The notes beneath the pieces were generated by a model. That model was not told the DNA's origin, did no database searches, and saw nothing but the letters and a program-made list of their open reading frames with translations. 64,000 nucleotides of DNA from Cyanobacteria bacterium FACHB-471 (GTDB lineage Bacteria; Cyanobacteriota; Cyanobacteriia; Elainellales; Elainellaceae): the NCBI GenBank assembly GCA_014695345.1, contig JACJOC010000020.1, positions 1 to 64,000 on the forward strand. Direction: 5' to 3'. Both the position numbers and the translations under genes were made by a program. Positions 1 through 64,000 of this stretch are shown in pieces; positions within the stretch are counted from its first letter, which is position 1, and every line of letters begins with the position of its first letter.

Positions 1-99
1 TCTCATCTGCGTAAATTGCAGAAGTTGCCATCGCGCATTCAGAAGTATTTTGAGCATCCATTTATTGCTTATGCTTCGAACAAGATGCAATCTCAATGA
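1..99 (+). CDS. 3' end of an unidentified gene
   Basis: Frame 1 is open from the first base and ends in TGA at 97-99, giving a 32-residue basic C-terminal tail that finishes in NKMQSQ. Its stop overlaps the start of the next gene in an ATGA arrangement, typical of translational coupling. The family cannot be recognised from this little sequence. It may also have formed when the next gene lost its original 5' end. Confidence 0.45.
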
Positions 100-3000
100 T
101 TGCCGGGTTAATAGTTGGCTTTCAACTGTGGCAATCACTTTCAGAAACATTGGATGAGAAAGTAACTAAAAACAATTTTCGCTCTGTGTTGAAACGATGG
201 CATGACCGAGGTGTGAAGTCTGTTACCCGCAGCATTGTCAAGACGTTACCCGTCAAGGGTTCAAATGCAGACGTTAATGCAACCGATGGACATCAGGATT
301 GGGGAGATGCAATTGATGTTTCAGTGTTTTATGGGCGATCGCAAGAACTCACTATCTTAGAAAAATGGCTAACTCACGATCGCTGTCGATTAGTTGCAAT
401 TTTAGGTATTGGCGGCACTGGGAAAACTGCTTTGTCGGTCAAGCTAGCAGAGCAGCTACAGCATCAGTTTGAATATGTGATCTGGCGATCGCTACATAAT
501 GCACCCACATTCGACTCACTGTTAAACAGCCTGACTTACTTGCCAACTAGTGCTGAATTGACTGCTTCTCAAGACATTGAGCAGCGAATGATGCAGCTTT
601 TGAAGCACTTTAGAACCCATCGCTGTCTATTGATTTTGGATAATGTAGAAACGATTTTGGCAGAGGCAACAGGGGACACTCGTGGGAGCCGAGTCGGCCA
701 TTATCGCCCTGGGTTTGAACTCTATGGAGAATTGTTCAAAAAAATAGGAGAGTTAAAACATCAAAGCTGTTTGCTGTTAACCAGTCGAGAAAAGCCCAAA
801 GAGATGGCTACCCTGGAAGGAAAAACACTTCCTGTTCGTTCATTTCAGCTAAACGGATTGACAGCAGTAGAAGGGCAAGAAATCTTACAGGCAAAAGGAA
901 ACTTTTCGGGTTCACAACAAGATTGGCAACGACTGATTCAAGCCTATGCAGGTAATCCTCTAGCGCTAAAAATTGTGGCAACCACCATTCATGACCTGTT
1001 TGCTGGAAATGTAGCTCACTTTTTGGCACAGAGAAGTGTAATTTTTGGGGATATTCAGGACTTGCTGACCCAACAGTTTGATCGGTTGTCGGCTTTAGAG
1101 CAGCAGGTAATGTATTGGCTGGCAATCAACCGTGAACCTGTGGCGATCGCTGACCTTCAAGCAGACATCCTTTCTCCATTACTGCCATCAGACTTACTGG
1201 AAGCACTGGAAGCTTTGCAGCGGCGATCGCTGATTGAACAAACTCCATCATCAGGAGTTGAAAGGCGTGCCACCCTATTTACACTTCAGCCCGTTTTGAT
1301 GGAATACGTCACGCAGCGGCTGATCCAGCACGTTTGCACTGAATTGAGTTCGCAGCAGGAACAACGAAACAGCCTGCCCTCCTCAACCTCTGAACGAGAT
1401 GCCTCATCAACACCCACTCCGCACTTCAAAGCTTATGCACTGATTAAAGCTCAGTCTCAGGAATATGTAAAAGAAGCGCAAATTAGCTTGATCCTCAAAC
1501 CGATCGCAACTCAACTGCTGCATCTTTTTGGTAGTGACGCAGCGTTGGAAACAATGTTGCTGCAGAAGCTTTCCTCATTACGTCGAAAACTATCGATCGA
1601 GGCAGGTTACATGGGTGGTAACATAATCAACTTGCTTCACCAGTTCAAGCCAGATCTAAACGGATATGACTTTTCTGAGCTAATCGTTTGGCAGGCAGAT
1701 TTAAAGAGCGTTTCTCTACAACATACTGATTTCTCCCATTCTGATCTGTCAAAATCGACGTTTACTGAGAGTTTTAACCACATCTACATCATGTCAGTGA
1801 GTGCCAACGGAGAATGGCTAGCCTCGGCTGACACACAGGGTGAGATCTGCCTGTGGCAACTGAAGGACGGACAACTGTTAAATACTTGGGAGGCGCATAA
1901 CGGTACAGTTCGTTCACTCACGTTTATGCCTGATGGTGAGACGTTAGCCAGTGGTGGCGACGACCAACTGTTGAAACTGTGGAATGCGAGAACTGGGCGG
2001 TGCTTGCGATCGCTCTATAACCCAACTGGAACGGTTTGGGCGATCGCACCTAGCCCAGATGGTCAAACCATTGTCATCACTGATGGCACCATCCGAGTAT
2101 GGAATCGCGATATAGATAAGTTGTCTATCCTGAGTCGGGAGCTTGACTGGACAACCAACGTTCGATTCAGTCCTGATGGTGAAATTCTCGCCTGTGCCTG
2201 CAATGACGGCACGATTAAGCTGCGGAATCCTTGTACCGGCGAATGTTTCAAGCTGTTGCCTGGGCATCAGCGCGGACCACTGGTATTTCTGTGTTTTAGC
2301 CCCGATGGCAAAATGCTAATGAGCAGCGGGCTAGATAACCAGTTGAAGTGGTGGGATGTAAAAACCGGGGAATGTCTACAGACCCAATCTCATCAGGGTT
2401 GGGTCTGGTGGGTTGACTGTAGCGAGGATGGTGAGATGGTCGTAAGCTGTAGCGCAGATCAAACAATTAAACTGTGGCATCTCCAAACCGGGCAACTGTT
2501 GAAAACTCTGCACGGACATGAATATGGCGTTCGAGTTGCCCTGTTTAGTCAGGACGGACGGACGCTGATTAGTAGTGATGAAGGACAAACCTTGAAGCTG
2601 TGGAATATCCAAACCGGGCAATGCCTCAAAACATGGCGAGGATACAGCGATAGCATCTGGGCGATCGCCTTTAGCTCTGACGGACGCACGCTGGTAAGCA
2701 GCGGGGAGGAGCAGACTGCAAAACTGTGGGATGTGCAAACCGGACAATGTATCAAACGGCTTAAGGGACATGGAGTTTGGGTGCGATCGGTCGCTTTTAG
2801 CCCGGACGATCAAACAGTGGCGACTAGCGGTGTAGACGGTGTGGTAAGGCTCTGGCAAGTTTCGACCGGAGAGTGTTTGCAAATCTTGCGGGGTCATGCA
2901 GGGTTTGTCTGGTCTGTGGCTTATAGCTCCAAGGGTGAAACGGTGGCGACTTGCAGCGTGGACTACACGATCCGGTTGTGGGATGTTTACTCAGGTCAGT

Positions 3001-3665
3001 GCCTACGGGTGTTCAATCATGGCAGTCCGGTGATTGCTGTGATTTACAGTCCCGATGCTCAACAGTTGGCAAGTTACAGCGTTGATCAGGGAATTCGTGT
3101 GTGGAACATTGCCACAGGTGAATGTCTGAGTGTGCTCCAGGCTGATAGTGCGTGGCACTTTTCTGCTACCTTTGATTGGGGTGGGGCGATCGCCTACAGT
3201 CCCGATGGGCAAGTCTTAGCCAGCAATAGTGGTACTGGCTCTGTGCAAATCTGGGATGCAGCAACCGGGCAACCTTTACGGCTATTGCAGGCACACGATA
3301 GCTCAATTGTGGCAATCGCCTACAGTCCCAACGGACAACGGTTAGTCACTGCCAGCCTGGATCAAGTCATTAAAGTGTGGAATGCCCAAACAGGAGAATG
3401 TCTTCAAGTTTTAGAAGGGCATACCAAATGGATTCACACGCTTACTTTTACAGTACTGTTTACGTCTGATTCCTCCAATTTGCAGTCTGTACTAGCCAGC
3501 AGCAGCGGCGATCGCACGATTCGTTTTTGGGACATCGAAACCGGAGAATGCTTGAAAGTTCTTAGAAGTGATAGACCCTATGAGGGGATGAATGTCACTG
3601 GGGTTACCGGATTAACGGCAATTCAGCGATCGACTTTGAAGGCTTTGGGGGCGGTTGAGAGGTAA
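96..3665 (+). CDS. NB-ARC/WD40 STAND-type protein
   Basis: Large cytoplasmic STAND NTPase of 1189 residues. The NB-ARC module shows a P-loop GIGGTGKT (about 104-111), a Walker B-like LLILDNVE, a sensor-like LLLTSREK and GNPLALK, the GLPLA equivalent. A winged-helix-like linker follows. From about residue 563 to 1165 there are 14 WD40 repeats, most ending in KLW[ND] or RLW[DQ], enough for two seven-bladed propellers. The C-terminus GVTGLT...LKALGAVE is usual for this cyanobacterial family. At the N-terminus, [19 protein letters not shown] normally follows a helix-turn-helix-like segment of about 50 residues; here only about ten unrelated residues precede it. STAND proteins of this kind are thought to sense a ligand with the propeller and signal by oligomerising; the ligand here is unknown. 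Confidence 0.9.
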
Positions 3666-3704
3666 TGAGTTATGGGAATTGGGGGTTAGGGTTTAGAAGC
3701 ACTC

Positions 3705-4688
3705 TCAGCTCAACCAGAGCGTGAGAATGGCGATCGCCACCCAGATCAGAAACATCCAACGGGTTAATCCCATTGCCTGCTCAATTCGGGCTGGAGTAAT
3801 CGGGTGAATGGAATCGCCCAACAGTGGCTTGTGTTTCACAGTGCCTTTGTAGACATTCACTCCACCTACCTGCACCCCGACTACGGCTGCATAGGCGCAC
3901 TCACTCCATCCGGCGTTGGGGCTGGGATCTTGAGGGGCATCTCGGCAGCAGATCTGCCACACATATTTAGGTTTACCGGATAGGAGTGAGAGAGTTAATA
4001 CCATCAGGCGACAGGGAATCCAGGTGAAGTAATCTTCCAGACGGGCGCTAAACCAGCCGAGGTGGGTGTAGGGTGCTTCTCGGTAGCCCACCATTGAATC
4101 GAGCGTACTTGCGGCTTTATATGCCAGCGCAAAAGGAACACTGCCGATCGGGGTGAAGGCTCCGATAATCGCCCAAAACAAGGGGGCCATGACTCCATCA
4201 GTGGCATTTTCTGTCACGGTTTCAAACACTGCCCGCAGGATTTCGGGTTCTGTTAGCTGTGCTGTATCTCGTCCAACGTACAGACTGAGTTTTGATCGGG
4301 CTGTTGCTAAATCTCCAGTCTTTAAGGGCTGCAAGACATCTTGAGCAGCAGTTCTCAAACTGCGTCCGGCAAAACAGCTTGCTAGCAAAATAGATGAGAC
4401 GGCGATCGCCCCACCCCAATGTATCCAACCTGTCACCTGAACGATCAGCCACCCTGCAACTCCGCTGCCGCCAATCATTCCAAGTCCTAAAATGACTCCT
4501 GCTATGCGTAGACTTAGGGGAGATTCGAACTGCTTCAGGACAAGGTGAGTGTATCGGCTAATCATCCAACCTATCACCTGAACGGGATGTAACCAGTTCC
4601 AGGGATCACCGATGAGATAGTCGAGCAAGGAGGCGATCGCTAATCCAGCTATGGCAAAATCGTGAGTCCAGGAAGTTATAGATATCAT
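3705..4688 (-). CDS. cbiB: Adenosylcobinamide-phosphate synthase CbiB/CobD
   Basis: Integral membrane protein of 327 residues that attaches the aminopropanol arm to adenosylcobyric acid in cobalamin biosynthesis. Family signatures are the N-terminal LLDYLIGDPWNWLHPVQ, the central TENATDG segment (the usual S/T-EN-xxDG motif), the AYKAASTLDSMVGY region and the late PQDPSPNAGWSE. Several hydrophobic helices are visible. The ATG overlaps the stop of the upstream 2H phosphoesterase gene (ATGA), so it is probably coupled to the kinase-phosphoesterase pair upstream. Length and motifs are normal for the family. Confidence 0.95.
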   Translation of the reverse strand: MISITSWTHDFAIAGLAIASLLDYLIGDPWNWLHPVQVIGWMISRYTHLVLKQFESPLSLRIAGVILGLGMIGGSGVAGWLIVQVTGWIHWGGAIAVSSILLASCFAGRSLRTAAQDVLQPLKTGDLATARSKLSLYVGRDTAQLTEPEILRAVFETVTENATDGVMAPLFWAIIGAFTPIGSVPFALAYKAASTLDSMVGYREAPYTHLGWFSARLEDYFTWIPCRLMVLTLSLLSGKPKYVWQICCRDAPQDPSPNAGWSECAYAAVVGVQVGGVNVYKGTVKHKPLLGDSIHPITPARIEQAMGLTRWMFLIWVAIAILTLWLS

Positions 4689-5203
4689 TTGAAATCAAAC
4701 TGGTTTGCCAATTCCCACGGCCCGCCTTTGTAATACCAGAGCAACAAGCCCTCACCTGTTCCCTGAAAGGCTTCCCATTCACTGGTGAGTTGGTCATACA
4801 ACAATCGAGCCTGGTCAGGAGTCACCTTGTTTTGAATAGTGATATGGGGGCGATAGCCCTGCTGGTCTTGCCGACTCAGCCAATCACGCCAATAGGTCGC
4901 AAGCTGTTGACGAAGTTGGATGAGTTCAGGACATTCAACTTCTACAGCCACTCCTTTGCCGAGAAAACGTAATGTTGTAAAAGTGAGAGTTAAGGGTGAG
5001 ATGTGAGAACGGAAGTCTTGCAACGTCTGTTGAATACTCGATTTCTGTTCACCCGGGAGTGCGTGAAACAGAGTAACGTGGGCAGATAGGAAGTTCCTTT
5101 CGGGTGGGAAGTGCTGCTGACGTAACTGATCAAAATAGCTAAAGGTTTTCTGATCTAGCTTTAGAGTCAAGATCAACGGAGATAGGTCAGACATAAGATT
5201 CAC
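4685..5203 (-). CDS. 2'-5' RNA ligase/2H phosphoesterase family protein
   Basis: A 172-residue protein with both catalytic H-x-T/S-x boxes of the 2H phosphoesterase (LigT-like) superfamily: HVTL near residue 42 and HITI near residue 120, the second in a PHITIQNK context. Relatives act on 2',5' or cyclic phosphodiesters in RNA or nucleotides; the true substrate here is unknown. It lies between a sensor kinase gene and cbiB with 4-bp ATGA overlaps at both ends, so the three are almost certainly co-translated. No link between this enzyme and cobalamin is established. Confidence 0.85.
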   Translation of the reverse strand: MNLMSDLSPLILTLKLDQKTFSYFDQLRQQHFPPERNFLSAHVTLFHALPGEQKSSIQQTLQDFRSHISPLTLTFTTLRFLGKGVAVEVECPELIQLRQQLATYWRDWLSRQDQQGYRPHITIQNKVTPDQARLLYDQLTSEWEAFQGTGEGLLLWYYKGGPWELANQFDFK

Positions 5204-6654
5204 ACTTCAACCTTGGAAAGAGACTCTTCATGCCCACTCTTTTGCAGGGGCAAACCGATGGTCAGGGTTGTCCCATGTCCAAATGTACTGTTTGCAGTGA
5301 TGTTGCCGCCATGAGCTTCTACGATGCGTTTGGCGATCGCCAGTCCCAAGCCCGTGCTGCTGCCTTTGCGGGAAGGATCGGCAGTATAAAACTGCTCAAA
5401 AATACGGGGCAGATCCCGCTCCCTGATACCCGTCCCCTGGTCGCTAATTTTGATCACAATCTGCTTTCCTTCACGCTGCCCTGTGATTGCAATTTGGGAG
5501 TTGGGTTGAGAATGTTTGATTGCGTTGTCCAAGATGTTGAGCAGAGCCTGTAACAGTCGCTCTGGGTCACCCTGAATTTGCAGATTTGCTACGTTTTGCT
5601 GAATTCTAATTTCTAGCGCTTTAAGTCGAGTTTCCATTGCTCGTACAGCTCGCTCAATCAAATTTGGAAGGGCGATCGCCCGTTTCTCCAAAGATGTGAC
5701 TCCGGCTTCGAGTCTTCCCAGATCAAGCAGGTCATAGACTAGCTGAGATAAGCGTTTGATCTCATCTTCAACCGTTTGAAAGAAGCGATCGCGCAGCTCC
5801 GGTTCGGCATCAGCACCGTTTCTGAGCGCTTCTACCGTTAACTGAACATTACTAATCGGAGTGCGTAACTCGTGGGACACATCAGCTAGAAAAGAGCGCC
5901 TTTCCTGATCGAGAGACTCCAAACGTTGGCTCATGCGGTTTAGCTGGATCGCAAGCTGATCTAGCTCATTGCTCTGACGAATGGTGAGGCGATCGCCAAA
6001 GTGACCGCTGCCTAGCCGAATTGCAAAAGCCTGCATGGTTTGAATGGGTCTGGACAAACTGCGAGCCAACCATTCGCTAATCAAAGTACACAGCAGAACC
6101 GTGAGAAACAATGCTCCTAATACAGTCCAGATGATGTTGGCAAACTGATTTTGCAGTTGTTCCAGCGTAATCGACATCCGCAACACGCCCAGCATTTGCC
6201 CATTGCGCGAGATCGGACGAGAAATATAGAGGCGATCGTCATTTGATAAAAGTCCTTTGGTTAGACCCTGATCAACTCGATTTTGCAACGCCTCATTGAC
6301 CCCACTCACTTCCAGCCAGTTCTCGATTTGAGAGTCTAACTCAGGACTAGAGGTGGCAATCAGTTGTCCATTTACATCTAAAATGCGAAGGGTAATAGCC
6401 TCTGGTGCCCCATAACGCTGCATTATCACGTCCACACGGTCAAGATCCTCCTCTTCTAGAGCATCTGCCACACTCTCAGCCAAAGCGCCACTCCAGTTTT
6501 CTAGGTCGGCTTGTCTGGTTTCAATAAAATAGTTGTAGCAAGACCACAGAATGTAGCCTGACATCAATGATGTCCCGATTGCGGTTAGCATCCAATAAGT
6601 CACTAACAGCTTAGTGTGAATGGAGTTCCACTTGATGCTAGACAACCAGCCCAT
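5200..6654 (-). CDS. Membrane sensor histidine kinase (HAMP-HisKA-HATPase)
   Basis: A 484-residue orthodox kinase. An N-terminal membrane helix (about 15-38) and a second (about 172-195) bracket a periplasmic sensor of about 130 residues; a HAMP domain follows. The H-box is DVSHELRTPISN with the phospho-accepting His at about 261. An N-box DNAIKHS, the G1 box DQGTGI and the G2 box GSSTGLGLAI are present, so the kinase looks active. No response regulator is immediately adjacent; the nearest lies two genes upstream and is more naturally paired with the CHASE2 kinase. Its stop overlaps the start of the 2H phosphoesterase gene. The signal is unknown. Confidence 0.93.
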   Translation of the reverse strand: MGWLSSIKWNSIHTKLLVTYWMLTAIGTSLMSGYILWSCYNYFIETRQADLENWSGALAESVADALEEEDLDRVDVIMQRYGAPEAITLRILDVNGQLIATSSPELDSQIENWLEVSGVNEALQNRVDQGLTKGLLSNDDRLYISRPISRNGQMLGVLRMSITLEQLQNQFANIIWTVLGALFLTVLLCTLISEWLARSLSRPIQTMQAFAIRLGSGHFGDRLTIRQSNELDQLAIQLNRMSQRLESLDQERRSFLADVSHELRTPISNVQLTVEALRNGADAEPELRDRFFQTVEDEIKRLSQLVYDLLDLGRLEAGVTSLEKRAIALPNLIERAVRAMETRLKALEIRIQQNVANLQIQGDPERLLQALLNILDNAIKHSQPNSQIAITGQREGKQIVIKISDQGTGIRERDLPRIFEQFYTADPSRKGSSTGLGLAIAKRIVEAHGGNITANSTFGHGTTLTIGLPLQKSGHEESLSKVEV

Positions 6655-6716
6655 CCAACAGTCCTCGCACAGAAATTGGCTATAGCCATCCTAATGTGAT
6701 TCGTGAACAGGATGGT

Positions 6717-8627
6717 TTAAGAATGCGATTTTATCTTGGCAGCCTTCCATTTCAGCTCACACAGGGTGCCTTTAGGTTTGACGAACTCTCGCCGAAACTG
6801 TCCGCCTAACTGCTGTTCTAGATTCTTGGCAAGTTGAGTGCCACGTCCGCCTGTGGTCGGTTGTGTGGGGTCAAATCCTTTGCCATTGTCCATCACTCGA
6901 ATCACATTCCAGCCCTCTTCTTGCTTACAGGTGACATCTAGTCGAGTTGCGCCTGCTGCGTATTTGCCAACGTTACACAAACTTTCTTCTAGAAACCGTC
7001 CCAGGTTGCGCTTGTGTTCTAGGGTTAGCCCTGTAGTGTCGAGTGGCTCAAAGGTGGTAACGCTAAATTTAAGTGTTTTAAAGTAGTCAAATTCTCGCTT
7101 GAGGGTGTAGCTGTACACTTCATAAAGCACTTCATCGAGTGATTCGCTGAGGGCGATCGCCTGATCCTCTGCCAGGTGCAGGTTTTCGTCACGGGTCAAC
7201 ACTTCCTGGCGCACCAGTTCGTACACGGCTCGTAGTTCCTGGTTGAGATCTTTGAGTCTTGCCTCAATCTGGGGAAGTTCCAGATCACCCGAATGCGTCT
7301 TTCTAAGCAACAGAGATAGCGTTTGCAGTGGACCGTTGTGAATAGCGTTAAAGGTGTGGTCAATCACGTATTGGCGATCGCGTAACTGCTGTTTTAAATC
7401 CTGCTGATATCGATAAAACAGAGCAGTGGTTATCCCCGCCCCATTCACCAGGAGAATCATCAGCGGTGGCACCAGTGGCACCCACCAGCCCATCACTAAG
7501 AGCCAGTAGGATAAGCCCAAAAATACGGCACAGCTTACACTCAGCCCCGCAACGACGCGCCAGGGGGTGCCTAAAAATCGTCCCAGGCTAATCCCTAAAA
7601 TTCCCCAGGCGGCGATCCACAGATATTCCCAACTCTCGCCCCAACTGTTGAGTAGCGGACGCTGATAGAGCGCTGCCTGCACAATTTGACTAATTGCGTG
7701 TGCCTGCACTTCTACGCCGTAAACAATTCCCGGTGCTGGATTGGGAGCCGTACTGGAAACAGCAACGGTGTTGATAATATCTTTGACACTAGGTGCGACT
7801 ACACCGATGAGGACAATGCGATCGCGCACCAGCTCATCAGGCACTTCACCTGCCAACACCGCCCGCAGTGACACCATTTCAAACGGATGTCCGCCGCTGC
7901 GATAGTTGATGAAGGTATCAACCTCATCCGTTGGTTTTTCTAAATTGCGGTAGCCGCCTGTGTTGGGCTGAATTCGGGGCAGTTCAGCCTTGCCAAAGCG
8001 CAGCGCATAGGGGTCACGGAGTCCAGACTCCAGGGGGAGGTTGCGATCGCCCAAAAACTTCCCTGCCACCCGAATGGCTAACGAAAAACTAAATTCTTCC
8101 TGGGCATCGTAAGCCCCTAATAGGTTGCGCCGCAGCTTGCCGTCTGGATCAGACTGGAGATCAGCAAAGCCCACCTGTTCAGTAGGCAAGGCGGGGGGAG
8201 GGGCGATCGTGCGAGGAAAGATTCGCTCGATGCCAATCAGGTTAGGTGTAGTGCGAAACAGGTCTGCAAGCTGCTGATGTCCTGGCTCTTGGGGCAAATC
8301 TCGAAAAATGTCCAGCCCAATTACGGCAGGTTCGGACTGGTTAAGGGTTTGAATCAGGTCTGCCAGTTCACCATCAGGGATAGGGTACTGTCCTACTGCT
8401 TGAATGTCATCTTCATCAATCCCAACAATGAGGATATGTTCGTCGGTGGGTTCAGGTGGACGCAATCGCAGCAGGTAGTCCAACGCAAACCATTCCAGCA
8501 TTTGTAGTCCGCCAACCAACCGCAGCGCCACAACCAGCCCGATCACCGCTAGCCCTGGCAGTGCGCCCGATCGCCAAAGTTGCAGTTCACGTTGAAGAAC
8601 TGCCCAAATGCCCTGCCCTGTCCGCAT
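6717..8627 (-). CDS. CHASE2-domain sensor histidine kinase
   Basis: A 636-residue membrane protein. After one N-terminal membrane helix (about 22-44) comes a large extracytoplasmic CHASE2 domain with the typical ILIVGIDEDD, VIGLDIFRD and RIVLIGV segments, then three hydrophobic helices (about 325-400). The cytoplasmic part has a degenerate dimerisation segment with IHNGPLQTLSLLLRKT, recalling the H-box of NarL-type kinases, and an ATPase with MDNGKGFD and a terminal GGRGTQLAKNL. The gene follows the response-regulator stop directly (TAAATG), so kinase and regulator form a cognate pair. The CHASE2 ligand is not known. Confidence 0.92.
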   Translation of the reverse strand: MRTGQGIWAVLQRELQLWRSGALPGLAVIGLVVALRLVGGLQMLEWFALDYLLRLRPPEPTDEHILIVGIDEDDIQAVGQYPIPDGELADLIQTLNQSEPAVIGLDIFRDLPQEPGHQQLADLFRTTPNLIGIERIFPRTIAPPPALPTEQVGFADLQSDPDGKLRRNLLGAYDAQEEFSFSLAIRVAGKFLGDRNLPLESGLRDPYALRFGKAELPRIQPNTGGYRNLEKPTDEVDTFINYRSGGHPFEMVSLRAVLAGEVPDELVRDRIVLIGVVAPSVKDIINTVAVSSTAPNPAPGIVYGVEVQAHAISQIVQAALYQRPLLNSWGESWEYLWIAAWGILGISLGRFLGTPWRVVAGLSVSCAVFLGLSYWLLVMGWWVPLVPPLMILLVNGAGITTALFYRYQQDLKQQLRDRQYVIDHTFNAIHNGPLQTLSLLLRKTHSGDLELPQIEARLKDLNQELRAVYELVRQEVLTRDENLHLAEDQAIALSESLDEVLYEVYSYTLKREFDYFKTLKFSVTTFEPLDTTGLTLEHKRNLGRFLEESLCNVGKYAAGATRLDVTCKQEEGWNVIRVMDNGKGFDPTQPTTGGRGTQLAKNLEQQLGGQFRREFVKPKGTLCELKWKAAKIKSHS

Positions 8628-9302
8628 TTAGTCAATCAATCCTTCTTCACGAGCGCGAATCTCAGTTTGAATCCGGTTATTCTTGCCCGCATCAGGATAA
8701 ACGCCCAGAGCATCCTGTACCTGTGTCCAGTAATGGCGCACAGTGCGTTCGGCGACTCTCATGCGTTCGGCGATCGCCTTATCTTGCAAGCCTTCCTGAA
8801 ACGCTAGTCGCAGCACTTCCAACCATTCTGGCTTAATCTCCAGTCCGGTTCGCATCTCCCTTGGCGTGTAGACTACTCCTTGAATTGCCCAGTCCACTTT
8901 GGTAAGCATTTCCTTCAGCGGCAAACTTTTCTCGGCAATAGTGAAACCGCCCTCATGAGTATTAATAGACGGTTTGAGCCGCACCAGTGATTTTGCATTG
9001 GCGCTTTGCACCACAATATTTAGCGTTGGGAAGCGCTGGAGCAAAGTTCTCAACAGTTGTAGACCTGTCTCAGTGCGAGAAACCTGTCCCGATTGCTCTG
9101 GCAGCGCCAGGTCTACCACAACCAGGTCGGGCTGGGTTTGCTCAATCAGCGTCAGCGCTGTTGCAGTCGCCTGGGCCGTGCTGATTTTTGCATCAGGATA
9201 TTGGCGCTGAAGCACCGTGACGGTGCTGTCTAACACCAGTTCGTGGTCGTCCACCACGACGATTTTTAGCCCAGCCACCCTTTCCCCTCCAGATCGATCC
9301 AT
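8628..9302 (-). CDS. LuxR/NarL-type response regulator
   Basis: A 224-residue regulator. The receiver domain has the acidic pocket VVDDHE, the phosphoacceptor in VVVDLALPEQSG and a late AEKSL region supplying the conserved Lys. A C-terminal LuxR-type helix-turn-helix reads LQDKAIAERMRVAERTVRHYWTQVQ. An internal GTG at 9278 sits behind a strong GGAGGGG ribosome site and may be the real start. The regulator lies between a small membrane protein and the CHASE2 kinase in one operon with 12- and 0-bp gaps, so it probably receives phosphate from that kinase. Its targets are unknown. Confidence 0.93.
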   Translation of the reverse strand: MDRSGGERVAGLKIVVVDDHELVLDSTVTVLQRQYPDAKISTAQATATALTLIEQTQPDLVVVDLALPEQSGQVSRTETGLQLLRTLLQRFPTLNIVVQSANAKSLVRLKPSINTHEGGFTIAEKSLPLKEMLTKVDWAIQGVVYTPREMRTGLEIKPEWLEVLRLAFQEGLQDKAIAERMRVAERTVRHYWTQVQDALGVYPDAGKNNRIQTEIRAREEGLID

Positions 9303-9314
9303 CGTTGCATTCGT

Positions 9315-10013
9315 TTATACCTTATCGTGAGCGTACTGCCATCGAAAACACCAGGAAACGGTCTGCTGTTGCTGTCGATAAGAACAGCGGCCCGAAGCAA
9401 GTACCTGAAAGGTTCGCGGCAAATACTTCAGTTCTGGCGATCGCCCCGCCTGTTGAGCAGCCTCGACCGAAGCGTAGTGAATTTGCACCACCAGTTCTCC
9501 CCAGTGCTGACGGTTTCGTAACTCAATTGATATTGGCATCTCCGCATCAGCATTGTTCTGGGTTGCAACCAGATGTAACAACTGATCGAGTGCAGTCAAA
9601 AGTATCTGGCTGCGAATCAGCGGTTCAGAATGCCAGAAATCTGGCAGGGTCAGGGCGATCACCTGTTGCGCCCCCGGAGTGGCGATCGCCTCAAACCGTT
9701 TTGCCCAGTCGCGAATTGCCAGCGGTAAGCTAACCTCTCCATAGGGTGGAGCCAGATTATCACTTAGTTGCACCAGATGCCCGTCCAGATACTTCATCTG
9801 CTCGATCCAGTGCTGCACGCCATCTTCGTCCAGGCTCAGCTCCAGCCGTCGTCGCATTACAAATGTTTCCTGCAACAGCCCGTTGCGAACCTGCTCTGCC
9901 TCTCGACACAGCCATCGCTGCCGCTGCTCAAACCACCACCGTAGAGCCTGCTGGGTTTGCCAGTGAACCACAGCTAGCCACACTAAACCACTCACTAACA
10001 ACAGGGAAAGCAC
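9315..10013 (-). CDS. Membrane-anchored kinase-like accessory protein
   Basis: A 232-residue protein starting at GTG, with a stop two codons upstream fixing the maximum length. A single N-terminal hydrophobic helix (LLLVSGLVWLAVVHW) is followed by a helical segment resembling a degenerate dimerisation domain and a C-terminal alpha/beta part that lacks clear N, G1 or G2 boxes. It is the first gene of the operon with the response regulator and the CHASE2 kinase. From context I infer an accessory or inactive kinase-like partner; no function can be assigned from sequence alone. Confidence 0.7.
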   Translation of the reverse strand: MLSLLLVSGLVWLAVVHWQTQQALRWWFEQRQRWLCREAEQVRNGLLQETFVMRRRLELSLDEDGVQHWIEQMKYLDGHLVQLSDNLAPPYGEVSLPLAIRDWAKRFEAIATPGAQQVIALTLPDFWHSEPLIRSQILLTALDQLLHLVATQNNADAEMPISIELRNRQHWGELVVQIHYASVEAAQQAGRSPELKYLPRTFQVLASGRCSYRQQQQTVSWCFRWQYAHDKV

Positions 10014-10054
10014 AAATTAAATGGGTGGGAATGAGTAAAGTGGAAATTATTTGA

Positions 10055-10083
10055 GTAGGGGTTTGGCAATGCCAAACCCCTAC
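10055..10083. repeat. Perfect 14-bp hairpin
   Basis: GTAGGGGTTTGGCA and its exact complement are separated by one base. A partial third copy (GCCAAACTCCTACGG) follows at about 10090. This is a typical cyanobacterial dispersed hairpin. It lies upstream of the 10013 operon and could also end transcripts coming from the right. Confidence 0.8.
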
Positions 10084-10223
10084 GGTTCAGCCAAACTCCT
10101 ACGGTCAGTAGACAATGCAAATTGATTGATGCATTGAGGCTACCTCTTATAAAACTCACATTCCTCTTCAATAGCTGTCCGAAAACTGAAAACTTGATTG
10201 CACTTTTCTGCAAACCTTTTTCG

Positions 10224-10709
10224 TCATCTACGGGCATCTGCCAAAGCAAGCTGATCGATCAATCCTGGCAACTGTTGAGGGCTGAAAACACTGAGATAGC
10301 GGGGAGTGAGGGAGGGAGTCAAAAGCTCCAGCATCAAGCGGTTCTCAACCCAAAACTCAACCACATCAAATAATCCATCTCGATTGGCAAGAAATACGCG
10401 CCATCCTTCCTTCTCACCGATTCGCTCAATCTCTTCCAGGCTGGCAGGAACAGAAATTGCAGCATGAACAGAGGTGTAGTGACTCGGTTTCTGATTCAGT
10501 TGAAATCCGGCTTGCCCCTGATAGCTGTCTGGAATCAGTTCAGTTCCGAGTGGATAAAACTCAAACATCGTGCCAAACTCATCCCCTGCCAAAACAATGT
10601 AACTACCTGGGTTAGGAGGGAAAGGAACTACTCGCCCATGAAGAATTTCAGCGAGAACTTCGGCAACATACAGCGGATCGATAACTGCGACAGAAATATG
10701 GTGAAGCAT
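10224..10709 (-). CDS. VOC/glyoxalase-like family protein
   Basis: A 161-residue protein beginning MLHHISVAVIDP, the usual first strand of a vicinal-oxygen-chelate fold, with His at position 4 a possible metal ligand. A central HYTSVHAAISVP and a late NRLMLELLTP (Glu as last ligand) fit a second half-domain. The family includes glyoxalases, dioxygenases and resistance proteins, and this member has no assignable substrate. It is a single gene flanked by spacers. Confidence 0.6.
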   Translation of the reverse strand: MLHHISVAVIDPLYVAEVLAEILHGRVVPFPPNPGSYIVLAGDEFGTMFEFYPLGTELIPDSYQGQAGFQLNQKPSHYTSVHAAISVPASLEEIERIGEKEGWRVFLANRDGLFDVVEFWVENRLMLELLTPSLTPRYLSVFSPQQLPGLIDQLALADARR

Positions 10710-10833
10710 GATTGTCTCCTTGAGATACTGTTAGGTCGAACTTGTGACTAAGAAAGTGATAGATGTGGGTTGAGTTAAATGGAAGGACTACACGCGATCG
10801 CCATCAATTTGCTCATGGGCGATCGCTATCACA

Positions 10834-11052
10834 TCATTGTTGAGCAATGGTTTCAGACTGAAGTTGGGTTTGGGTTACACCATTTGCGTTAGTTTCAACA
10901 GCATTAGCTTGTTGAGAAACTGCCCAGCCAATGAGTCCAAAGAAAATTGTGCTGGTGGCGAGGGTAGTGAGTGTCCAGTTAAAGAGCGATCGCTCCAGAG
11001 AGGGCATTGAAGCTAAGGATGGTGCAGCACCGGAAAGTGTAAGTGTTTTCAT
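10834..11052 (-). CDS. Small single-pass membrane protein
   Basis: A 72-residue protein, MKTLTLSGAAPS..., with one hydrophobic stretch (TLATSTIFFGLIGWAVSQ) followed by a polar Thr/Gln/Asn-rich tail. The ATG at 11052 is preferred over an ATG 12 codons upstream because an AGAGGG ribosome site lies about nine bases before it. Small proteins of this shape are common in cyanobacteria and mostly uncharacterised. No partner gene is adjacent. The following 290 bases up to the RTX gene show no other convincing gene. Confidence 0.6.
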   Translation of the reverse strand: MKTLTLSGAAPSLASMPSLERSLFNWTLTTLATSTIFFGLIGWAVSQQANAVETNANGVTQTQLQSETIAQQ

Positions 11053-11344
11053 GAGGCAAACCCTCTTAGCGGTTGATACTTCCAACAATACCGAAGCAAT
11101 TTCACGAAATCACGGTTAGTTCCAGTCAAGTTGAATGCAGTTTTCGGCAATCCTCATGGCTTCAAACAACACCAGGTTGTACCAGAAACGACGATTGAAT
11201 TGACCGAAAACCTACATGAATTCCATCTTTTCTCCTTGCATGATGAAAACCATAACGCATCTAACACAGGGCAATGAATCACAGCATTTAGCCTTTGCAA
11301 CTTGTGTTTATAGCAATTTTCAATTCATCAATCAGGAGAGAATC

Positions 11345-12226
11345 ATGGCTCAAGTCGTCGGTAGCAACTTATCCGAGCGCGTATTTGGTACGAATGACAA
11401 CGATGACTTATTTGGGCTAGGAGGAAACGACAGACTGACAGGGTTTGCAGGGGATGACCTGATGGCAGGTGGTACCGGCTACGACACCGCAGACTACAGC
11501 CGTCTGGGACGTGCAGTCACCCTCTTACCTGGTGGACGGGTAAGCAAAGGTGGGTTAGGAGTCGATCAGATGAACAGCATTGAGCGAATTGTTGGCACAG
11601 CTGGGTTAAACAACTCGATTGATGGGGCAAGCGGCAGCGGCAGTGCATCCTTCAACGTAGACTTGGGAGCCAAAAGACTCACGGTGAATAATGTTCCATT
11701 TTTAGGAACATTAAACTTCTCGGTACATAACTTTGTGCATGTGCGTGGCACTCCCTCCGCCGACCGGATTACCGGCAGCGGCAAAGGAAATTTCCTGGAT
11801 GGTCAGGGCGGTAATGATACGCTCACAGGAAGTGCTGGCAGTGACACAATAGTAGGCGGCAGTGGCATCGACCTTCTTAATGGTGCTGACAATTTCTATA
11901 GAGGCTTCCTCGAAGTTGACAGCCTCACGGGTGGAAGCAACAACGATGGCTTTATCGTAGGCGATCGCTCTGGTTCATACTATCGATTCAACGGTTCCAG
12001 CGACTATGCCCTAATCAGAGATTTCACCCGTGGAGATCTGATTCAACTGGGTGCAGGTGAGACCTATCAAACCCGCCGAGACTCCTTTGGCTTTGACCTG
12101 TTTGTGTTTCGTGGCGGTGTGGCAGACTTAGTTGCTGATGTTCGTACGACTTCCTTTGTATCGCTACCCTCTGGGCCATTTCGCCTTGCCTCTGGTCAGG
12201 TACTTGGTGGTTTCTATGGCGCTTAG
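11345..12226 (+). CDS. RTX-like calcium-binding repeat protein
   Basis: A 293-residue acidic, Gly/Asp-rich protein. The N-terminal part has nonapeptide-like repeats (GTNDNDDLFGLGGNDRLTGFAGDDLMAGG) and a second block occurs at about 180-215 (GQGGNDTLTGSAGSDTIVGGSG), as in hemolysin-type calcium-binding proteins. There is no signal peptide, which fits type I secretion through a C-terminal signal; no exporter genes are nearby. The start is the ATG at 11345 behind CAGGAGAG, not the upstream ATG at 11216. A role outside the cell is likely; the partner is unknown. Confidence 0.85.
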   Translation: MAQVVGSNLSERVFGTNDNDDLFGLGGNDRLTGFAGDDLMAGGTGYDTADYSRLGRAVTLLPGGRVSKGGLGVDQMNSIERIVGTAGLNNSIDGASGSGSASFNVDLGAKRLTVNNVPFLGTLNFSVHNFVHVRGTPSADRITGSGKGNFLDGQGGNDTLTGSAGSDTIVGGSGIDLLNGADNFYRGFLEVDSLTGGSNNDGFIVGDRSGSYYRFNGSSDYALIRDFTRGDLIQLGAGETYQTRRDSFGFDLFVFRGGVADLVADVRTTSFVSLPSGPFRLASGQVLGGFYGA

Positions 12227-12311
12227 ATAACTTTAACACTAGTTAAACGAAGTGCCAGACTGGACCCAGTATTGGGATTAATCGCATCTAACCCTGATCG
12301 AGCAATCTCCT

Positions 12312-12350
12312 ACCTTCTCTGGAGAAGCCCAATGATTCTCCAGGAAGGTT
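12312..12350. terminator. Probable hairpin terminator after the RTX gene
   Basis: TGGAGAA and TTCTCCA form a 7-bp stem, extended by ACCTT/AAGGT, about 85 bases after the RTX stop. There is no T-run, so termination is plausible but unproven. Confidence 0.5.
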
Positions 12351-12356
12351 CAAAGG

Positions 12357-12461
12357 CTCTCTAGACAATCTCAGAGACTCTCTAAACAATTTAATGGAGT
12401 TCCTCAGACAATTTCAGAAGTTCTCTAGATAATCTAAAAGGCTCTCTAGACAATCTCAACC
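12357..12461. repeat. Tandem array of five 21-22-bp degenerate repeats
   Basis: Five consecutive copies of a unit close to CTCTCTAGACAATCTCAGAG, 20-22 bp each. The best-conserved core is TCTAGACAATCTCAG. Copies differ at several positions and there are no spacers, so this is not CRISPR. No reading frame with a ribosome site runs through it. Confidence 0.85.
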
Positions 12462-12495
12462 ATTCTTCAAAGACTGCAAATAGAACATTGAATGC

Positions 12496-12564
12496 TCAAA
12501 CTTCAGTCATGCAAACGGATACGATCTGTCCTTTGGGATCAGCGATCGCTTCTAAAAAGGTAAG
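12496..12564 (-). pseudogene. Remnant resembling the 3' end of miaB
   Basis: The minus strand reads LTFLEAIADPKGQIVSV..TEV and then a stop. This matches the C-terminus of the MiaB encoded at 14637 ([21 protein letters not shown]). The DNA is also alike, including the shared GCGATCGCTGA. The frame upstream is broken, so only about 22 codons of a TRAM-like tail survive. Confidence 0.6.
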
Positions 12565-12694
12565 AGCCCTGAGAAGTGATTTTCATTCCTCACATTCATA
12601 CCTATTCTTTATGGGAAGCCCTATGCAGAGATTGGTAAACGAACTGAACAATGCTTACAATACAAACAAAAGTCCAAGCTGTTGAGGCTTTACG

Positions 12695-13258
12695 GTGACT
12701 CAAATTATTCTTAACCTCAACCCCTTCATTCAGCTAAGTGATGAACAGTTCTACCAACTGTGTCAGAATCACCGCGACTCAAAATTTGAGCGAACAGTCC
12801 AGGGAGAATTAGTCATCGTGCCATTAGTAGGTGAGGAAGGAGAAAGTTGGAAGGCAGATTTGATTAGGGAACTGATGTACTGGAATCGACAGTCTCAACT
12901 TGTTAAGGGATTCAATTCTTTAACCTGCTTCAGACCACCAGAGGGGGGCAATCACTCTCTTGATGCAGCCTGGGACTCTTCAGAACAATGGAATCAACTC
13001 ACACCAAAACAACAAAAGAAACTTTCACTCCTCCATCCAGATTTCCTAATCGAACTGCCTTCTGAGAACAACGCCCTTGAGCCATCGCGACAAAAAATGC
13101 AGGAATACCTCAACAATGGACTACGGTTATGATGGCTAATTAATCTCCAAAAACGCCAGGTAGAGATTTACCGAGCAAATCAAATTAAGCAAGTACTTGA
13201 AGACCCAAAGCAGCTAAGCGGAGAAAATGTTTTCCCTGGCTTTGTATTGGATCTATCT
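12695..13258 (+). pseudogene. Uma2-family endonuclease interrupted by one stop codon
   Basis: Uma2 (DUF820) PD-(D/E)xK family. The GTG start has a GAGG site. Family signatures in order are FERTVQGELVIV, YWNRQSQ, HSLDAAW (active-site Asp), HPDFLIEL and MQEYLNNGLRL. A TGA at 13130-13132 follows at once, yet the same frame continues with WLINLQKRQVEIYR, LEDPKQLSGE and FPGFVLDL, the normal end of the family. The family usually has Gly at this position, so a GGA to TGA change is the simplest explanation. The short 145-residue product lacks the last strands. It may be inactive, or the stop may be read through. Confidence 0.85.
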
Positions 13259-13288
13259 ACACTATGGGGCAAATCATGGCACTTCAGT

Positions 13289-13693
13289 ATGGGCTTCCGA
13301 AATATACTGCAATTATTATTTGCTCCTACTGCCCTTGAAAAAGAATCACTTGAGTGGCGTAATAATATTCAAGCTGACACTGTTAAGAAGAATATAGAAG
13401 ACAAAAGGAAAGGTCTTTTCTCAACCCTTTCCTGGATTTTTATCCCTGCTGCACTTGGCGTTATTGCCGCTCAGTTACTAAATCACGTATACATTATTCC
13501 TAGCAATTTTGTGCCCTACATTAGAACTTTCTCTTTATCAATATTTGCTTTTGCAACATTAAGTCGTCTAGAAGAAGCAAGAACGTTCGATGGTAACAGT
13601 TTGCCTGAAAAGACAAATACGTTTCTATTTAAGCTTTTCTACGGTTTTAGGTTTTCCCTTACCATTGCTACGTTGTTCTTAGCTATAGATTAG
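13289..13693 (+). CDS. Hypothetical membrane protein, in frame behind Uma2
   Basis: A 134-residue protein from the ATG at 13289, with three hydrophobic segments (LSWIFIPAALGVIAAQLL, IRTFSLSIFAFATL and a C-terminal RFSLTIATLFLAI) after a charged N-terminal helix. It lies in the same frame as the Uma2 remnant, whose usual stop after FVLDL is absent, so the frame is open from 13133 to 13693. No ribosome site is evident at 13289. It may be an independent small membrane protein or part of a chimera formed when Uma2 inserted. I do not recognise the family. Confidence 0.5.
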   Translation: MGFRNILQLLFAPTALEKESLEWRNNIQADTVKKNIEDKRKGLFSTLSWIFIPAALGVIAAQLLNHVYIIPSNFVPYIRTFSLSIFAFATLSRLEEARTFDGNSLPEKTNTFLFKLFYGFRFSLTIATLFLAID

Positions 13694-13794
13694 TTAGCGT
13701 TACGCTCTTTCTGCTATGCATGAATCAACGTAGGGCGGTCTAATGCTGGGTTCCCTTCGAGACTTTGTAACAAGTACTTCTGGATAATCGCAGT

Positions 13795-13839
13795 CTTCAA
13801 TAATTTTGACAGGTGCGGTTTGCTCTTTAAAGTTGGTTG
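13795..13839 (-). pseudogene. Second fragment resembling the miaB 3' end
   Basis: The minus strand reads FKEQTAPVKIIED, close to [13 protein letters not shown] at the end of MiaB. 23 of 28 bases match over the CAAACC...GAAG core. It has the same orientation as miaB and is separated from it by the HNH gene and a small gene. Only the core survives. Confidence 0.5.
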
Positions 13840-13847
13840 ATGCAAAT

Positions 13848-14261
13848 TTACGGTGGTGGATGACGACCTAGCAGTTCCTCTTCTGTGCGAATCGCCAACA
13901 TAGCTGGTCGATTCAAATCAAGCGCTTGCAACGTTGCCCTACCCGTAGCTGTCAACCCGATAACTTGCACATCCCTCCAGACAAAGTGTTCCTTCCAGAC
14001 TTGTTTGCGAGGATTAAATATAGAGACAACTTCACCCGTCTCTGAATCTTCAAGAACTTGCCGCGCTCCCTTGCGAAGGGAGCAGGAGACGCAAGCAAGA
14101 GCCAAATTTTCAGCAATTGTTTCGCCACCAGCTACTACAGGAATGATGTGGTCGATATGGAAAGTAGCAACTTGTCCAATCTGCGATATCCCGCAATATT
14201 CACAGCGATTACCCGCTCTCTGAATCACTAATCGGCGGAGAGAGGCAGAAATTGTACCCAT
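13848..14261 (-). CDS. HNH endonuclease family protein
   Basis: A 137-residue protein. The zinc-binding and catalytic HNH fold is complete: CEYC (about 19-22), then FHIDHIIPVVAGG with the catalytic His pair, ENLALAC with the central Asn, and CVSC closing the zinc site. The remaining 70 residues are of unknown role. Stand-alone cyanobacterial HNH proteins of this type are numerous and their targets unknown. The ATG abuts the stop of the small gene upstream, so the two form one unit. Confidence 0.88.
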   Translation of the reverse strand: MGTISASLRRLVIQRAGNRCEYCGISQIGQVATFHIDHIIPVVAGGETIAENLALACVSCSLRKGARQVLEDSETGEVVSIFNPRKQVWKEHFVWRDVQVIGLTATGRATLQALDLNRPAMLAIRTEEELLGRHPPP

Positions 14262-14471
14262 TTAAGTCTGTTTCGTTACCCGTGTTGAGCGTAAACGCAA
14301 CAAGGATAGGAATTCTGCTAGATCAACAAGCCCTTCCGCTTCCTGTCGTTCTGCCTGAGACAAAGTGTGTCCCTCATCCTGACGATCCAGCAGGAACTGT
14401 AGACGTGCTTGAACTGCTTGAGGAAGTTGGAACCGAGCTAGTTCGATAGGAATCTCGACAATTTCCGGCAT
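14262..14471 (-). CDS. Small helical protein paired with the HNH nuclease
   Basis: A 69-residue, mostly helical, charged protein (MPEIVEIPIELARFQLP...). Its stop directly precedes the ATG of the HNH gene, so they are co-transcribed and probably coupled. Size and position would suit an accessory or antidote-like partner, but no motif supports a particular function. The segment QAERQEAEGLVDLAEFLSLLRL recurs with HNH genes in cyanobacteria as far as I recall; I cannot verify this here. Confidence 0.65.
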   Translation of the reverse strand: MPEIVEIPIELARFQLPQAVQARLQFLLDRQDEGHTLSQAERQEAEGLVDLAEFLSLLRLRSTRVTKQT

Positions 14472-14636
14472 AGAGCAGTTAGCCTAATAGAGACTGTGCT
14501 GTAGCCTCATTGTAAGTGACGGAATTGAAATGGTGTACGTATTGCGATCGCACATCACACCAGGTAAACAACTGGTTGTCCGTGAGAATTTTGAGGCTAC
14601 TTGCTGCTATCCAACTCGCCGTTAGACTACCGCAAG

Positions 14637-15977
14637 TTAGACTTGCTCACCCGTCAGACTAAACGCTCGAACTTCGGTGATTTTGACAGGCACGGTTTGC
14701 CCCTTGAGGTCAGCGATCGCTCCCTCAAAAAAGGTTAGTCTGTTACCGCGTGTACGCCCCATCACCTGATTCGGATCTTTGGGATTCTGGTCTTCAACTA
14801 GCACTTCTTCAATGCGTCCCTGGTAGCGGAGCGATCGCTCCGCCGCTTTGATAGACACTAAATGGTTAAGACGTTGGAGGCGATCGCGCTTCACCTCTTC
14901 GCTTAACTGATTTTCCCAGAGCGCAGCGGGTGTGCCAGGGCGGGGAGAATAGGCAGCGGTGTTGAGTTGGTCAAAGCCGATGTCCTCCACCAGCTTTAGC
15001 GTGTTTTCGAACTGGGCTTCGGTTTCTCCGGGGAATCCGGCGATCGCATCCGCACTAATCGAAGCATCGGGCATGTAGCGGCGAATCGTATCAATAATTC
15101 GACGGTACTTTTCCTGGGTGTAGCCGCGACTCATCGCCTTTAGCACCTCGTTGTCGCCCGACTGAAAGGGAATGTGAAAATGCTCACACACTTTGGGCAA
15201 TTCAGCACAGGCGCGAATCAGTCGCTCGGTAAAATAGCGGGGATGGCTGGTGGCAAAGCGAATTCGCTCGACTCCGGGCACGTCATGAACGAAGTAGAGC
15301 AAATCAGTCAGGGTGTGCTTATGGCGACCTTCTGCCGTTGCGCCTGGTAAGTCGCGCCCGTAGGCATCAATGTTTTGCCCTAACAGCGTCACCTCCCGGT
15401 AGCCCTGCCGCCCCAATTCCTCCATCTCTGCCCGAATTGCTTCGGGTGTGCGGGATTGCTCGACTCCGCGCACATTTGGCACAACGCAATAGGTGCAGCG
15501 CTCATTGCAGCCATAAATTACATTTACCCAAGCACTAACGTTGCTGTCTCGTCTCGGTTTGGTAATGTCTTCGACGATATGAATGGGTTCAGTCGCCACA
15601 ATCTGATTGCCATTAAACACCTGCTCCAGCAAATCGCGCAGTCGGTTTGCGTGCTGAGGACCCATCACCAGATCGAGTTCGGGCACCCGCCGCAGCAACG
15701 CCTCCCCTTCCTGCTGGGCAACGCAGCCTGCCACGATCAGCGTCAAGTTGGGCTGCTCATGCTTACGTCTTGCCTGCCGACCCAGGTAGGAATAAACCTT
15801 TTGCTCGGCATTGTCCCGAATCGTGCAGGTATTGTAGAGGATTACATCGGCATCGTCTGGAGCCTCTGACCACTCAAACCCCATTTCTTCTAAAACGCCT
15901 GCCATGCGTTCGGAGTCGGCTTTGTTCATCTGGCAGCCGAAGGTGGTGATGTGATAGCGATGCGAAGAATGGGTCAT
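14637..15977 (-). CDS. miaB: tRNA-2-methylthio-N6-dimethylallyladenosine synthase MiaB
   Basis: Radical-SAM methylthiotransferase of 446 residues that modifies i6A37 of tRNA. The N-terminal domain has its three cluster cysteines in [15 protein letters not shown] and AGCVAQ. The radical-SAM triad is in [14 protein letters not shown]-terminal TRAM domain ends with [14 protein letters not shown] place the start at the ATG at 15977 ([18 protein letters not shown]); an open stretch of 47 codons upstream is compositionally unlike the family. It is transcribed away from atpD, with about 270 bp between the starts. Confidence 0.97.
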
Positions 15978-16199
15978 AGTGAGCAGTCGTTTTTTGTCGT
16001 AGAAGAGATTTGGAAATTTGTATCGCTGGTAGGGACGAGCGGCTGTTCGCCCTTGGGAAGGAAGAAGCAAAATGCAGTAAGCCTGCACTTTATTATAGAT
16101 TTTGGGCGATCGCCCCATCCGTCAAATTTTTCAGCAGTTTGCTTTCGTTAAAGATTTACATTCAGTGATAATCTGAGAGATGGAAATTTTAATTCTTAA

Positions 16200-17705
<1,506 letters not shown>

Positions 17706-17714
17706 GATAAAGTC

Positions 17715-18128
17715 ATGGCACTAACTGTTCGTGTAATTGCCCCAGACAAGACCGTTTGGGATTCTGATGCTGAAGAGGTAATTCTTCCTAGCACGACTGG
17801 CCAACTGGGCATCTTGCCAGGACACGCACCGCTTTTGACTGCTTTAGATACAGGCGTGATGCGGGTTCGGGCAAACAAAGACTGGGTAGCGATCGCCCTC
17901 ATGGGTGGGTTTGCTGAAGTCGAAGCCAACGAAGTCACCATCCTGGTGAATGCAGCCGAACGTGGCGACACCATCGACCGGGAAGCTGCTCGCACTGCTT
18001 ACAGCGAAGCAGAAGCCCGCCTCAACAAAGTTGAAGCAGGCAACCGACAGCAGCAAATTCAAGCGACCCAAGCGCTAAAGCGTGCCCGTGCCCGCTTCCA
18101 GGCTTCTGGAGGAACGGGACAGGCTTAA
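17715..18128 (+). CDS. atpC: F-type ATP synthase subunit epsilon
   Basis: A 137-residue epsilon subunit. It has an N-terminal beta-sandwich ([29 protein letters not shown] with the conserved [16 protein letters not shown]) and a C-terminal helical hairpin rich in Ala/Glu/Arg. It regulates coupling and ATP hydrolysis in F1. The gene follows atpD by nine bases and is closed by a strong terminator. Confidence 0.98.
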
Positions 18129-18150
18129 AGCTAGGTATAGAGCTATACGA

Positions 18151-18183
18151 AAAAGAGCCTCTCACAATGTGAGAGGCTCTTTT
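18151..18183 (+). terminator. Strong intrinsic terminator of atpDC
   Basis: AAAAGAGCCTCTCAC and GTGAGAGGCTCTTTT form a perfect 15-bp stem with a 3-base AAT loop. The T-rich stretch TTTTCTATTTTT follows. It starts 23 bases after the atpC stop. Confidence 0.97.
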
Positions 18184-18465
18184 CTATTTTTTCCGAGCGG
18201 AGACAAAACTCATTGCGTCTCTACCAGGAAAAACCTGAGCTACTCAGGCTTAAATTTTAATGGCATTAATTAGGGCATAAAGGGCATAAGTAGATATAAA
18301 TAAAGCGTGGGCAACTTCTAAGCAACGAAGGAGCAATGCTCTTCGAGTTGCGAGCTCAACCGAACTGTTTTTCTACCCGATATGAGTAAGGTCGGCATTA
18401 TGGTTCAGGTGGGCAGAGCATCTGAGGAAACAGCTAACTCAAAAACACTATCTACCAATTCAATT

Positions 18466-19668
18466 ATGCTGAAACACTATATATTCTTCACTCGAAACGT
18501 GATGCCACAGCCCGGTGCAGCTCATCTTGTTCACGCTGCAAACTCAGCTGACGGAATGGCAAATTTAGGGTATCCCAGCCTGTTAATTCATCTCAGTAAA
18601 GAGCCAAGCGCACTGAACCTAACGAATCTCCTGCGCCCCTTTCAACCACAAGCCCCTTCAGAAGAATTAATCAACCTCTACAATCTCCGTGGAAAACTTA
18701 AAGTTGCTGCTCTTCCTACCCCAAAACTGAAAGCAACCAGCAAACTACTCAAGAAAGCAACTCATCCCAGCACACTGATTGCAAAATACTATTTCCCCAT
18801 TCACATTCGCCCTGCGGCTCAAATTGTCCATTCACGAGATTGGAATTTTGTTGAATCAGCAATTAAATGTGGAGTTCCAGCAATTTATGAACATCATCAT
18901 CACGAAGAGAAACAGTTTGATCCTGAGATCGTCCAAAATCCGCTGCTGCAAGTTGCTGTAACTGTCGCAGATTCAGTTCGTGAGAGCATGATTCAGAATG
19001 GGCTGCCCGCCGACAAGATCGTTAAGCTTCACAGTGGCTTTAACAGTGTGTTTCTGAACAGGCAACCTGAACAAGCTGCAACCTGGCGTAAGCAATTGTT
19101 AACCAATGAGCAATATCTAGTCGTTTATGCGGGAGCACTACTGCCCTTCAAAGGCGTTGACCTATTGCTAGATGTGGCTCAACAGCTTACCCATGCCCAT
19201 TTTGCATTTGCAGGCGGAGATGAAACACAAGTAACCGCTTACAAGCAATTAGCAATTGAAAAACAGCTTAGAAACGTCACGTTTTTAGGGCACCTCTCAC
19301 ACACTAGCCTTCCTGGGTTGCTTCAGGCGGCCGATGTGCTCGCTCATCCTCATTGTTCTGGACCAGCCTCAACGTTTACGTCTCCTCTTAAGCTGTTTGA
19401 CTACCTAGCATCAGGAACGCCAATTGTTGCGACTGAAATTACTTCTTTGGTAGAGTTCAAGTCTTGTAATGCTATTGCGGGTTGGTGTGAGCCGGATAAC
19501 CCAGATTCGTTTGCTAGATGTATTCAGCAGGTTTTAGAAACTTACCCCAGAAAATCAGAGGGCTACAGCCATATGATTGACTATGTTCAGCAATTTTCTT
19601 GGGAAAATCGTGCTGCTAAACTGCTTAGCTATGTAAAAGATTCAATGCGTCCTGTGCTGCTGCAATAA
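18466..19668 (+). CDS. Group 1 (GT4-like) glycosyltransferase
   Basis: A GT-B-fold glycosyltransferase of about 400 residues. Visible features are an N-terminal half with PGAAHLVHAANSADGMANLGY, the VVYAGALLPFKGVDLLLD strand opening the donor-binding half, VTFLGHLSHTSLPGLLQAADVLAHP and the terminal SPLKLFDYLASGTPIVAT motif, which contacts the nucleotide sugar. I chose the ATG at 18466 (MLKHYIFFTRN) because the 28 codons before it look unlike the family; the ATG at 18382 is possible. It may share a surface-polysaccharide role with the genes at 21467 and 22414, but they are not one operon. Confidence 0.88.
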   Translation: MLKHYIFFTRNVMPQPGAAHLVHAANSADGMANLGYPSLLIHLSKEPSALNLTNLLRPFQPQAPSEELINLYNLRGKLKVAALPTPKLKATSKLLKKATHPSTLIAKYYFPIHIRPAAQIVHSRDWNFVESAIKCGVPAIYEHHHHEEKQFDPEIVQNPLLQVAVTVADSVRESMIQNGLPADKIVKLHSGFNSVFLNRQPEQAATWRKQLLTNEQYLVVYAGALLPFKGVDLLLDVAQQLTHAHFAFAGGDETQVTAYKQLAIEKQLRNVTFLGHLSHTSLPGLLQAADVLAHPHCSGPASTFTSPLKLFDYLASGTPIVATEITSLVEFKSCNAIAGWCEPDNPDSFARCIQQVLETYPRKSEGYSHMIDYVQQFSWENRAAKLLSYVKDSMRPVLLQ

Positions 19669-19727
19669 GGCTTATACCGTTTTTGCATATCTACACAGTT
19701 ATATAGGTATGAATATATTTTTGGGAC

Positions 19728-19847
19728 AAAGGGCTTAAGCTGAATGGCACTGACTTAAGAGCGATGGGCAGCGCCCACCTTACAGTTTTTCAAAGCTTCT
19801 GGCGATCGCTGAATCCTTATCTCAGTGCCATTCGGTTGAAACCCTTT
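19728..19847. mobile_element. 120-bp MITE-like element with 26-bp terminal inverted repeats
   Basis: The ends 19728-19753 and 19822-19847 are inverted repeats matching at 21 of 26 positions, sharing AAAGGG and GAATGGCACTGA. The 68-bp interior has a HIP1 site and no gene. No clear target-site duplication is visible. It is probably a non-autonomous insertion element. Confidence 0.65.
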
Positions 19848-19879
19848 ATCGCTGATGTTCAACTACGCTCTGAGTGCAA

Positions 19880-20179
19880 CTAAGCGCTACCTGTGAAAAC
19901 CACTTCGGGAAACTTCACTTGAGCCTCAGACATAGGGCGGCGCTTGCCTTCCTCTTGCCAGTAGTTGATCACCTCAGTCGCTTTGTTGAGCAGTTCAATC
20001 CGGTCTGCTTCAGCAATCCAGTGCTTTTTCTCCATTTCAGTCTTGAGCTGTTCCCAGGCATCATTCCGGGGCCAGAAGAAATAGGACGTAAGCGGACTGG
20101 TGCCCTTGCCGACCACCTGGTCAACCGCTAACGCCACATCGTTCTCAAGCCAGAGAACCTTCAAAATAAACTTTGACAA
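19880..20179 (-). CDS. Plastid-specific-type 30S ribosomal protein PSRP-3 (Ycf65 family)
   Basis: A 99-residue protein matching the PSRP-3/Ycf65 family. Recognisable segments are [36 protein letters not shown] and [18 protein letters not shown]. The family is a small-subunit ribosomal protein shared by cyanobacteria and chloroplasts. The open frame runs on upstream, but a GGAGG site seven bases before a TTG at 20179 gives the family's normal length, so I choose that unusual start. It is divergent from the HAD-hydrolase gene across about 230 bp. Confidence 0.92.
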
Positions 20180-20406
20180 ACGCCAACCTCCACAATTCCT
20201 AACAGTTTTCTGATAACTCCACAATCCACTATGGTAATGCATGGATTCACAGATAACCAAATTGGGGGAGGAGAAAAGAGAAAAGAGTAATAGTAGATGC
20301 TTGACAGTGCATAGTCTTATAAATATGTTCTGGTCTATAGCTCCATACCCTTTCTCCCCCTTCCTTTTCCCTTTTCCCCAACACAAAATTACAGGAGGCG
20401 CAGTCG

Positions 20407-21216
20407 TTGGCTAAGCAGAATCAGGCATTTCCCCCCGCGATTGTGGTATTTGACATTGACGGCGTAATTCGAGACGTGGGCGGGTCTTATCGGCGGGCAC
20501 TGGCGGACACGGTGGAGCAGTTCACTCAAGGTGCCTATCGCCCTTCGGCGACCGATATTGATGCGTTGAAAGCAGAAGGACACTGGAATAACGACTGGGA
20601 AGGGTCACAAGAATTGGTCTACCGCCATTTTGAGGCACAGGGGGTAGAGCGATCGCATCTCAATCTCAACTACGACGACATCGTTGCCTTCTTTCAAAGC
20701 CGCTATCGCGGACCCGATTCGCAACACTGGACAGGCTATATCTGCCAGGAGCCATTGTTATTAAATACAGACTATTTTAATCTGCTGACCCAGGCTGGCA
20801 TTCCCTGGGGCTTTTTTAGTGGTGCTACGCGGGGATCAGCTTCCTACGTGCTGGAAAAGCGGTTGGGGTTGCGATCGCCCGTTCTAGTTGCAATGGAAGA
20901 TGCTCCTGGCAAGCCCGACCCTACTGGGTTAATAGAAGTTGTGCAGCAGCTAGAACCTTTTGGAGTATTCTCTACCCCTGTCCTCTACTTGGGAGATACG
21001 GTTGCTGACCTCCACACAGTACAAAACGCCAGTCGAATAGATTTGTCTCGCCGTTGGATTGGCGTGGGTATTTTGCCCCCTCACGCCCAAACCACTGCCG
21101 AATACTCTGTAGCCTACACTACAAATCTGAACAATGCAGGTGCAGCAGTCGTATTAGCCAACGTCAAGAACCTGACACTGGATTACATAAAGAAACTTGT
21201 CAGCTCAGAGGTATAA
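20407..21216 (+). CDS. HAD-superfamily hydrolase (TIGR01548-like)
   Basis: A 269-residue phosphatase-like protein. Motif I is [16 protein letters not shown] with the nucleophile and acid Asp pair, motif II lies in GFFSGAT, and motif IV in [11 protein letters not shown]. The start is TTG at 20407, nine bases after a strong GGAGG, with no better ATG. It resembles cyanobacterial HAD proteins annotated as TIGR01548; the substrate is unknown. It is divergent from the PSRP-3 gene, which also starts at TTG. Confidence 0.85.
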
Positions 21217-21466
21217 AATAAAACTTTCACTACTCGTCGGATTTAAGTAAAAACAAAAAAACCGGATTCTTTATGAAGAAAAGGTAAAGTTCAGTATTTT
21301 TATAGACCACCTAAAGAACGTCGGATATAAATAGGAAAAACAAGAGCAAGATTCTTCCTCTTCTCGAAAGATTGTTACGCCGCTCAATAAGCTGAACCGA
21401 TGAGTGAATGTTTCTTCTGGAACTTTTCATTCACTCGTAATTACTTAATGCAATGTTTGAGAAGCT

Positions 21467-22351
21467 ATGACTCAGAATGAACTTGATCTCTGCTTTTGCA
21501 CGTTGGCATTTGGTGATACCTACCGTTCTTTAGCTAAGGAGCTTGCTAAAGATCTGGAGCAATACGCCCCTGACGTTCCCTTTGTACTTTTTACTGACAA
21601 AGTAAGCGAGTTCAAGGCTCACAAAAATGTTCTGGCTTTTGGACATAGAAGGCGAGGTGTTTTGCTCTATCATGAGCGGCGATTTGCGATCGCCAAAGCC
21701 TTAACAATGGCAAATTCCTGCATGTATTTAGATGCAGATGTACGGATTTGTGCCCCGGTTCCAAGGAATATACAGTGGCTTCCGGGCTTAACTGCTAGAA
21801 GCTGTAGCTCAATGAACAAGCATATTCAAGAACGCTTGAACAAAACCAATCCACCCGACCCCAAAGCCGTTAAAGTTGTTGAAACTTATAAAAAAATGGC
21901 TCACAAGGTTGGCGTCGACCCAGAGGATGACCAGATCAGGTTTATTAATGAATTTCTATTTGTGATTACGAAAGATTCTGGTCGAGAGATAGAGTTTCTT
22001 GACCTATGGGGGCGGCTAGCACTGTATGCAGAACTACTTGGAATGCACAAACATCCAACCTATGCAATGGGCTTAGCTGCTGTCAAAACGGGCTTACATA
22101 TTCGTCACGATGTAATGGAAGGACTTGACTTTTTTGATGATCGAATTGAGAAGGTCAGAATTGCCAATGGGCAATCTGATCCAGCCGCCAAGCAGAAGTA
22201 CTTTGAAACGCAACAAAAAGTTGAGCAACGCTACCGTTCATTGCCTCATAAAGCAATAGATAAAATATCTCGTTTTTTTCGCCATCACTATCACACGACC
22301 CGCTTAAAAATTACAACGTATGTGAGTGATTCTGACTTTTATCAGCACTAA
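21467..22351 (+). CDS. Putative GT-A glycosyltransferase
   Basis: A 294-residue protein. It begins LCFCTLAFGDTYRSLAKELAKDL, typical of GT-A enzymes that handle a nucleotide sugar, and has CMYLDADVRI, a DxD-type metal-binding motif, near residue 90. A basic C-terminal helix (RFFRHHYHTTRLKI) may associate with membrane. It precedes another transferase-like gene by 62 bases and is likely co-transcribed with it. Sugar and acceptor are unknown. Confidence 0.65.
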   Translation: MTQNELDLCFCTLAFGDTYRSLAKELAKDLEQYAPDVPFVLFTDKVSEFKAHKNVLAFGHRRRGVLLYHERRFAIAKALTMANSCMYLDADVRICAPVPRNIQWLPGLTARSCSSMNKHIQERLNKTNPPDPKAVKVVETYKKMAHKVGVDPEDDQIRFINEFLFVITKDSGREIEFLDLWGRLALYAELLGMHKHPTYAMGLAAVKTGLHIRHDVMEGLDFFDDRIEKVRIANGQSDPAAKQKYFETQQKVEQRYRSLPHKAIDKISRFFRHHYHTTRLKITTYVSDSDFYQH

Positions 22352-22413
22352 ACCATGATTTTATCAATTGGTTTCAGACCAGCTATATTGCACATCTCAG
22401 GTAAACAATACTT

Positions 22414-23448
22414 ATGAACAACAGTCTGCCCCCGATTTACTTCTTTTACCCTAAGGATGCATGGCACGAAGACATGCCAATGGTTGCCGATAAGTATTGG
22501 TACTACCACGTTGAGAATCAGGTAACGTTTGGTATGTACTCCAGCATCATTCAAACTTACTTACACTTAAAAGAGTCTGGTTTTCCTTGTGAATTGGTCA
22601 CAAAGATTCCAAGTGAAGGTATTGTTGTTGCCCATCGGCGCTCTTTTCCGTTTCACCTTCGCCCCAATCCTAAACAGCTATTTATTTGCTACAAGGCAAA
22701 TTATGATTTTCACCCCTATGCTCAGATTCACGTTGTGCTGAATTCTAGGGAGCCTAAATCGCTGTACACGCACTACTACATTCCTCACTGGCGGCAAACG
22801 GGTTTAATTCCACGCGATCCAGCACGAGGCGATCGCTTTGAAAACGTGGCCTATTTCGGACTATTTTGGAATCTCGCACCTGAACTGCGAACTGAGCATT
22901 GGCAGAACCAACTAAAAGATTTGGGGCTGTCCTGGCGCATTGTCGACCCAGAGCAGTGGAATGACTATCGAGACACAGATGCAGTTGTAGCGGTACGCAA
23001 CTTCAAACGCAAGGATTTTACCCACAAACCTGCGCTAAAGCTCTACAATGCGTGGCACGCTCACGTTCCTGCCATTTTGGGTGAGGAAACCTCCTTTCAA
23101 GCAGAACGCCAGAATGAGCTAGATTACATCGAGATCACTTCTCCAGAACAGGCTCTACAGGCACTCAAGCGGCTTCGAGATAATCCAGAGCTGCGTCGAG
23201 CTATGGTTGAGAACGGCAAAATACGGGCCGAAGCGACCACGCCTGCACAGCTTGTGCAAGAATGGCAAAATTTCTTCAAGGACACCGCAGTGCCAGCTTA
23301 TCAGCGGTGGCAGTCTGCATCGCAACTTAGCCGAAAAACCTTTTACCTGCGTCGTTATGTTGTGCTGCGGTTAAGGGAGTTACAGGAGCGCGGCAGCAAG
23401 CAACTCCTGGACGAATGGCTACATCGCAAATCAAAAGCAGTTAACTGA
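22414..23448 (+). CDS. Putative GT-B glycosyltransferase-like protein
   Basis: A 344-residue protein. The middle has NVAYFGLFWNLAPEL and a C-terminal segment KPALKLYNAWHAHVPAILGEE, which recalls the donor-sugar motif of GT-B enzymes (K-x-Y-x-A...P...E). A helical tail with DNPELRRAMVENGK also fits such proteins. No close family is recognised. It lies downstream of the GT-A-like gene and probably acts in the same glycan pathway. Confidence 0.6.
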   Translation: MNNSLPPIYFFYPKDAWHEDMPMVADKYWYYHVENQVTFGMYSSIIQTYLHLKESGFPCELVTKIPSEGIVVAHRRSFPFHLRPNPKQLFICYKANYDFHPYAQIHVVLNSREPKSLYTHYYIPHWRQTGLIPRDPARGDRFENVAYFGLFWNLAPELRTEHWQNQLKDLGLSWRIVDPEQWNDYRDTDAVVAVRNFKRKDFTHKPALKLYNAWHAHVPAILGEETSFQAERQNELDYIEITSPEQALQALKRLRDNPELRRAMVENGKIRAEATTPAQLVQEWQNFFKDTAVPAYQRWQSASQLSRKTFYLRRYVVLRLRELQERGSKQLLDEWLHRKSKAVN

Positions 23449-23459
23449 ACGGAAAGCAG

Positions 23460-24017
23460 TCAGTTAGATGGAAATCGCCCTCGTTGTTTGCGGGCTTCCA
23501 TTGCCCGCTCCAGCATTTCTAATAGCCCAGGTGCTTCTTCTTGCAGCGTCAACAGCAGTCGCTCTCCTGCTTCCAGGTCGCCCGGATCTTTGCCTGTCTC
23601 CATCACCACGTTGAGCCGAGGCATTGCCATTTCGTCAACGATCTGTACCAGTCCGTGCAAACAACGGTTGAACTGCTTTTCGGTCAAGGTGGAGTCTTCT
23701 AGCGGAAACTCGATGATTGCTCTGATTTCACCGTCGGAGGGGTCATATTCCCATTGCAGCATCTTGGTTTCCCAGGAAATGCTCAGCATCGTTTGCAAGA
23801 TTGCCCCTTTGTGAGGGTGGTCTTGAATGCCAGACAGGACTCTGGGTGCAAAAAGCTTAAAGAAATCTCCATCCTCATCTAACTCGACGACAATTAAGAA
23901 ATCTTCTATGTTGTCGGCGTATACGCCTGTGAGGATACGGCTTTCTTCTTCATCTACTCGATATTTCCAGCCTGATTTATCCAGATAGGAAGCAATTTGC
24001 TGAAGTGTTGCGCCCAT
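23460..24017 (-). CDS. YbjN-like protein
   Basis: A 185-residue acidic protein with the N-terminal LDKSGWKYRVDEEESRILTGV and DFLIVVELDEDGDFFKLFAP, typical of the YbjN/type III secretion chaperone-like fold, followed by a long helical region. Members are implicated in protein interactions and stress; biochemistry is unclear. It is a single gene convergent with the glycosyltransferase-like gene, 11 bases away. Confidence 0.7.
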   Translation of the reverse strand: MGATLQQIASYLDKSGWKYRVDEEESRILTGVYADNIEDFLIVVELDEDGDFFKLFAPRVLSGIQDHPHKGAILQTMLSISWETKMLQWEYDPSDGEIRAIIEFPLEDSTLTEKQFNRCLHGLVQIVDEMAMPRLNVVMETGKDPGDLEAGERLLLTLQEEAPGLLEMLERAMEARKQRGRFPSN

Positions 24018-24234
24018 GAAATTCTCTCTAGGTCAACAGTAGGGTATCCAAAACAAGCTACCTAAAAGCTATTTCAACTTAAAGATATTTCACCAGTAAG
24101 AGCACTGATTGTCTCAGTGCTGTCAGTCGTTCATCCAATCTATCATTAGACTTCTGGCAAATTAGGCGGCTCGCTAAGCGGGGGCTGTTTGAAGGCGAAC
24201 TCTAATTTTCTGCCTGATTAGGCTTTTGGTAGGT

Positions 24235-24897
24235 CTAAGGGTGCTGCTGGGATGCAACAACATTGGGTGGAACGGACTGAGCTAAGGCTAGATCCACTTG
24301 GTGAAAGAGGGATTCCAGATCGGCTGAGTTCTCAATCACGATATCAGCCCGACCAACTTTTTGCTCAATTGGCATCTGGCTGCTGATTCTGGATTGGACT
24401 TGCGCTAGTGTGAGGCGATCGCGCTGCATCAGATGCTCGATCTGCCTGGCTTCAGGACAGCACACAACCCAAATCTCGGTGACGAGGTCGGTCATGCGAG
24501 CTTCAAATAGCAGCGGGATCACTAACACGACGGTGGAATGATGCTGAGTCAGGAGGGTTTGCAGGTTTTTCTCCAGGCGATCGCGCACATAGGGGTGAAC
24601 TCGTTGCTCTAGCCAAAGCCGCTCTGCTGGGCTATCAAAGATGATTTCACCTAGTCGTTTTCGGTCTAAGTAGCCGTTTGGGAGCAATATGCCTGAACCA
24701 TAGCGCTCTGCAATCTCTGTCAAAACTGTAGATCCTGGCTCTACGGCTTCTCGTGCATAGAGGTCAGTATCTAAGACGGGCAGTTTGTGAACGTTGCCTA
24801 GATAATCTGAAATGGTGGTTTTACCCATGCCAATTCCGCCTGTTAAGCCAATGATGCGCTGTCGGTCGGAGGCATACTGCTGTTGCTGGTCGCTCAT
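24235..24897 (-). CDS. coaE: Dephospho-CoA kinase
   Basis: Last step of coenzyme A synthesis, phosphorylating the 3'-OH of dephospho-CoA. The 220-residue protein has the P-loop GLTGGIGMGKTT, the DTDLYAREAVEPG segment, the substrate-binding RVHPYVRDRLE and VIPLLFE, and a C-terminal VIENSADLESL. The gene lies four bases after cobA-hemD in the same direction, so the two are co-transcribed. Confidence 0.96.
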   Translation of the reverse strand: MSDQQQQYASDRQRIIGLTGGIGMGKTTISDYLGNVHKLPVLDTDLYAREAVEPGSTVLTEIAERYGSGILLPNGYLDRKRLGEIIFDSPAERLWLEQRVHPYVRDRLEKNLQTLLTQHHSTVVLVIPLLFEARMTDLVTEIWVVCCPEARQIEHLMQRDRLTLAQVQSRISSQMPIEQKVGRADIVIENSADLESLFHQVDLALAQSVPPNVVASQQHP

Positions 24898-24901
24898 CTG
24901 T

Positions 24902-26494
24902 CTAGCCAGAAACTCTAGCCCACTGTACGATCGCTTGAACTAACCCCTCCAAAGTATACTCTTCTGCCTCAATGTCAACGCGTCCTAATAAGCGATCGCA
25001 GGCTGCTGAAGTTTGGGGTCCAATAGAAGCAATGCAAATGTTGTTGAGCCAATGGTTGGCTTCTACTCCTAGCATCTGGTGAAAGCATTGCACGGTTTTT
25101 GAACTGGCGAAAGTAATGATATCTACTTTGCCTTGTTTAAGCGCTGTGAGCGTTTCAGGGGCGATCGCCTCCGGACAGCGGGATTGATAGGCTGCAACTT
25201 CGGTAACGACTGCCCCTTTGTCTGTAAATTCTTTCACTAAAACGTCTCGCCCACCGCTCTCGACTCTGGGAAACAGAATTTTTTTGCCTGTTAAATGATC
25301 CACGCCTGGGAAATGCGTGATGAGCGAATCTGCAACGAAGTCAGGCGGAATAAAGTCGGGCTGTAGTCCACGGTGAGACAGACTATTGGCAGTCTTTTTG
25401 CCAACGACAGCAATGTTTACACCTGCCAGAGATCGGGCATCTTTGCCTTGGGCAGTAAGTCGTTCAAAGAAGTAATCTACGCCGTTGGTGGAGGTAAGAA
25501 TGAGCCAGTCAAAGTTCTGTAGATGGGCGATCGCTTGATCTAAGGCATCCCAACTAGAGGGCGGGCCAATTTCTAAGGCGGGCATTTCAAGTACGGTTGC
25601 TCCAGTTTGCTGAAGCAGTTTGACAAATTGGCTCGACTGTCCGGCGGAGCGGGTAATGAGTACGGTCTTGTCAGGCAGGAAATTGGGGGTTGGGGATTGG
25701 GGATTGGGGGTTGAGGGTTGAGAAGTCACAGGGATAGACGCTTGTTTTGGGTCACGCTGTAAGTCATTTTCAGGGGTGAGGGTGGGTTGAAGATAGGGGT
25801 GTAGCGCAACGACTTCGCCAATCGTAATTACAGCGGGGGAAAGGGACTGACGAGCAGTTTGGTGGACGATGTTGGCAAGGGTGCCAAACCAAGTTTGCTG
25901 TTGAGTTTGTCCGGCCCAACGAATGATCGCAACTGGGGTGTGGGGCGATCGCCCTCGACGCTGTAGCTGCTCCACGATTTCGGGCAGGTGTTTTGTCCCC
26001 ATCAAGATGACGAGTGTTTCGATTTGTGCCAGGGCTTCCCAATTGAGTAGGTCTGGGTAGTGGGCGCTGAGGATGGCAAAGCAGCGGCTTAACACGGGAT
26101 CGGTTAAGGGAATGCCTGCTAATAGGGGAGCTACGAGTGCAGAGGAAAGCCCTGGTATGACTTCAAAGGCACAATCTGCGGCTTTAAGTGCTTCAATTTC
26201 TGCGGTGCATCGCCCAAAGATGAAGGGATCGCCGCTCTTGAGCCGCACAACTTGTTTGTTTTGCTGACAATGCTCGACGAGCAGTTGGTTGATTTCGGTT
26301 TGTGCGACGCTAGGTTCTCCGCCGCGTTTGCCTACGTCGATTTTGAGGCAGGGTGGCACAAGCTGCAATAGAGCAGCATCAACCAATGCGTCGTAAATTA
26401 GTACTTCTGCCTGGGCTAAGATTTGCTGCGCTCGCACGGTTAAATAATCGATGCTGCCTGGTCCAGAACCTACTAAGTAAACCTTACCTCTCAT
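24902..26494 (-). CDS. cobA-hemD: Fused uroporphyrinogen-III methyltransferase / uroporphyrinogen-III synthase
   Basis: A 530-residue fusion. Residues 1-245 are the SAM-dependent methyltransferase making precorrin-2 (VYLVGSGPGSIDYLTVRAQ, RLKSGDPFIFGR). Residues 275-530 are uroporphyrinogen-III synthase (VLITRSAGQSSQFVKLL, LTSTNGVDYFF, ITFASSKTVQCF). A Pro/Ser/Asn-rich linker (about 248-273) joins them; its DNA is a run of GGGGATT-like repeats that resembles intergenic low-complexity sequence in cyanobacteria. It controls the branch between haem/chlorophyll and sirohaem/cobalamin. coaE follows directly. Confidence 0.96.
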   Translation of the reverse strand: MRGKVYLVGSGPGSIDYLTVRAQQILAQAEVLIYDALVDAALLQLVPPCLKIDVGKRGGEPSVAQTEINQLLVEHCQQNKQVVRLKSGDPFIFGRCTAEIEALKAADCAFEVIPGLSSALVAPLLAGIPLTDPVLSRCFAILSAHYPDLLNWEALAQIETLVILMGTKHLPEIVEQLQRRGRSPHTPVAIIRWAGQTQQQTWFGTLANIVHQTARQSLSPAVITIGEVVALHPYLQPTLTPENDLQRDPKQASIPVTSQPSTPNPQSPTPNFLPDKTVLITRSAGQSSQFVKLLQQTGATVLEMPALEIGPPSSWDALDQAIAHLQNFDWLILTSTNGVDYFFERLTAQGKDARSLAGVNIAVVGKKTANSLSHRGLQPDFIPPDFVADSLITHFPGVDHLTGKKILFPRVESGGRDVLVKEFTDKGAVVTEVAAYQSRCPEAIAPETLTALKQGKVDIITFASSKTVQCFHQMLGVEANHWLNNICIASIGPQTSAACDRLLGRVDIEAEEYTLEGLVQAIVQWARVSG

Positions 26495-26581
26495 CTTTCA
26501 TCTCCCATCTCTCCTGCATTCCTAGCTCCTAGCCCCTCCTCTTATAATCCTATGTGTATTGAACTCTGGGATCGTAGCTGA

Positions 26582-26631
26582 ATCTTCTCTGGGGGCTTTG
26601 CCCCAGATCTTCTCTGGGGGCTTTGCCCCAG
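26582..26631. repeat. Perfect tandem duplication of a 25-bp hairpin unit
   Basis: Two identical 25-bp copies abut. Each carries CTGGGG-CTTTG-CCCCAG as a small hairpin. They lie in the 265-bp gap between cobA-hemD and rsmE. Confidence 0.92.
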
Positions 26632-26669
26632 ACCCCCTCTGGGGGACGTGCTCGTCCCCCAGAGGGGGT
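26632..26669. repeat. Perfect 17-bp inverted repeat
   Basis: ACCCCCTCTGGGGGACG and its complement are separated by TGCT. The downstream sequence (GCAAGG...GCGCCTCGCAT) resembles the repeat at 42461, so this is one copy of a dispersed family. It lies just upstream of rsmE and excludes the upstream in-frame extension from coding. Confidence 0.9.
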
Positions 26670-26759
26670 CTGCAAGGGTTGATCGGTGGTAGCAGGACGC
26701 GCCTCGCATCGGTGGGCGGCAGGGGTTCTTTGCATTTTTTGGACGTGGGATCTTTTTGT

Positions 26760-27524
26760 ATGGCTCAGTTGCAGCGGGTGGCGATCGCCCCTCATCAGGT
26801 TTTGGATCGACGGGTGATGCTAACGGCTGAGCAGCAGCATTATTTGACGCGGGTGTTGCGGCTGCGGGGGGGCGATCGCTTTATTGCGATGGATGGGCAA
26901 GGAAACTCCTGGTTGGCTGAGCTAGGGCAGTCTTTGTCTGAGGCGGTGGTGGTTGAGCAATTGATGCAGGAAGATCCGGTTGAACTGCCGCTGGCGGTAG
27001 TTTTGCTGGTGGCGCTGCCGAAGGGAAGCGGTATGGATGAGGTGGTGCGACAGGCAACGGAGCTGGGGGTTAACCAAATTCTGCCCATCATTAGCGATCG
27101 CACGCTGCTAAACCCTAGTGCCCAGAAATTGGAACGCTGGCGGCGGATTGCTCAGGAGGCGGCTGAGCAGTCTGAACGGCAAGTTGTGCCTGAAGTTTCT
27201 GCACCCCTATCGTTTGAGCAAGCTTTGAAAATCTGGAATTCTACGAATGCAGTCTGCTATCTCTGCGCGGCACGAGGAAACCCTCCTCATTTACTAACCT
27301 ATTTGCAGGCTCAATCAGTATCTAATCATTCTCACAATCCTCGATTGGTGGTGGCAACTGGACCGGAGGGTGGCTGGACAGAATCAGAGGTGGAGCAGGC
27401 GATCGCCTCTGGCTACCAGCCTGTTTCTCTGGGACAACGCATTCTCAGGGCTGTGACAGCGCCCCTTGCTGCCCTATCCCTAATCGCCGCCACAGCCGAA
27501 TCTTCCCAAATCCCCAACCGCTAG
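26760..27524 (+). CDS. rsmE: 16S rRNA m3U1498 methyltransferase RsmE
   Basis: SPOUT-class rRNA methyltransferase, 254 residues. The C-terminal knot is clear: VVATGPEGGWTESEVEQA and SLGQRILRAVTAPLAAL bind SAM. The middle has KGSGMDEVVRQATELGVNQI. The N-terminal PUA-like part includes HYLTRVLRLRGGD. The ATG at 26760 is chosen because everything upstream in frame lies in hairpin repeats. Confidence 0.95.
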   Translation: MAQLQRVAIAPHQVLDRRVMLTAEQQHYLTRVLRLRGGDRFIAMDGQGNSWLAELGQSLSEAVVVEQLMQEDPVELPLAVVLLVALPKGSGMDEVVRQATELGVNQILPIISDRTLLNPSAQKLERWRRIAQEAAEQSERQVVPEVSAPLSFEQALKIWNSTNAVCYLCAARGNPPHLLTYLQAQSVSNHSHNPRLVVATGPEGGWTESEVEQAIASGYQPVSLGQRILRAVTAPLAALSLIAATAESSQIPNR

Positions 27525-27581
27525 TCCCCAACCCATAATCCCTGTACTAAGCTAAAAACACACCCCACTGGCCCAATAGCC

Positions 27582-28679
27582 ATGCTTGAGCAAATCGCTG
27601 CTGCTTTTAACCGTCAGGACTATCAAACGGCTGCTCGTTTACTGAAACCACTGTTGCAGCAGTCTCCTAATCATCCGGGGGTGCTGTTCTATGCGGCTCG
27701 GCTGCATGAGGTTTCTGAAGAATCGGAATCTGCTGAGGCGATTTATCGGAAACTGCTAAAGGAAACGACGAATCCTAAACTTGCAATTCAAGCTCGTCAA
27801 GGGTTACAGCGTTTGCAGGCAGCTACTCAGGAAAGCAGGCAGGAGGCGATCGCTCAGGCAAAGGCAGATCCGACGAATACAGGATCAGCCTTTTTGGTGC
27901 TAGAGCCAGTCAATGGCGCAACTAGACCACCTGCGGTTCGCAATTTTGCTCGCATTATGAAGCTTGACCCCTACACGGCTCAGCTGCATTTGCCGAGCCG
28001 AGGCTGGCGGCTTTATCGAGTTGGCTCTGCGGCTGAAATTCAAGTCTATGGGCAGGAGCTACGGCAAAGTGGAATTCCAGTTTTTTGGATGAATTTGCAG
28101 GCGATCGCTAAGATTCGGGTATTTCGCGTCCACTATTTCAAAACGGCTGATCCCCAACCTACGGTAGTTTGCCAAAATGAGGCAGATCAACTTGGCGCTC
28201 TTACGTTCAACTGGTCTGAGGTGACGCGACGAGTTGAAGGACGACTGCCGATTTTTGAAGATGTGGTCGATCTCGATGCCCGTAATCGGCTCAAGCGCAA
28301 AGAGCAAACTCAAGATTATGCTCAAATTTGTGACCTGCACTTACCGGGGCGCAATTGTATTTTGCGAATCTGTGACACCACTTATCATTTTCAGCAGGGT
28401 ATTCCTTTTCAGGCTGATCAAACTCAGGTAAAAAAACTTCAGGTCACAAATCGGATCAACTGGAACAGTCTGCTTGGTTTTCTAGATCACAACCTGACAG
28501 AAGTTCCCCTTTGGGCTGATTTTACTCCTTTCGCTGAAACAGCCCTTGACCCTCTCGATCTGGTAGGTGGTCTTAATGCCCATGTTGGATTACTGCGCAA
28601 AGCTGAAAGCAATTGGGACCCAGCTTTTCAACTCTACAGCAGCCTGATTTTCCTGCATGAAACAGCCCATTCTTCATGA
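27582..28679 (+). CDS. TPR-like conserved hypothetical protein
   Basis: A 365-residue soluble protein. The first 90 residues form about two TPR-like helical pairs (AAAFNRQDYQTAARLLKPLLQQSPNHPGVLFYAARLHE). The rest is an alpha/beta region of unknown fold, beginning near AFLVLEPVNG, with no catalytic motif seen. It lies 57 bases after rsmE, possibly in the same transcript. The function is unknown; TPR segments suggest protein binding. Confidence 0.7.
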   Translation: MLEQIAAAFNRQDYQTAARLLKPLLQQSPNHPGVLFYAARLHEVSEESESAEAIYRKLLKETTNPKLAIQARQGLQRLQAATQESRQEAIAQAKADPTNTGSAFLVLEPVNGATRPPAVRNFARIMKLDPYTAQLHLPSRGWRLYRVGSAAEIQVYGQELRQSGIPVFWMNLQAIAKIRVFRVHYFKTADPQPTVVCQNEADQLGALTFNWSEVTRRVEGRLPIFEDVVDLDARNRLKRKEQTQDYAQICDLHLPGRNCILRICDTTYHFQQGIPFQADQTQVKKLQVTNRINWNSLLGFLDHNLTEVPLWADFTPFAETALDPLDLVGGLNAHVGLLRKAESNWDPAFQLYSSLIFLHETAHSS

Positions 28680-28852
28680 AACAGGCTATTAAAGCTTACT
28701 AATACCAATTCTTCTGCAGTCCGCATGTCTCCCAAATAGGCGGCTTCGTGTAGAAACGGTATCGCCTAAATGAGTTTAAAAAAGAGGACTGAACAGTGCT
28801 CAGCCCTCCATCTTCAAATTATTTTGTCAACAAAAGTTTCTCAATACTGCGG

Positions 28853-29314
28853 TCAGGCTTTCACTTTCTTTGCCATGTCCAAGAAGTAGCCCATGCTAGG
28901 ACCAGGACGACGGCGACCGTTTTGACTGGCAGTAGGCATGAGAAACTCAGGCGCAAAAGTAGGTACAGGCTGAGGAGTATTGAGTGGAACTGCAGGCTTA
29001 GACTCAGGCACAGAAGTATCAGGTGCCTTTTGCTCAACCGCGTTGATCTGAGCAGTTTTAGTTGCAGGCTGCGTAGGCTGTACCTTGGCAGGTTCTAACT
29101 TGGCAGGTTCCGGCTTAGGAGAAGCGCCATTGGAGGCAGCAGTAGAAACAGTAGAAACAGTATTCGCAGGTGCAGAGGGTTGTGGCTCCTCCTTGGACTC
29201 ATCCAGTTCAAGGAAATAACCAGATTTTTTTAACCCCAAAACTTTGCTAAAGGAACCAAATAAACCACCCAGAAAGGCCAGGAGGTTGCCGATAATTTTT
29301 TTGATGAAACCCAT
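28853..29314 (-). CDS. Conserved cyanobacterial protein with two GYFL motifs
   Basis: A 153-residue protein. The N-terminus is hydrophobic and amphipathic (IIGNLLAFLGGLFGSFSKVLGL), directly followed by KKSGYFLELDES. The middle 90 residues are a Pro/Ala/Thr/Lys-rich disordered linker. The last 15 residues repeat the motif as SMGYFLDMAKKVKA. The layout suggests a membrane-surface anchor and a tail carrying short linear binding motifs, but this is inference. I know of no assigned function. Confidence 0.65.
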   Translation of the reverse strand: MGFIKKIIGNLLAFLGGLFGSFSKVLGLKKSGYFLELDESKEEPQPSAPANTVSTVSTAASNGASPKPEPAKLEPAKVQPTQPATKTAQINAVEQKAPDTSVPESKPAVPLNTPQPVPTFAPEFLMPTASQNGRRRPGPSMGYFLDMAKKVKA

Positions 29315-29854
29315 TGCCGCGATCGCTCCTAATCGTTACCTTATCGAGTTTACTTTAATAGCTCAACACTAAACTTGAGACTGTCTTGAGAGTCAAAAAC
29401 AGATCCAAATCAAGACTTTAATAGAACTCAAGCAATCTCTATCAGAGAATTATGAGACTTTCTCAATCCCTCTTACAAAGAATTTTAATATTTTGTTACA
29501 AAAATTCACTTATCGATCCTGAGCTGTATTAAGTCAGTCTTAACTCACTTTAATAACCGCCCGTTTCCTTGCTCTGCTACTTTTGAGTCTAATCTCTCAA
29601 AACGAACGCAACTACTAGCTTCAGAGCTGTTAATTCTCTAGAAATTAACTGTATGGTTTGAGTAGGTTTTGAGTAAAATTCTGCATATTTGAAGCAGTCT
29701 ATGGCTATCTATTGCCATAATTGCTTGACAGACAGCAGTGTTACTGATTAACAGGATGAACTGAAGTCAGGGAACTTCACCTCGATGCTCAAATTCATCT
29801 CAGGTAAAGCAGTAACCAGACGATTACGCAAGATGACATAAGGATAAGGCAGCA
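29315..29854. other. 540-bp spacer without a gene
   Basis: An AT-rich divergent intergenic region holding the promoters of the GYFL-motif gene (left) and the YdcF gene (right). No ORF, RNA gene or strong hairpin was recognised. A GGATAAGG stretch just before 29855 can serve as ribosome site. Confidence 0.5.
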
Positions 29855-30862
29855 ATGTTCGAACTGCTAACCCGAATTTTACTTTGGGCACTGATTGGTA
29901 TCATTCTCTGGCGCATTTTTCTCAACGTCATTCCCAGAATCTATTTGACCTGGCTGGGAGGACTGTTGATTTTTACTTTTGTCATCCTGGCTTTTCTCAA
30001 CCCAACTGACGATACGGTAGGGGCTGTCTGGCAAATTTTGTCAATTCCGCTAAAACCCCTTGGGCTATCGCTTCTACTATTGCTTAGTGCAATGCGCTCA
30101 GGGATCAAAGCAGTTGCAGGAAACCTGGTTTTGGCAGCAGCGTTAATTTTGCTCTTTTCCAGTCTGCCCCTGACAGCCTACTGGTTAACTTCCCAATCTG
30201 AGCGGTCTGCCGAGGCATTTGCTACTAATGACAATATTCCTGCTTTGACTTCAGCCCAGGCAATCGTCGTATTAGGAGACAGCTCAGGCTTGCTCGACTC
30301 CTCCTACCGGACTCGAACTGAGCTAGATGAGGATGGCATCAGTACTAACTTGACCCCTCGATTACTCTATGCAGCAAGGCTTTATCAGGAAGCAGGAAGT
30401 AACCCACTGGTAATCGTCAGTGCTGGGCTACAAGACCGTGAAGGGGAAGATACGAATGAAGTGCAGTCCATTACCAACCTGCTGGCGGGCACGGGAGTAC
30501 CTAGCAACCGGATTGTGATCGATTCAGAGAGTGCCGGTGCCCGCACCAGTGCTGAGGCAGTGGTGGAGATTTTAGAAGACCGGGGAATCAACAACGATGA
30601 TGCTTCGGTTGTCCTAGTTGGTTCTGCTGTGAGCATTCGTCGAGCTAGTTCCACTTTTGGGCGGTTAGATGTGGCAGTAATTCCCAGACCAACAGAATTT
30701 TCTGCCCTTTCCTTGCCAGGTAGCGATGACTTTACGTTGAGAATTGCAGATTTTGTTCCCAGTGTCGATGCGCTGGCTCTCACAACTCGCGTTGTCGATG
30801 AATACTTGACTTCGATTTACTACTTCTTACGAGGCTGGTTGTCTAACCCAATGGGAATCTAG
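29855..30862 (+). CDS. YdcF/ElyC-family (DUF218) membrane protein
   Basis: A 335-residue protein. Three or four N-terminal hydrophobic helices (residues about 4-115) precede a soluble DUF218 domain starting QAIVVLGDSSG, with LTPRLLYAARLYQEAG, VIVSAGLQD, GVPSNRIVIDSESAGARTSAEA and VVLVGSAVSIRRA. E. coli relatives affect envelope integrity and enterobacterial antigen lipid carriers. A role in the envelope is therefore likely. It precedes the ABC transporter by about 80 bases. Confidence 0.85.
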   Translation: MFELLTRILLWALIGIILWRIFLNVIPRIYLTWLGGLLIFTFVILAFLNPTDDTVGAVWQILSIPLKPLGLSLLLLLSAMRSGIKAVAGNLVLAAALILLFSSLPLTAYWLTSQSERSAEAFATNDNIPALTSAQAIVVLGDSSGLLDSSYRTRTELDEDGISTNLTPRLLYAARLYQEAGSNPLVIVSAGLQDREGEDTNEVQSITNLLAGTGVPSNRIVIDSESAGARTSAEAVVEILEDRGINNDDASVVLVGSAVSIRRASSTFGRLDVAVIPRPTEFSALSLPGSDDFTLRIADFVPSVDALALTTRVVDEYLTSIYYFLRGWLSNPMGI

Positions 30863-30943
30863 TCAGCGCTGACTCGGTTACGATGGTTGAAGCAGTAGCT
30901 CGCTTTTGGGCGGGCTGTGCCTTGCTCTACCTTGCGCTCTACA

Positions 30944-32692
30944 ATGGCTCGTTCTCAACTCAGCAAACTGTCTGCTTACCTGCGCCCTCACTGGCGACAG
31001 GCTACTTTAGGAATTTTGGCGCTGCTAGTCGTTAATGCGCTGGGAGTTTATATTCCCATCCTGATTAGTAACGGCATTGACGGTCTTCAGGTGACGTTCA
31101 GTTTCAGACAAATCTTGAACTACGTCATTTTGATTTTGGTGCTGGCATCAGGAATGTGGGTGGTGCGAATGTCCTCGCGCATTCTCCTATTTGGGGTGGG
31201 GAGGCAAGTGGAGTTTGACCTGAAGCAAAAGATTTTTAATCACCTGCTCAAGCTGGAGCCTGCCTACTTTGCAAACAACACGGTTGGAGATTTAATTAGT
31301 CGTGCCACTAGTGATGTAGATAACATTCGGCGGCTGTTAGGGTTTGCCGTATTGAGTTTGGCAAATACGGTTTTTGCCTATGCACTCACGCTGCCCGTGA
31401 TGTTGGGGATCAATGTGCGGTTGACCTTGTTAGCGATCGCCGTTTACCCCATCATGCTGTTTCTCGTCCAGAGTTTTAGTAATCGCCTCCGCAACGAGCA
31501 GCTTCAGGTGCAGGAAGAAACATCTAGCCTGAGCGAACTGATTCAGGAAGACATGAGCGGCATGGCGCTGATCAAGATTTACGCTCAGGAAGACAACGAA
31601 CGTCGGGCCTTTCAGGAGTTTAACCAACAGCTTTTGACGGCAAACCTGAAGTTAGCCAAAACTCGAAATACGTTATTTCCCTTGCTGGGTGGATTGGCTA
31701 GCATCAGTCTGCTGGTGATTTTGGGAGCAGGGGCAGGGGCGATCGCGGATGGCATTATTAGCATTGGGGACTTTATCGCGCTGCTGCTTTACGTTGAGCG
31801 GCTCGTGTTTCCCACTGCTCTGCTAGGCTTTACGATCACCGCTTACCAGAGAGGTGAGGTCAGCATTGACCGCATCGAATCGATTCTCACGGTTGAGCCA
31901 AAAGTGCAGGATGCACCAGGCGCAATCTCACTCCCTCGATCTGAGGTGAAAGGCTGGTTGAGCGCTCAAAACTTAACTTATACCTACCCCGGTGCCAAAG
32001 TTCCGGCTTTGGATGCGGTTAGCTTTGCGATTAAACCTGGAGAAACGGTCGCAGTAGTGGGGCCAATCGGTTCTGGCAAAAGCACTCTGGCAAATGCTCT
32101 GCCCCGCCTGCTCGACATTGCGCCTGGGCAACTGTTTGTCGATGGCTATGACATCACCCAGGTGCGGCTCAAAGACTTGCGGGCGGCGATCGCCTACGTC
32201 CCTCAAGATAGCTTCCTGTTTAGCACTACCATCAAAAACAACGTCCGCTATGGCGACCCGCTAGCCGAACAAGACGACGTTGAATACGCTGCTAAACAAG
32301 CCCAAATTCACCCCGAAATCCTCAACTTCCCGCAGCAGTACAAAACCGTTGTGGGAGAGCGTGGAATCACGCTCTCCGGTGGACAACGCCAGCGCACAGC
32401 TCTAAGCCGAGCGCTGTTAGTCGATTCCCCCATTCTCATCCTGGATGATTCGCTCTCCAGCGTAGATAACCAGACCGCCACCGAAATTCTCAAAAATCTC
32501 TCTGAAGGCACCCGTCGCAAAACCGTCATTTTCATTTCCCATCAGCTTTCGGCAGCAGCAACTGCCGATCGCATTCTGGTAATGGATCGGGGACGGATCG
32601 TTCAATCGGGCAAGCACTCTGAACTGCTAGCACAATCAGGTTTATACCAGACCCTTTGGGAGCAGCACAAACTAGAGGAGATCCTGCAATAG
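30944..32692 (+). CDS. ABC exporter (fused membrane and ATPase domains)
   Basis: A half-transporter of 582 residues in the MsbA/lipid-multidrug class. Six N-terminal membrane helices (about 20-300) include the typical KLEPAYFANNTVGDLISRATSDVDNI loop. The ATPase has Walker A GPIGSGKST, the Q-loop VPQDSFLF, signature LSGGQRQR, Walker B ILILDDSLSSVD and the switch His in FISHQLSA. The ATG at 30944 is preferred to a GTG nine codons upstream. It would work as a homodimer; the substrate is unknown. Confidence 0.93.
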   Translation: MARSQLSKLSAYLRPHWRQATLGILALLVVNALGVYIPILISNGIDGLQVTFSFRQILNYVILILVLASGMWVVRMSSRILLFGVGRQVEFDLKQKIFNHLLKLEPAYFANNTVGDLISRATSDVDNIRRLLGFAVLSLANTVFAYALTLPVMLGINVRLTLLAIAVYPIMLFLVQSFSNRLRNEQLQVQEETSSLSELIQEDMSGMALIKIYAQEDNERRAFQEFNQQLLTANLKLAKTRNTLFPLLGGLASISLLVILGAGAGAIADGIISIGDFIALLLYVERLVFPTALLGFTITAYQRGEVSIDRIESILTVEPKVQDAPGAISLPRSEVKGWLSAQNLTYTYPGAKVPALDAVSFAIKPGETVAVVGPIGSGKSTLANALPRLLDIAPGQLFVDGYDITQVRLKDLRAAIAYVPQDSFLFSTTIKNNVRYGDPLAEQDDVEYAAKQAQIHPEILNFPQQYKTVVGERGITLSGGQRQRTALSRALLVDSPILILDDSLSSVDNQTATEILKNLSEGTRRKTVIFISHQLSAAATADRILVMDRGRIVQSGKHSELLAQSGLYQTLWEQHKLEEILQ

Positions 32693-32708
32693 CAAGCCCA
32701 GACAGCTT

Positions 32709-32743
32709 GTGGGAGGCGCATTCTAGAGAAATGCGCCTCCCAC
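32709..32743. terminator. Hairpin after the ABC exporter gene
   Basis: GTGGGAGGCGCATT and its complement form a perfect 14-bp stem with a 7-base loop, 16 bases after the stop. No T-run follows, so it may be a dispersed repeat that also ends transcription. Confidence 0.7.
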
Positions 32744-32889
32744 CGATCACTCACTCTAAAGCTGGGTTAGAACTGTTGCAGATTGAACAAGAATTTTAAA
32801 GCTGTCCTTTTCAGCAAATGAACAGTGATATGATTGCTTCGCTTCATCGATCTAAGGGGGAATCACCTCCTGGAAGCCATCGGTTAAAT

Positions 32890-33045
32890 TCTTAAGGTTT
32901 TGCCCTTATTGGAAATACCGGGTTTGGGGAAAGTCATGCCTGCGATCGCACCAGGCAACGGTGCAAATCCGTCGCTGTCTCGCAACTGTGAAGAAGCCAG
33001 CTTTTGACTTCCAGCCAGAATACCCATCGATGATCTGCCTTTGTT
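32890..33045 (+). promoter_or_regulatory. Cobalamin riboswitch upstream of hupE
   Basis: The conserved core GGTGCAAATCCGTCGCTGTC followed by TCGCAACTGTGA matches the AdoCbl riboswitch junction. A CCAG...GAATACCCATCGATGATCTGCC tail resembles the 3' B12-box half. The 5' side carries GGAAATACCGGGTTTGGGGAAAG-like and ATGCC elements. Limits are approximate. It should lower hupE expression when cobalamin is plentiful. Confidence 0.85.
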
Positions 33046-33064
33046 TATCTGCGAGGTACAGATT

Positions 33065-33730
33065 ATGGCAATTCTGCGTTCTACATCCACTCAATCGACT
33101 CAAAGTTTAAATCGTCTGTGGGCTGTTGTTTCACTCACCGGGTTGAGTTGGTTAGCCACAACGCTTCCGGCAATGGCTCACCACCCTTTTGGCGGCAAGG
33201 CTCCAACTAATTTTGTAGAAGGATTTCTCTCAGGGCTGGGGCACCCCGTGATTGGGCTGGATCATTTCATTTTTGTTATTGCAATTGGTTTGATTGCTGC
33301 CAGACAAGCACGGGGAATTTTTGTCGTTGCCGCGTTTTTGCTTACTGCAATGCTAGGAACCAGTCTGCACCTGGCATCAGTGAACCTGCCTGCTTCTGAG
33401 TTAGTGATTGCTGGTTCAGTCGTGGCATTTGGCGCAATGCTGCTATTTGAGAAGAATCTGAATTTGCTGATGATGGTGCAACTAGGGGCGATCGCCGGAC
33501 TCTTCCACGGTTATGCCTACGGTGAAGCAGTCATCGGTGCAGAAATGGCCCCTATCCTGTCCTACCTGGCAGGCTTCACGCTAATTCAGTTTGGCATCGC
33601 CGCAGTTGCCCAGCAAATCGGTAGAGCCATTCTTCAAAGAACTCCCGGTCAACCGACAGCCATCCGCTTTTCTGGTTTAGCCATCTGTGCAGCCGGATTG
33701 GTATTTCTGACAACCTCACTCGTGGGTTAA
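33065..33730 (+). CDS. hupE: HupE/UreJ-family cobalt/nickel permease
   Basis: A 221-residue membrane protein. A signal-like N-terminus ends at PAMAHHP, after which HHPFGGK and GLGHPVIGLDHFIFVIAIGL give the HupE signature (H-P-x5-D-H). About six membrane helices and the second signature GLFHGYAYGEA follow. The family moves Ni2+ or Co2+. The cobalamin riboswitch directly upstream argues for cobalt supply to B12 synthesis, matching cbiB and cobA-hemD elsewhere in the window. The ATG at 33065 is chosen over an upstream TTG. Confidence 0.93.
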   Translation: MAILRSTSTQSTQSLNRLWAVVSLTGLSWLATTLPAMAHHPFGGKAPTNFVEGFLSGLGHPVIGLDHFIFVIAIGLIAARQARGIFVVAAFLLTAMLGTSLHLASVNLPASELVIAGSVVAFGAMLLFEKNLNLLMMVQLGAIAGLFHGYAYGEAVIGAEMAPILSYLAGFTLIQFGIAAVAQQIGRAILQRTPGQPTAIRFSGLAICAAGLVFLTTSLVG

Positions 33731-33844
33731 TAGGCAGAAAAGTGTCTGTCTAACGATGAGCGTCACCGGCGACAGATATTTCTGAACTGAGACTAGCTCC
33801 GCTATTCCATTCAGTACACACAAGGGTTAGCTGGCGATCGCACT

Positions 33845-34936
33845 TCAAAGCTTCTGAACCGTTGATGCAGAGTTTGAACTTAAGGCGGTAGACAAAAAGT
33901 CTTGAGATTTCTGAATCTCTAAGTCCAGCTTAGGGATTATAGGAGAGTAATCAATCTCTAAGTAATTGTCGGGAACTAGTTCAGACTCGGCTTCAGCCAA
34001 AATAATGCGATCGCCCAACCCTAAATGATTCAACAAATCCAATACTTTACGCACTTTGTATTTATTGCTAAATACGGTGAACGGTTTCCTAAAAATAATA
34101 GAGAATACCGTTCCGTGGAAGAAGTTTGTAATGACGTAAGAGGCATTAGCAAAATAACCTAACCACTCCTGCGGGCTAACACCAACCAAATTGATGTCAG
34201 CAACCTGGTTGTAATACCCGATAGAGACAATGGTCAACTTCTTGTTGCGAGCCACTTCCTTGATAAACGTTTCCTGTTCTTTCTTTAGTCTAGTTTCATA
34301 ATAAATCAACAGATAATCCTTCTTAAGACGAGGCTTAAGAAGAATGTCTTCGTAATGGGTTAAAAAGGTAGGATCAAGCACTCGTGTTGCCTGCTTGTTA
34401 CATTCATTCTTAAGCAACTGCAAGCTGTTTGTATCTCGCACCGAGAGTGAGTCAAAATCATGAATGAGACGACAAATTTCCTCTCGTTCTGCACCTAGCG
34501 CATCTAAATTCCCAAAACTAGGGGCATAGCTGATTTTAAGAGTATTTGGTTTATAAATAAAATTTAAGAAATATGAGGGATCGTAACCACGGACTGATTT
34601 GATCTTCCAAACTTCATCGCTACCTGCAATGACAGCATCATAATGTTGAAATTTGGCTCTTATATTATCTCTGGTGTAAGCCTTATCTCTGCTTAACTGA
34701 GTTTGAGATCGCAGAAATCTTGCCATCTTCCAAGATTTTGCTACACATCTTAGCCAATGTTTGCTAGCGCGAATAGGATAAATATCTTTTCGATAAAACC
34801 TAACGGCGGCAACGGGTCGATAGTCGATTAACTCACAGCTATGTCCCCTACTTTTAACAGCCTTTTGCAGAGCGTATGCCTGTAAAGTTGCACCATAGTT
34901 TGTCGTGTGATGATAGGTTAAAATTCCTACTTTCAT
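33845..34936 (-). CDS. Polysaccharide pyruvyl transferase family protein
   Basis: A 363-residue protein starting KVGILTYHHTTNYGATLQAYAL, the family hallmark. Further signatures are DAVIAGSDEVWKI, YAPSFGN, SVRDTNSLQLLK and NASYVITNFFHGTVFSIIF. Such enzymes add pyruvate ketals to sugars of surface polysaccharides. The gene stands alone and is relatively AT-rich compared with its neighbours, which may mean transfer. The acceptor sugar is unknown. Confidence 0.9.
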   Translation of the reverse strand: MKVGILTYHHTTNYGATLQAYALQKAVKSRGHSCELIDYRPVAAVRFYRKDIYPIRASKHWLRCVAKSWKMARFLRSQTQLSRDKAYTRDNIRAKFQHYDAVIAGSDEVWKIKSVRGYDPSYFLNFIYKPNTLKISYAPSFGNLDALGAEREEICRLIHDFDSLSVRDTNSLQLLKNECNKQATRVLDPTFLTHYEDILLKPRLKKDYLLIYYETRLKKEQETFIKEVARNKKLTIVSIGYYNQVADINLVGVSPQEWLGYFANASYVITNFFHGTVFSIIFRKPFTVFSNKYKVRKVLDLLNHLGLGDRIILAEAESELVPDNYLEIDYSPIIPKLDLEIQKSQDFLSTALSSNSASTVQKL

Positions 34937-35281
34937 TTGTATTTTGTTAATAACACACCGTTACTCTTTCAGAAGGCGTTCTTTTGAGGAACAACTTAAT
35001 ATACCGGGAAAAAGCAGATTTTGAGCAGGTACTAGATTTAAGTCCGGATACTTAAGAATAGAAGTACAGGACTTAAACCTAAGCTCTGAGATCTGAAAAA
35101 TAAGTACTGAGAGTTTAGAAATATTAGAAATAAGGGTTTGAACCTTGCAGCAATTTCCACTTGGATAAACCACAAATCCCTACAGGGGCAGTTCGCGAAC
35201 TGCCCCTACGCTATGGCTCACCTATCGAAGAATGGCTGTAAGTGTAGAGCTTAAGAACTCATCAATAAGAGCAGTAGCCAG
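34937..35281. other. 345-bp spacer with a perfect 24-bp palindrome
   Basis: No gene is seen. At 35184-35207 lies the palindrome AGGGGCAGTTCG/CGAACTGCCCCT, a common cyanobacterial dispersed repeat type. Irregular ACTTAA/TTAAG-rich sequence fills the rest. Confidence 0.75.
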
Positions 35282-36679
35282 CTATTCTGCTTCGCCACCT
35301 ACCACAACATCACGAATTCGCAGGCTGGGACCACCACAGCCCACCGCAAGCCCGCTTTGTCCACCTTTGCCGCAGCCACCCGACTCATCCCAGTAAAAGT
35401 CGTCACCGATCGCCTCGATATCGCTCAGAGTACTAAACACATTACCGGAAAGGGTGACATCTCGAACGGGTTCGGCGATCGCCCCATTCCGAATCATCCA
35501 GGCTTCCCCAGCGGTGAAGGTAAACATCTCACCATTGGTCATGCCACCCAGCCAGTTGCGGGCGTACACGCCTTCTTGAATGCCGTTAAATAGATCGGCG
35601 ACGGGCGTATCACCTCGCTCAATCCAGGTATTCGTCATTCGCACGATGGGTGGATAGTGATAGCTCAAACAGCGTGCGTTACCTGTTGGCGCTTCATCTA
35701 GCTTGCCCGCTGTTTCTCGTGAATGGAGTCTCCCAACTAACACGCCATCCTCAATCAATTGAGTTGTGGTCGCCGGAACGCCTTCATCATCATAAAAATA
35801 GCTGCCCCGATGACCACCTGGTGCTGCCCCATCGAAAATTTGTAGCCCTGCTGGACCAAACCGCCGTCCCAACGTCATCACTTCCAGCAGATCAGGATTT
35901 TCGTAAGCCATATCGGCTTCTGACAAATGTCCAAAGGCTTCATGCACAAACAGCCCTGACAGAATAGGGTCAATTACCACGGTGTAAGTATTGCCTTTCA
36001 CCGCAGGCAACACTAATGCATCTACTGCCCGCTGTGCAGCACTTGTAACCTGCTCGTCCAGATTTTCCAAATCTTCATAGGCTTTACGAGAGCCTGTGGT
36101 TTCACGCCCCGTTTGCACCGTTTCACCGTTCCGGGCAGTTGCAGCAAAGCGCATTTCTAAATCAACCCAAGATTGCTCGATCAGGGTGCCTTCTGAAGTT
36201 GCTAGAATCACCCGCTGAGCACTATCTCCATACCGTACTGAAGTGGTAGCGATGCGGCTGTCAAAGCTTCTGAGAATTTCAGCATAGTGATTGCACAGTG
36301 CTTTCTTTTGAGCCAATGAAATGTGACGAGGATCGGTTCCCGTGAGCGGTAGTTGGCGAGTGTCTTGAATGGCCTCAATTGGCGCTAGCAGCGTTTCTTC
36401 ATCCCCGACTAGACGAGCAGCGGCGATCGCCTCTTCAATGCGCTCTGCCAAAGTCGAAAGCTGATTGAAGCTAGCAAAACCCCAACCCCCTTTGAAGCAA
36501 GCTCGAACTTGCCCGCCCACCGAAATTCCTTCGCTCAACGTTTCTACCTTGTCGCCGCGCAGGAGAATATCTGTCCCTTCTGCCTCTTCTAACCGAACTG
36601 ACAAGTAATCGACCTGAGAGCGATAGCGCCCAATCAGATCAGACAGCAGGTTTTGAGCATCAGTCAGCGCAGTAGACAT
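35282..36679 (-). CDS. TldD-like metalloprotease
   Basis: A 465-residue member of the TldD/PmbA family, in which a TldD-TldE heterodimer unfolds and cleaves small peptides. The metal-binding motif VHEAFGHLSEAD (HExxxH) is near residue 250, so this is the catalytic TldD type. VIDPILSGLFVHE precedes it, and the GKGGQSGLAVGCGGPSLRIRDV end is typical. The start is the ATG at 36679 (MSTALTDAQNLL). No PmbA partner is adjacent. Confidence 0.93.
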   Translation of the reverse strand: MSTALTDAQNLLSDLIGRYRSQVDYLSVRLEEAEGTDILLRGDKVETLSEGISVGGQVRACFKGGWGFASFNQLSTLAERIEEAIAAARLVGDEETLLAPIEAIQDTRQLPLTGTDPRHISLAQKKALCNHYAEILRSFDSRIATTSVRYGDSAQRVILATSEGTLIEQSWVDLEMRFAATARNGETVQTGRETTGSRKAYEDLENLDEQVTSAAQRAVDALVLPAVKGNTYTVVIDPILSGLFVHEAFGHLSEADMAYENPDLLEVMTLGRRFGPAGLQIFDGAAPGGHRGSYFYDDEGVPATTTQLIEDGVLVGRLHSRETAGKLDEAPTGNARCLSYHYPPIVRMTNTWIERGDTPVADLFNGIQEGVYARNWLGGMTNGEMFTFTAGEAWMIRNGAIAEPVRDVTLSGNVFSTLSDIEAIGDDFYWDESGGCGKGGQSGLAVGCGGPSLRIRDVVVGGEAE

Positions 36680-36827
36680 AGGAGCTTTTAAATGAATTAA
36701 ACGAGGAAGCTGACTTCTATTGTGCAACACCTTTCCTGTTTACGGCTCGATAAAGAGTGAGACTGAGAATCTGGATGAAGGGTGTTAGGGAAGATTTGAT
36801 GAAGTCTGATTTGTAGCTCGGTTCCTC

Positions 36828-36893
36828 GTGGGCTTAGCATTCGGCAAATGTCAGCTGGATGCGTCGGAAGTTATTGCCCGAATGCTAAGCCCC
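36828..36893. repeat. Dispersed inverted repeat, copy 1
   Basis: Arms GGGCTTAGCATTCGG-CAA and TTGCCCGAATGCTAAGCCCC flank about 26 bp. The same architecture and near-identical arms recur at 43233. Confidence 0.8.
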
Positions 36894-36926
36894 TACAGAA
36901 GACATTTATTTTGTGGCGATCGCTAA

Positions 36927-37268
36927 CTACACATTAAGATTTTGTCGGTTTAGCAGAATGTCCAGAATGTGGCGATTTTCTCGCTGTAGACCTCGTATCT
37001 TCGACTGCATTTCAGCGATGTCTCCTCGCTGCTCATTCATCATGCCAAGTAAATCTTGAATGCTATCTGTTAAGGTTTTTTGCATTTCACGCTGCTGTAT
37101 GCCTAGCTGCTGAACGGCTAGCAGGGTCACTTCAGCTATTGTTTCTAAGCGAGTCACACGGTCAGGTAAGTTACTTTCGTCATCGCTGTTTTCTATTCGA
37201 TTAGAAGTAGGCGTGGTAGTAGAGCTAGAAATTCTCTGCTGCAAAAGTGCTATTTCTTGATGATACAA
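36927..37268 (-). CDS. Hypothetical coiled-coil protein
   Basis: A 113-residue, helix-rich protein. A polar Ser/Thr/Asn N-terminus precedes a heptad-like region from about residue 36 to 113 (VTRLETIAEVTLLAVQQL...IAEMQSKIRGLQRENRHIL). Similar small proteins are common and uncharacterised in filamentous cyanobacteria. No partner is implied by the context. Confidence 0.6.
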   Translation of the reverse strand: MYHQEIALLQQRISSSTTTPTSNRIENSDDESNLPDRVTRLETIAEVTLLAVQQLGIQQREMQKTLTDSIQDLLGMMNEQRGDIAEMQSKIRGLQRENRHILDILLNRQNLNV

Positions 37269-37547
37269 ACGAACTCCATCGGCTTTAACTGGGAATCACG
37301 ATTGGAGATGTGAACTCCTGTTGAACAGGCGATCGCTCTAAAAACGAGATGCATCCCAAGACCCAAAAATCACAGTTTTTACAAAGGTAAGGATTATTGA
37401 GTTTCCAGGCGAAATTTCACGTTCCTACAGGTTGGATTGCTCTATCAATTAGCTTCCTTCTGACAAGATAGATCCCATAGAATGTCTTTAAGAAATATTA
37501 AGGCAATGCTCGTTAAAGCCGTAGTTTGAGCAATAGAGGAGAACTGG

Positions 37548-38024
37548 ATGTCAGGTATCAGAGATCTGTTAGAGCCGATCGCCGCCTGGTTTCGCGACTT
37601 TGGAATGCCTGAGCCGATTGTGCATTGGGGGCATCCCTTAATGATGGGGATTGTTGTATTTGTAATGGGTAGCTTTGTTGGCTTGGCAGGTTGGCGTGGT
37701 AGGGCTGCCACCGATGAAGCTACAGCCGTGAAGAGCCGTTCTGACCACCGTAAGCTGGCTCCGCTGATGTTTGCCTTCATTGCGGCAGGCTACACAGGTG
37801 GTGTTTTGTCCTTAGTGATGCAGAATCAACCGATCTTTGAAAGCCCACATTTTTGGACTGGTTCGGCCGCCGTACTGTTGTTGGGGTTGAATGGGGCGAT
37901 CGCTGCCACTGGGTTTGCCAAGAAAACTTCCCTTCGCACCCTCCATGCCTACTTGGGCAGTGCGGCTCTCTGTGTGCTGTTTCTCCATGCCGTTTTTGGC
38001 TTAAAGTTGGGTTTGTCCATTTGA
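37548..38024 (+). CDS. DUF4079-family membrane protein
   Basis: A 158-residue protein with four hydrophobic helices and conserved His residues at WGHPLMMG, DHRKLAP and LHAYLG/FLHAVFG, compatible with haem-binding cytochrome b-like bundles. A GGAG site precedes the ATG. The family is nearly restricted to photosynthetic organisms, and its function is not established. It precedes comEC by about 60 bases and may be co-transcribed. Confidence 0.85.
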   Translation: MSGIRDLLEPIAAWFRDFGMPEPIVHWGHPLMMGIVVFVMGSFVGLAGWRGRAATDEATAVKSRSDHRKLAPLMFAFIAAGYTGGVLSLVMQNQPIFESPHFWTGSAAVLLLGLNGAIAATGFAKKTSLRTLHAYLGSAALCVLFLHAVFGLKLGLSI

Positions 38025-38082
38025 GCTAGATTCCCAAATGGTTTTGGGTTAACTAGCGGAAGAGTTGTGGGGGTCAGCATCT

Positions 38083-40416
38083 ATGGCTGCTGTAAATGGT
38101 GCTGTTCTTAGTCTGGCGTACATTCTGGGATTGCTGTTAACTGCACTACCGGGTCAGTTTGGGGGAATTCCTTTAGGGGCGATCGCTCTCCTCTTAACGG
38201 GTGCGATCGCCTCGTTCACATTGCCCCGCTTTTGGAAGACTGGCCCACGATCGCGGCTCTGGCTAGTGGCGGGACTAGTTGGACTGCTGGCAACGTTTTA
38301 CTTTCAGTTACGCTTGCCAGATGTGAAAGAGTCAGACATCAGCAACCAGATCAGCGACTTTGACCCTACGGCTCCTGCCCAACTTCTCACCGTTCAAGGA
38401 AAGATTGATACGCCACCTCAACTCACCCGTAAGCAAAAGGTACGGTTTTGGCTAAACGTCACTCAGGTGAGCGAAATTACTAGCGATGAAACCAGTGCAA
38501 ACGCCGGAAAGCCCGTTACAGGAAAACTTTACGTTACTGTACCGCTGCTGCAAGGGACTGGGTTAACGACGGGACAGGTGGTCGCTGTTACGGGCACTCC
38601 GTACAAACCCAAACCTGCCGAGAACCCTGGCGGCTTTAACTTTGAGCAATATTTGGCACGACAGGGCGGCTTTGCTGGACTGACTGGTACACAGATTGAC
38701 TTTCCTGAAGGAGAGGGGCGATCGCCCTGGGGATGGTGGCTGATCCGCGAAAGAATTGTACAGTCACAGGTACGATGGCTGGGTGTACCCGAAGGTCCAC
38801 TGCTCAGCGCAATGGTAATGGGGCGCAACGGGGTAGATTTGCCCTACAGCGTTCAAGATCAGTTTTCTCGCGCGGGGCTAGCTCATGCGCTGGCGGCCTC
38901 TGGCTTTCAGGTGTCGCTGTTGGTCGGAGTGATGCTAACTCTGACGCAAAAGCTGCCTAACCGGGCGCGGCTGATCTTTGGACTCGGAGTTCTGATTCTC
39001 TATACCGGACTCACCGGAATGCAGCCTTCTGTCCTGCGAGCAGCTGTAATGGGAACGGCCGCCTTGATTGCTCTGACTACAGAGCGCAAGGTCAGACCGC
39101 TGAGTTCCATTTTGCTTGCCGCTGCCATTTTGCTGCTAGTAAACCCGCTGTGGATTTGGGATTTGGGTTTTCAGTTGAGTTTTTTGGCAACGCTAGGACT
39201 GATTGTTACCGTTCCACCGCTGACGCAAAGGCTGGATTGGTTGCCACCTGCGATCGCCACTCTGATTGCCGTTCCACTTGCTGCCTATCTTTGGACATTG
39301 CCCTTACAGCTTTATGCTTTTGGCGTAGTTTCCCCTTACAGCATTCTGCTGAACGTCCTGGCTACGCCGTTGATTACCTTGATTAGCATTGGCGGCATGA
39401 TCAGTGCTGTAGCTGCTCTATTCTGGTCAACTGCCGGAAGCGCTTTGGGTGCAGTGCTTTACTACCCACTGCACGGGTTGGTTACTCTGGCAGAATTTTG
39501 CAATCAGCTCCCTGGAAACTCTTTTGCAACCGGGACGATTTCAGTCATTCAGGCGATCGCTCTTTACAGCCTGATCGTCGTAGTTTGGGCGTGGAGACGA
39601 GGACAAAAGTTTTGGTGGATCGCCTTTCTCCTTGGACTCAGCCTGGTCGCGATTCCCCTCTGGTTTCGCTATACCAATCTGTTTCAGGTCACTGTTTTGT
39701 CCACCTCTGGAACACCCGTCTTAGTAGTTCAAGAACGGGGATCGGTCGGACTAATCAATAGTGGTGATGAGGAGAACGTCAACTTCACAGTCTTGCCTTT
39801 CCTGAGGCAACAGGGAGTTAATCAGATTAACTGGGCCATCTCAACTGATCCCAATCCGGGTGAAGCAGGGTGGGATCGAATTCTGGCTGATCTACCCATT
39901 CAAAACTTCTACCAAAGCCCGGAGACAACAGCTAGCGTGCCCTCTGCAACCTCAGACACAACGTTAGCAGGTCAAACTCCCCCCAGTCTTGTCACCTCGC
40001 AACCAAAATTGCCTCTACCCATTGATCAGGCTGTGTCACTGGGTTCCGTTTCTGCAATGCTGCTCAATGCCGACCCCGTTGCACTTCAGCTAAATATTGG
40101 GGAGCAGCAGTGGCTATTGCTGCAAAATCTGGAGCCATCTGCCGAACAGCAACGGCTACTAACCGAAAAGATTCTGGCTCCAGCACAAGTCTTGTGGTGG
40201 TCAGGTGAGTTTCTGCGCCCTGACCTTTTGTCTGCAATTGATAATCGGGTGGCGATCGCCTCTGCTTATTCCATCGACCCCGATACGGCACTGCGACTAC
40301 GCGAACAGGCGATCGCCACCTATTGGACGGGGCATGATGGCGCGATCCAGTGGACACCTGAAAAGGGTTTTACCCCGTTTCTCAGTCCACTGGAGAACAG
40401 CCCTTCTGCCTTCTAA
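38083..40416 (+). CDS. comEC: ComEC/Rec2 DNA-uptake channel, degenerate nuclease domain
   Basis: Competence channel of 777 residues. An N-terminal membrane pair and OB-like domain (about 100-200, AENPGGFNFEQYLARQG) precede the competence domain with ALAASGFQVSLLVG, GLTGMQPSVLRAAVMG and NPLWIWDLGFQLSFLATLG. About ten membrane helices are visible. The C-terminal region (about 545-777) sits where a metallo-beta-lactamase-like nuclease normally lies, but the HxHxDH metal site is absent; the equivalent segment reads ISTDPNPGEAGWD. The channel should work, but DNA-strand degradation by this domain looks unlikely. Confidence 0.92.
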   Translation: MAAVNGAVLSLAYILGLLLTALPGQFGGIPLGAIALLLTGAIASFTLPRFWKTGPRSRLWLVAGLVGLLATFYFQLRLPDVKESDISNQISDFDPTAPAQLLTVQGKIDTPPQLTRKQKVRFWLNVTQVSEITSDETSANAGKPVTGKLYVTVPLLQGTGLTTGQVVAVTGTPYKPKPAENPGGFNFEQYLARQGGFAGLTGTQIDFPEGEGRSPWGWWLIRERIVQSQVRWLGVPEGPLLSAMVMGRNGVDLPYSVQDQFSRAGLAHALAASGFQVSLLVGVMLTLTQKLPNRARLIFGLGVLILYTGLTGMQPSVLRAAVMGTAALIALTTERKVRPLSSILLAAAILLLVNPLWIWDLGFQLSFLATLGLIVTVPPLTQRLDWLPPAIATLIAVPLAAYLWTLPLQLYAFGVVSPYSILLNVLATPLITLISIGGMISAVAALFWSTAGSALGAVLYYPLHGLVTLAEFCNQLPGNSFATGTISVIQAIALYSLIVVVWAWRRGQKFWWIAFLLGLSLVAIPLWFRYTNLFQVTVLSTSGTPVLVVQERGSVGLINSGDEENVNFTVLPFLRQQGVNQINWAISTDPNPGEAGWDRILADLPIQNFYQSPETTASVPSATSDTTLAGQTPPSLVTSQPKLPLPIDQAVSLGSVSAMLLNADPVALQLNIGEQQWLLLQNLEPSAEQQRLLTEKILAPAQVLWWSGEFLRPDLLSAIDNRVAIASAYSIDPDTALRLREQAIATYWTGHDGAIQWTPEKGFTPFLSPLENSPSAF

Positions 40417-40421
40417 ACGTC

Positions 40422-40697
40422 TCAGCCGCCAGCCACCGCTGGAACGATACTAACTTCATCCCCTTCGCTTAGGGAAGTTTGCTTGCCATCCAAAAAGCGA
40501 ATGTCTTCGCTGTTGACGTAGAAATTAACAAAACGGCGCAGTTCACCCTGATCGTCACACAGTCGTGCTTTGATGCCAGGGAAATTTTGTTCTAAAGAAT
40601 CGAGCAATTCCGTGATTGTGCCACCATCGCATTCAATCGCTGCCTGATCTTTAGTGAACTTCTGCAATGGAGTAGGGATGAGAACTTTGACAGCCAT
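40422..40697 (-). CDS. MoaD/ThiS-like ubiquitin-fold sulfur carrier
   Basis: A 91-residue beta-grasp protein ending in AVAGG, the terminal Gly-Gly that is adenylated and thiolated in MoaD, ThiS and CysO. The core has [15 protein letters not shown] and [11 protein letters not shown]. It lies downstream of thrC in the same direction, 139 bases away, rather than in a molybdopterin locus. It could serve molybdopterin or an amino-acid sulfur route; sequence does not decide. Confidence 0.85.
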
Positions 40698-40737
40698 GAT
40701 GAGATTTGGAGATTTGAATGATGAGTATTGAGTGATA

Positions 40738-40806
40738 GGGGCAAAGCATTAGGCGAAAATTTCCGCATTCAATTCAACAGCCTACCTGCTGAGTGCTTTG
40801 CCCTAA
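40738..40806. repeat. Inverted repeat between thrC and the MoaD-like gene
   Basis: Arms AGGGGCAAAGCATT and GTGCTTTGCCCT flank about 40 bp. It resembles the arm style of the repeats at 36828 and 43233 but with different sequence. It could attenuate read-through from thrC. Confidence 0.65.
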
Positions 40807-40836
40807 TACGAAGTAGTTTCCTTGCTTGGAATTAGC

Positions 40837-42144
40837 TTAAACCAAGACCTGTTGCCATTCCAACCGACCTAGCGTGTGAGAACGCTCTAGAGCACGCTCA
40901 AAGCTGTCCAGCTTAGGTTCAATCGTGAGCGGTTCACCGATATAACCCTGTACTGCTTCCTGGGTTTTCAGTCCGTTGCCAGTGATGTAGGTAACGGTAG
41001 TTTCTTCAGGGTCAATTTTGCCTGCTTCGACCAGCTTCTTCAGTACAGCAATGGTGGTGCCGCCTGCGGTTTCGGTGAAGATACCTTCGGTTTCGGCTAG
41101 TAGCTTAATTCCCTCGATGATTTCAGCGTCGTTGACGGACTCAATGTTGCCGTTGGTTTTGCGAGCAATATCGACTGCGTAAACGCCATCAGCAGGGTTA
41201 CCAATCGCAATCGACTTAGCGATCGTGTTGGGCTTCACGGGCGTGACAAAATCCCGACCTTCCCGGAATGCCTGAGCAATGGGGGAACAGCCTTCAGCTT
41301 GTGCACCACTAAAGCGAACGGCTTTTTCTTCTACCAGACCGACTTTGATGAATTCCTGGAAGCCTTTGTAGATCTTGCTAAACAGAGAACCGGAAGCAAG
41401 GGGCGCGACGATGTGGTCGGGCAACTGCCAGCCTAACTGCTCTGCAACTTCGTAACCCAAGGTCTTGGAACCTTCAGAGTAGTAGGGGCGCAAATTGATG
41501 TTGACAAAGCCCCAACCATGAGAGTTTGCCACTTCACAGCACAGGCGATTGACTTGGTCGTAGTTGCCCTGAACCGCCATCACAGTGGGTCCGTAAATCA
41601 GGGTACCGAGGATTTTACCGGCTTCCAGGTCAGCGGGAATGAAGACGCAGCAGTCTAGTCCTGCGTGGGCAGCGATCGCCGCTGTAGAATTTGCCAAGTT
41701 TCCAGTGCTGGCGCAGGACACCGTTGAGAAACCCAGTTCGCGGGCACGGGTCAGCGCTACTGAAACCACCCGATCCTTAAAGCTGAGGGTGGGCATGTTC
41801 ACCGCATCGTTTTTGATGAACAGTTTCTTTAGACCGAGGCGACGGGCTAAGCGGTTTGCCTGCACCAAAGGAGTCATCCCGGTTCCCACATCAATGGGGG
41901 TGTCGGTTTCAACCGGGAGGAAGGGACGATAGCGCCAAATGGAGTTTGGCCCCGCCTGAATGGTTTCACGAGTAACAGTTTGGCTCAGTTTGCTGTAGTC
42001 ATAGGTGACTTCGAGTGGGCCAAAACAGAACTCACAAACGTGAGTAGCCTTAAGTTCGTACTCTTCGCCGCATTCTTTACACTTCAGAGCGGTAAAGGTA
42101 GCGGCAGAAGATAGAGCAGTTTGGGTTTGAATTGCCTGGGTCAT
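40837..42144 (-). CDS. thrC: Threonine synthase
   Basis: PLP enzyme of 435 residues converting O-phosphohomoserine to threonine. An N-terminal zinc-ribbon-like pair (CKECGEEYELKATHVCEFC) is followed by the PLP lysine in LSFKDRVVS, the phosphate loop CASTGNLANSTAAIAAHAG and a late TAGGTTIAVLKKL. This is the short, cyanobacterial/plant-like class. A hairpin (42265) and a dispersed repeat lie upstream. Confidence 0.95.
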   Translation of the reverse strand: MTQAIQTQTALSSAATFTALKCKECGEEYELKATHVCEFCFGPLEVTYDYSKLSQTVTRETIQAGPNSIWRYRPFLPVETDTPIDVGTGMTPLVQANRLARRLGLKKLFIKNDAVNMPTLSFKDRVVSVALTRARELGFSTVSCASTGNLANSTAAIAAHAGLDCCVFIPADLEAGKILGTLIYGPTVMAVQGNYDQVNRLCCEVANSHGWGFVNINLRPYYSEGSKTLGYEVAEQLGWQLPDHIVAPLASGSLFSKIYKGFQEFIKVGLVEEKAVRFSGAQAEGCSPIAQAFREGRDFVTPVKPNTIAKSIAIGNPADGVYAVDIARKTNGNIESVNDAEIIEGIKLLAETEGIFTETAGGTTIAVLKKLVEAGKIDPEETTVTYITGNGLKTQEAVQGYIGEPLTIEPKLDSFERALERSHTLGRLEWQQVLV

Positions 42145-42264
42145 GAGTTAGCGTCCTCGACAGCAAGTTTTCGACATCGGTAGAAATCGGTCCTGGCGAG
42201 GGCTAGAGGCTTTCCTCACCTGATGTTGGTCTGATAGTAACATGGGCCACAAAACCCGTCAAAC

Positions 42265-42289
42265 ATACCCGACAAAAAAGGTCGGGTAT
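42265..42289. promoter_or_regulatory. 9-bp hairpin upstream of thrC
   Basis: ATACCCGAC and GTCGGGTAT are separated by AAAAAAG, about 120 bases before the thrC start. On the thrC strand the loop is CTTTTTT. It may be a leader hairpin or a regulator site; no leader peptide is apparent. Confidence 0.45.
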
Positions 42290-42460
42290 AAGAAAACTCT
42301 TGATTTTTAAGGCTTTGAGCTTGTTCATTGAAAATTTGCTGTGTTTCCGAGGCGAAATCTTTTGCTCTGAATCAGTCAGCCAAGGAGTAGATCTTTAATT
42401 CTGCTCCTTGGCTGATGCCAATCTCTAATCCTCAATTTTTATGTCTCTCAATTCCAGTCT

Positions 42461-42580
42461 GTCCTGGGGGTTTCCCCCAGACCCCCATTGGGGGACGAAG
42501 CGCGTCCCCCAAGCCCTCTCCGCAAGGAACTGTGGATGTGTGGCATAACGCGCTTCGCATTGCTGGCTAGCAAGGGGATT
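42461..42580. repeat. Dispersed hairpin repeat related to 26632
   Basis: CTGGGGGTTTCCCCCAG and a GGGGGACG...CGTCCCCC hairpin are followed by CCGCAAGG and GCGCTTCGCATTG. This is the same order of elements as at 26600-26720. It occupies much of the 520-bp gap between thrC and the hydroxylase gene, which holds no other gene that I can see. Confidence 0.75.
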
Positions 42581-42664
42581 GCTAAGGCCGGATGCGTCAA
42601 TTCGGGCGAAGATGGCACAATTTATCTGTAGGTTGTGTCAAATTACGAATTGGTGTGACAGGAA

Positions 42665-43159
42665 ATGAATTTTATGGTTGCGATCGCTTTTTTCGTCGCG
42701 GCGTTTGTCTTCGCTAGCTTTGTCGAATACTGGATGCATCGGATCATGCATCTTTCACCTCAAAAAATTGGGGCGCGTCACCTCGATCACCACAAGCGCA
42801 ATGAGGGGCAGGGCGTGGTATGGGAATTTTTGGACTATATAAAGGGCAGTGCGATCGCTATGTTGCTGCTCTTCTTCTTCTCGTTTGAAGCGGGGATGGG
42901 CTGGCTTTTGGGCGCGTTGGCTTATGCGGCATTTTCTGCCTATGCTCACCAACTCCAGCACGAAAACCCTACAAAGTGCTTTTGGATGAAAATGCCCGTT
43001 CACTATGTCCACCACAAGTACGGCATGTGGCACCACAACTTTGGCTTAGCAGTCGATTGGTGGGATCATGTTTTCGGCACCTACAAACTGGTGGACTGGA
43101 TGACCGAAGAGGAACTGAGCCGTCCAGAGCGAGGATATCTGCAACTGCGCTGGTGGTAG
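42665..43159 (+). CDS. Fatty acid hydroxylase/sterol desaturase-family protein
   Basis: A 164-residue membrane di-iron enzyme. Histidine boxes are HRIMH, HLDHH, HQLQH and the cluster HYVHHKYGMWHHNFG, enough for the di-iron centre. Three hydrophobic segments place it in the membrane. The family hydroxylates or desaturates lipids, sterols or carotenoids; the short length is close to beta-carotene hydroxylase-like members. The substrate cannot be told from sequence. Confidence 0.87.
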   Translation: MNFMVAIAFFVAAFVFASFVEYWMHRIMHLSPQKIGARHLDHHKRNEGQGVVWEFLDYIKGSAIAMLLLFFFSFEAGMGWLLGALAYAAFSAYAHQLQHENPTKCFWMKMPVHYVHHKYGMWHHNFGLAVDWWDHVFGTYKLVDWMTEEELSRPERGYLQLRWW

Positions 43160-43232
43160 AGATTTGGGTAATGGGATGAAGGGAGCGATCGCACCCACAA
43201 AGCCTGAGAAGCCAACTTTAGCCAAACGCACG

Positions 43233-43305
43233 TAGGGGCGCAGCATTCGGCAAATAAACCTTGGCATAAACCAAAAATCCTTGCCCGAATGCTACGCCCT
43301 CATAG
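43233..43305. repeat. Dispersed inverted repeat, copy 2
   Basis: GTAGGGGCGCAGCATTCGGCAA and TTGCCCGAATGCTACGCCCTC are inverted around about 28 bp. The same family is seen at 36828. It lies at the left edge of the nitrogen-regulated cluster. Confidence 0.8.
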
Positions 43306-43339
43306 GAGATACGCATCACCTTATCAAACACTTTCAAAG

Positions 43340-43954
43340 TTAGAGGGATTCTTGCAAAGCTGGCGATCGCTCTCCCGTTACTGCTTCAACAAAGTCAGTG
43401 TGAAAAATACGGGCACCTGTTTGCAAGTACTCCATTGCGGTGAGGGCAGCCCAGTGGGCATCCCAGTCGGAGCCAGAGCAGCAGTCTTCAATTACGTGAA
43501 AGTGATAGTCGCGCTGATGGGCATCTGCTGCGGTGTAATGCACACATACATTCGTCATGCCGCCCATCAAAACCACCGTATCGACCTTTAAGCCACGCAG
43601 CAAAATTTCTAGGTCAGTGCCAAAGAAGCAACTATAGCGACGTTTAGAGATGGCAAACTCGCCATCAATTGGTGCTAGTTCCCAAAAGTAATTGGTGCTT
43701 TCCCAGGTTTCCAGGCAGTGAACAGGTTCAGCGCCATCTAATTCTCGTCCAAAGTCCACCATTTCTTTTCGATGCACTTCTTTAAAGTGAATGATTGGCA
43801 GTTTGGCTGCACGAGCCGCTGCTAGTACCTGTTTTGCATTGGGCAAAGTTTCTTTTGTGCTTGTATGGGGAAGTGTACCGTCGCCAAAAACAGGTCCCCC
43901 CTGCATGTCTACCAGGATTAAAGCAGTGCTGTTCAAATTCAAGTTTAATGTCAT
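43340..43954 (-). CDS. Cysteine hydrolase (isochorismatase family)
   Basis: A 204-residue hydrolase with the family triad: Asp in ALILVDMQGG, Lys in AISKRRYSCFFGTDLE and the nucleophilic Cys in LMGGMTNVCVHYTAADA, with the preceding cis-peptide bond region. Members include N-carbamoylsarcosine amidase, nicotinamidase and ureidoacrylate or biuret hydrolases, which all release nitrogen from amides. It is the last gene of the leftward cluster, 88 bases after the ABC permease. The presence of a creatininase homologue in the cluster fits an amide or ureido substrate (inference). Confidence 0.88.
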   Translation of the reverse strand: MTLNLNLNSTALILVDMQGGPVFGDGTLPHTSTKETLPNAKQVLAAARAAKLPIIHFKEVHRKEMVDFGRELDGAEPVHCLETWESTNYFWELAPIDGEFAISKRRYSCFFGTDLEILLRGLKVDTVVLMGGMTNVCVHYTAADAHQRDYHFHVIEDCCSGSDWDAHWAALTAMEYLQTGARIFHTDFVEAVTGERSPALQESL

Positions 43955-44042
43955 AAAGCGATCGCTCCTTAAAAATCTAATCTGTCAACCCACTTCTACA
44001 GACACAATGAATTGATCTCACAAGAAAAATCTCACTAAATTC

Positions 44043-44918
44043 TCAATGCCGAGTTGCATCCGCCCACGGAGTTAAAAGCTTTGAGAGCCACTTGAGCAGA
44101 TAGTCTGTGATTAGACCAATCAAGCCAATAACGGCAATACAAAACAATACTTTCTCAGTTTGCAAAAACCGTTGTGCCTGCAGAATTTTGAAGCCTAAAC
44201 CGTTCTGTGCCGCTACCAATTCTGCATATACTAAGAAGTTCCAGGCCCCAGAAATATTGACTCGTAACGTGTCTAAAACACTTGGGAAAGCGGCTGGAAC
44301 AATCACTCTAAACAACACATCTAACCGATTTGCACCCAACGTGTAAGCTACATTAATCATCTCGTTGGGAATGAATTTGACTGCATCTGCAACCATGATG
44401 GCGTTGTAAAACACTACTCCCATAAAGATGATGACTGTTTTGGAGGTTTCGCCTAGGCCAAACCAGATAATCACTAATGGAACAAATGCTAAGACGGGCA
44501 TGTAGCGGACAGTGCCAACAATGGGGGCAAACAAACTTTCCATGCTGTAGAAAGTACCCATTGCAATTCCAACCGGTACGCCAATCACAGCCGCTGCCAG
44601 AAAGCCTGCCGCAACCCGACCGCAGCTTGCCAAAACATCAACAGTGAGTTCGTCCTGGAACAATGCAATCCCAGATTGAATGACCGCCGTAGGCGTTGGC
44701 AAAAAGATCGGAGTGACCCATCCCGCATAGCTAATTACCGTCCAAGCAGTCAGTGGGATTGCTAAAGCAATAGCGGAAAGTAAGATTGCTAACCAACGCG
44801 GAAAACCCTGGCGAATGCTCCAAAACACAGACGGTTTAAGATACCGTCTAGGTGCAGCAGAGGGTTGAATGTTGGGGGTACTAAGACTAGATTGCGCCAC
44901 CGGCTGTGTTTCCTCCAT
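44043..44918 (-). CDS. ABC permease, SsuC/TauC type
   Basis: A 291-residue permease. Six membrane helices are visible, and the cytoplasmic EAA loop reads LGANRLDVLFRVIVPAAFPSVLDTLR. It belongs to the nitrate/sulfonate/taurine/aliphatic-amine importer class and should pair with the divergent ATPase at 50371. Its start overlaps the SDR gene by 32 bp. No periplasmic substrate-binding protein gene lies in the cluster. Confidence 0.92.
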   Translation of the reverse strand: MEETQPVAQSSLSTPNIQPSAAPRRYLKPSVFWSIRQGFPRWLAILLSAIALAIPLTAWTVISYAGWVTPIFLPTPTAVIQSGIALFQDELTVDVLASCGRVAAGFLAAAVIGVPVGIAMGTFYSMESLFAPIVGTVRYMPVLAFVPLVIIWFGLGETSKTVIIFMGVVFYNAIMVADAVKFIPNEMINVAYTLGANRLDVLFRVIVPAAFPSVLDTLRVNISGAWNFLVYAELVAAQNGLGFKILQAQRFLQTEKVLFCIAVIGLIGLITDYLLKWLSKLLTPWADATRH

Positions 44919-45624
44919 CGAGAACTAAACAACTGCCCATTGCGTACTCGGCATGGGCTAAAAAGTAAGCGGCTTCTGCGACTTCGAGCGCGGTTGCCAT
45001 ACGGGGAATCGGTAGCACCTGTTGCCAGTGTGCAACTTCTTCTGCGGGAAGGTCTGCTGTTAAGGGCGTATCGACTGGTCCAGGGCAGAGGGCATTAATC
45101 CGCACACCCTGACGGGCATGATCCATTGCCATTGATTTGGTCAATAGAATGACTCCGCCTTTAGAGGCGCTGTAGGCTGCTAGTCCACGGCAGCCCAAAA
45201 TTCCGGCATCAGAAGCAACATTTACGATTGAACCTGTGCTGCGATCGCTCATGTGCTGCAATACCTGTCGATTTACGAGGAAGGTTCCTTTCAGATTGGT
45301 GTTGATCACCTGATCCCAGGTTTCTTCGTCGGTTTCTAGAATCGTACCAGCGGGGGCGATGCCAGCAGCGTGTATCAGGACATCAATTTGTCCCCATTCT
45401 GCTAGAACGGTTTCTACCATTTGTTTCACATCCTGGGAAACGGCGACATCAGCCGCGATCGCCTTCGCCATTCCCCCATCTAGCTCAATCTCTTGCTGCA
45501 CTTTTTCCGACAAATCAACTCGACGAGCGGCGATCGCCACAGCGTATCCTTTTTGAGCAAACAATAGTGCTATTGCTCGCCCAATCCCTGAATTTCCGCC
45601 TGTGACTAACGCAACTTTTACCAT
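44887..45624 (-). CDS. SDR-family oxidoreductase (cluster)
   Basis: A 245-residue short-chain dehydrogenase. It has the Rossmann motif VTGGNSGIGRAIA, NAG-like HAAGIAPAG, the active-site Ser in NVASDAG and the catalytic YSASKGG. A basic AARR after beta-2 suggests NADP(H). It lies inside the nitrogen-regulated operon, 18 bases after the exporter gene, and would oxidise or reduce an intermediate; the substrate is unknown. Confidence 0.92.
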   Translation of the reverse strand: MVKVALVTGGNSGIGRAIALLFAQKGYAVAIAARRVDLSEKVQQEIELDGGMAKAIAADVAVSQDVKQMVETVLAEWGQIDVLIHAAGIAPAGTILETDEETWDQVINTNLKGTFLVNRQVLQHMSDRSTGSIVNVASDAGILGCRGLAAYSASKGGVILLTKSMAMDHARQGVRINALCPGPVDTPLTADLPAEEVAHWQQVLPIPRMATALEVAEAAYFLAHAEYAMGSCLVLDGGNTAGGAI

Positions 45625-45642
45625 TACTCTGCAAAGTGAGTC

Positions 45643-46593
45643 CTAAGAGTTTCTAGGGTTTCTGCCAAACAGCGTTACACCAATTGCTGCCGTTGTAACC
45701 ATTGCGATCGCCACCAAACTCCGAAGCTCCAACTGTTCCCCCAAAAACAACAGTCCGACCAACGCAGCGATGGCAGGTTCTATGCTGATCAAAACGCCGT
45801 AGACTCTTGGCGGTAAGCATTTGAGCGCTTTGTATTCTAAAGAATAGGGCAATATAACGCCGAGGACAGCAATGCCAAGACCCAACAGGAGAATGCTAGG
45901 TTTCAGCAGAGCGCTACCACCTGCATGAATGCCGAGGGGCAACATGAGCAGAGTAGCGATCGCCATTGCCAGCGATAGTCCTGACCCACCTGAAAAAGCT
46001 CGTCCAACTGGAGCAGAGAGCAGAATAAAGCCAGCCCAAGAACTAGCTGAGAGTAATCCAAAAGTAACGCCCAGTGGGTCGAGAGAAGCACCGCTAAGCG
46101 GCGTGAGCAACAGGACTCCCGCTGCTGCTAAAATCACCCATACTAGATCGAGCAAGCGGCGTGAACCCAGGACAGCCACACTCAGCGGACCTACAAAATC
46201 CAAAGCTGAGGCAATGCCTAGAGGAATGCGGGCGATCGCTCCATAAAATGCCAAACTGAGTCCAGCGATCGCCACTCCCAACCCTGCAACCAAAACATAA
46301 TCTCCCCATCCTCGATTTTGCAGCCGGGGTCGCCAGATGAGCAGCATCAATACTGCGGCGATCGCCTTACAGATAAATGCCGCTCCAATCGGACTGAGTA
46401 CATCAAAAAGCTGCTTAGAGGTCGCCGTTCCTGCCTGTGCTGCAAAACTGGTAAGTAAGACCAAACTGCTAGGTGGAATTGAACCAAACCACGTCTGTAA
46501 CTGTCCGTTTTTCTGCGCGATGAATGCAGTGAAGGACGACAAATGGGGATTGGGAACTGCTTCACGGGGTTGAGGATAGATAGCAGACTGCAT
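45643..46593 (-). CDS. RhtA-like DMT/EamA transporter
   Basis: A 316-residue protein with ten hydrophobic helices in two EamA halves. The DFVGPLSVAVLGSRR and SIEPAIAALVGLLFLGEQL segments match the RhtA (threonine/homoserine exporter) branch. RhtA-type proteins export amino acids or analogues. In this operon it may release a toxic or excess intermediate (inference). It follows the GlnT-like gene by 12 bases. Confidence 0.87.
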   Translation of the reverse strand: MQSAIYPQPREAVPNPHLSSFTAFIAQKNGQLQTWFGSIPPSSLVLLTSFAAQAGTATSKQLFDVLSPIGAAFICKAIAAVLMLLIWRPRLQNRGWGDYVLVAGLGVAIAGLSLAFYGAIARIPLGIASALDFVGPLSVAVLGSRRLLDLVWVILAAAGVLLLTPLSGASLDPLGVTFGLLSASSWAGFILLSAPVGRAFSGGSGLSLAMAIATLLMLPLGIHAGGSALLKPSILLLGLGIAVLGVILPYSLEYKALKCLPPRVYGVLISIEPAIAALVGLLFLGEQLELRSLVAIAMVTTAAIGVTLFGRNPRNS

Positions 46594-46605
46594 TCAATTT
46601 TTCCT

Positions 46606-47967
46606 CTAGAAAAATTTCAGGTAACGCTGAATTTCCCAATCAGAAACGTGACTGTGGTATTCCTCCCATTCCTGAGTTTTGAAGTCAACATAGGTTTGAT
46701 ACATTAGATCACCCATTACCAATTTGCTGAGCGGATCGGCGGCAAAGGCGGCGATCGCCCCTCCTAACGTGCGTGGCAAAAACTTAATTCCCTTCTCCTC
46801 CAATTCTTTGAGCGAATATTCGTACATGTTCTCGGTATGCGGTTCACCCGGATCAAGCCCTTCCCGAATTCCCTCCAGCCCTGCCGCCAGAATCATTGCC
46901 GCACCTAAATATAAGTTGCTAGAAATGTCAGATGCCCGACATTCCACCCGCCCGCCACCCAACGGAATCCGCAACATGTTAGTGCGATTATTATTGCCAT
47001 AGCAGATGTACACAGGTGCCCAGGTAAAGCCTGACATACTGCCCTTTGGCACCAAGCGCTTATAGCTATTAACGGTGGGCGCAATCACTGCACAGATTGC
47101 CTGAGCATGTCTGAGAACGCCTGAAATGAACTGATAGCCTAGCTTTGACAAGCCACAGCGACGCGGATCATCAACATCAACAAACAAGTTTTCACCCGTT
47201 TTAATATCTGCCAGCGACATGTTGTAGTGTGCGCCGCTACCTGTGCGATCGGCGAAGGGTTTGGGCATGAAGGTAGCGAAGTAACCGTGTTTTTTAGCGA
47301 TTTCCTTCACCATTAGTTTGAAGAAGGTGAGGCGATCGGACATTTTGAGGGCATCGCAGTAAGTAAAATCCGTCTCAAACTGCCCGTTGCCATCCTCATG
47401 GTCAAAGGAGTAGACATCCCAACCAAGCTGATTCATTGCTTCGACAATCTCTTGCACCCAGGTAAAGTTATCGAGCAGTCCGGGTAGGTCGTAGCAGGGT
47501 TTTGCTAGCGTGTCGCGATCGCTGACAGGTGCCCCCCGTCCATCTGCCGTTTCCTTCAGGATAAAAAACTCAGTTTCAATCCCCATATTGAAGGTGAAAC
47601 CCATTTCAGCCGCTTCTGCCAACACCTTCTTGAGAATGCTTCGACAGCAGGCATCAAAGGGTTTTCCTTGCAGATATAAATCACTGGCAAACCAAGCAAT
47701 CTCAGAATTCCAGGGCAAAATAGTTGCCGAATCGGGATCAGGACGAGCAGAAACTTCCTCATCACTCACAGCCTGCGGTACGCCATCCAAAGCTGCTCCA
47801 GTAAACAGCTCTGAACCTGCCATCATTTGCCCAAAGTGAGACAAGGGAACTGCCTTTGCCTTACACATTCCGTGAATATCGACAAAACTAGCAAGGGCAT
47901 ATTTAACCCCTTTATCTTGCAGCGAGGTTTTGAGGGATTGCAGCTCAGGCGTAAGAGTTTCAGCCAT
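46606..47967 (-). CDS. glnT: GlnT-type glutamine synthetase-like ligase
   Basis: A 453-residue ATP-dependent ligase annotated in databases as type III glutamate-ammonia ligase. The beta-grasp region has ASFVDIHGMCKAKAVP. The catalytic half has GIETEFFIL, FDHEDGNGQFE, RTGSGAHYNMSL, NSYKRLVPK and NNRTNMLRIP. Relatives make gamma-glutamyl amides of methylamine, ethanolamine or anilines as well as glutamine. A housekeeping glnA is not implied. Its company with a Rieske oxygenase recalls the aniline-dioxygenase systems, where a GS-like protein gamma-glutamylates the amine first. It follows a hairpin repeat. Confidence 0.93.
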   Translation of the reverse strand: MAETLTPELQSLKTSLQDKGVKYALASFVDIHGMCKAKAVPLSHFGQMMAGSELFTGAALDGVPQAVSDEEVSARPDPDSATILPWNSEIAWFASDLYLQGKPFDACCRSILKKVLAEAAEMGFTFNMGIETEFFILKETADGRGAPVSDRDTLAKPCYDLPGLLDNFTWVQEIVEAMNQLGWDVYSFDHEDGNGQFETDFTYCDALKMSDRLTFFKLMVKEIAKKHGYFATFMPKPFADRTGSGAHYNMSLADIKTGENLFVDVDDPRRCGLSKLGYQFISGVLRHAQAICAVIAPTVNSYKRLVPKGSMSGFTWAPVYICYGNNNRTNMLRIPLGGGRVECRASDISSNLYLGAAMILAAGLEGIREGLDPGEPHTENMYEYSLKELEEKGIKFLPRTLGGAIAAFAADPLSKLVMGDLMYQTYVDFKTQEWEEYHSHVSDWEIQRYLKFF

Positions 47968-47993
47968 TTTAAGGAAGTGTATGAGTTAAAAAT

Positions 47994-48073
47994 GTAGGTT
48001 GGGTGGAGCATCGCGAAACCCAACATTCGATAATATTCTGGTTGTTGGGTTTCGCTTTGCTTCACCCACCTAC
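47994..48073. repeat. 80-bp MITE-like hairpin inside the operon
   Basis: GTAGGTTGGGTG-AGC..GCGAAACCCAACA is inverted against TGTTGGGTTTCGC..GC-CACCCACCTAC around a 17-bp AT-rich centre. It lies between the creatininase and glnT genes and may attenuate or process the transcript. Confidence 0.88.
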
Positions 48074-48100
48074 GGTGTTTCTGGGTTTCAGGTTAAGGAG

Positions 48101-48892
48101 TTATGGAACCGTAGGAGGTGGCATTTCTTCCAGAGGAGTTCCTTCGGCGATCGCCCTCTTCAACTGCTCACTCAACTCACTCACTGCTACCTCCAAAATT
48201 TGTTTGCCAAACGCTTCATCTGCCTTACTGGGCGAACCGACTGCGCCATGAACGCTCTCTTTGTTCACTGTGTAGGCAAAGAAACAACCGACGGAGCGAT
48301 CGGGTTCATCTACGGCTTTCTCAAGCTGCACTAGATCTGGACGTAGCGCTAACATCACCGATGTTTCAGCACAGTTGGCGTGAAAATTAGCCGCATCATG
48401 GTGATAAAACTCATGGATCTTAGGCGAAATTTCCCAAATTGAGCGCAGTGCAATCCTTAGATCTGGATATTGGTGACGCACATTTTCTAAACCACAGCGC
48501 AAAGGTGCCCAATTTGTGACATGTCCATTGAGCAGCAAAATGCGACTAAAACCTGCACTACAGACCCATTCTGCAATTTCTAACACCAGTGTTGCTAGCG
48601 TTTCGGGACGCAGCGAAATCGTGCCTGCCCACTTTTTGGAATGTCCTAGAGAGCAGCCGTAGGGCAAAGTCGGCAAAACAGGAATTCCCGTTTGGGCAGA
48701 AACACCATGAGCCACTGCGGTCGCTGAGAAAGTATCAACTCCAACGGGTAGATGCAGGGCATGTTGCTCAGTTGCGCCAACAGGAAGAATTACCAAATTC
48801 ATGCCGCGATCGCGCAAGTGAGTAATTTCCTCCCAGGTGAGTTCTTCCCAGAGGATAGGGGATTGAGAAGGGAGGGAAGCAGGCAGAGGCAT
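48101..48892 (-). CDS. Creatininase-family amidohydrolase
   Basis: A 263-residue metal-dependent hydrolase. The metal-binding segments are VGATEQHALHLPVGVD (Glu, His and Asp) and LLLNGHVTNW (NGHxxN), with a further Glu in CAETSVML. The family opens creatinine and related cyclic amides or hydrolyses formamide bonds of modified cofactors. It lies between the Rieske gene and glnT. In this context an amide-bond hydrolysis in a nitrogen-release route is likely; creatinine itself is not established as substrate. Confidence 0.9.
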   Translation of the reverse strand: MPLPASLPSQSPILWEELTWEEITHLRDRGMNLVILPVGATEQHALHLPVGVDTFSATAVAHGVSAQTGIPVLPTLPYGCSLGHSKKWAGTISLRPETLATLVLEIAEWVCSAGFSRILLLNGHVTNWAPLRCGLENVRHQYPDLRIALRSIWEISPKIHEFYHHDAANFHANCAETSVMLALRPDLVQLEKAVDEPDRSVGCFFAYTVNKESVHGAVGSPSKADEAFGKQILEVAVSELSEQLKRAIAEGTPLEEMPPPTVP

Positions 48893-48930
48893 GGAGGGAA
48901 GAGTGTAGTGGTATGAGAAAAGGATGGTTT

Positions 48931-50088
48931 CTATTTGGCGGGAGTGGCGATCGCTCTCATGATCAACTCTTGAAACAGGTGTGTACCCATTTCACGCGTT
49001 GGGGATAAGCGCCCTTGACGATACCCCAAGGACTGAGTTCGCTTTTGAACTTCAGGCAAGAGCTGTAAATCTTCTTGCTGAATGCCGTCATAAAACTCGA
49101 TCAGCGGCTCCAGATTTGCTGGTGACTTAGCAGCATCCGTATTCGGTACCAACCAATCCCACCGAACTCTGGTACGGCATGGACCTTGCGGATCAATCAG
49201 ATAAATGATGGCGCAGTTGGGTGCCACAATCCAGGCAAAGTTCGGGAAAAAACTCATTGTCGAAATACCTGCCATCTCGTACTCATTCAGCCCATCAACG
49301 TAAAGGGCTGGGTCTTTCTCAGACGGCAACTCATCTCGACCCACAAAAGGGGTGTACTGCAAGTAATAGTGATATCTCGCCTCAGCCTTTATGTGCTGAT
49401 AGTACTTTGCCAGAATCGGGTGAACCGTTGGCTCGTGATAGTTTTCTGCATTATTTTCGACGTATAGTTTCCAGTTACTATCTGTCCAATAGTCGATATA
49501 GTGAGCCCTTGCCCAGGTTTCTAGCTTGTATCGCTTAAACATCTCCGGCAATTCGCCTAACTGAACTGCCAAAGCATCTGATTTAGGGTCCAGGTTAACA
49601 AAAATGAATGGACCCCAGGTGTCCACCTTCACCGCCGTCAAGCCGTAAGCCACCAGGTCAAAATTCTCTGCCTCCTCCATATCAGGAATGCCGCGCAGGT
49701 TGCCCTCCAGGTCAAAGCTCCAGGCATGGTAAAGACAGGTAAGACGGTTACACTTGCCGCTGTCTACTGCCACTGGACCAGCCCGATGGGTACAAATGTT
49801 GAAAAAGGCGCGTAACTCGCCCGCCTTATTTTGCAGAATGACCAGAGGCTGCTCGGCAATCTCAACAGTGAAGTAAGAGTTTGGACCATCAAGCTGGCTG
49901 ACATGCCCAACGTAGTACCAGTATTTACCAAAGATGCGCTCTTGTTCCAAGCGATAGATCTCTGGTGAACTGTACATCTCAGCCGGAAGCGTAACCGCTT
50001 CACTGGAGAGCGATCGCGGCTGCCACGACTGCAACCAGGCAGGCTGCTTCGACTTCTGATCTAGTTCTGTCCCAATCAGGTTAACCAC
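48931..50088 (-). CDS. Rieske non-haem iron oxygenase, alpha subunit
   Basis: A 385-residue oxygenase. The Rieske centre is CTH-x16-CLYH (about residues 97-119). The mononuclear iron site is in NWKLYVENNAENYHEPTVHPIL, giving the His pair, with acidic QEEDLQLLPEVQ late in the chain as likely third ligand. Relatives include aromatic dioxygenases, aniline dioxygenase and betaine/carnitine/stachydrine demethylases. No reductase or beta subunit is in the window. It is the first gene of the leftward operon, downstream of the NtcA promoter. Confidence 0.93.
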   Translation of the reverse strand: MVNLIGTELDQKSKQPAWLQSWQPRSLSSEAVTLPAEMYSSPEIYRLEQERIFGKYWYYVGHVSQLDGPNSYFTVEIAEQPLVILQNKAGELRAFFNICTHRAGPVAVDSGKCNRLTCLYHAWSFDLEGNLRGIPDMEEAENFDLVAYGLTAVKVDTWGPFIFVNLDPKSDALAVQLGELPEMFKRYKLETWARAHYIDYWTDSNWKLYVENNAENYHEPTVHPILAKYYQHIKAEARYHYYLQYTPFVGRDELPSEKDPALYVDGLNEYEMAGISTMSFFPNFAWIVAPNCAIIYLIDPQGPCRTRVRWDWLVPNTDAAKSPANLEPLIEFYDGIQQEDLQLLPEVQKRTQSLGYRQGRLSPTREMGTHLFQELIMRAIATPAK

Positions 50089-50138
50089 GGCTGAAGTACT
50101 GTTTGGAATTGAGGAGTGTGGAAGGCTTTATTCCAGAC

Positions 50139-50179
50139 AGTCTATAGATTCCCGGTTGACTTTTTGTATCCAGAGATAC
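50139..50179 (-). promoter_or_regulatory. NtcA-activated promoter (GTA-N8-TAC with -10)
   Basis: A perfect GTATCCAGAGATAC lies at 50166-50179. On the minus strand 21 bases separate it from TAGACT (a TA-N3-T -10 box, overlapping TATAGA at 50141-50146), within the canonical 20-24 spacing of class II NtcA promoters. The -10 lies about 50 bases before the Rieske gene start. The box may also affect the divergent ATPase gene. Confidence 0.85.
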
Positions 50180-50370
50180 GGAGAATAGTTGTGAACAATT
50201 GATTTCCAACCTCTTGATTTTACCGCTCATAGCTATCTTGACTGACGGGACTGTTTTGATTGAAAGTAGCGATGAACTGTATCTCAGTTAACTTTTCATC
50301 TCGCAATCATCGGTTTAACTGAGAAAACCTATATCAAAGTGATGCCCACCCCTACTCAGGAATTTTGATC

Positions 50371-51204
50371 ATGCTGAACACCCGCCCATCCAGCGATGTG
50401 CGAGGACAAGAAGCCGGACTCGATGTGAGCCCCTCCTCCACCGCACAGCCCAAGATGGAAGTTCGCGGTCTGTTCAAGACCTTCCAGGTTCAGGGCAAAC
50501 CGCTGATGGTGCTGCAAAATATCAACTTTCAGCTTCATGCGAGAGAGTTTGTCTGCTTGGTTGGGGCATCCGGTTGCGGCAAATCGACGCTGCTCAACAT
50601 TGTTGCTGGACTGGATTCGCCAACCGCAGGGCAAGTTTTAGTTGATGGAGAAATGGTCGCTGGTCCTGGCTCTGACCGGGGCATGGTATTTCAGGGCTAT
50701 ACCCTTTATCCCTGGCTGACAGTCAGTGAAAATATTGCCTTTGGGCTAAAGCTGCGCCGCCTATCACGAGCACAACAGCAAGAGCGGGTGAATTACTATC
50801 TGGACGTAGTGGGGCTAACTCAGTTTGCCAAAGCCTATCCTAAGCAGCTCTCTGGTGGCATGAAACAGCGAGTGGCGATCGCCCGTGCCCTTGCCAACGA
50901 ACCCGAAGTCTTGCTGATGGACGAACCCTTTGGCGCGCTTGATGCCCAAACCAAGGAGCAAATGCAGCAATTTTTGCTCAGACTATGGGATCAAACCCAT
51001 ACCACCATCCTGATGATTACCCACGATGTTGAAGAAGCAATCTTCCTGTCGCAGCGAGTATATGTCATGAGCCGCTGTCCAGGACAACTGAAGCTCGAAG
51101 TACCTATTACCCTACCTGCTCAACGCGACCTGGAAATAAAACTCACTCCCGAATTTGTAGACATCAAGCGGCAGGTTCTACACGCTCTACGAGACCAAGA
51201 TTGA
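50371..51204 (+). CDS. ABC ATPase, SsuB/TauB type
   Basis: A 277-residue ATP-binding subunit. Walker A is GASGCGKST, the Q-loop is FQGYTLYPW, the signature LSGGMKQRVAIARAL, Walker B VLLMDEPFGALDAQT and the switch His in ITHDVEEA. The class drives uptake of nitrate, sulfonates, taurine or amines. It is transcribed away from the Rieske operon across a 282-bp region with the NtcA box and should pair with the permease at 44043. The ATG at 50371 is preferred over a TTG two codons upstream. Confidence 0.95.
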   Translation: MLNTRPSSDVRGQEAGLDVSPSSTAQPKMEVRGLFKTFQVQGKPLMVLQNINFQLHAREFVCLVGASGCGKSTLLNIVAGLDSPTAGQVLVDGEMVAGPGSDRGMVFQGYTLYPWLTVSENIAFGLKLRRLSRAQQQERVNYYLDVVGLTQFAKAYPKQLSGGMKQRVAIARALANEPEVLLMDEPFGALDAQTKEQMQQFLLRLWDQTHTTILMITHDVEEAIFLSQRVYVMSRCPGQLKLEVPITLPAQRDLEIKLTPEFVDIKRQVLHALRDQD

Positions 51205-51224
51205 GCTAACATTGTTGCCGCGTA

Positions 51225-51446
51225 ATCGTTGCCGCGTAGGGCTAGCTGCCAGCACTCTTCACTCCTTCGCAAATTTTCTTCAGTACGCTGCTGTTCTAAA
51301 ATTCGCAGGTCGAGTTCCTGAATCAGCTTGATTTGCTGAGTTCGCCATGTGTCAGCCTGAGCAAAATATAGGTTCAGGGTTAAAGTCCAAGCGATGAGCA
51401 GCCCCTCAACCAGCACGAGTAAGCGGTAGCAACAATCCCTTACGCT
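51225..51446 (-). pseudogene. Truncated sensor-kinase/PAS remnant
   Basis: The minus strand encodes RLLVLVEGLLIAWTLTLNLYF (a membrane end), a coiled coil ELDLRILEQQRTEENLRRSEE and CWQLALRGND, which is the start of a PAS domain in many cyanobacterial kinases. Similarity stops abruptly near 51225, where the direct repeats GTTGCCGCGTA (51214-51224 and 51228-51238) occur. The rest of the kinase is missing and the ABC ATPase gene begins its end there. It marks a rearrangement junction. Confidence 0.7.
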
Positions 51447-51697
51447 TTATGGCAGAAGGACTGGGAATAAGGGAATTGAGGCGATCGCTAATTTCCGTTT
51501 CACAAGAATGGAATCTTGTTTATTCAGCAAATTTAGGAATCTTTGCGGTTTCTAGCAGGTATAAATGACTTTGTCCTGCAGGATTCCATTGACAGGGGGT
51601 GACAGGACGCGATAATCATGATTCAACCGTTACATCCTTTTTTGACAATGCAACATTTTCCAAACTTTCGGTTTTATCAGCAGCAAGGGGGACGGAC

Positions 51698-52666
51698 ATG
51701 GATGTCAGCTTAATCGTATCCAACATCCTGAACCCACCCATTCTGTTCTTTTTCTTGGGCATAACTGCTGTTCTAGTCAAATCTGACCTGGAAATTCCTG
51801 CTCCTATTCCAAAACTCTTTTCGCTCTACCTGCTATTTGCGATCGGCTTTAAGGGAGGGGTAGAGCTAGTTAAAAGTGGCATTACTCAGGAAGTCATGTT
51901 GACGCTTCTTGCGGCAATGCTGATGGCATGTATTGTGCCGTTTTATACCTTTTTTATTCTAAGGATAAAGCTGGATGCCTATGACTCAGCTGCGATCGCG
52001 GCCACCTACGGCTCGATTAGCGCTGTCACCTTTATTACTGCAAGTACTTTTTTGACTGGACTTGGCATCGATTTTGATGGCTATATGGTTGCGGCTCTTG
52101 CCCTAATGGAGTCCCCAGCAATTATTGTAGGTCTGATTTTAGTCAACTTATTTACCGTGGATGAGACACGAGAATTTGCCTGGTCGGAAGTGCTGAAAGA
52201 AGCATTTCTTAACAGTTCAGTTTTCTTGCTGGTAGGTAGCTTACTGATCGGCGTATTGACGGGAGAGCGGGGTTGGCACGCCCTAGAACCCTTTACTCAG
52301 GGAATGTTTTACGGCGTTTTGACCTTCTTCTTGCTAGACATGGGACTCGTTGCTGCTAGAAGACTTAAAGACTTACAAAAAACTGGCCTTTTTCTAATCT
52401 CGTTTGCCATACTGATTCCTATACTCAATGCAGGCATTGGGCTGCTTATTGCCAGATTCATTAACATGCCTCAAGGAGATGCACTTTTGTTCTCCGTTTT
52501 GTGTGCAAGTGCTTCTTATATTGCTGTCCCAGCAGCGATGCGAATAACGGTGCCCGAAGCGAACCCCAGCCTGTATGTTTCGACTGCTCTAGCGGTGACA
52601 TTCCCATTCAACATCATTGTAGGAATTCCACTCTATCTGTACGGAATTGACCTGTTGTGGAGATAA
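51698..52666 (+). CDS. sbtA: Sodium-dependent bicarbonate transporter SbtA
   Basis: High-affinity Na+/HCO3- symporter of the carbon-concentrating mechanism, 322 residues. About ten membrane helices are seen, with family segments ILNPPILFFFLGITAVLVKSDLE, AIGFKGGVEL and PEANPSLYVSTALAVTFPFNI. The ATG at 51698 has an AAGGGGGA site and fits family length better than the upstream start. sbtB follows after four bases. Confidence 0.95.
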   Translation: MDVSLIVSNILNPPILFFFLGITAVLVKSDLEIPAPIPKLFSLYLLFAIGFKGGVELVKSGITQEVMLTLLAAMLMACIVPFYTFFILRIKLDAYDSAAIAATYGSISAVTFITASTFLTGLGIDFDGYMVAALALMESPAIIVGLILVNLFTVDETREFAWSEVLKEAFLNSSVFLLVGSLLIGVLTGERGWHALEPFTQGMFYGVLTFFLLDMGLVAARRLKDLQKTGLFLISFAILIPILNAGIGLLIARFINMPQGDALLFSVLCASASYIAVPAAMRITVPEANPSLYVSTALAVTFPFNIIVGIPLYLYGIDLLWR

Positions 52667-52670
52667 TCTC

Positions 52671-52982
52671 ATGCATCTTGTTAAAAAAATAGAAATTATT
52701 GCCAATTCATTTGAGCTTGGCAAAATTTTGGATAGCTTAAATAAATCAGGTATACACGGTCACGCTGTAATTCGTAATGTTGCAGGTACAGGGTTGCGAG
52801 ACGGCACTGAAGATCTAGACATGACCATGCTAGATAATGTTTACATTCTTGCTTTCTGTATGCCTGAGCAAATTAAAACAGTTGTCGAAAATGTTCGACC
52901 TTTGCTCAACAAGTTTGGTGGCACCTGTTACGTCTCAGATGTAATGGAAATTCGCTCTGTTAAATGTATTGCATCATTGTGA
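52671..52982 (+). CDS. sbtB: P-II-like regulator SbtB
   Basis: A 103-residue P-II-superfamily protein that binds adenyl nucleotides and gates SbtA. It has MHLVKKIEIIANSFELGKIL, a T-loop region with GTGLRDGTEDL and FGGTCYVSDVMEI. The C-terminus ends in VKCIASL and lacks the CGPxGC-type redox/R-loop tail of some homologues. It lies in the sbtA operon, four bases downstream. The start is the ATG at 52671. Confidence 0.93.
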   Translation: MHLVKKIEIIANSFELGKILDSLNKSGIHGHAVIRNVAGTGLRDGTEDLDMTMLDNVYILAFCMPEQIKTVVENVRPLLNKFGGTCYVSDVMEIRSVKCIASL

Positions 52983-52988
52983 GTCACT

Positions 52989-53702
52989 ATGAATCATACC
53001 CATAGTTTCATTGGTCGGCGTGACCTGCTAAAACGAGCTTCAATCACAACCTTGGGTTTAGCAGCTGGCACTTTCTTAGGGCGCGTAAAGCAGGCTGAAG
53101 CTGCTGAACTGTCTGCGATCGCCCCTTCCCTCAGTCCTGATGATGCTCTACAAAAACTGATGGAAGGCAATCAACGGTTTGTCCAGCATCAGCCGCAATA
53201 TCCAGACCAGTCAGCAGCACGGTTACAGGAAGTGGCTCAGGTGCAGCATCCCTTTGCCACTGTACTGAGTTGTGCAGACTCACGAGTGCCAGCCGAAATC
53301 CTTTTCGACCAGGGCATCGGTGACATTTTTGACGTGCGAATCGCCGGAAATATTGCTACGCCAGAGGCGCTTGGTAGCATTGAATATGCCGTTGTTCTAC
53401 TAGATACGCCGGTGCTAATGGTGCTGGGGCACGAGCGCTGTGGTGCTGTCACGGCTGCGGTGCAAAACGAGACTCTACCCGGTGAGATTGGCAGCTTCGT
53501 CAAAGCCATTTTGCCAGCGGTTGAACGGGTCAAAGACAAGGCAGGTGATACGGTCGATAATGCTGTAACTGCGAATGTGCAGTACCAGATTGAACAGTTG
53601 AAGCGATCGCCCCTCCTAACAGAGCGATTACAGTTAGGCAAACTCAAGATCGTCGGCGGTCGATATGACCTGGACACAGGAACAGTAACGATGGTTGCTT
53701 AG
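52989..53702 (+). CDS. Tat-exported beta-carbonic anhydrase (EcaB-like)
   Basis: A 237-residue beta-class carbonic anhydrase. The N-terminus carries a twin-arginine signal, GRRDLLKRAS followed by a hydrophobic stretch and an AEA cleavage-like site. Zinc ligands and active-site residues are in SCADSRVPAE and LGHERCGAV. Tat export places it outside the cytoplasm, where it would interconvert CO2 and HCO3- close to SbtA. It follows sbtB by six bases, so transporter, regulator and enzyme are one operon. Confidence 0.94.
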   Translation: MNHTHSFIGRRDLLKRASITTLGLAAGTFLGRVKQAEAAELSAIAPSLSPDDALQKLMEGNQRFVQHQPQYPDQSAARLQEVAQVQHPFATVLSCADSRVPAEILFDQGIGDIFDVRIAGNIATPEALGSIEYAVVLLDTPVLMVLGHERCGAVTAAVQNETLPGEIGSFVKAILPAVERVKDKAGDTVDNAVTANVQYQIEQLKRSPLLTERLQLGKLKIVGGRYDLDTGTVTMVA

Positions 53703-53766
53703 CTTGAGCTTTGGCGAAATTTGGACTTGAGCGGAGTTTTGAGGAACTTAGTTCAAACAGTTCACG

Positions 53767-54582
53767 ATGGAGCAGTTTGTCAACGTTGATCAGTATCGTT
53801 TCAACTATCAGGCGGTAGGGCATCCCGATCATCCTGTAATTCTGTTTTTGCACGGGTTTATGGGGGATTGTCATGAGTTTGACCAGACGATCGCCCTTCT
53901 ATCCAATCACTACTATTGTCTCTCTATCGATCTACCAGGACATGGAAAAACTCAAGTCAAAACTGGCGATCAAGCATATACCATCGAAAGCACCGCACAC
54001 GGGTTAATCCAATTTTTGGAGGCTCTCAAGATTCAATCCTGCTCTCTCGTTGGCTATTCAATGGGAGGACGGCTTGCCCTATACCTGACGCTTTACTTTC
54101 CACACAAGTTCTTAAAAACAGTATTAGAGTCTGCTTCTCCAGGGCTTAAGACTTCAGCCGAGAGGGAGCAGCGAATTCAACAGGATCTCACTTTAGCCAA
54201 AAAACTAGAAGCAAATTTTCCTTCCTTCTTAACAAAATGGTACGAACAGCCGCTATTTAACTCACTTCAACACCACTCAGACTTTGAGAAATTGCTAAAG
54301 CAACGTCTAAAAAATCGTCCCGCACAGCTTGCTAAGTCTCTCTGCTATCTGAGTACAGGCTGTCAACCTTCACTGTGGCAACACATCCAACAAAACACAG
54401 TTCCAATCAGTCTCCTAACAGGTGAATTAGACCCTAAATTTGTCCAGATCAATCATGAAATGTCTCAGCTAGGAAAACTCATGCAGCTCAGAATTGTGGA
54501 GCGGTGCGGGCATAACATTCACTTTGAAAATGCTCATATTTTCGCAGAGCAGATCCAAAATTTTTTAAGCAAAGATGTTTGA
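53767..54582 (+). CDS. menH: SHCHC synthase MenH
   Basis: Alpha/beta hydrolase of 271 residues in phylloquinone (vitamin K1) synthesis, removing pyruvate from SEPHCHC. The nucleophile elbow is LVGYSMGGRLAL, the oxyanion region FLHGFMGDCHEF, with later GHNIHFENAH. The long lid AEREQRIQQDLTLAKKLE and the PLF following are MenH-like. It follows the carbonic anhydrase by 64 bases and may be partly co-transcribed. Confidence 0.87.
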   Translation: MEQFVNVDQYRFNYQAVGHPDHPVILFLHGFMGDCHEFDQTIALLSNHYYCLSIDLPGHGKTQVKTGDQAYTIESTAHGLIQFLEALKIQSCSLVGYSMGGRLALYLTLYFPHKFLKTVLESASPGLKTSAEREQRIQQDLTLAKKLEANFPSFLTKWYEQPLFNSLQHHSDFEKLLKQRLKNRPAQLAKSLCYLSTGCQPSLWQHIQQNTVPISLLTGELDPKFVQINHEMSQLGKLMQLRIVERCGHNIHFENAHIFAEQIQNFLSKDV

Positions 54583-54617
54583 TATCTGCTGAACCTGTGC
54601 AGATCTTGCTGCAATGT

Positions 54618-55517
54618 TTAACGAGATTCTCTAAACATCTTTGGCGTTACACCCACACATTGACGAAAGAGGCGAGTAAAAGAACTGTGGTTTGTGAAGC
54701 CAACTTCAAAGGCAATTTCGGTAATCGTCAACTCTGGTTTTGACAAGAATTGCTTTGCTCTATCGATTCGGCATTGAGTGAGATATTGATGGGGAGTCTT
54801 ACCCGTTGACTGCTTGAATAACCGACAGAAATGATACTGGCTCAGTTCTAATATCCCTGCCATATCAGCTAGAGAAATATCCTGATCTAGATGAGTTTGG
54901 ATGTAGTCCGTTACTTTTTGCAGTTGAGACTTTGATAAATGTCCTGATGCTCTCGGCGGCAGTTTCACCTGCCACGTTGAATAATGCTTAATCAAATGGA
55001 TTGCTAATCCTGTCCCCAACGATTCCCCAAACATTCGCCCTGCTGGATGGTCTGCTTCTACATCCGCTTTAAGAGCGAGCCCAACTTGCTGAATGAATGG
55101 ATCAGCCACACCAATTTTGGGAATCAGTTCAATCCGATCGGGCTGAATCGACTCGTTGACGATCTTCTCAAAGAAGGCTGGAAGAAAGCCAATCAAGAAA
55201 AACTCACCAGGTTGCTGCCAAATCGATGAGTACCTGACTTTAGCAGGAATAAACAACACCTCACCGGGCTGACAATAACAGGTTTGCACCTGTCCCTCAA
55301 ATCGATGCTCTGATGAAATGGGATGTCCACTGCCCGGGATTCCAATAACGTGCTGCATGTATTGAAATTCTGGACTTTCGTGCGCCGGATGATCGTAGTG
55401 ATTAAAAAATATCCCTTGCCATTGCGATCGCTGGCTTGAGATGACCGGCGACTCGGACAACGCAGGACGAGCCTGTTTAGTTAAATCAACCAGCGGTAGC
55501 CCATTTACAGAAGTCAT
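54618..55517 (-). CDS. AraC-family transcriptional regulator
   Basis: A 299-residue regulator. An N-terminal cupin-like sensor (about 1-180) precedes two helix-turn-helix motifs: DISLADMAGILELSQYHFCRLFKQSTG and LTITEIAFEVGFTNHSSFTRLFRQCVG, ending in PKMFRES. It is convergent with menH. No target operator was recognised, and it may act on the neighbouring symporter or far genes. Confidence 0.93.
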   Translation of the reverse strand: MTSVNGLPLVDLTKQARPALSESPVISSQRSQWQGIFFNHYDHPAHESPEFQYMQHVIGIPGSGHPISSEHRFEGQVQTCYCQPGEVLFIPAKVRYSSIWQQPGEFFLIGFLPAFFEKIVNESIQPDRIELIPKIGVADPFIQQVGLALKADVEADHPAGRMFGESLGTGLAIHLIKHYSTWQVKLPPRASGHLSKSQLQKVTDYIQTHLDQDISLADMAGILELSQYHFCRLFKQSTGKTPHQYLTQCRIDRAKQFLSKPELTITEIAFEVGFTNHSSFTRLFRQCVGVTPKMFRESR

Positions 55518-55956
55518 AGCAAAGAACCTACGCCGTCAACCCTAATAATTTAACGTAAAGAGAAATAAGTCATACCAATTCCAAAAACTAGGATTACAGA
55601 TGAGTCAGGGCAATCGCCCAACGCTCTACTTCCACAAATTATTCAGAATCGCTCTACAGGTTTTGCTGGTAGTGCAAATTTTAGTCATAGTGAGTAAAAG
55701 CTGAAATTCATTGATGATGGAGAAGCACTCATTCTTGACTGCAACTTCTAGTAAGTCGTCTACTTAATTAGACAGATTTTTCTTCTACTCCTTAAAGTGG
55801 AGCAAACCCTGAAACTTTTGACTGGACTTGAAAACCGGGTTTCTACAGAAAACTTGTGTAGTGTGCTTCTCCGGGGGAAAGTGTTTCTTTAGAACAAAAA
55901 TAGTCTGGAAAAATTGTAATTTCTTAATACCAACTAATTTCCCGCAATAAGATTCT
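55518..55956. other. 439-bp spacer without a convincing gene
   Basis: It contains only a 34-codon ORF at 55600-55704 with a hydrophobic end and no ribosome site. No riboswitch core was recognised before the symporter. Otherwise it holds the promoters of the AraC and AGCS genes. Confidence 0.5.
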
Positions 55957-57498
55957 ATGAGATCTATAAAAAACATTGCTCTAACATTTTTGGCTTTGCT
56001 TGTTTTAGCTGCGCCTGCATTCGCTCAAACCTCTGATACAGCAAATACAAATGTTTTTTTAGCTGGCATTGACGCTGTTTTCGGTGCAGTTGTAGCAGCT
56101 CTAGAAAAAGTGATCTTTCTCAGTATTGGCGGTATGCCACTGGTTGTCCTGTGGCTACTGGCGGGAGCAATCTTCTTCACGTTTCGGATGAAGTTTGTTA
56201 ATATTCGGGCGTTTCGTCATGCGATTGATGTGGTTAGAGGCAGTTATGATAACCCCGATGAACCTGGAGAAGTCTCTCACTTTCAAGCACTTTCTGCTGC
56301 GCTCTCTGCCACCGTTGGACTGGGCAACATTGCAGGAGTGGCGATCGCTATTCAGCTTGGAGGACCCGGAGCCGTCTTTTGGATGACTATCGTCGGGCTG
56401 CTGGGGATGTCTAGCAAGTTTGCTGAGTGTACCTTGGGTTTGATGTATCGCATCATTCGTCCCGATGGCACTGTTTCTGGCGGGCCAATGTATTATCTCT
56501 CCCGTGGCTTAGCGGAAAAAGGGTTGCGTCCTCTCGGTAAAGTTTTGGCAGGGGTCTTCTGTGTATTTTGCATCGGTGGCGCATTTGGCGGCGGCAACAT
56601 GTTTCAGGTTAACCAGTCTTTTGCTGGCTTAACTGCCGCTATCCCTGCCTTGGAGGGCTTCAACTGGCTCTATGGGCTGGTTCTCATGGCGCTGGTAGGC
56701 TTAGTTATTATCGGTGGGATTCGGCGAATTGGAGCAGTAGCCGGGTTTCTGGTCCCCGCGATGTGTCTCACTTACTTTGTCGCAGCACTTTGGATTCTCG
56801 TCACTAACTTGACCGAAATTCCAGCTGCCGCTGCCACCATTGTGCGTGAAGCCTTTTCACCTCAAGCAGCGATTACAGGAGGACTCGTTGCAGTCTTAGT
56901 TCAAGGTGTGAGACGGGCTGCTTTTGACAACGAAGCTGGAGTCGGCTCAGCCCCCATCGCTCACTCTGCTGCCCGGACTGATGAACCTGTGCGCGAAGGC
57001 ATTGTTGCTCTACTGGAACCGTTTATTGACACCGTTGTAGTCAGCAATATGACCGCTCTGGTTATTGTAATCACCGGAGTTTATGCAAACCAGACAGGAG
57101 GAGAACCCGATGGCATTCAGATGACCTTTGAGGCTTTTTCTACCTCAATCCCCTGGTTTCCTGTAATTTTGGGGATTGCAGTCTTTTTGTTTGCCTTCTC
57201 CACCATTATTTCCTGGGGCTATTATGGCGAACGAAGCTGGACATTTTTGTTTGGGGAGCGATCGCTAAGGGTCTATCAGATCATCTACGTCATCTTTGTA
57301 TTTGTTGGAGCGGTGGTAAACCTCCAGTCTGTTCTCAACTTTGGTGACATGATGATTCTGGCAATGGCATTTCCCAACTTACTCGGCTGTTTTCTCCTAT
57401 CAGGCAAAGTAGCAGAAGCATTGGAAGATTACTTGACCCGCCTCAATTCGGGACAAATGGTTGAGGTAAGACGAGTGGAAGAACCTACCGTTCGTTAA
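55957..57498 (+). CDS. AGCS-family alanine/glycine:cation symporter
   Basis: A 513-residue symporter. A signal-like N-terminus (ALTFLALLVLAAPAFAQ) precedes about ten membrane helices. Family signatures are FQALSAALSATVGLGNIAGVA, GGPGAVFWM, KFAECTLGL and the late FDNEAGVGSAPIAHSAA. It would import alanine or glycine with Na+ or H+. No operon partner. Confidence 0.93.
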   Translation: MRSIKNIALTFLALLVLAAPAFAQTSDTANTNVFLAGIDAVFGAVVAALEKVIFLSIGGMPLVVLWLLAGAIFFTFRMKFVNIRAFRHAIDVVRGSYDNPDEPGEVSHFQALSAALSATVGLGNIAGVAIAIQLGGPGAVFWMTIVGLLGMSSKFAECTLGLMYRIIRPDGTVSGGPMYYLSRGLAEKGLRPLGKVLAGVFCVFCIGGAFGGGNMFQVNQSFAGLTAAIPALEGFNWLYGLVLMALVGLVIIGGIRRIGAVAGFLVPAMCLTYFVAALWILVTNLTEIPAAAATIVREAFSPQAAITGGLVAVLVQGVRRAAFDNEAGVGSAPIAHSAARTDEPVREGIVALLEPFIDTVVVSNMTALVIVITGVYANQTGGEPDGIQMTFEAFSTSIPWFPVILGIAVFLFAFSTIISWGYYGERSWTFLFGERSLRVYQIIYVIFVFVGAVVNLQSVLNFGDMMILAMAFPNLLGCFLLSGKVAEALEDYLTRLNSGQMVEVRRVEEPTVR

Positions 57499-57641
57499 CC
57501 TTTAGACTATACGTAGCGGCAGAAACCTAGAACTCAGCTCTTGTAGGATGCGTTAGCGCAGCGTAACTCATCACTCATCTAGGTCACCTCACCGATTCCC
57601 AACCTTCAATCAATAAAGCTTTTGCATGAATCACTTTTAAG

Positions 57642-57670
57642 GCGTGAAGGGTAGCGCTAACCCTTCACGC
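57642..57670. terminator. Bidirectional-looking hairpin between convergent genes
   Basis: GCGTGAAGGGT and ACCCTTCACGC form an 11-bp stem around a short self-complementary AGCGCTA. It lies between the convergent symporter and cysteine synthase genes. No T-run is present. Confidence 0.55.
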
Positions 57671-57694
57671 AGAAATTTCGATGAATTCATGCCA

Positions 57695-58780
57695 TTAAGT
57701 AGCGGACATTTGAAATTGAGGGGTCGAATGGGATAAAGCAAGTTCTTCTGGTGACATGAACTCCTCAATCTTTTCAAATAGAGGGGATGATAGATATCGC
57801 TCACCCGTATCGGGCAGCATACAGAGGATGACAGAGCCAGCAGCAGCCTTCTCAGCGACCTGCATGGCAACGGCAAAGGTTGCACCACCAGAAATCCCGG
57901 TGATAATTCCTTCTTGACGAGCTAATTTATTAGACCACTCAATACCCTCTGCTCCAGAGACTGGAACAAACTCATCAAAGTAGTGGTGATCAATGGCTTC
58001 TTGTAAAACATAGGGGACAAAATCAGGAGTCCAGCCCTGAATGGGATGAGGTTGGAATGCTGGATGGCTCATGGCAGGAGAGCGATCTGCGTTGCGTTCC
58101 TGAGGAATGTTAGACCCAACCACTGGCGCATTACTGGGCTCGGTGAGAATGATTTTTGTCTCAGGTCGTTCTTTACGCAGTACCCGAGCTACACCCGATA
58201 CAGTTCCACCTGTGCCATAACCTGTGACCCAGTAGTCAAGCTTTTCTCCGGCAAAATCAGCTAGAATCTCACGAGCGGTCGTGTTTTCGTGGATTTTTGC
58301 GTTGTCATCTGTCTCAAACTGATGAGCTAGAAACCAACCGTTCGCATTGGCTAATTCTTTTGCTTTTTGGTACATGCCGTAGCCTTTTTCGGCCCGGGGG
58401 GTGAGCACCACCTTAGCCCCCAGAAATCGCATCAGCTTGCGTCGTTCAATCGAGAAACTATCAGCCATCGTAACCACTAAAGGATAACCCTTCGCTGCAC
58501 AAACCATAGCTAGACCAATGCCTGTGTTGCCGCTGGTGGCTTCCACAACGGTTTGACCCGGTTTGAGATCCCCACGACGCTCGGCTTCTTCAATAATGCT
58601 GATGGCGAGACGGTCTTTAACCGAAGCAGCAGGATTAAAGAACTCTGCTTTGACATACAGGCGAACATGATCAGGGGCTAAAGTATTAACCCGAATGCAA
58701 GGTGTGTCTCCGATGGTATCTACAATGCTTTCATATAGGCGGCCACGACCAAGGGTTTGACGTGAATTGTTGGAAGTCAT
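57695..58780 (-). CDS. Cysteine synthase (PLP, CysK-like)
   Basis: A 361-residue member of the O-acetylserine sulfhydrylase family, longer than the usual 310-325. The PLP lysine is in FNPAASVKDRLA, the substrate loop in EATSGNTGIGLAMV and the phosphate loop in TGYGTGGTVSGV. An insertion around NADRSPAMSHPAFQPHP and a C-terminal tail with SPEELALSHS account for the extra length. The start is the ATG at 58780, with GAGGA 12 bases upstream. A cystathionine-type activity is not excluded. Confidence 0.9.
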   Translation of the reverse strand: MTSNNSRQTLGRGRLYESIVDTIGDTPCIRVNTLAPDHVRLYVKAEFFNPAASVKDRLAISIIEEAERRGDLKPGQTVVEATSGNTGIGLAMVCAAKGYPLVVTMADSFSIERRKLMRFLGAKVVLTPRAEKGYGMYQKAKELANANGWFLAHQFETDDNAKIHENTTAREILADFAGEKLDYWVTGYGTGGTVSGVARVLRKERPETKIILTEPSNAPVVGSNIPQERNADRSPAMSHPAFQPHPIQGWTPDFVPYVLQEAIDHHYFDEFVPVSGAEGIEWSNKLARQEGIITGISGGATFAVAMQVAEKAAAGSVILCMLPDTGERYLSSPLFEKIEEFMSPEELALSHSTPQFQMSAT

Positions 58781-59025
58781 GTTATTTTTTTTCCTCAATC
58801 AACCGTAATCGTCCGTGCCATATTATTACTGCGTTAATGCCTCTGATTGAACAATATTGTTGCGTTGACATCGAAAATGTCAAAGAACGTTATTTTTCGC
58901 AAAACTTATAAAGTAGCTGCCCCATATCTCTGACTCTGCAGCGATCGCCAAAGGTTGTAGTGTAGCTATAACCTTAAAGGCTATAACCTCAAAGATTAGA
59001 ACAAAAAATAGAAATAGGGCAGGCA

Positions 59026-59055
59026 TTGACATTAAAACCGTCCAGACGGTACAGT
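59026..59055 (+). promoter_or_regulatory. Promoter with an embedded TetR operator
   Basis: TTGACA (59026-59031), an 18-bp spacer and TACAGT (59050-59055) form a sigma-70 promoter. The spacer holds the perfect 6-2-6 palindrome ACCGTC-CA-GACGGT (59037-59050). Its position between the boxes means that a bound TetR dimer would block RNA polymerase. The neighbouring regulator gene is the natural binder. Confidence 0.85.
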
Positions 59056-59177
59056 AAGTTTATGGTTACTTACAAGCGTTTGACATTCGAGCTTTTGCCT
59101 GTTGAAGCTTGATGCTAAAACGCCGAATGCCCCCAGATTTCGTAATAGCTTCCTGGTCATTTCTGTGGCTGATATCT

Positions 59178-59756
59178 ATGGCTGATACAAAACGGTCAAA
59201 ATCTCGATCAGCCACGCGTGAAGCCCTGCTCCGGGCTGCTAGTCAAGTTGTCATTGACAAAGGAGTTGAAGCATTAACACTGGATGCTGTAGCTCAACAA
59301 GCAGGAGTCAGTAAAGGAGGGTTGCTTTATCACTTTCCTAACAAAGACGCACTGATGACAAGCATGGTGGAGCAACTGATTCAAGATTTTGAAGCAGTAT
59401 TGCAGACTGAGTTTGACCAGGACGATGCACCGGGAACGCCCGGACAGTGGGTGCGCGCATATATTCGAGCGACGCTACGGTTTAGCAAACAATCACTGGC
59501 ACTAGTTGCCCGTCTTTCTTCAATTGCGGCTAACTCGCCCGACTTGTTTGAATCTGCCAAAGTCTATGAACAGCAGTCACGGCAGCGAATTGAAACCAGT
59601 GGAATTGATCCCATAAAGGCAACAATTATTCTGTTGGCGGCTGATGGTTTGTGGCTTTCAGAAGTGTTTCAAGTTGGCACTTTAGAGGAGCCTCAGCTGA
59701 CTCAAGTGGTGGAAACACTGCTGGCGATGACGCGATCGCCCGAATCAGCTAGCTAA
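59178..59756 (+). CDS. TetR-family transcriptional repressor
   Basis: A 192-residue regulator. The N-terminal DNA-binding domain reads ATREALLRAASQVVIDKGV..LTLDAVAQQAGVSKGGLLYHFPNKDALM, the classic TetR helix-turn-helix. The C-terminal helical domain binds an unknown ligand. A palindrome in its own promoter suggests autoregulation. The ATG at 59178 is preferred to one at 59109 because of the family's short N-terminus. A cytochrome P450 gene follows after 109 bases. Confidence 0.93.
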   Translation: MADTKRSKSRSATREALLRAASQVVIDKGVEALTLDAVAQQAGVSKGGLLYHFPNKDALMTSMVEQLIQDFEAVLQTEFDQDDAPGTPGQWVRAYIRATLRFSKQSLALVARLSSIAANSPDLFESAKVYEQQSRQRIETSGIDPIKATIILLAADGLWLSEVFQVGTLEEPQLTQVVETLLAMTRSPESAS

Positions 59757-59865
59757 TATTTCTCAATCTGTTGTTTGAATGCTGATGACTCCAGTTCATT
59801 CAGCTAGTTTGTCCTGCCAATGCACATTTTTGCTCACATATAATTGCTCACATACGAGGTTCATC

Positions 59866-61005
59866 ATGGAAACCAATCAACCATCAATAGTAACACCGAA
59901 TTCCGAACTATTTGGCAATCCTTATCCTTGGTATGCTCAGATGCGCCGTGAATCACCTGTGTGGTATGACGCAAATCAGCAAGTCTGGATGGTGTTTTGC
60001 TATGAGGATGTAAAACGGATATTTTCGGATTGGCAAACATTTTCATCCAAAATTCCTCATCCACCTGAGCAAACTGATTTAACTCAAAGCTTGAACTATA
60101 CTGACCCACCCAAACATCAATCACTGCGATCGCTGGTTGCAAAGGTGTTTACGGCTCGTCGGATAGAAGAATTAGCACCGCGCATTACTCAAATTACCCA
60201 TGAACTGATTGATCAAGTCCAGGGGCAGGAACGGATTGACTTTATGCGTGACCTGGCAATTCCCCTACCTATCATTGTGATTGCTGAAATTTTAGGTATT
60301 CCCATTGCAGATCGCGAAGACTTTAAGCGGTGGTCAGACGGAATTGTGGTGTATGACTCAACGGCAATAACAGCAATGGCTGACTATTTCCGACATTTGC
60401 TAGAGCAGCGGCGACAGCATCCTGGCAAAGACTTAATTAGTGATTTACTTGCCGCCCACGAAGCGGCGGAAACCTTGACCGCTCAAGAGCTGGTAGATTT
60501 CTGCATGATCCTGTTGATTGCTGGTAATGAAACCACAACAAACTTACTGGGAAATGCTGTTCTCTGTTTCAGAGAATATCCAGAAGCCTTCGAGCGGCTG
60601 AAGCGGGAGCCAGATCTGGTACCGCTGGCAGTCGAGGAAGTCTTACGCTATCGCTCCTCGGTGCAGGGAATAGAACGGTTTACTAAAGTTGACGTACAGG
60701 TGGGCGCACAGACCATTCCAGCAGGACAAATGGTCGTTGTTTGGATGGGGTCAGCCAATCGGGATGAGACAAAGTTCGATCGCCCAGATGAGTTCATTGT
60801 CGATCGTGATCCCAATCCACACTTAGCCTTTGGCAATGGTATTCACTTTTGTCTGGGTGCGCCCCTGGCTCGTCTAGAAGGCAAAATTGTACTGAGTGCA
60901 GTGCTAGAACGCCTGCCCAACTTACGGATTGATCCAAACGCCACATTGGAGTTTATTCCCTCGACTGGAGTGCATGGGGTTAAATCCTTACCCGTCCTGT
61001 TGTAA
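59866..61005 (+). CDS. Class I bacterial cytochrome P450
   Basis: A 379-residue soluble P450. The I-helix motif is LIAGNETTTN, ExxR lies in VEEVLRYRS, and the haem loop is AFGNGIHFCLGAPLARLEGK with the Cys ligand. No redox partner is adjacent; ferredoxin is the probable donor in a cyanobacterium. It follows the TetR gene and may be derepressed with it; the substrate is unknown. The ATG at 59866 has an ACGAGG site. Confidence 0.95.
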   Translation: METNQPSIVTPNSELFGNPYPWYAQMRRESPVWYDANQQVWMVFCYEDVKRIFSDWQTFSSKIPHPPEQTDLTQSLNYTDPPKHQSLRSLVAKVFTARRIEELAPRITQITHELIDQVQGQERIDFMRDLAIPLPIIVIAEILGIPIADREDFKRWSDGIVVYDSTAITAMADYFRHLLEQRRQHPGKDLISDLLAAHEAAETLTAQELVDFCMILLIAGNETTTNLLGNAVLCFREYPEAFERLKREPDLVPLAVEEVLRYRSSVQGIERFTKVDVQVGAQTIPAGQMVVVWMGSANRDETKFDRPDEFIVDRDPNPHLAFGNGIHFCLGAPLARLEGKIVLSAVLERLPNLRIDPNATLEFIPSTGVHGVKSLPVLL

Positions 61006-61029
61006 ACGTTTCAAAATACCGTGGTTATA

Positions 61030-61539
61030 TTAGCCGCGCCTTTCAACGTATCCCTTGATAAGTTGGGTAATAGCCAATATCTCAAGCATCAAGTATGTAT
61101 ACACATTAGCAATTAAGAATGATTGCTTCACTTTTCTGTAGTCAACTTTTCTAAGGCTAAGAGAACCTATAAATGATTCCACAACCACAGAAAACCAAAA
61201 CATAGGAAGGAGTGTGAAGATGATTTCCAGTGGTAGAAACGGAAAGGAATCCGGCTGCACCGGTACAGTCGATCCAAAAAGTATGGTTCCGGTCAATGCT
61301 CCAATCGGTAATATAACAAGCAGCCCTCCAACAACAGTTGATATAACATTGGTGCTAAAAGCAACCCAAACTGCTTTGAAAACACCAGTTTTAAGCAGTT
61401 TTCTATGAATGTAGGCTTCAATCACAATAATTGGGATTAGCAGGAGAACCTGATAGAAAAGGCTCTGAGAGAATAGTGGAATTCCAGCATTTGCTAAGAG
61501 TATGTTTTTAAAGTAGAAGGACGAACCGCTAATCAACAT
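61030..61539 (-). CDS. Hypothetical multi-pass membrane protein
   Basis: A 169-residue protein with four to five hydrophobic segments (VLLLIPIIVIEAYI, NVISTVVGGLLVILPIGALTG, LEIIFTLLPMFWFSVVVESF and a terminal YLMLEILAITQLI). The gene is AT-richer than its neighbours and carries no HIP1 site, which may mean recent arrival. The family is unrecognised. Confidence 0.6.
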   Translation of the reverse strand: MLISGSSFYFKNILLANAGIPLFSQSLFYQVLLLIPIIVIEAYIHRKLLKTGVFKAVWVAFSTNVISTVVGGLLVILPIGALTGTILFGSTVPVQPDSFPFLPLEIIFTLLPMFWFSVVVESFIGSLSLRKVDYRKVKQSFLIANVYTYLMLEILAITQLIKGYVERRG

Positions 61540-61673
61540 AAGAACCTAAAAAACGTGTTTCTTAAATATATAAATGGGTACTAGCTAACGGTGCACTTGA
61601 GCGGACGCAGACAACCTTTGCGATACACCTAAATCTTTCGTCAGTCCGCTCCAAGCGAATGTTTGACTGCAAC

Positions 61674-62426
61674 CTACTGTACCGTGTAGCCACCATCAAT
61701 CACTAAGTTGTGCCCAGTGATGTAAGAAGCATCGTCAGAACATAGCCAAACAACTGCTTTAGCAACCTCCTCTGGCGTTCCACCTCGCTTGAGCGGGACG
61801 CTTGCCTCCATTTGCTGCAAGGTATCCTGAGGAACCTCAGCCAATAAATCAGTCAAAATTAAACCTGGACTGACGCAGTTGATCCGAATCCCTTGTCTCC
61901 CGTATTCCATTGCAGCAGTTCGGGTTAGAGCCACTACCCCTCCTTTGGCAGCAGTGTAGCTGCCAAAATTAGGCACACCAATTACACCACCTCCTTGAGA
62001 TGCCATATTGACGATCGCCCCACCCCCACTTTTGAGCATCGCCGGAATCTCATACTTCATCGATAGCCACACTGCTTTCAGGTTGACGTTTAATTCTAAG
62101 TCCCACTCTGGCTCTGACAGTTCAACGAGTGGTGTAGCTTTGCCAAATCCAGCGTTGTTGAAAACACAGTCGAGACGACTGTAGGACTCTAAAGTTCGAT
62201 TAATGAGTGCATCAATATCTGCTGCCTTTGTCACGTCAGTCTTGATAAAAAAACCATCACTGCCAGCCGCTTTGACCTGCTGAACTGTTTCTTCGCCTTC
62301 TGACTCTCTACGAGCCGCAACAACGACCTTCGCCCCTTGTCTAGCCAACTCAATCGCAGTAGCTCGACCGATTCCAGAGCTTCCACCTGTGACGATCGCG
62401 ACCTTCCCACTTAGCCCAAGACCCAT
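61674..62426 (-). CDS. SDR-family oxidoreductase
   Basis: A 250-residue short-chain dehydrogenase. The cofactor motif is VTGGSSGIGRATAIE, followed by NNAGFG, the Ser in VNMASQGG and catalytic YTAAKGG, with the family's usual C-terminal ITGHNLVIDGGYTV. The AARRES after beta-2 suggests NADP(H). It resembles glucose-1-dehydrogenase-like or 3-oxoacyl reductase-like members; the substrate is unknown. Confidence 0.93.
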   Translation of the reverse strand: MGLGLSGKVAIVTGGSSGIGRATAIELARQGAKVVVAARRESEGEETVQQVKAAGSDGFFIKTDVTKAADIDALINRTLESYSRLDCVFNNAGFGKATPLVELSEPEWDLELNVNLKAVWLSMKYEIPAMLKSGGGAIVNMASQGGGVIGVPNFGSYTAAKGGVVALTRTAAMEYGRQGIRINCVSPGLILTDLLAEVPQDTLQQMEASVPLKRGGTPEEVAKAVVWLCSDDASYITGHNLVIDGGYTVQ

Positions 62427-62523
62427 GCTGCTCGCTCCTAGTTACAACTGTTTGTGAGTAAGCTAGGAGAAATGTTCACGATTGTCTATCAACTTCTTGC
62501 GATCGCATTCGATAAATACCCTC

Positions 62524-63348
62524 TTAAGCCCGACGTCTCGAACCCAATACCGAAACTATCAACATGATTGAAAAAACTATAGGAATAGCAACTTTGAAGC
62601 CTTCTATTACTGATGTATAGAGACGAGGGGAAGGAAGACAAGAAATCACATCCAGATCCCCACAAACCAGAGATTTCAAAAGTCCCTTTCCTAGCAAAGG
62701 GCAAAGCAATGAAAATAGAGCAACACTAATCCAGCCTAACTTTTCAGCTAATGAAATAGCGGCGAGATGCCGAGCTGGTTTATTCAAAGTGATAGTAATA
62801 CGCGAAATTCGCCTAGCTAATTCTTGTGTATCTACTGCACTTTTCTGTTCATACCATTGAGCAATGTTTTGACCTGCTAATCCTCCTGCCCACCCAGCAA
62901 CTATAGATGCAAGTACGGAGTTAAAACCAATGAAAACAGCTGAGCTAGGTGTCATCGGTGTGGAAGAAAAATACCAGGGTGCAAAAGCTGCTGCTCCTCC
63001 TGCAGCTATGGAAGCACTAATAAACTTGACCACCCCGTGATAGAGGCGAACATATTTTAATGGGTAAAAAAATAGACATGTTGTGACACTTAACAACAGC
63101 CCATTAACTAGCCCTAATCCTAAGCCCAATCCAGCACCAATAGCTCCTGTCCAGATAAAAGCAAGAAGAGTAAGACCAAAAAGCCCACCCAGTACACTTC
63201 CCGATATCAATCCTATCGTCCCACTTCGCAAAACAATGTACCCTGCTAGCTTTAGTCTTGAGAGCGATGTTCGGCTCTTCAAGCTAGGTTCATTATTGAT
63301 AGCCATTGCTTTTTTCTTAACAGGTACGCTTGCACTTGATTGTTGCAT
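62524..63348 (-). CDS. Hypothetical membrane protein
   Basis: A 274-residue protein with about seven hydrophobic stretches, including a glycine-rich early pair (GLISGSVLGGLFGLTLLAFIWTGAIGAGLGLGLGLVNGLLL). The ATG at 63348 follows an AAGGA site. A cytoplasmic loop reads WYEQKSAVDTQELARRISRITITL. I do not recognise the family; composition resembles cyanobacterial proteins of unknown function. Confidence 0.6.
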   Translation of the reverse strand: MQQSSASVPVKKKAMAINNEPSLKSRTSLSRLKLAGYIVLRSGTIGLISGSVLGGLFGLTLLAFIWTGAIGAGLGLGLGLVNGLLLSVTTCLFFYPLKYVRLYHGVVKFISASIAAGGAAAFAPWYFSSTPMTPSSAVFIGFNSVLASIVAGWAGGLAGQNIAQWYEQKSAVDTQELARRISRITITLNKPARHLAAISLAEKLGWISVALFSLLCPLLGKGLLKSLVCGDLDVISCLPSPRLYTSVIEGFKVAIPIVFSIMLIVSVLGSRRRA

Positions 63349-63454
63349 CTTAAAATCCTTCTAACGATGCGCATCACCCGCCGCCAATGAATTCTCAATC
63401 CCAACAGACAACCTGAATACGGTTGGGTGCATGGGCATTTATGGAAAGCCGGAC

Positions 63455-63871
63455 TCAGTCCTCGATAGCCTCAACACCCAGTTGCCTAAGTCGCTCAAGG
63501 TTGTCCTTCATGGCTTTGAGATCTTGGGGCGAGTGCCCCTTCCAATCCATAACCTCACCCGTGACCCGAAGCGGAGCCTGAGAGCGGTATGACTTCGTTG
63601 GATTGCCCGGATACTTCTTGTCCGTCAGATTTGGGTCATCTGCAATCGAACCGGTCGGCTCCACAATGTAGATTCTGCCAGGTCCTTCGCCAAGGGCCAG
63701 CTCGGCTCCCCAGATGGCCGCATCTAAGGTGGCGGTCAGATAGACGTAGGCCGCCTTTTTCCTCTTGCCGTAGTTAGAGTTATAGCCTGGCACGATCAGG
63801 TCCCCTGGTTTCAAGTCGGCTTTCGTACCATGATAGAACTGCTGCGAAATCAGGTCGTCGATCGCTTCCAT
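63455..63871 (-). CDS. arr: Rifampin ADP-ribosyltransferase (Arr) family protein
   Basis: A 138-residue protein matching the Arr family that ADP-ribosylates rifamycins. It opens FYHGTKADLKPGDLI (the NAD-binding His), then has AYVYLTATLDAAIWGAELA and a C-terminal NPTKSYRSQAPLRVTGEV. The ATG at 63871 is chosen because a GAGGA site lies eight bases upstream and the length is standard; the frame itself opens further right. Cyanobacterial carriers probably reflect a broader natural role or transfer; activity on rifampin is unproven. Confidence 0.92.
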   Translation of the reverse strand: MEAIDDLISQQFYHGTKADLKPGDLIVPGYNSNYGKRKKAAYVYLTATLDAAIWGAELALGEGPGRIYIVEPTGSIADDPNLTDKKYPGNPTKSYRSQAPLRVTGEVMDWKGHSPQDLKAMKDNLERLRQLGVEAIED

Positions 63872-64000
63872 TGGTTTGTTCCTCATACTCTTCGGATGCA
63901 CTACTATCCGTTTGCAAGTCTCGGGACAATCTCGACTGAAGGTAGGTTGCCCCGAGACCGACTTCCATCCAACGTCAAAGGTGAGCGGCAACAGACATGC

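Follow-up and report, generated by a model that had tools for sequence, protein, structure and literature searches.

In this study, we present evidence that the 284-bp intergenic region between a Rieske oxygenase gene and a divergent ABC transporter ATPase gene in Cyanobacteria bacterium FACHB-471 is, in all probability, a nitrogen-control promoter region, in which an NtcA-type box (site A) would serve the Rieske operon and a second box (site B) would probably serve the ATPase. The region lies in the window, the 64,000-nucleotide stretch that was analyzed (contig JACJOC010000020.1, positions 1 to 64,000). A class II promoter activated by NtcA had been proposed at site A by a sequence-only reading, and this assignment of a putative promoter to the Rieske operon is strongly supported because the arrangement is conserved in six of seven orthologous operons, its score falls within the range of known promoters and ranks first among 183,424 positions of its own genome, such sites are absent upstream of paralogous Rieske genes, and the genome encodes one clear NtcA. 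By this footprint, which it shares with glnA, urtA, and nirA, an uncharacterized Rieske/creatininase/GlnT/ABC operon found in filamentous cyanobacteria would belong to the nitrogen-control regulon, and the search for its function would narrow to a source of nitrogen. The mechanism itself is textbook; what our comparisons support as new is an NtcA promoter for a Rieske/creatininase/GlnT operon, and a search of titles and abstracts found no literature linking NtcA with such an operon.

In canonical NtcA promoters, such as those of urtA, nirA, and glnA, GTAN8TAC has its centre at about -41.5 and is accompanied by TAN3T, and a distance of 22 nt to the -10 element has been described for them (PMC3898017). 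Site A, GTATCTCTGGATAC (GTA-N8-TAC), occupies positions 50166 to 50179 of the minus strand and is followed by a spacer of 21 bp, aaaaagtcaaccgggaatcta (50165 to 50145), compared with the usual 22, and by a putative -10 element, TAGACT (TAN3T), at 50139 to 50144; the minus strand from 50179 to 50139, written with the base before the box, reads c-GTATCTCTGGATAC-aaaaagtcaaccgggaatcta-TAGACT. The hexamer lies 51 bp upstream of the GTG start codon of the Rieske gene at 50088, the N-terminus of which is common to homologues, and transcription of the operon is predicted to start near 50132. The earlier description of GTA-N8-TAC, 21 bp, and TA-N3-T on the minus strand about 50 bp before the Rieske gene is thus exact in the sequence, as is that of a palindromic box, site A being a 5 + 5 inverted repeat (GTATC/GATAC) without mismatch. 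The same reading called the box perfect, which holds for the GTA-N8-TAC core but not for the flank: the base before GTA is C, where nearly all of the glnA, urtA, and nirA boxes of relatives have T. Compared with TGTA...TACA, the right-hand TACA is present and the left-hand T is missing, in the window as well as in the other exact copies of the site.

Counting of the pattern was rejected as the sole proof of site A. The strict box with TAN3T at a spacing of 20 to 24 bp has 116 matches in the 7.15-Mb genome (about 1 per 60 kb), and without the -10 element GTA-N8-TAC is about as frequent in the window as chance predicts (seven observed vs. 6.0 expected); for these reasons the sequence of site A is by itself suggestive only. 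On the Rieske strand of the 284-bp divergent region, the pattern arose in 7 of 4000 dinucleotide shuffles, and strict matches appeared in 0.2-0.5% of shuffles at each of the six loci with an exact site. It is the comparison with orthologous operons and with known promoters that makes site A convincing.

Rieske homologues were found in named genomes and in 36 genomes of the order, and seven orthologous operons were compared: that of the window and those at L042 (genome G392), L043 (G387), L044 (G400), L020 (Drouetiella, on a contig shared with G390), L053 (Leptolyngbyaceae SL_7_1, on a contig shared with G403), and L021 (Vasconcelosia). A scan of relatives for the box, which had been put forward as a check, came out in favor of the proposal: the exact GTA-N8-TAC with TAN3T at 21-23 bp is present in six of the seven operons, a count that is not one of independent events as the relatives share ancestry and that, with L042, L043, and L020 closely related, amounts to nearer four independent observations. 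The -10 hexamer at this spacing is TAGACT in five operons and TACACT in one, and the remaining intergenic sequence is hard to align. The seventh operon, L053, has a degenerate GTTCAGTCCGATAC-N22-GAGACT, with neither the exact GTA nor TAN3T.

Known promoters were represented by a matrix of 18 class II boxes (GTA-N8-TAC and, 22 or 23 bp away, TAN3T) taken from glnA, urtA, and nirA promoters of the window's genome and its relatives, and including the genome's own glnA, nirA, and one urtA; amt promoters were excluded, as their boxes are present and TAN3T at class II distance is absent. Site A scored 15.6 and ranked first among the 183,424 positions scored in its own genome, its orthologous copies scored 11.2-23.3 with the same matrix, and the known sites scored 9.1-25.9 when their own gene family was left out. 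Upstream of nine paralogous or distant Rieske genes, namely the genome's own paralogue (L019/L024, on C15), seven other loci, and a second Rieske gene within L042, no NtcA-type site was found (best score ≤4.4). We consider it extremely improbable that site A is a chance match without function: the abundance of strict matches in the genome and the chance rate of the bare box in the window would allow it, but the recurrence of the box in the same position, together with a fitting -10 element, in six of seven orthologues and its first rank by matrix score argue against it. As a separate observation, the regions upstream of the relatives' ammonium-transporter genes (L077, L080, L075, and L078) contain TGTA-N8-TACA boxes without TAN3T at class II distance, which suggests a different promoter architecture for these genes.

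The clear NtcA of the genome is encoded at C63:85594-86169 (390 bits vs. a cut-off of 244.95), and another seven proteins, which match the NtcA model weakly, were taken as other CRP-family members. These weak matches, and the left flank of site A that differs from the TGTA of NtcA boxes, are what could be said for a binding of the inverted repeat by another CRP-family or unrelated regulator, for example a substrate-responsive one. We regard this as very unlikely, since the core, the inner TC...GA, the flank ACAAA, and the distance to the -10 element all agree with those of the relatives' glnA, urtA, and nirA promoters, and no regulator gene is conserved beside the orthologous operons in the mapped stretches. 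NtcA is the regulator that we favor for site A. The class II promoters of glnA, urtA, and nirA in Anabaena and within the order share with site A the GTA-N8-TAC core, the TC/GA inner bases, the right flank ACAAA, and TAN3T at about 22 bp, and the genes that they drive serve the scavenging of combined nitrogen, as those of the operon would. Site A is unlike them in having C and not T before GTA and a spacing of 21-23 bp across orthologues, in driving an uncharacterized Rieske/GlnT amine operon, and in being accompanied, in the window's region, by a second degenerate box toward the divergent ATPase.

This second box, site B (GTATCTCAGTTAAC, GT-N10-AC), lies at 50279 to 50292 on the plus strand and faces the ABC transporter ATPase gene (50371 to 51204, plus strand; PF00005), with TTAACT at 50315 to 50320, 22 bp from the box, as the proposed -10 element. 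The start of the ATPase was picked to agree with that of the orthologues (MLNTR/MLDAR), whereas the mechanical open reading frame begins at 50365. ATPase orthologues, 69-78% identical, stand next to the Rieske gene in a further five operons, and GT[A/C]TC...AAC followed after exactly 22 bp by TTAACT is found in all six operons with a divergent ATPase; within this block the core columns are invariant (10 of 10), compared with 19 of 75 columns overall. The matrix score of site B is -2.2 (rank 163), the strict GTA-N8-TAC occurs at this position in none of the six operons and the relaxed GT-N10-AC in all of them, and TAN3T is not matched, the hexamer being invariantly TTAACT. The relaxed form is that of most NtcA ChIP sites (PMC3898017). 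Site B is probably a weaker NtcA box of the ATPase gene, not a canonical member of the class, and would only work like one.

The palindromic site A had itself been suggested to affect the divergent ATPase gene, and it does score well as a box on both strands; however, the degenerate box at 50279 to 50292 more likely serves that gene. The stronger version of this idea, in which site A alone serves both genes and site B is not regulatory, draws on the perfect palindrome, on the report that some NtcA sites are assignable to two divergent starts (PMC3898017), and on L053, where a single box (L053:3085-3098) lies 22 bp from the -10 element of each divergent gene. We find it improbable for the window, where site A has no good -10 element on its ATPase side and where GT-N10-AC-N22-TTAACT stands nearer the ATPase, as it does in all six orthologues. 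In L053, sequence aligning with site B lies toward the ATPase and sequence aligning with site A toward the Rieske gene, the two being joined at one GATAC, and the simplest reading of its shared box is a deletion between two boxes. The two-start NtcA sites (PMC3898017) are alike in that two divergent genes are regulated from one intergenic region, and L053 resembles them in that its one box lies at 22 bp from either -10 element; unlike them, five operons including that of the window have separate boxes, one per gene.

All genes of the operon are on the minus strand. The Rieske oxygenase alpha subunit (48931 to 50088; PF00355 and PF00848), with carnitine monooxygenase 6y9c (136 bits) and the demethylase 4qup (114 bits) as nearest solved structures, is followed by a creatininase-family amidohydrolase (48101 to 48892; PF02633, 212 bits) that is under the cut-off of the creatininase equivalog (TIGR04448, 136.8 bits vs. 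235), and by GlnT, a type III glutamine-synthetase-like protein (46606 to 47967; TIGR03105, 586.5 bits). GlnT is over the cut-off for type III glutamate-ammonia ligase, yet its nearest solved structure is the glutamate-methylamine ligase 9qur (423 bits), compared with 333 bits for 7cql and at most 276 bits for ordinary glutamine synthetase chains. There follow an EamA-family transporter (45643 to 46593; PF00892), a short-chain dehydrogenase/reductase (44887 to 45624; PF00106), a TauC-like ABC transporter permease of the taurine/nitrate type (44043 to 44918; PF00528), and an isochorismatase-family hydrolase (43340 to 43954; PF00857), likely the last gene of the run. A single transcript from 50088 to 43340 is plausible because the genes share one strand with gaps from overlap to 133 bp. 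The closest solved homologues of the GlnT and Rieske pair are thus a GlnT-type glutamate-methylamine ligase (9qur) and a carnitine-type Rieske monooxygenase (6y9c); in the window the pair is combined, in cyanobacteria, with a creatininase-family hydrolase, a short-chain dehydrogenase/reductase, and a taurine/nitrate-type ABC transporter. The operon showed no genes for N-methylglutamate synthase.

This gene content would suit the scavenging of nitrogen from organic amines, possibly N-methylated, and a role in nitrogen scavenging, consistent with NtcA control, is likely in view of the GlnT and Rieske likenesses and of the nitrogen genes that neighbor the operon in relatives. In Drouetiella, the ABC ATPase of the orthologous operon has beside it, at L020:3651-8812, urea carboxylase and two UAAP/DUF1989 proteins, which make up a set of the guanidine-carboxylase type. 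In G392, the neighbors of the orthologous operon (L042:15398-16854) are a biuret-amidohydrolase-like protein and a creatininase that exceeds the equivalog cut-off, and L043 has homologues of this pair in the same order.

The promoter arrangement would tie the operon to nitrogen limitation. Under this condition, NtcA with 2-oxoglutarate would bind site A (50166 to 50179) and, from a position centred about 41 bp before the start, would act as a class II activator that recruits RNA polymerase to TAGACT, giving a transcript that runs from the Rieske gene through those for the creatininase-family hydrolase, GlnT, EamA transporter, short-chain dehydrogenase/reductase, and ABC permease to that for the isochorismatase-family hydrolase. 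The divergent ATPase would probably be co-activated through the weaker site B (50279 to 50292) and its -10-like TTAACT, and the joint induction of enzymes and uptake would allow nitrogen to be released and assimilated from an organic, possibly N-methylated, amine. It is possible, if on balance doubtful, that the region contains a strong class II NtcA box for the operon and a weak, degenerate one for the ATPase, that the two were fused by deletion in L053, and that they control an undescribed cyanobacterial pathway for N-methylated or quaternary amines built on the Rieske oxygenase and a glutamate-methylamine ligase.

Guanidine was considered as a common substrate on account of the urea carboxylase and UAAP proteins in Drouetiella and is not supported, since the window's genome and three of the five relatives that have the operon lack urea carboxylase. 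In the window, no match to any Rfam family, guanidine riboswitches among them, attained the gathering score. The ABC transporter of the operon (window positions 43340 to 51204) comprises ATPase and permease without a substrate-binding protein. In relatives, a substrate-binding protein adjoins the operon (84-86% identical among themselves), and no close counterpart of it was found in the window's genome (best 32-35% identity).

Lastly, the region upstream of the genome's own Rieske paralogue on C15 (L024:11800-11900) carries TGTGATT(T/C)AAGTCACT twice, the two nearly identical copies lying about 63 bp apart. These repeats resemble CRP sites (TGTGA-N6-TCAC), and the paralogue downstream of them is 68% identical and without an NtcA box; the Rieske paralogues may be under different regulators.

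Follow-up and report, generated by a model that had tools for sequence, protein, structure and literature searches.

We found the remnant of a sensor kinase in a 384-bp interval that follows the stop codon (51202-51204) of an ABC-transporter ATPase gene and ends at a promoter-like element of sbtA, whose TTGACA lies at 51589. The remnant was most likely left by the ordinary local loss of a kinase operon through deletion in place and not by the arrival of the catabolic cluster that ends with this ATPase. The stretch of DNA analysed (64 kb, hereafter the window) was compared within a genus sample of three genomes, namely the window's own and two relatives, G001 and G002. An earlier note on this DNA placed the truncated kinase at 51205-51446. 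The remnant does lie there, on the minus strand, but passes the right edge given: it is well supported over 51211-51466, with 51502 as a possible, weak limit.

The open piece of the remnant is free of stop codons and encodes a membrane helix (VLVEGLLIAWTLTLNLYFAQ), a coiled coil and the start of a PAS domain (SEECWQLALRGND). Its translation is 59% identical, over about 61 amino acids, to a kinase on contig C462 of G001 that has the same neighbours in the same orientation and whose protein matches the Pfam families CHASE, PAS, HisKA and HATPase. When 36 genomes of the order (the window's own included) were searched with the remnant, 17 gave a match at E <= 0.01, the best after the window itself being this syntenic locus of G001 (E 1e-14) and the next reaching only E 2.5e-7. 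A Pfam search with the 71-aa piece returned nothing at E <= 0.01, so the kinase assignment comes from alignment and synteny. On homology and syntenic place, the truncated kinase of the earlier note is thus real, and we read it as the relic of a CHASE-type hybrid histidine kinase. The counterpart of C462 1393-5296, with the HisKA/HATPase part, is absent from the window, as would not be the case for a working kinase. Against the syntenic homologue the remnant shows deletions, a reading-frame change accompanied by a single-base gap near 51436, and a 14-bp duplication. In this sense it appears to be an ordinary and well supported pseudogene relic. Bacterial pseudogenes decay by deletion, with large deletions, frame changes and neighbouring genes spared, and we noted no difference of importance from that pattern. 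Plasmid records gave no match to the interval, and the literature, as far as titles and the openings of abstracts tell, holds nothing relevant on the point.

Features of the ATPase-sbtA interval in the window and on contig C462 of G001
Feature	Position	Strand	Basis or remark
Window
ABC-transporter ATPase, closing the catabolic cluster and bounding the remnant on the left	50371-51204	+	read as NitT/TauT type
Probable junction of the ~3.9-kb deletion, directly past the ATPase stop	51205-51210		window 51203-51266 faces C462 1393-5296
14-bp tandem duplication in PAS-start codons	51211-51238	-	includes both 11-bp repeats
Open kinase-remnant piece (membrane helix, coiled coil, PAS start)	51225-51437	-	translation and homologues
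Remnant part aligned to C462 1191-1392	51267-51466	-	71% DNA identity
Weak match to C462 621-658 (EISDRLN, early kinase)	51465-51502	-	76%, E 0.002
86 bp without detectable homology	51503-51588		alignment to C462; counterpart there ~406 bp (kinase 5' part and leader)
sbtA promoter-like element, TTGACA-N16-GATAAT	51589-51616	+	C462 homology resumes at 51589
sbtA (bicarbonate transporter; presumed), right boundary of the remnant	51698-52666	+	ATG at 51698
sbtB-like gene (presumed)	52671-52982	+	ORF
Contig C462
sbtA start	ATG at 106	-	contig end
Kinase	334-2844		Pfam CHASE, PAS, HisKA, part of HATPase; one frameshift in the HATPase region
REC-REC-Hpt	2868-4277		Pfam receivers (two stretches), Hpt
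RR-GGDEF gene	4274-5287		Pfam receiver and GGDEF
ATPase	5298-6128	-

The alignment of the window with C462 is colinear, in the same order and orientation, with the middle missing: 5,080 bp separate the ATPase stop from the sbtA -35 box in C462, against 384 bp in the window. Homology ends at the ATPase stop codon (window 51151-51202 on C462 5348-5297, 85%) and returns at the -35 box (window 51589-51804 on C462 214-1, 88%), and in between the window lacks stretches of roughly 3.9 kb, 0.53 kb and, net, 0.3 kb. DNA identity to C462 is 71-75% in the kinase part, lower than in the ATPase region (84%) and in the sbtA leader and start (88%). The ATPase is 93% identical to both C462 5298-6128 and G002:C311 3073-3903, and synonymous divergence of the gene is 0.71 between the window and C462 against 0.16 between C462 and G002. 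Contig C311 carries the C-terminal part of the kinase, REC-REC-Hpt, RR-GGDEF and the ATPase in the same order as C462; the kinase of G002 is seen in two parts on two contigs, with a piece of the N-terminal part at the end of C24. The kinase of C462 therefore shares with the remnant its place between ATPase and sbtA and its orientation, and has an RR-GGDEF partner beside it; it differs in having all the domains, where the window keeps the membrane helix, the coil and the PAS start alone. As the PAS start of the window is unlike that of C462, the lost gene would not have been identical in domain make-up. The match at 51465-51502 is tentative, since it is weak and contains a GCGATCGC octamer (presumably HIP1), and it was not reproduced in a separate alignment of the CHASE start.

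Taken as a history, an ancestor of the genus would have had the ATPase tail to tail with a two-component operon. The operon would have comprised an RR-GGDEF gene and a hybrid kinase with CHASE, PAS, HisKA and HATPase domains, two receivers and an Hpt part, and sbtA would have been divergent from the kinase start. The lineage of the window would then have lost about 3.9 kb in at least one large deletion, probably another 0.53 kb or so in a second, and some 0.3 kb net besides, and would have acquired the frame change and the 14-bp tandem duplication. The scrap left, of about 250-290 bp, lies between two sites presumably sensitive to loss: the stop codon of the ATPase and the promoter of sbtA. 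The direction of change (loss here rather than gain there) and the order of events are what we infer, and relaxed selection may have been the driver. Loss limited by the needs of the neighbouring genes, with selection acting at both boundaries, would fit the borders of homology.

Homologues outside the genus bear on the direction. Across the class, 38 of 388 genomes gave a match to the CHASE part at E <= 1e-25, and neither the window's genome nor G002 was one of them. The nearest homologue outside the genus belongs to another family (genome G219, locus L130; 55%) and is a single open frame (1,461 aa) whose alignment covers the CHASE region as well as the HATPase site. Such an alignment through the CHASE region suggests that what the window lacks was lost from a larger gene, and that loss in the window is the simpler direction. 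This homologue resembles C462 at about 49% over two long stretches of the kinase and at 67% in the receiver part; it differs in being one open frame, and the 17 kb examined around it gave no match to this ATPase or to sbtA. At locus L131 two RR-GGDEF-like stretches follow the kinase, which points to the pairing of kinase and RR-GGDEF as a module elsewhere. We also considered whether the operon had moved within the window's genome: no kinase orthologue was found there (matches to the kinase N-part reach at most 40% identity), and the best match of the RR-GGDEF protein in the rest of that genome is 61%.

The direct repeats mentioned in the earlier note are present, GTTGCCGCGTA occurring at 51214-51224 and 51228-51238, but these two 11-bp copies, 3 bp apart, sit inside a 14-bp tandem pair (51211-51224 and 51225-51238) identical at 13 of 14 positions. 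Two short copies beside a deletion junction might be taken for target-site duplications of an excised mobile element. However, both copies spell PAS-start codons of the kinase on the minus strand (several homologues of the family have WQLALRGNN or a near form at this site), the full unit is 14 bp in tandem, and the double-repeat pattern occurs, with up to 3 mismatches, once in the 7.15-Mb genome and never in a reversed control. A tandem duplication within the kinase sequence accounts for these features, and we consider a mobile-element origin very unlikely. Throughout the window, exact runs 11 bp or longer with periods of 11-40 numbered seven, whereas 20 first-order Markov simulations gave 0.2 on average; short tandem copies of this kind exceed chance, and nothing about them is special to the remnant spot. 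The 14-bp pair is absent from the output of Tandem Repeats Finder, below whose limit it scores.

A function for what is left, either as a short membrane coiled-coil protein or as a regulatory spacer of sbtA or the ATPase, has in our judgement the faintest chance of the readings considered. A minus-strand ORF of 98 aa (51120-51416) is indeed open; however, it extends into the antisense of the ATPase, its place in C462 falls inside the kinase frame, and the remnant is less similar to C462 than both of its flanks are. No terminator-like site was found, although just 0.5 were expected in shuffles.

On the right side of the remnant, the gene at 51698 is taken to be sbtA, and the gene after it is taken to be sbtB-like. 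The promoter-like element is sigma-70-like and fits 11 of 12 consensus positions with a spacer of 16. One such site was found in 601 bp where 0.8 were expected in shuffles, a count near chance, so the promoter claim rests on conservation: the block also precedes sbtA in four readable rows from other genera (L035, L039, L040 and L043). The alignment was read for seven rows (the window, L035, L037, L039, L040, L043 and C462), and five of 12 (L034, L036, L041, L042 and L044), being on the minus strand, were left out. At eight sbtA loci outside the genus, drawn from 23 matching genomes with matches above 33% identity considered, neither the kinase nor this ATPase occurs (0/8 each), weak matches of about 34% to the ATPase (L083) and to receivers (L084) being read as paralogues.

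On the left side stands the catabolic cluster (43340-51204), made up of isochorismatase, permease, SDR, EamA, glutamine-synthetase-like, creatininase, Rieske oxygenase and ATPase genes, names mostly read from the sequence, with Pfam for two. The earlier note proposed that this cluster arrived or was rearranged here and destroyed the kinase. A kinase was destroyed and the edge was rearranged by deletion, whereas the arrival is most likely wrong. In its favour, only a few bases separate the broken end of the kinase from the gene that closes the cluster, and the neighbourhood is not a general one, since the kinase operon, like the EamA and isochorismatase genes, is found at none of 13 ATPase loci examined outside the genus, some of which end near the ATPase. 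Yet G001 has the ATPase, a near-complete kinase operon and the start of sbtA all together, with 7 bp between the GGDEF and ATPase stops, so that the cluster end was already the neighbour of the kinase operon. In both relatives, moreover, the left flank of the window (threonine synthase and desaturase, as read) leads into three genes of the cluster, those for isochorismatase, the permease and EamA. A glutamine-synthetase scrap of about 80 bp (window 47294-47373; 82.5% in G001, 70% in G002) lies 11 bp past the EamA match in G001 and G002 alike, and upstream of its ATPase G001 keeps a piece of the Rieske gene (window 49638-49766), C311 of G002 ending before that point. Matches split over two frames were seen for EamA in G002 and for the threonine synthase in G001. 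Flanks carrying cluster genes or scraps are not what a recent arrival would leave: they place the cluster before the split of the genus, and before the loss of the kinase. Breakage of the kinase by insertion or rearrangement of the cluster is accordingly as improbable, in our estimate, as the mobile-element origin of the repeats.

The cluster core thus appears to be older than the split of the genus, and it is partly conserved across the family. The 13 outside loci, taken from 32 genomes with an ATPase match, include, when matches above 38% identity at E <= 1e-10 are counted, Rieske at five, glutamine synthetase at six, creatininase at four, permease at eight and no cluster gene at four. The linkage of ATPase, kinase and sbtA was seen only in this genus when compared with these and the eight outside sbtA loci. 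The right edge of the cluster is then probably old and not a fresh insertion junction, which removes a false lead.

Near the left edge, a dispersed repeat of about 68 bp lies at 43232-43299. The three genomes of the genus had at least 43, 44 and 45 matches to a 246-bp query around it. The repeat accounts for nearly all of these, and the counts include the self-match and a few desaturase matches; an anchor of left-edge synteny there (with C462 12086-12152) was dropped for this reason. G001 also carries TnpB-like and TnpA-like ORFs (L114:11167-12934, read as IS200/IS605 type) between the permease and isochorismatase genes, and after its broken cluster ABC-F-like and psaA/psaB-like genes, as read (L114:1-8961), mark rearrangement in the relatives.

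On the G001 and G002 contigs read, to which this statement applies rather than to whole genomes, the kinase persists, and of the glutamine synthetase, creatininase, Rieske and SDR genes this place holds scraps at most. The window has the cluster but no longer the kinase, and the relatives have the kinase but no longer these four genes here, which could suggest that the kinase/c-di-GMP operon and the cluster were functionally tied; we give this only a slight chance. The tie may have been one of control by the kinase system, or of conflict with it, and may have concerned either the cluster or the neighbouring sbtA. The reciprocity may be a coincidence, as it involves two lineages and the relatives' kinase is itself frameshifted. 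Should the relic reading be wrong and the arrangement serve regulation, bicarbonate uptake would be linked to a two-component/c-di-GMP system, on thin evidence.

The earlier note also expected an intact kinase beside sbtA or the 43.2-kb flank in a relative lacking the cluster. The kinase is there in C462, with one frameshift, and the cluster is partly present; cluster-free relatives with the same truncated fragment, which would have spoken against its reading, were not seen in G001 or G002. C462 is the sole contig showing the kinase start beside sbtA (coverage 7.2), at its very end: it stops 106 bp into sbtA, whose frame already appears shifted. The G001 bin seems to mix strains, as coverage is 7.2 for C462 and 3.2 for C370, which over 370 bp shows 99% identity to G002. 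Although 5% apart, G001 and G002 share one frameshift (L029:2750-2800 and L070:525-575) in the HATPase region of the kinase, where the L130 homologue is open, and the N-terminal part on C370 has several single-base gaps against C462; no intact copy is thus known inside the genus. On either side of the shared frameshift dN/dS is 0.10-0.22. A split kinase, translational frameshifting or an early step of decay are alternatives for it, and the kinase may have been failing throughout the genus, or may be produced as two chains.

The ATPase-sbtA interval would then be, in this genus, a place of gain and loss, holding the kinase operon in G001, kinase parts and cyanate genes in G002, and the scrap in the window. 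Between the kinase start and sbtA, both C24 of G002 and C370 of G001 (L030:6899-14000, L031:866-8262) contain a cyanate island with DUF1348, cynS, cynD, cynB and cynA (as read), an AraC-type response regulator and a PAS kinase; in the window's genome a cynS match (83%) lies at another place (C102:74676-75113).
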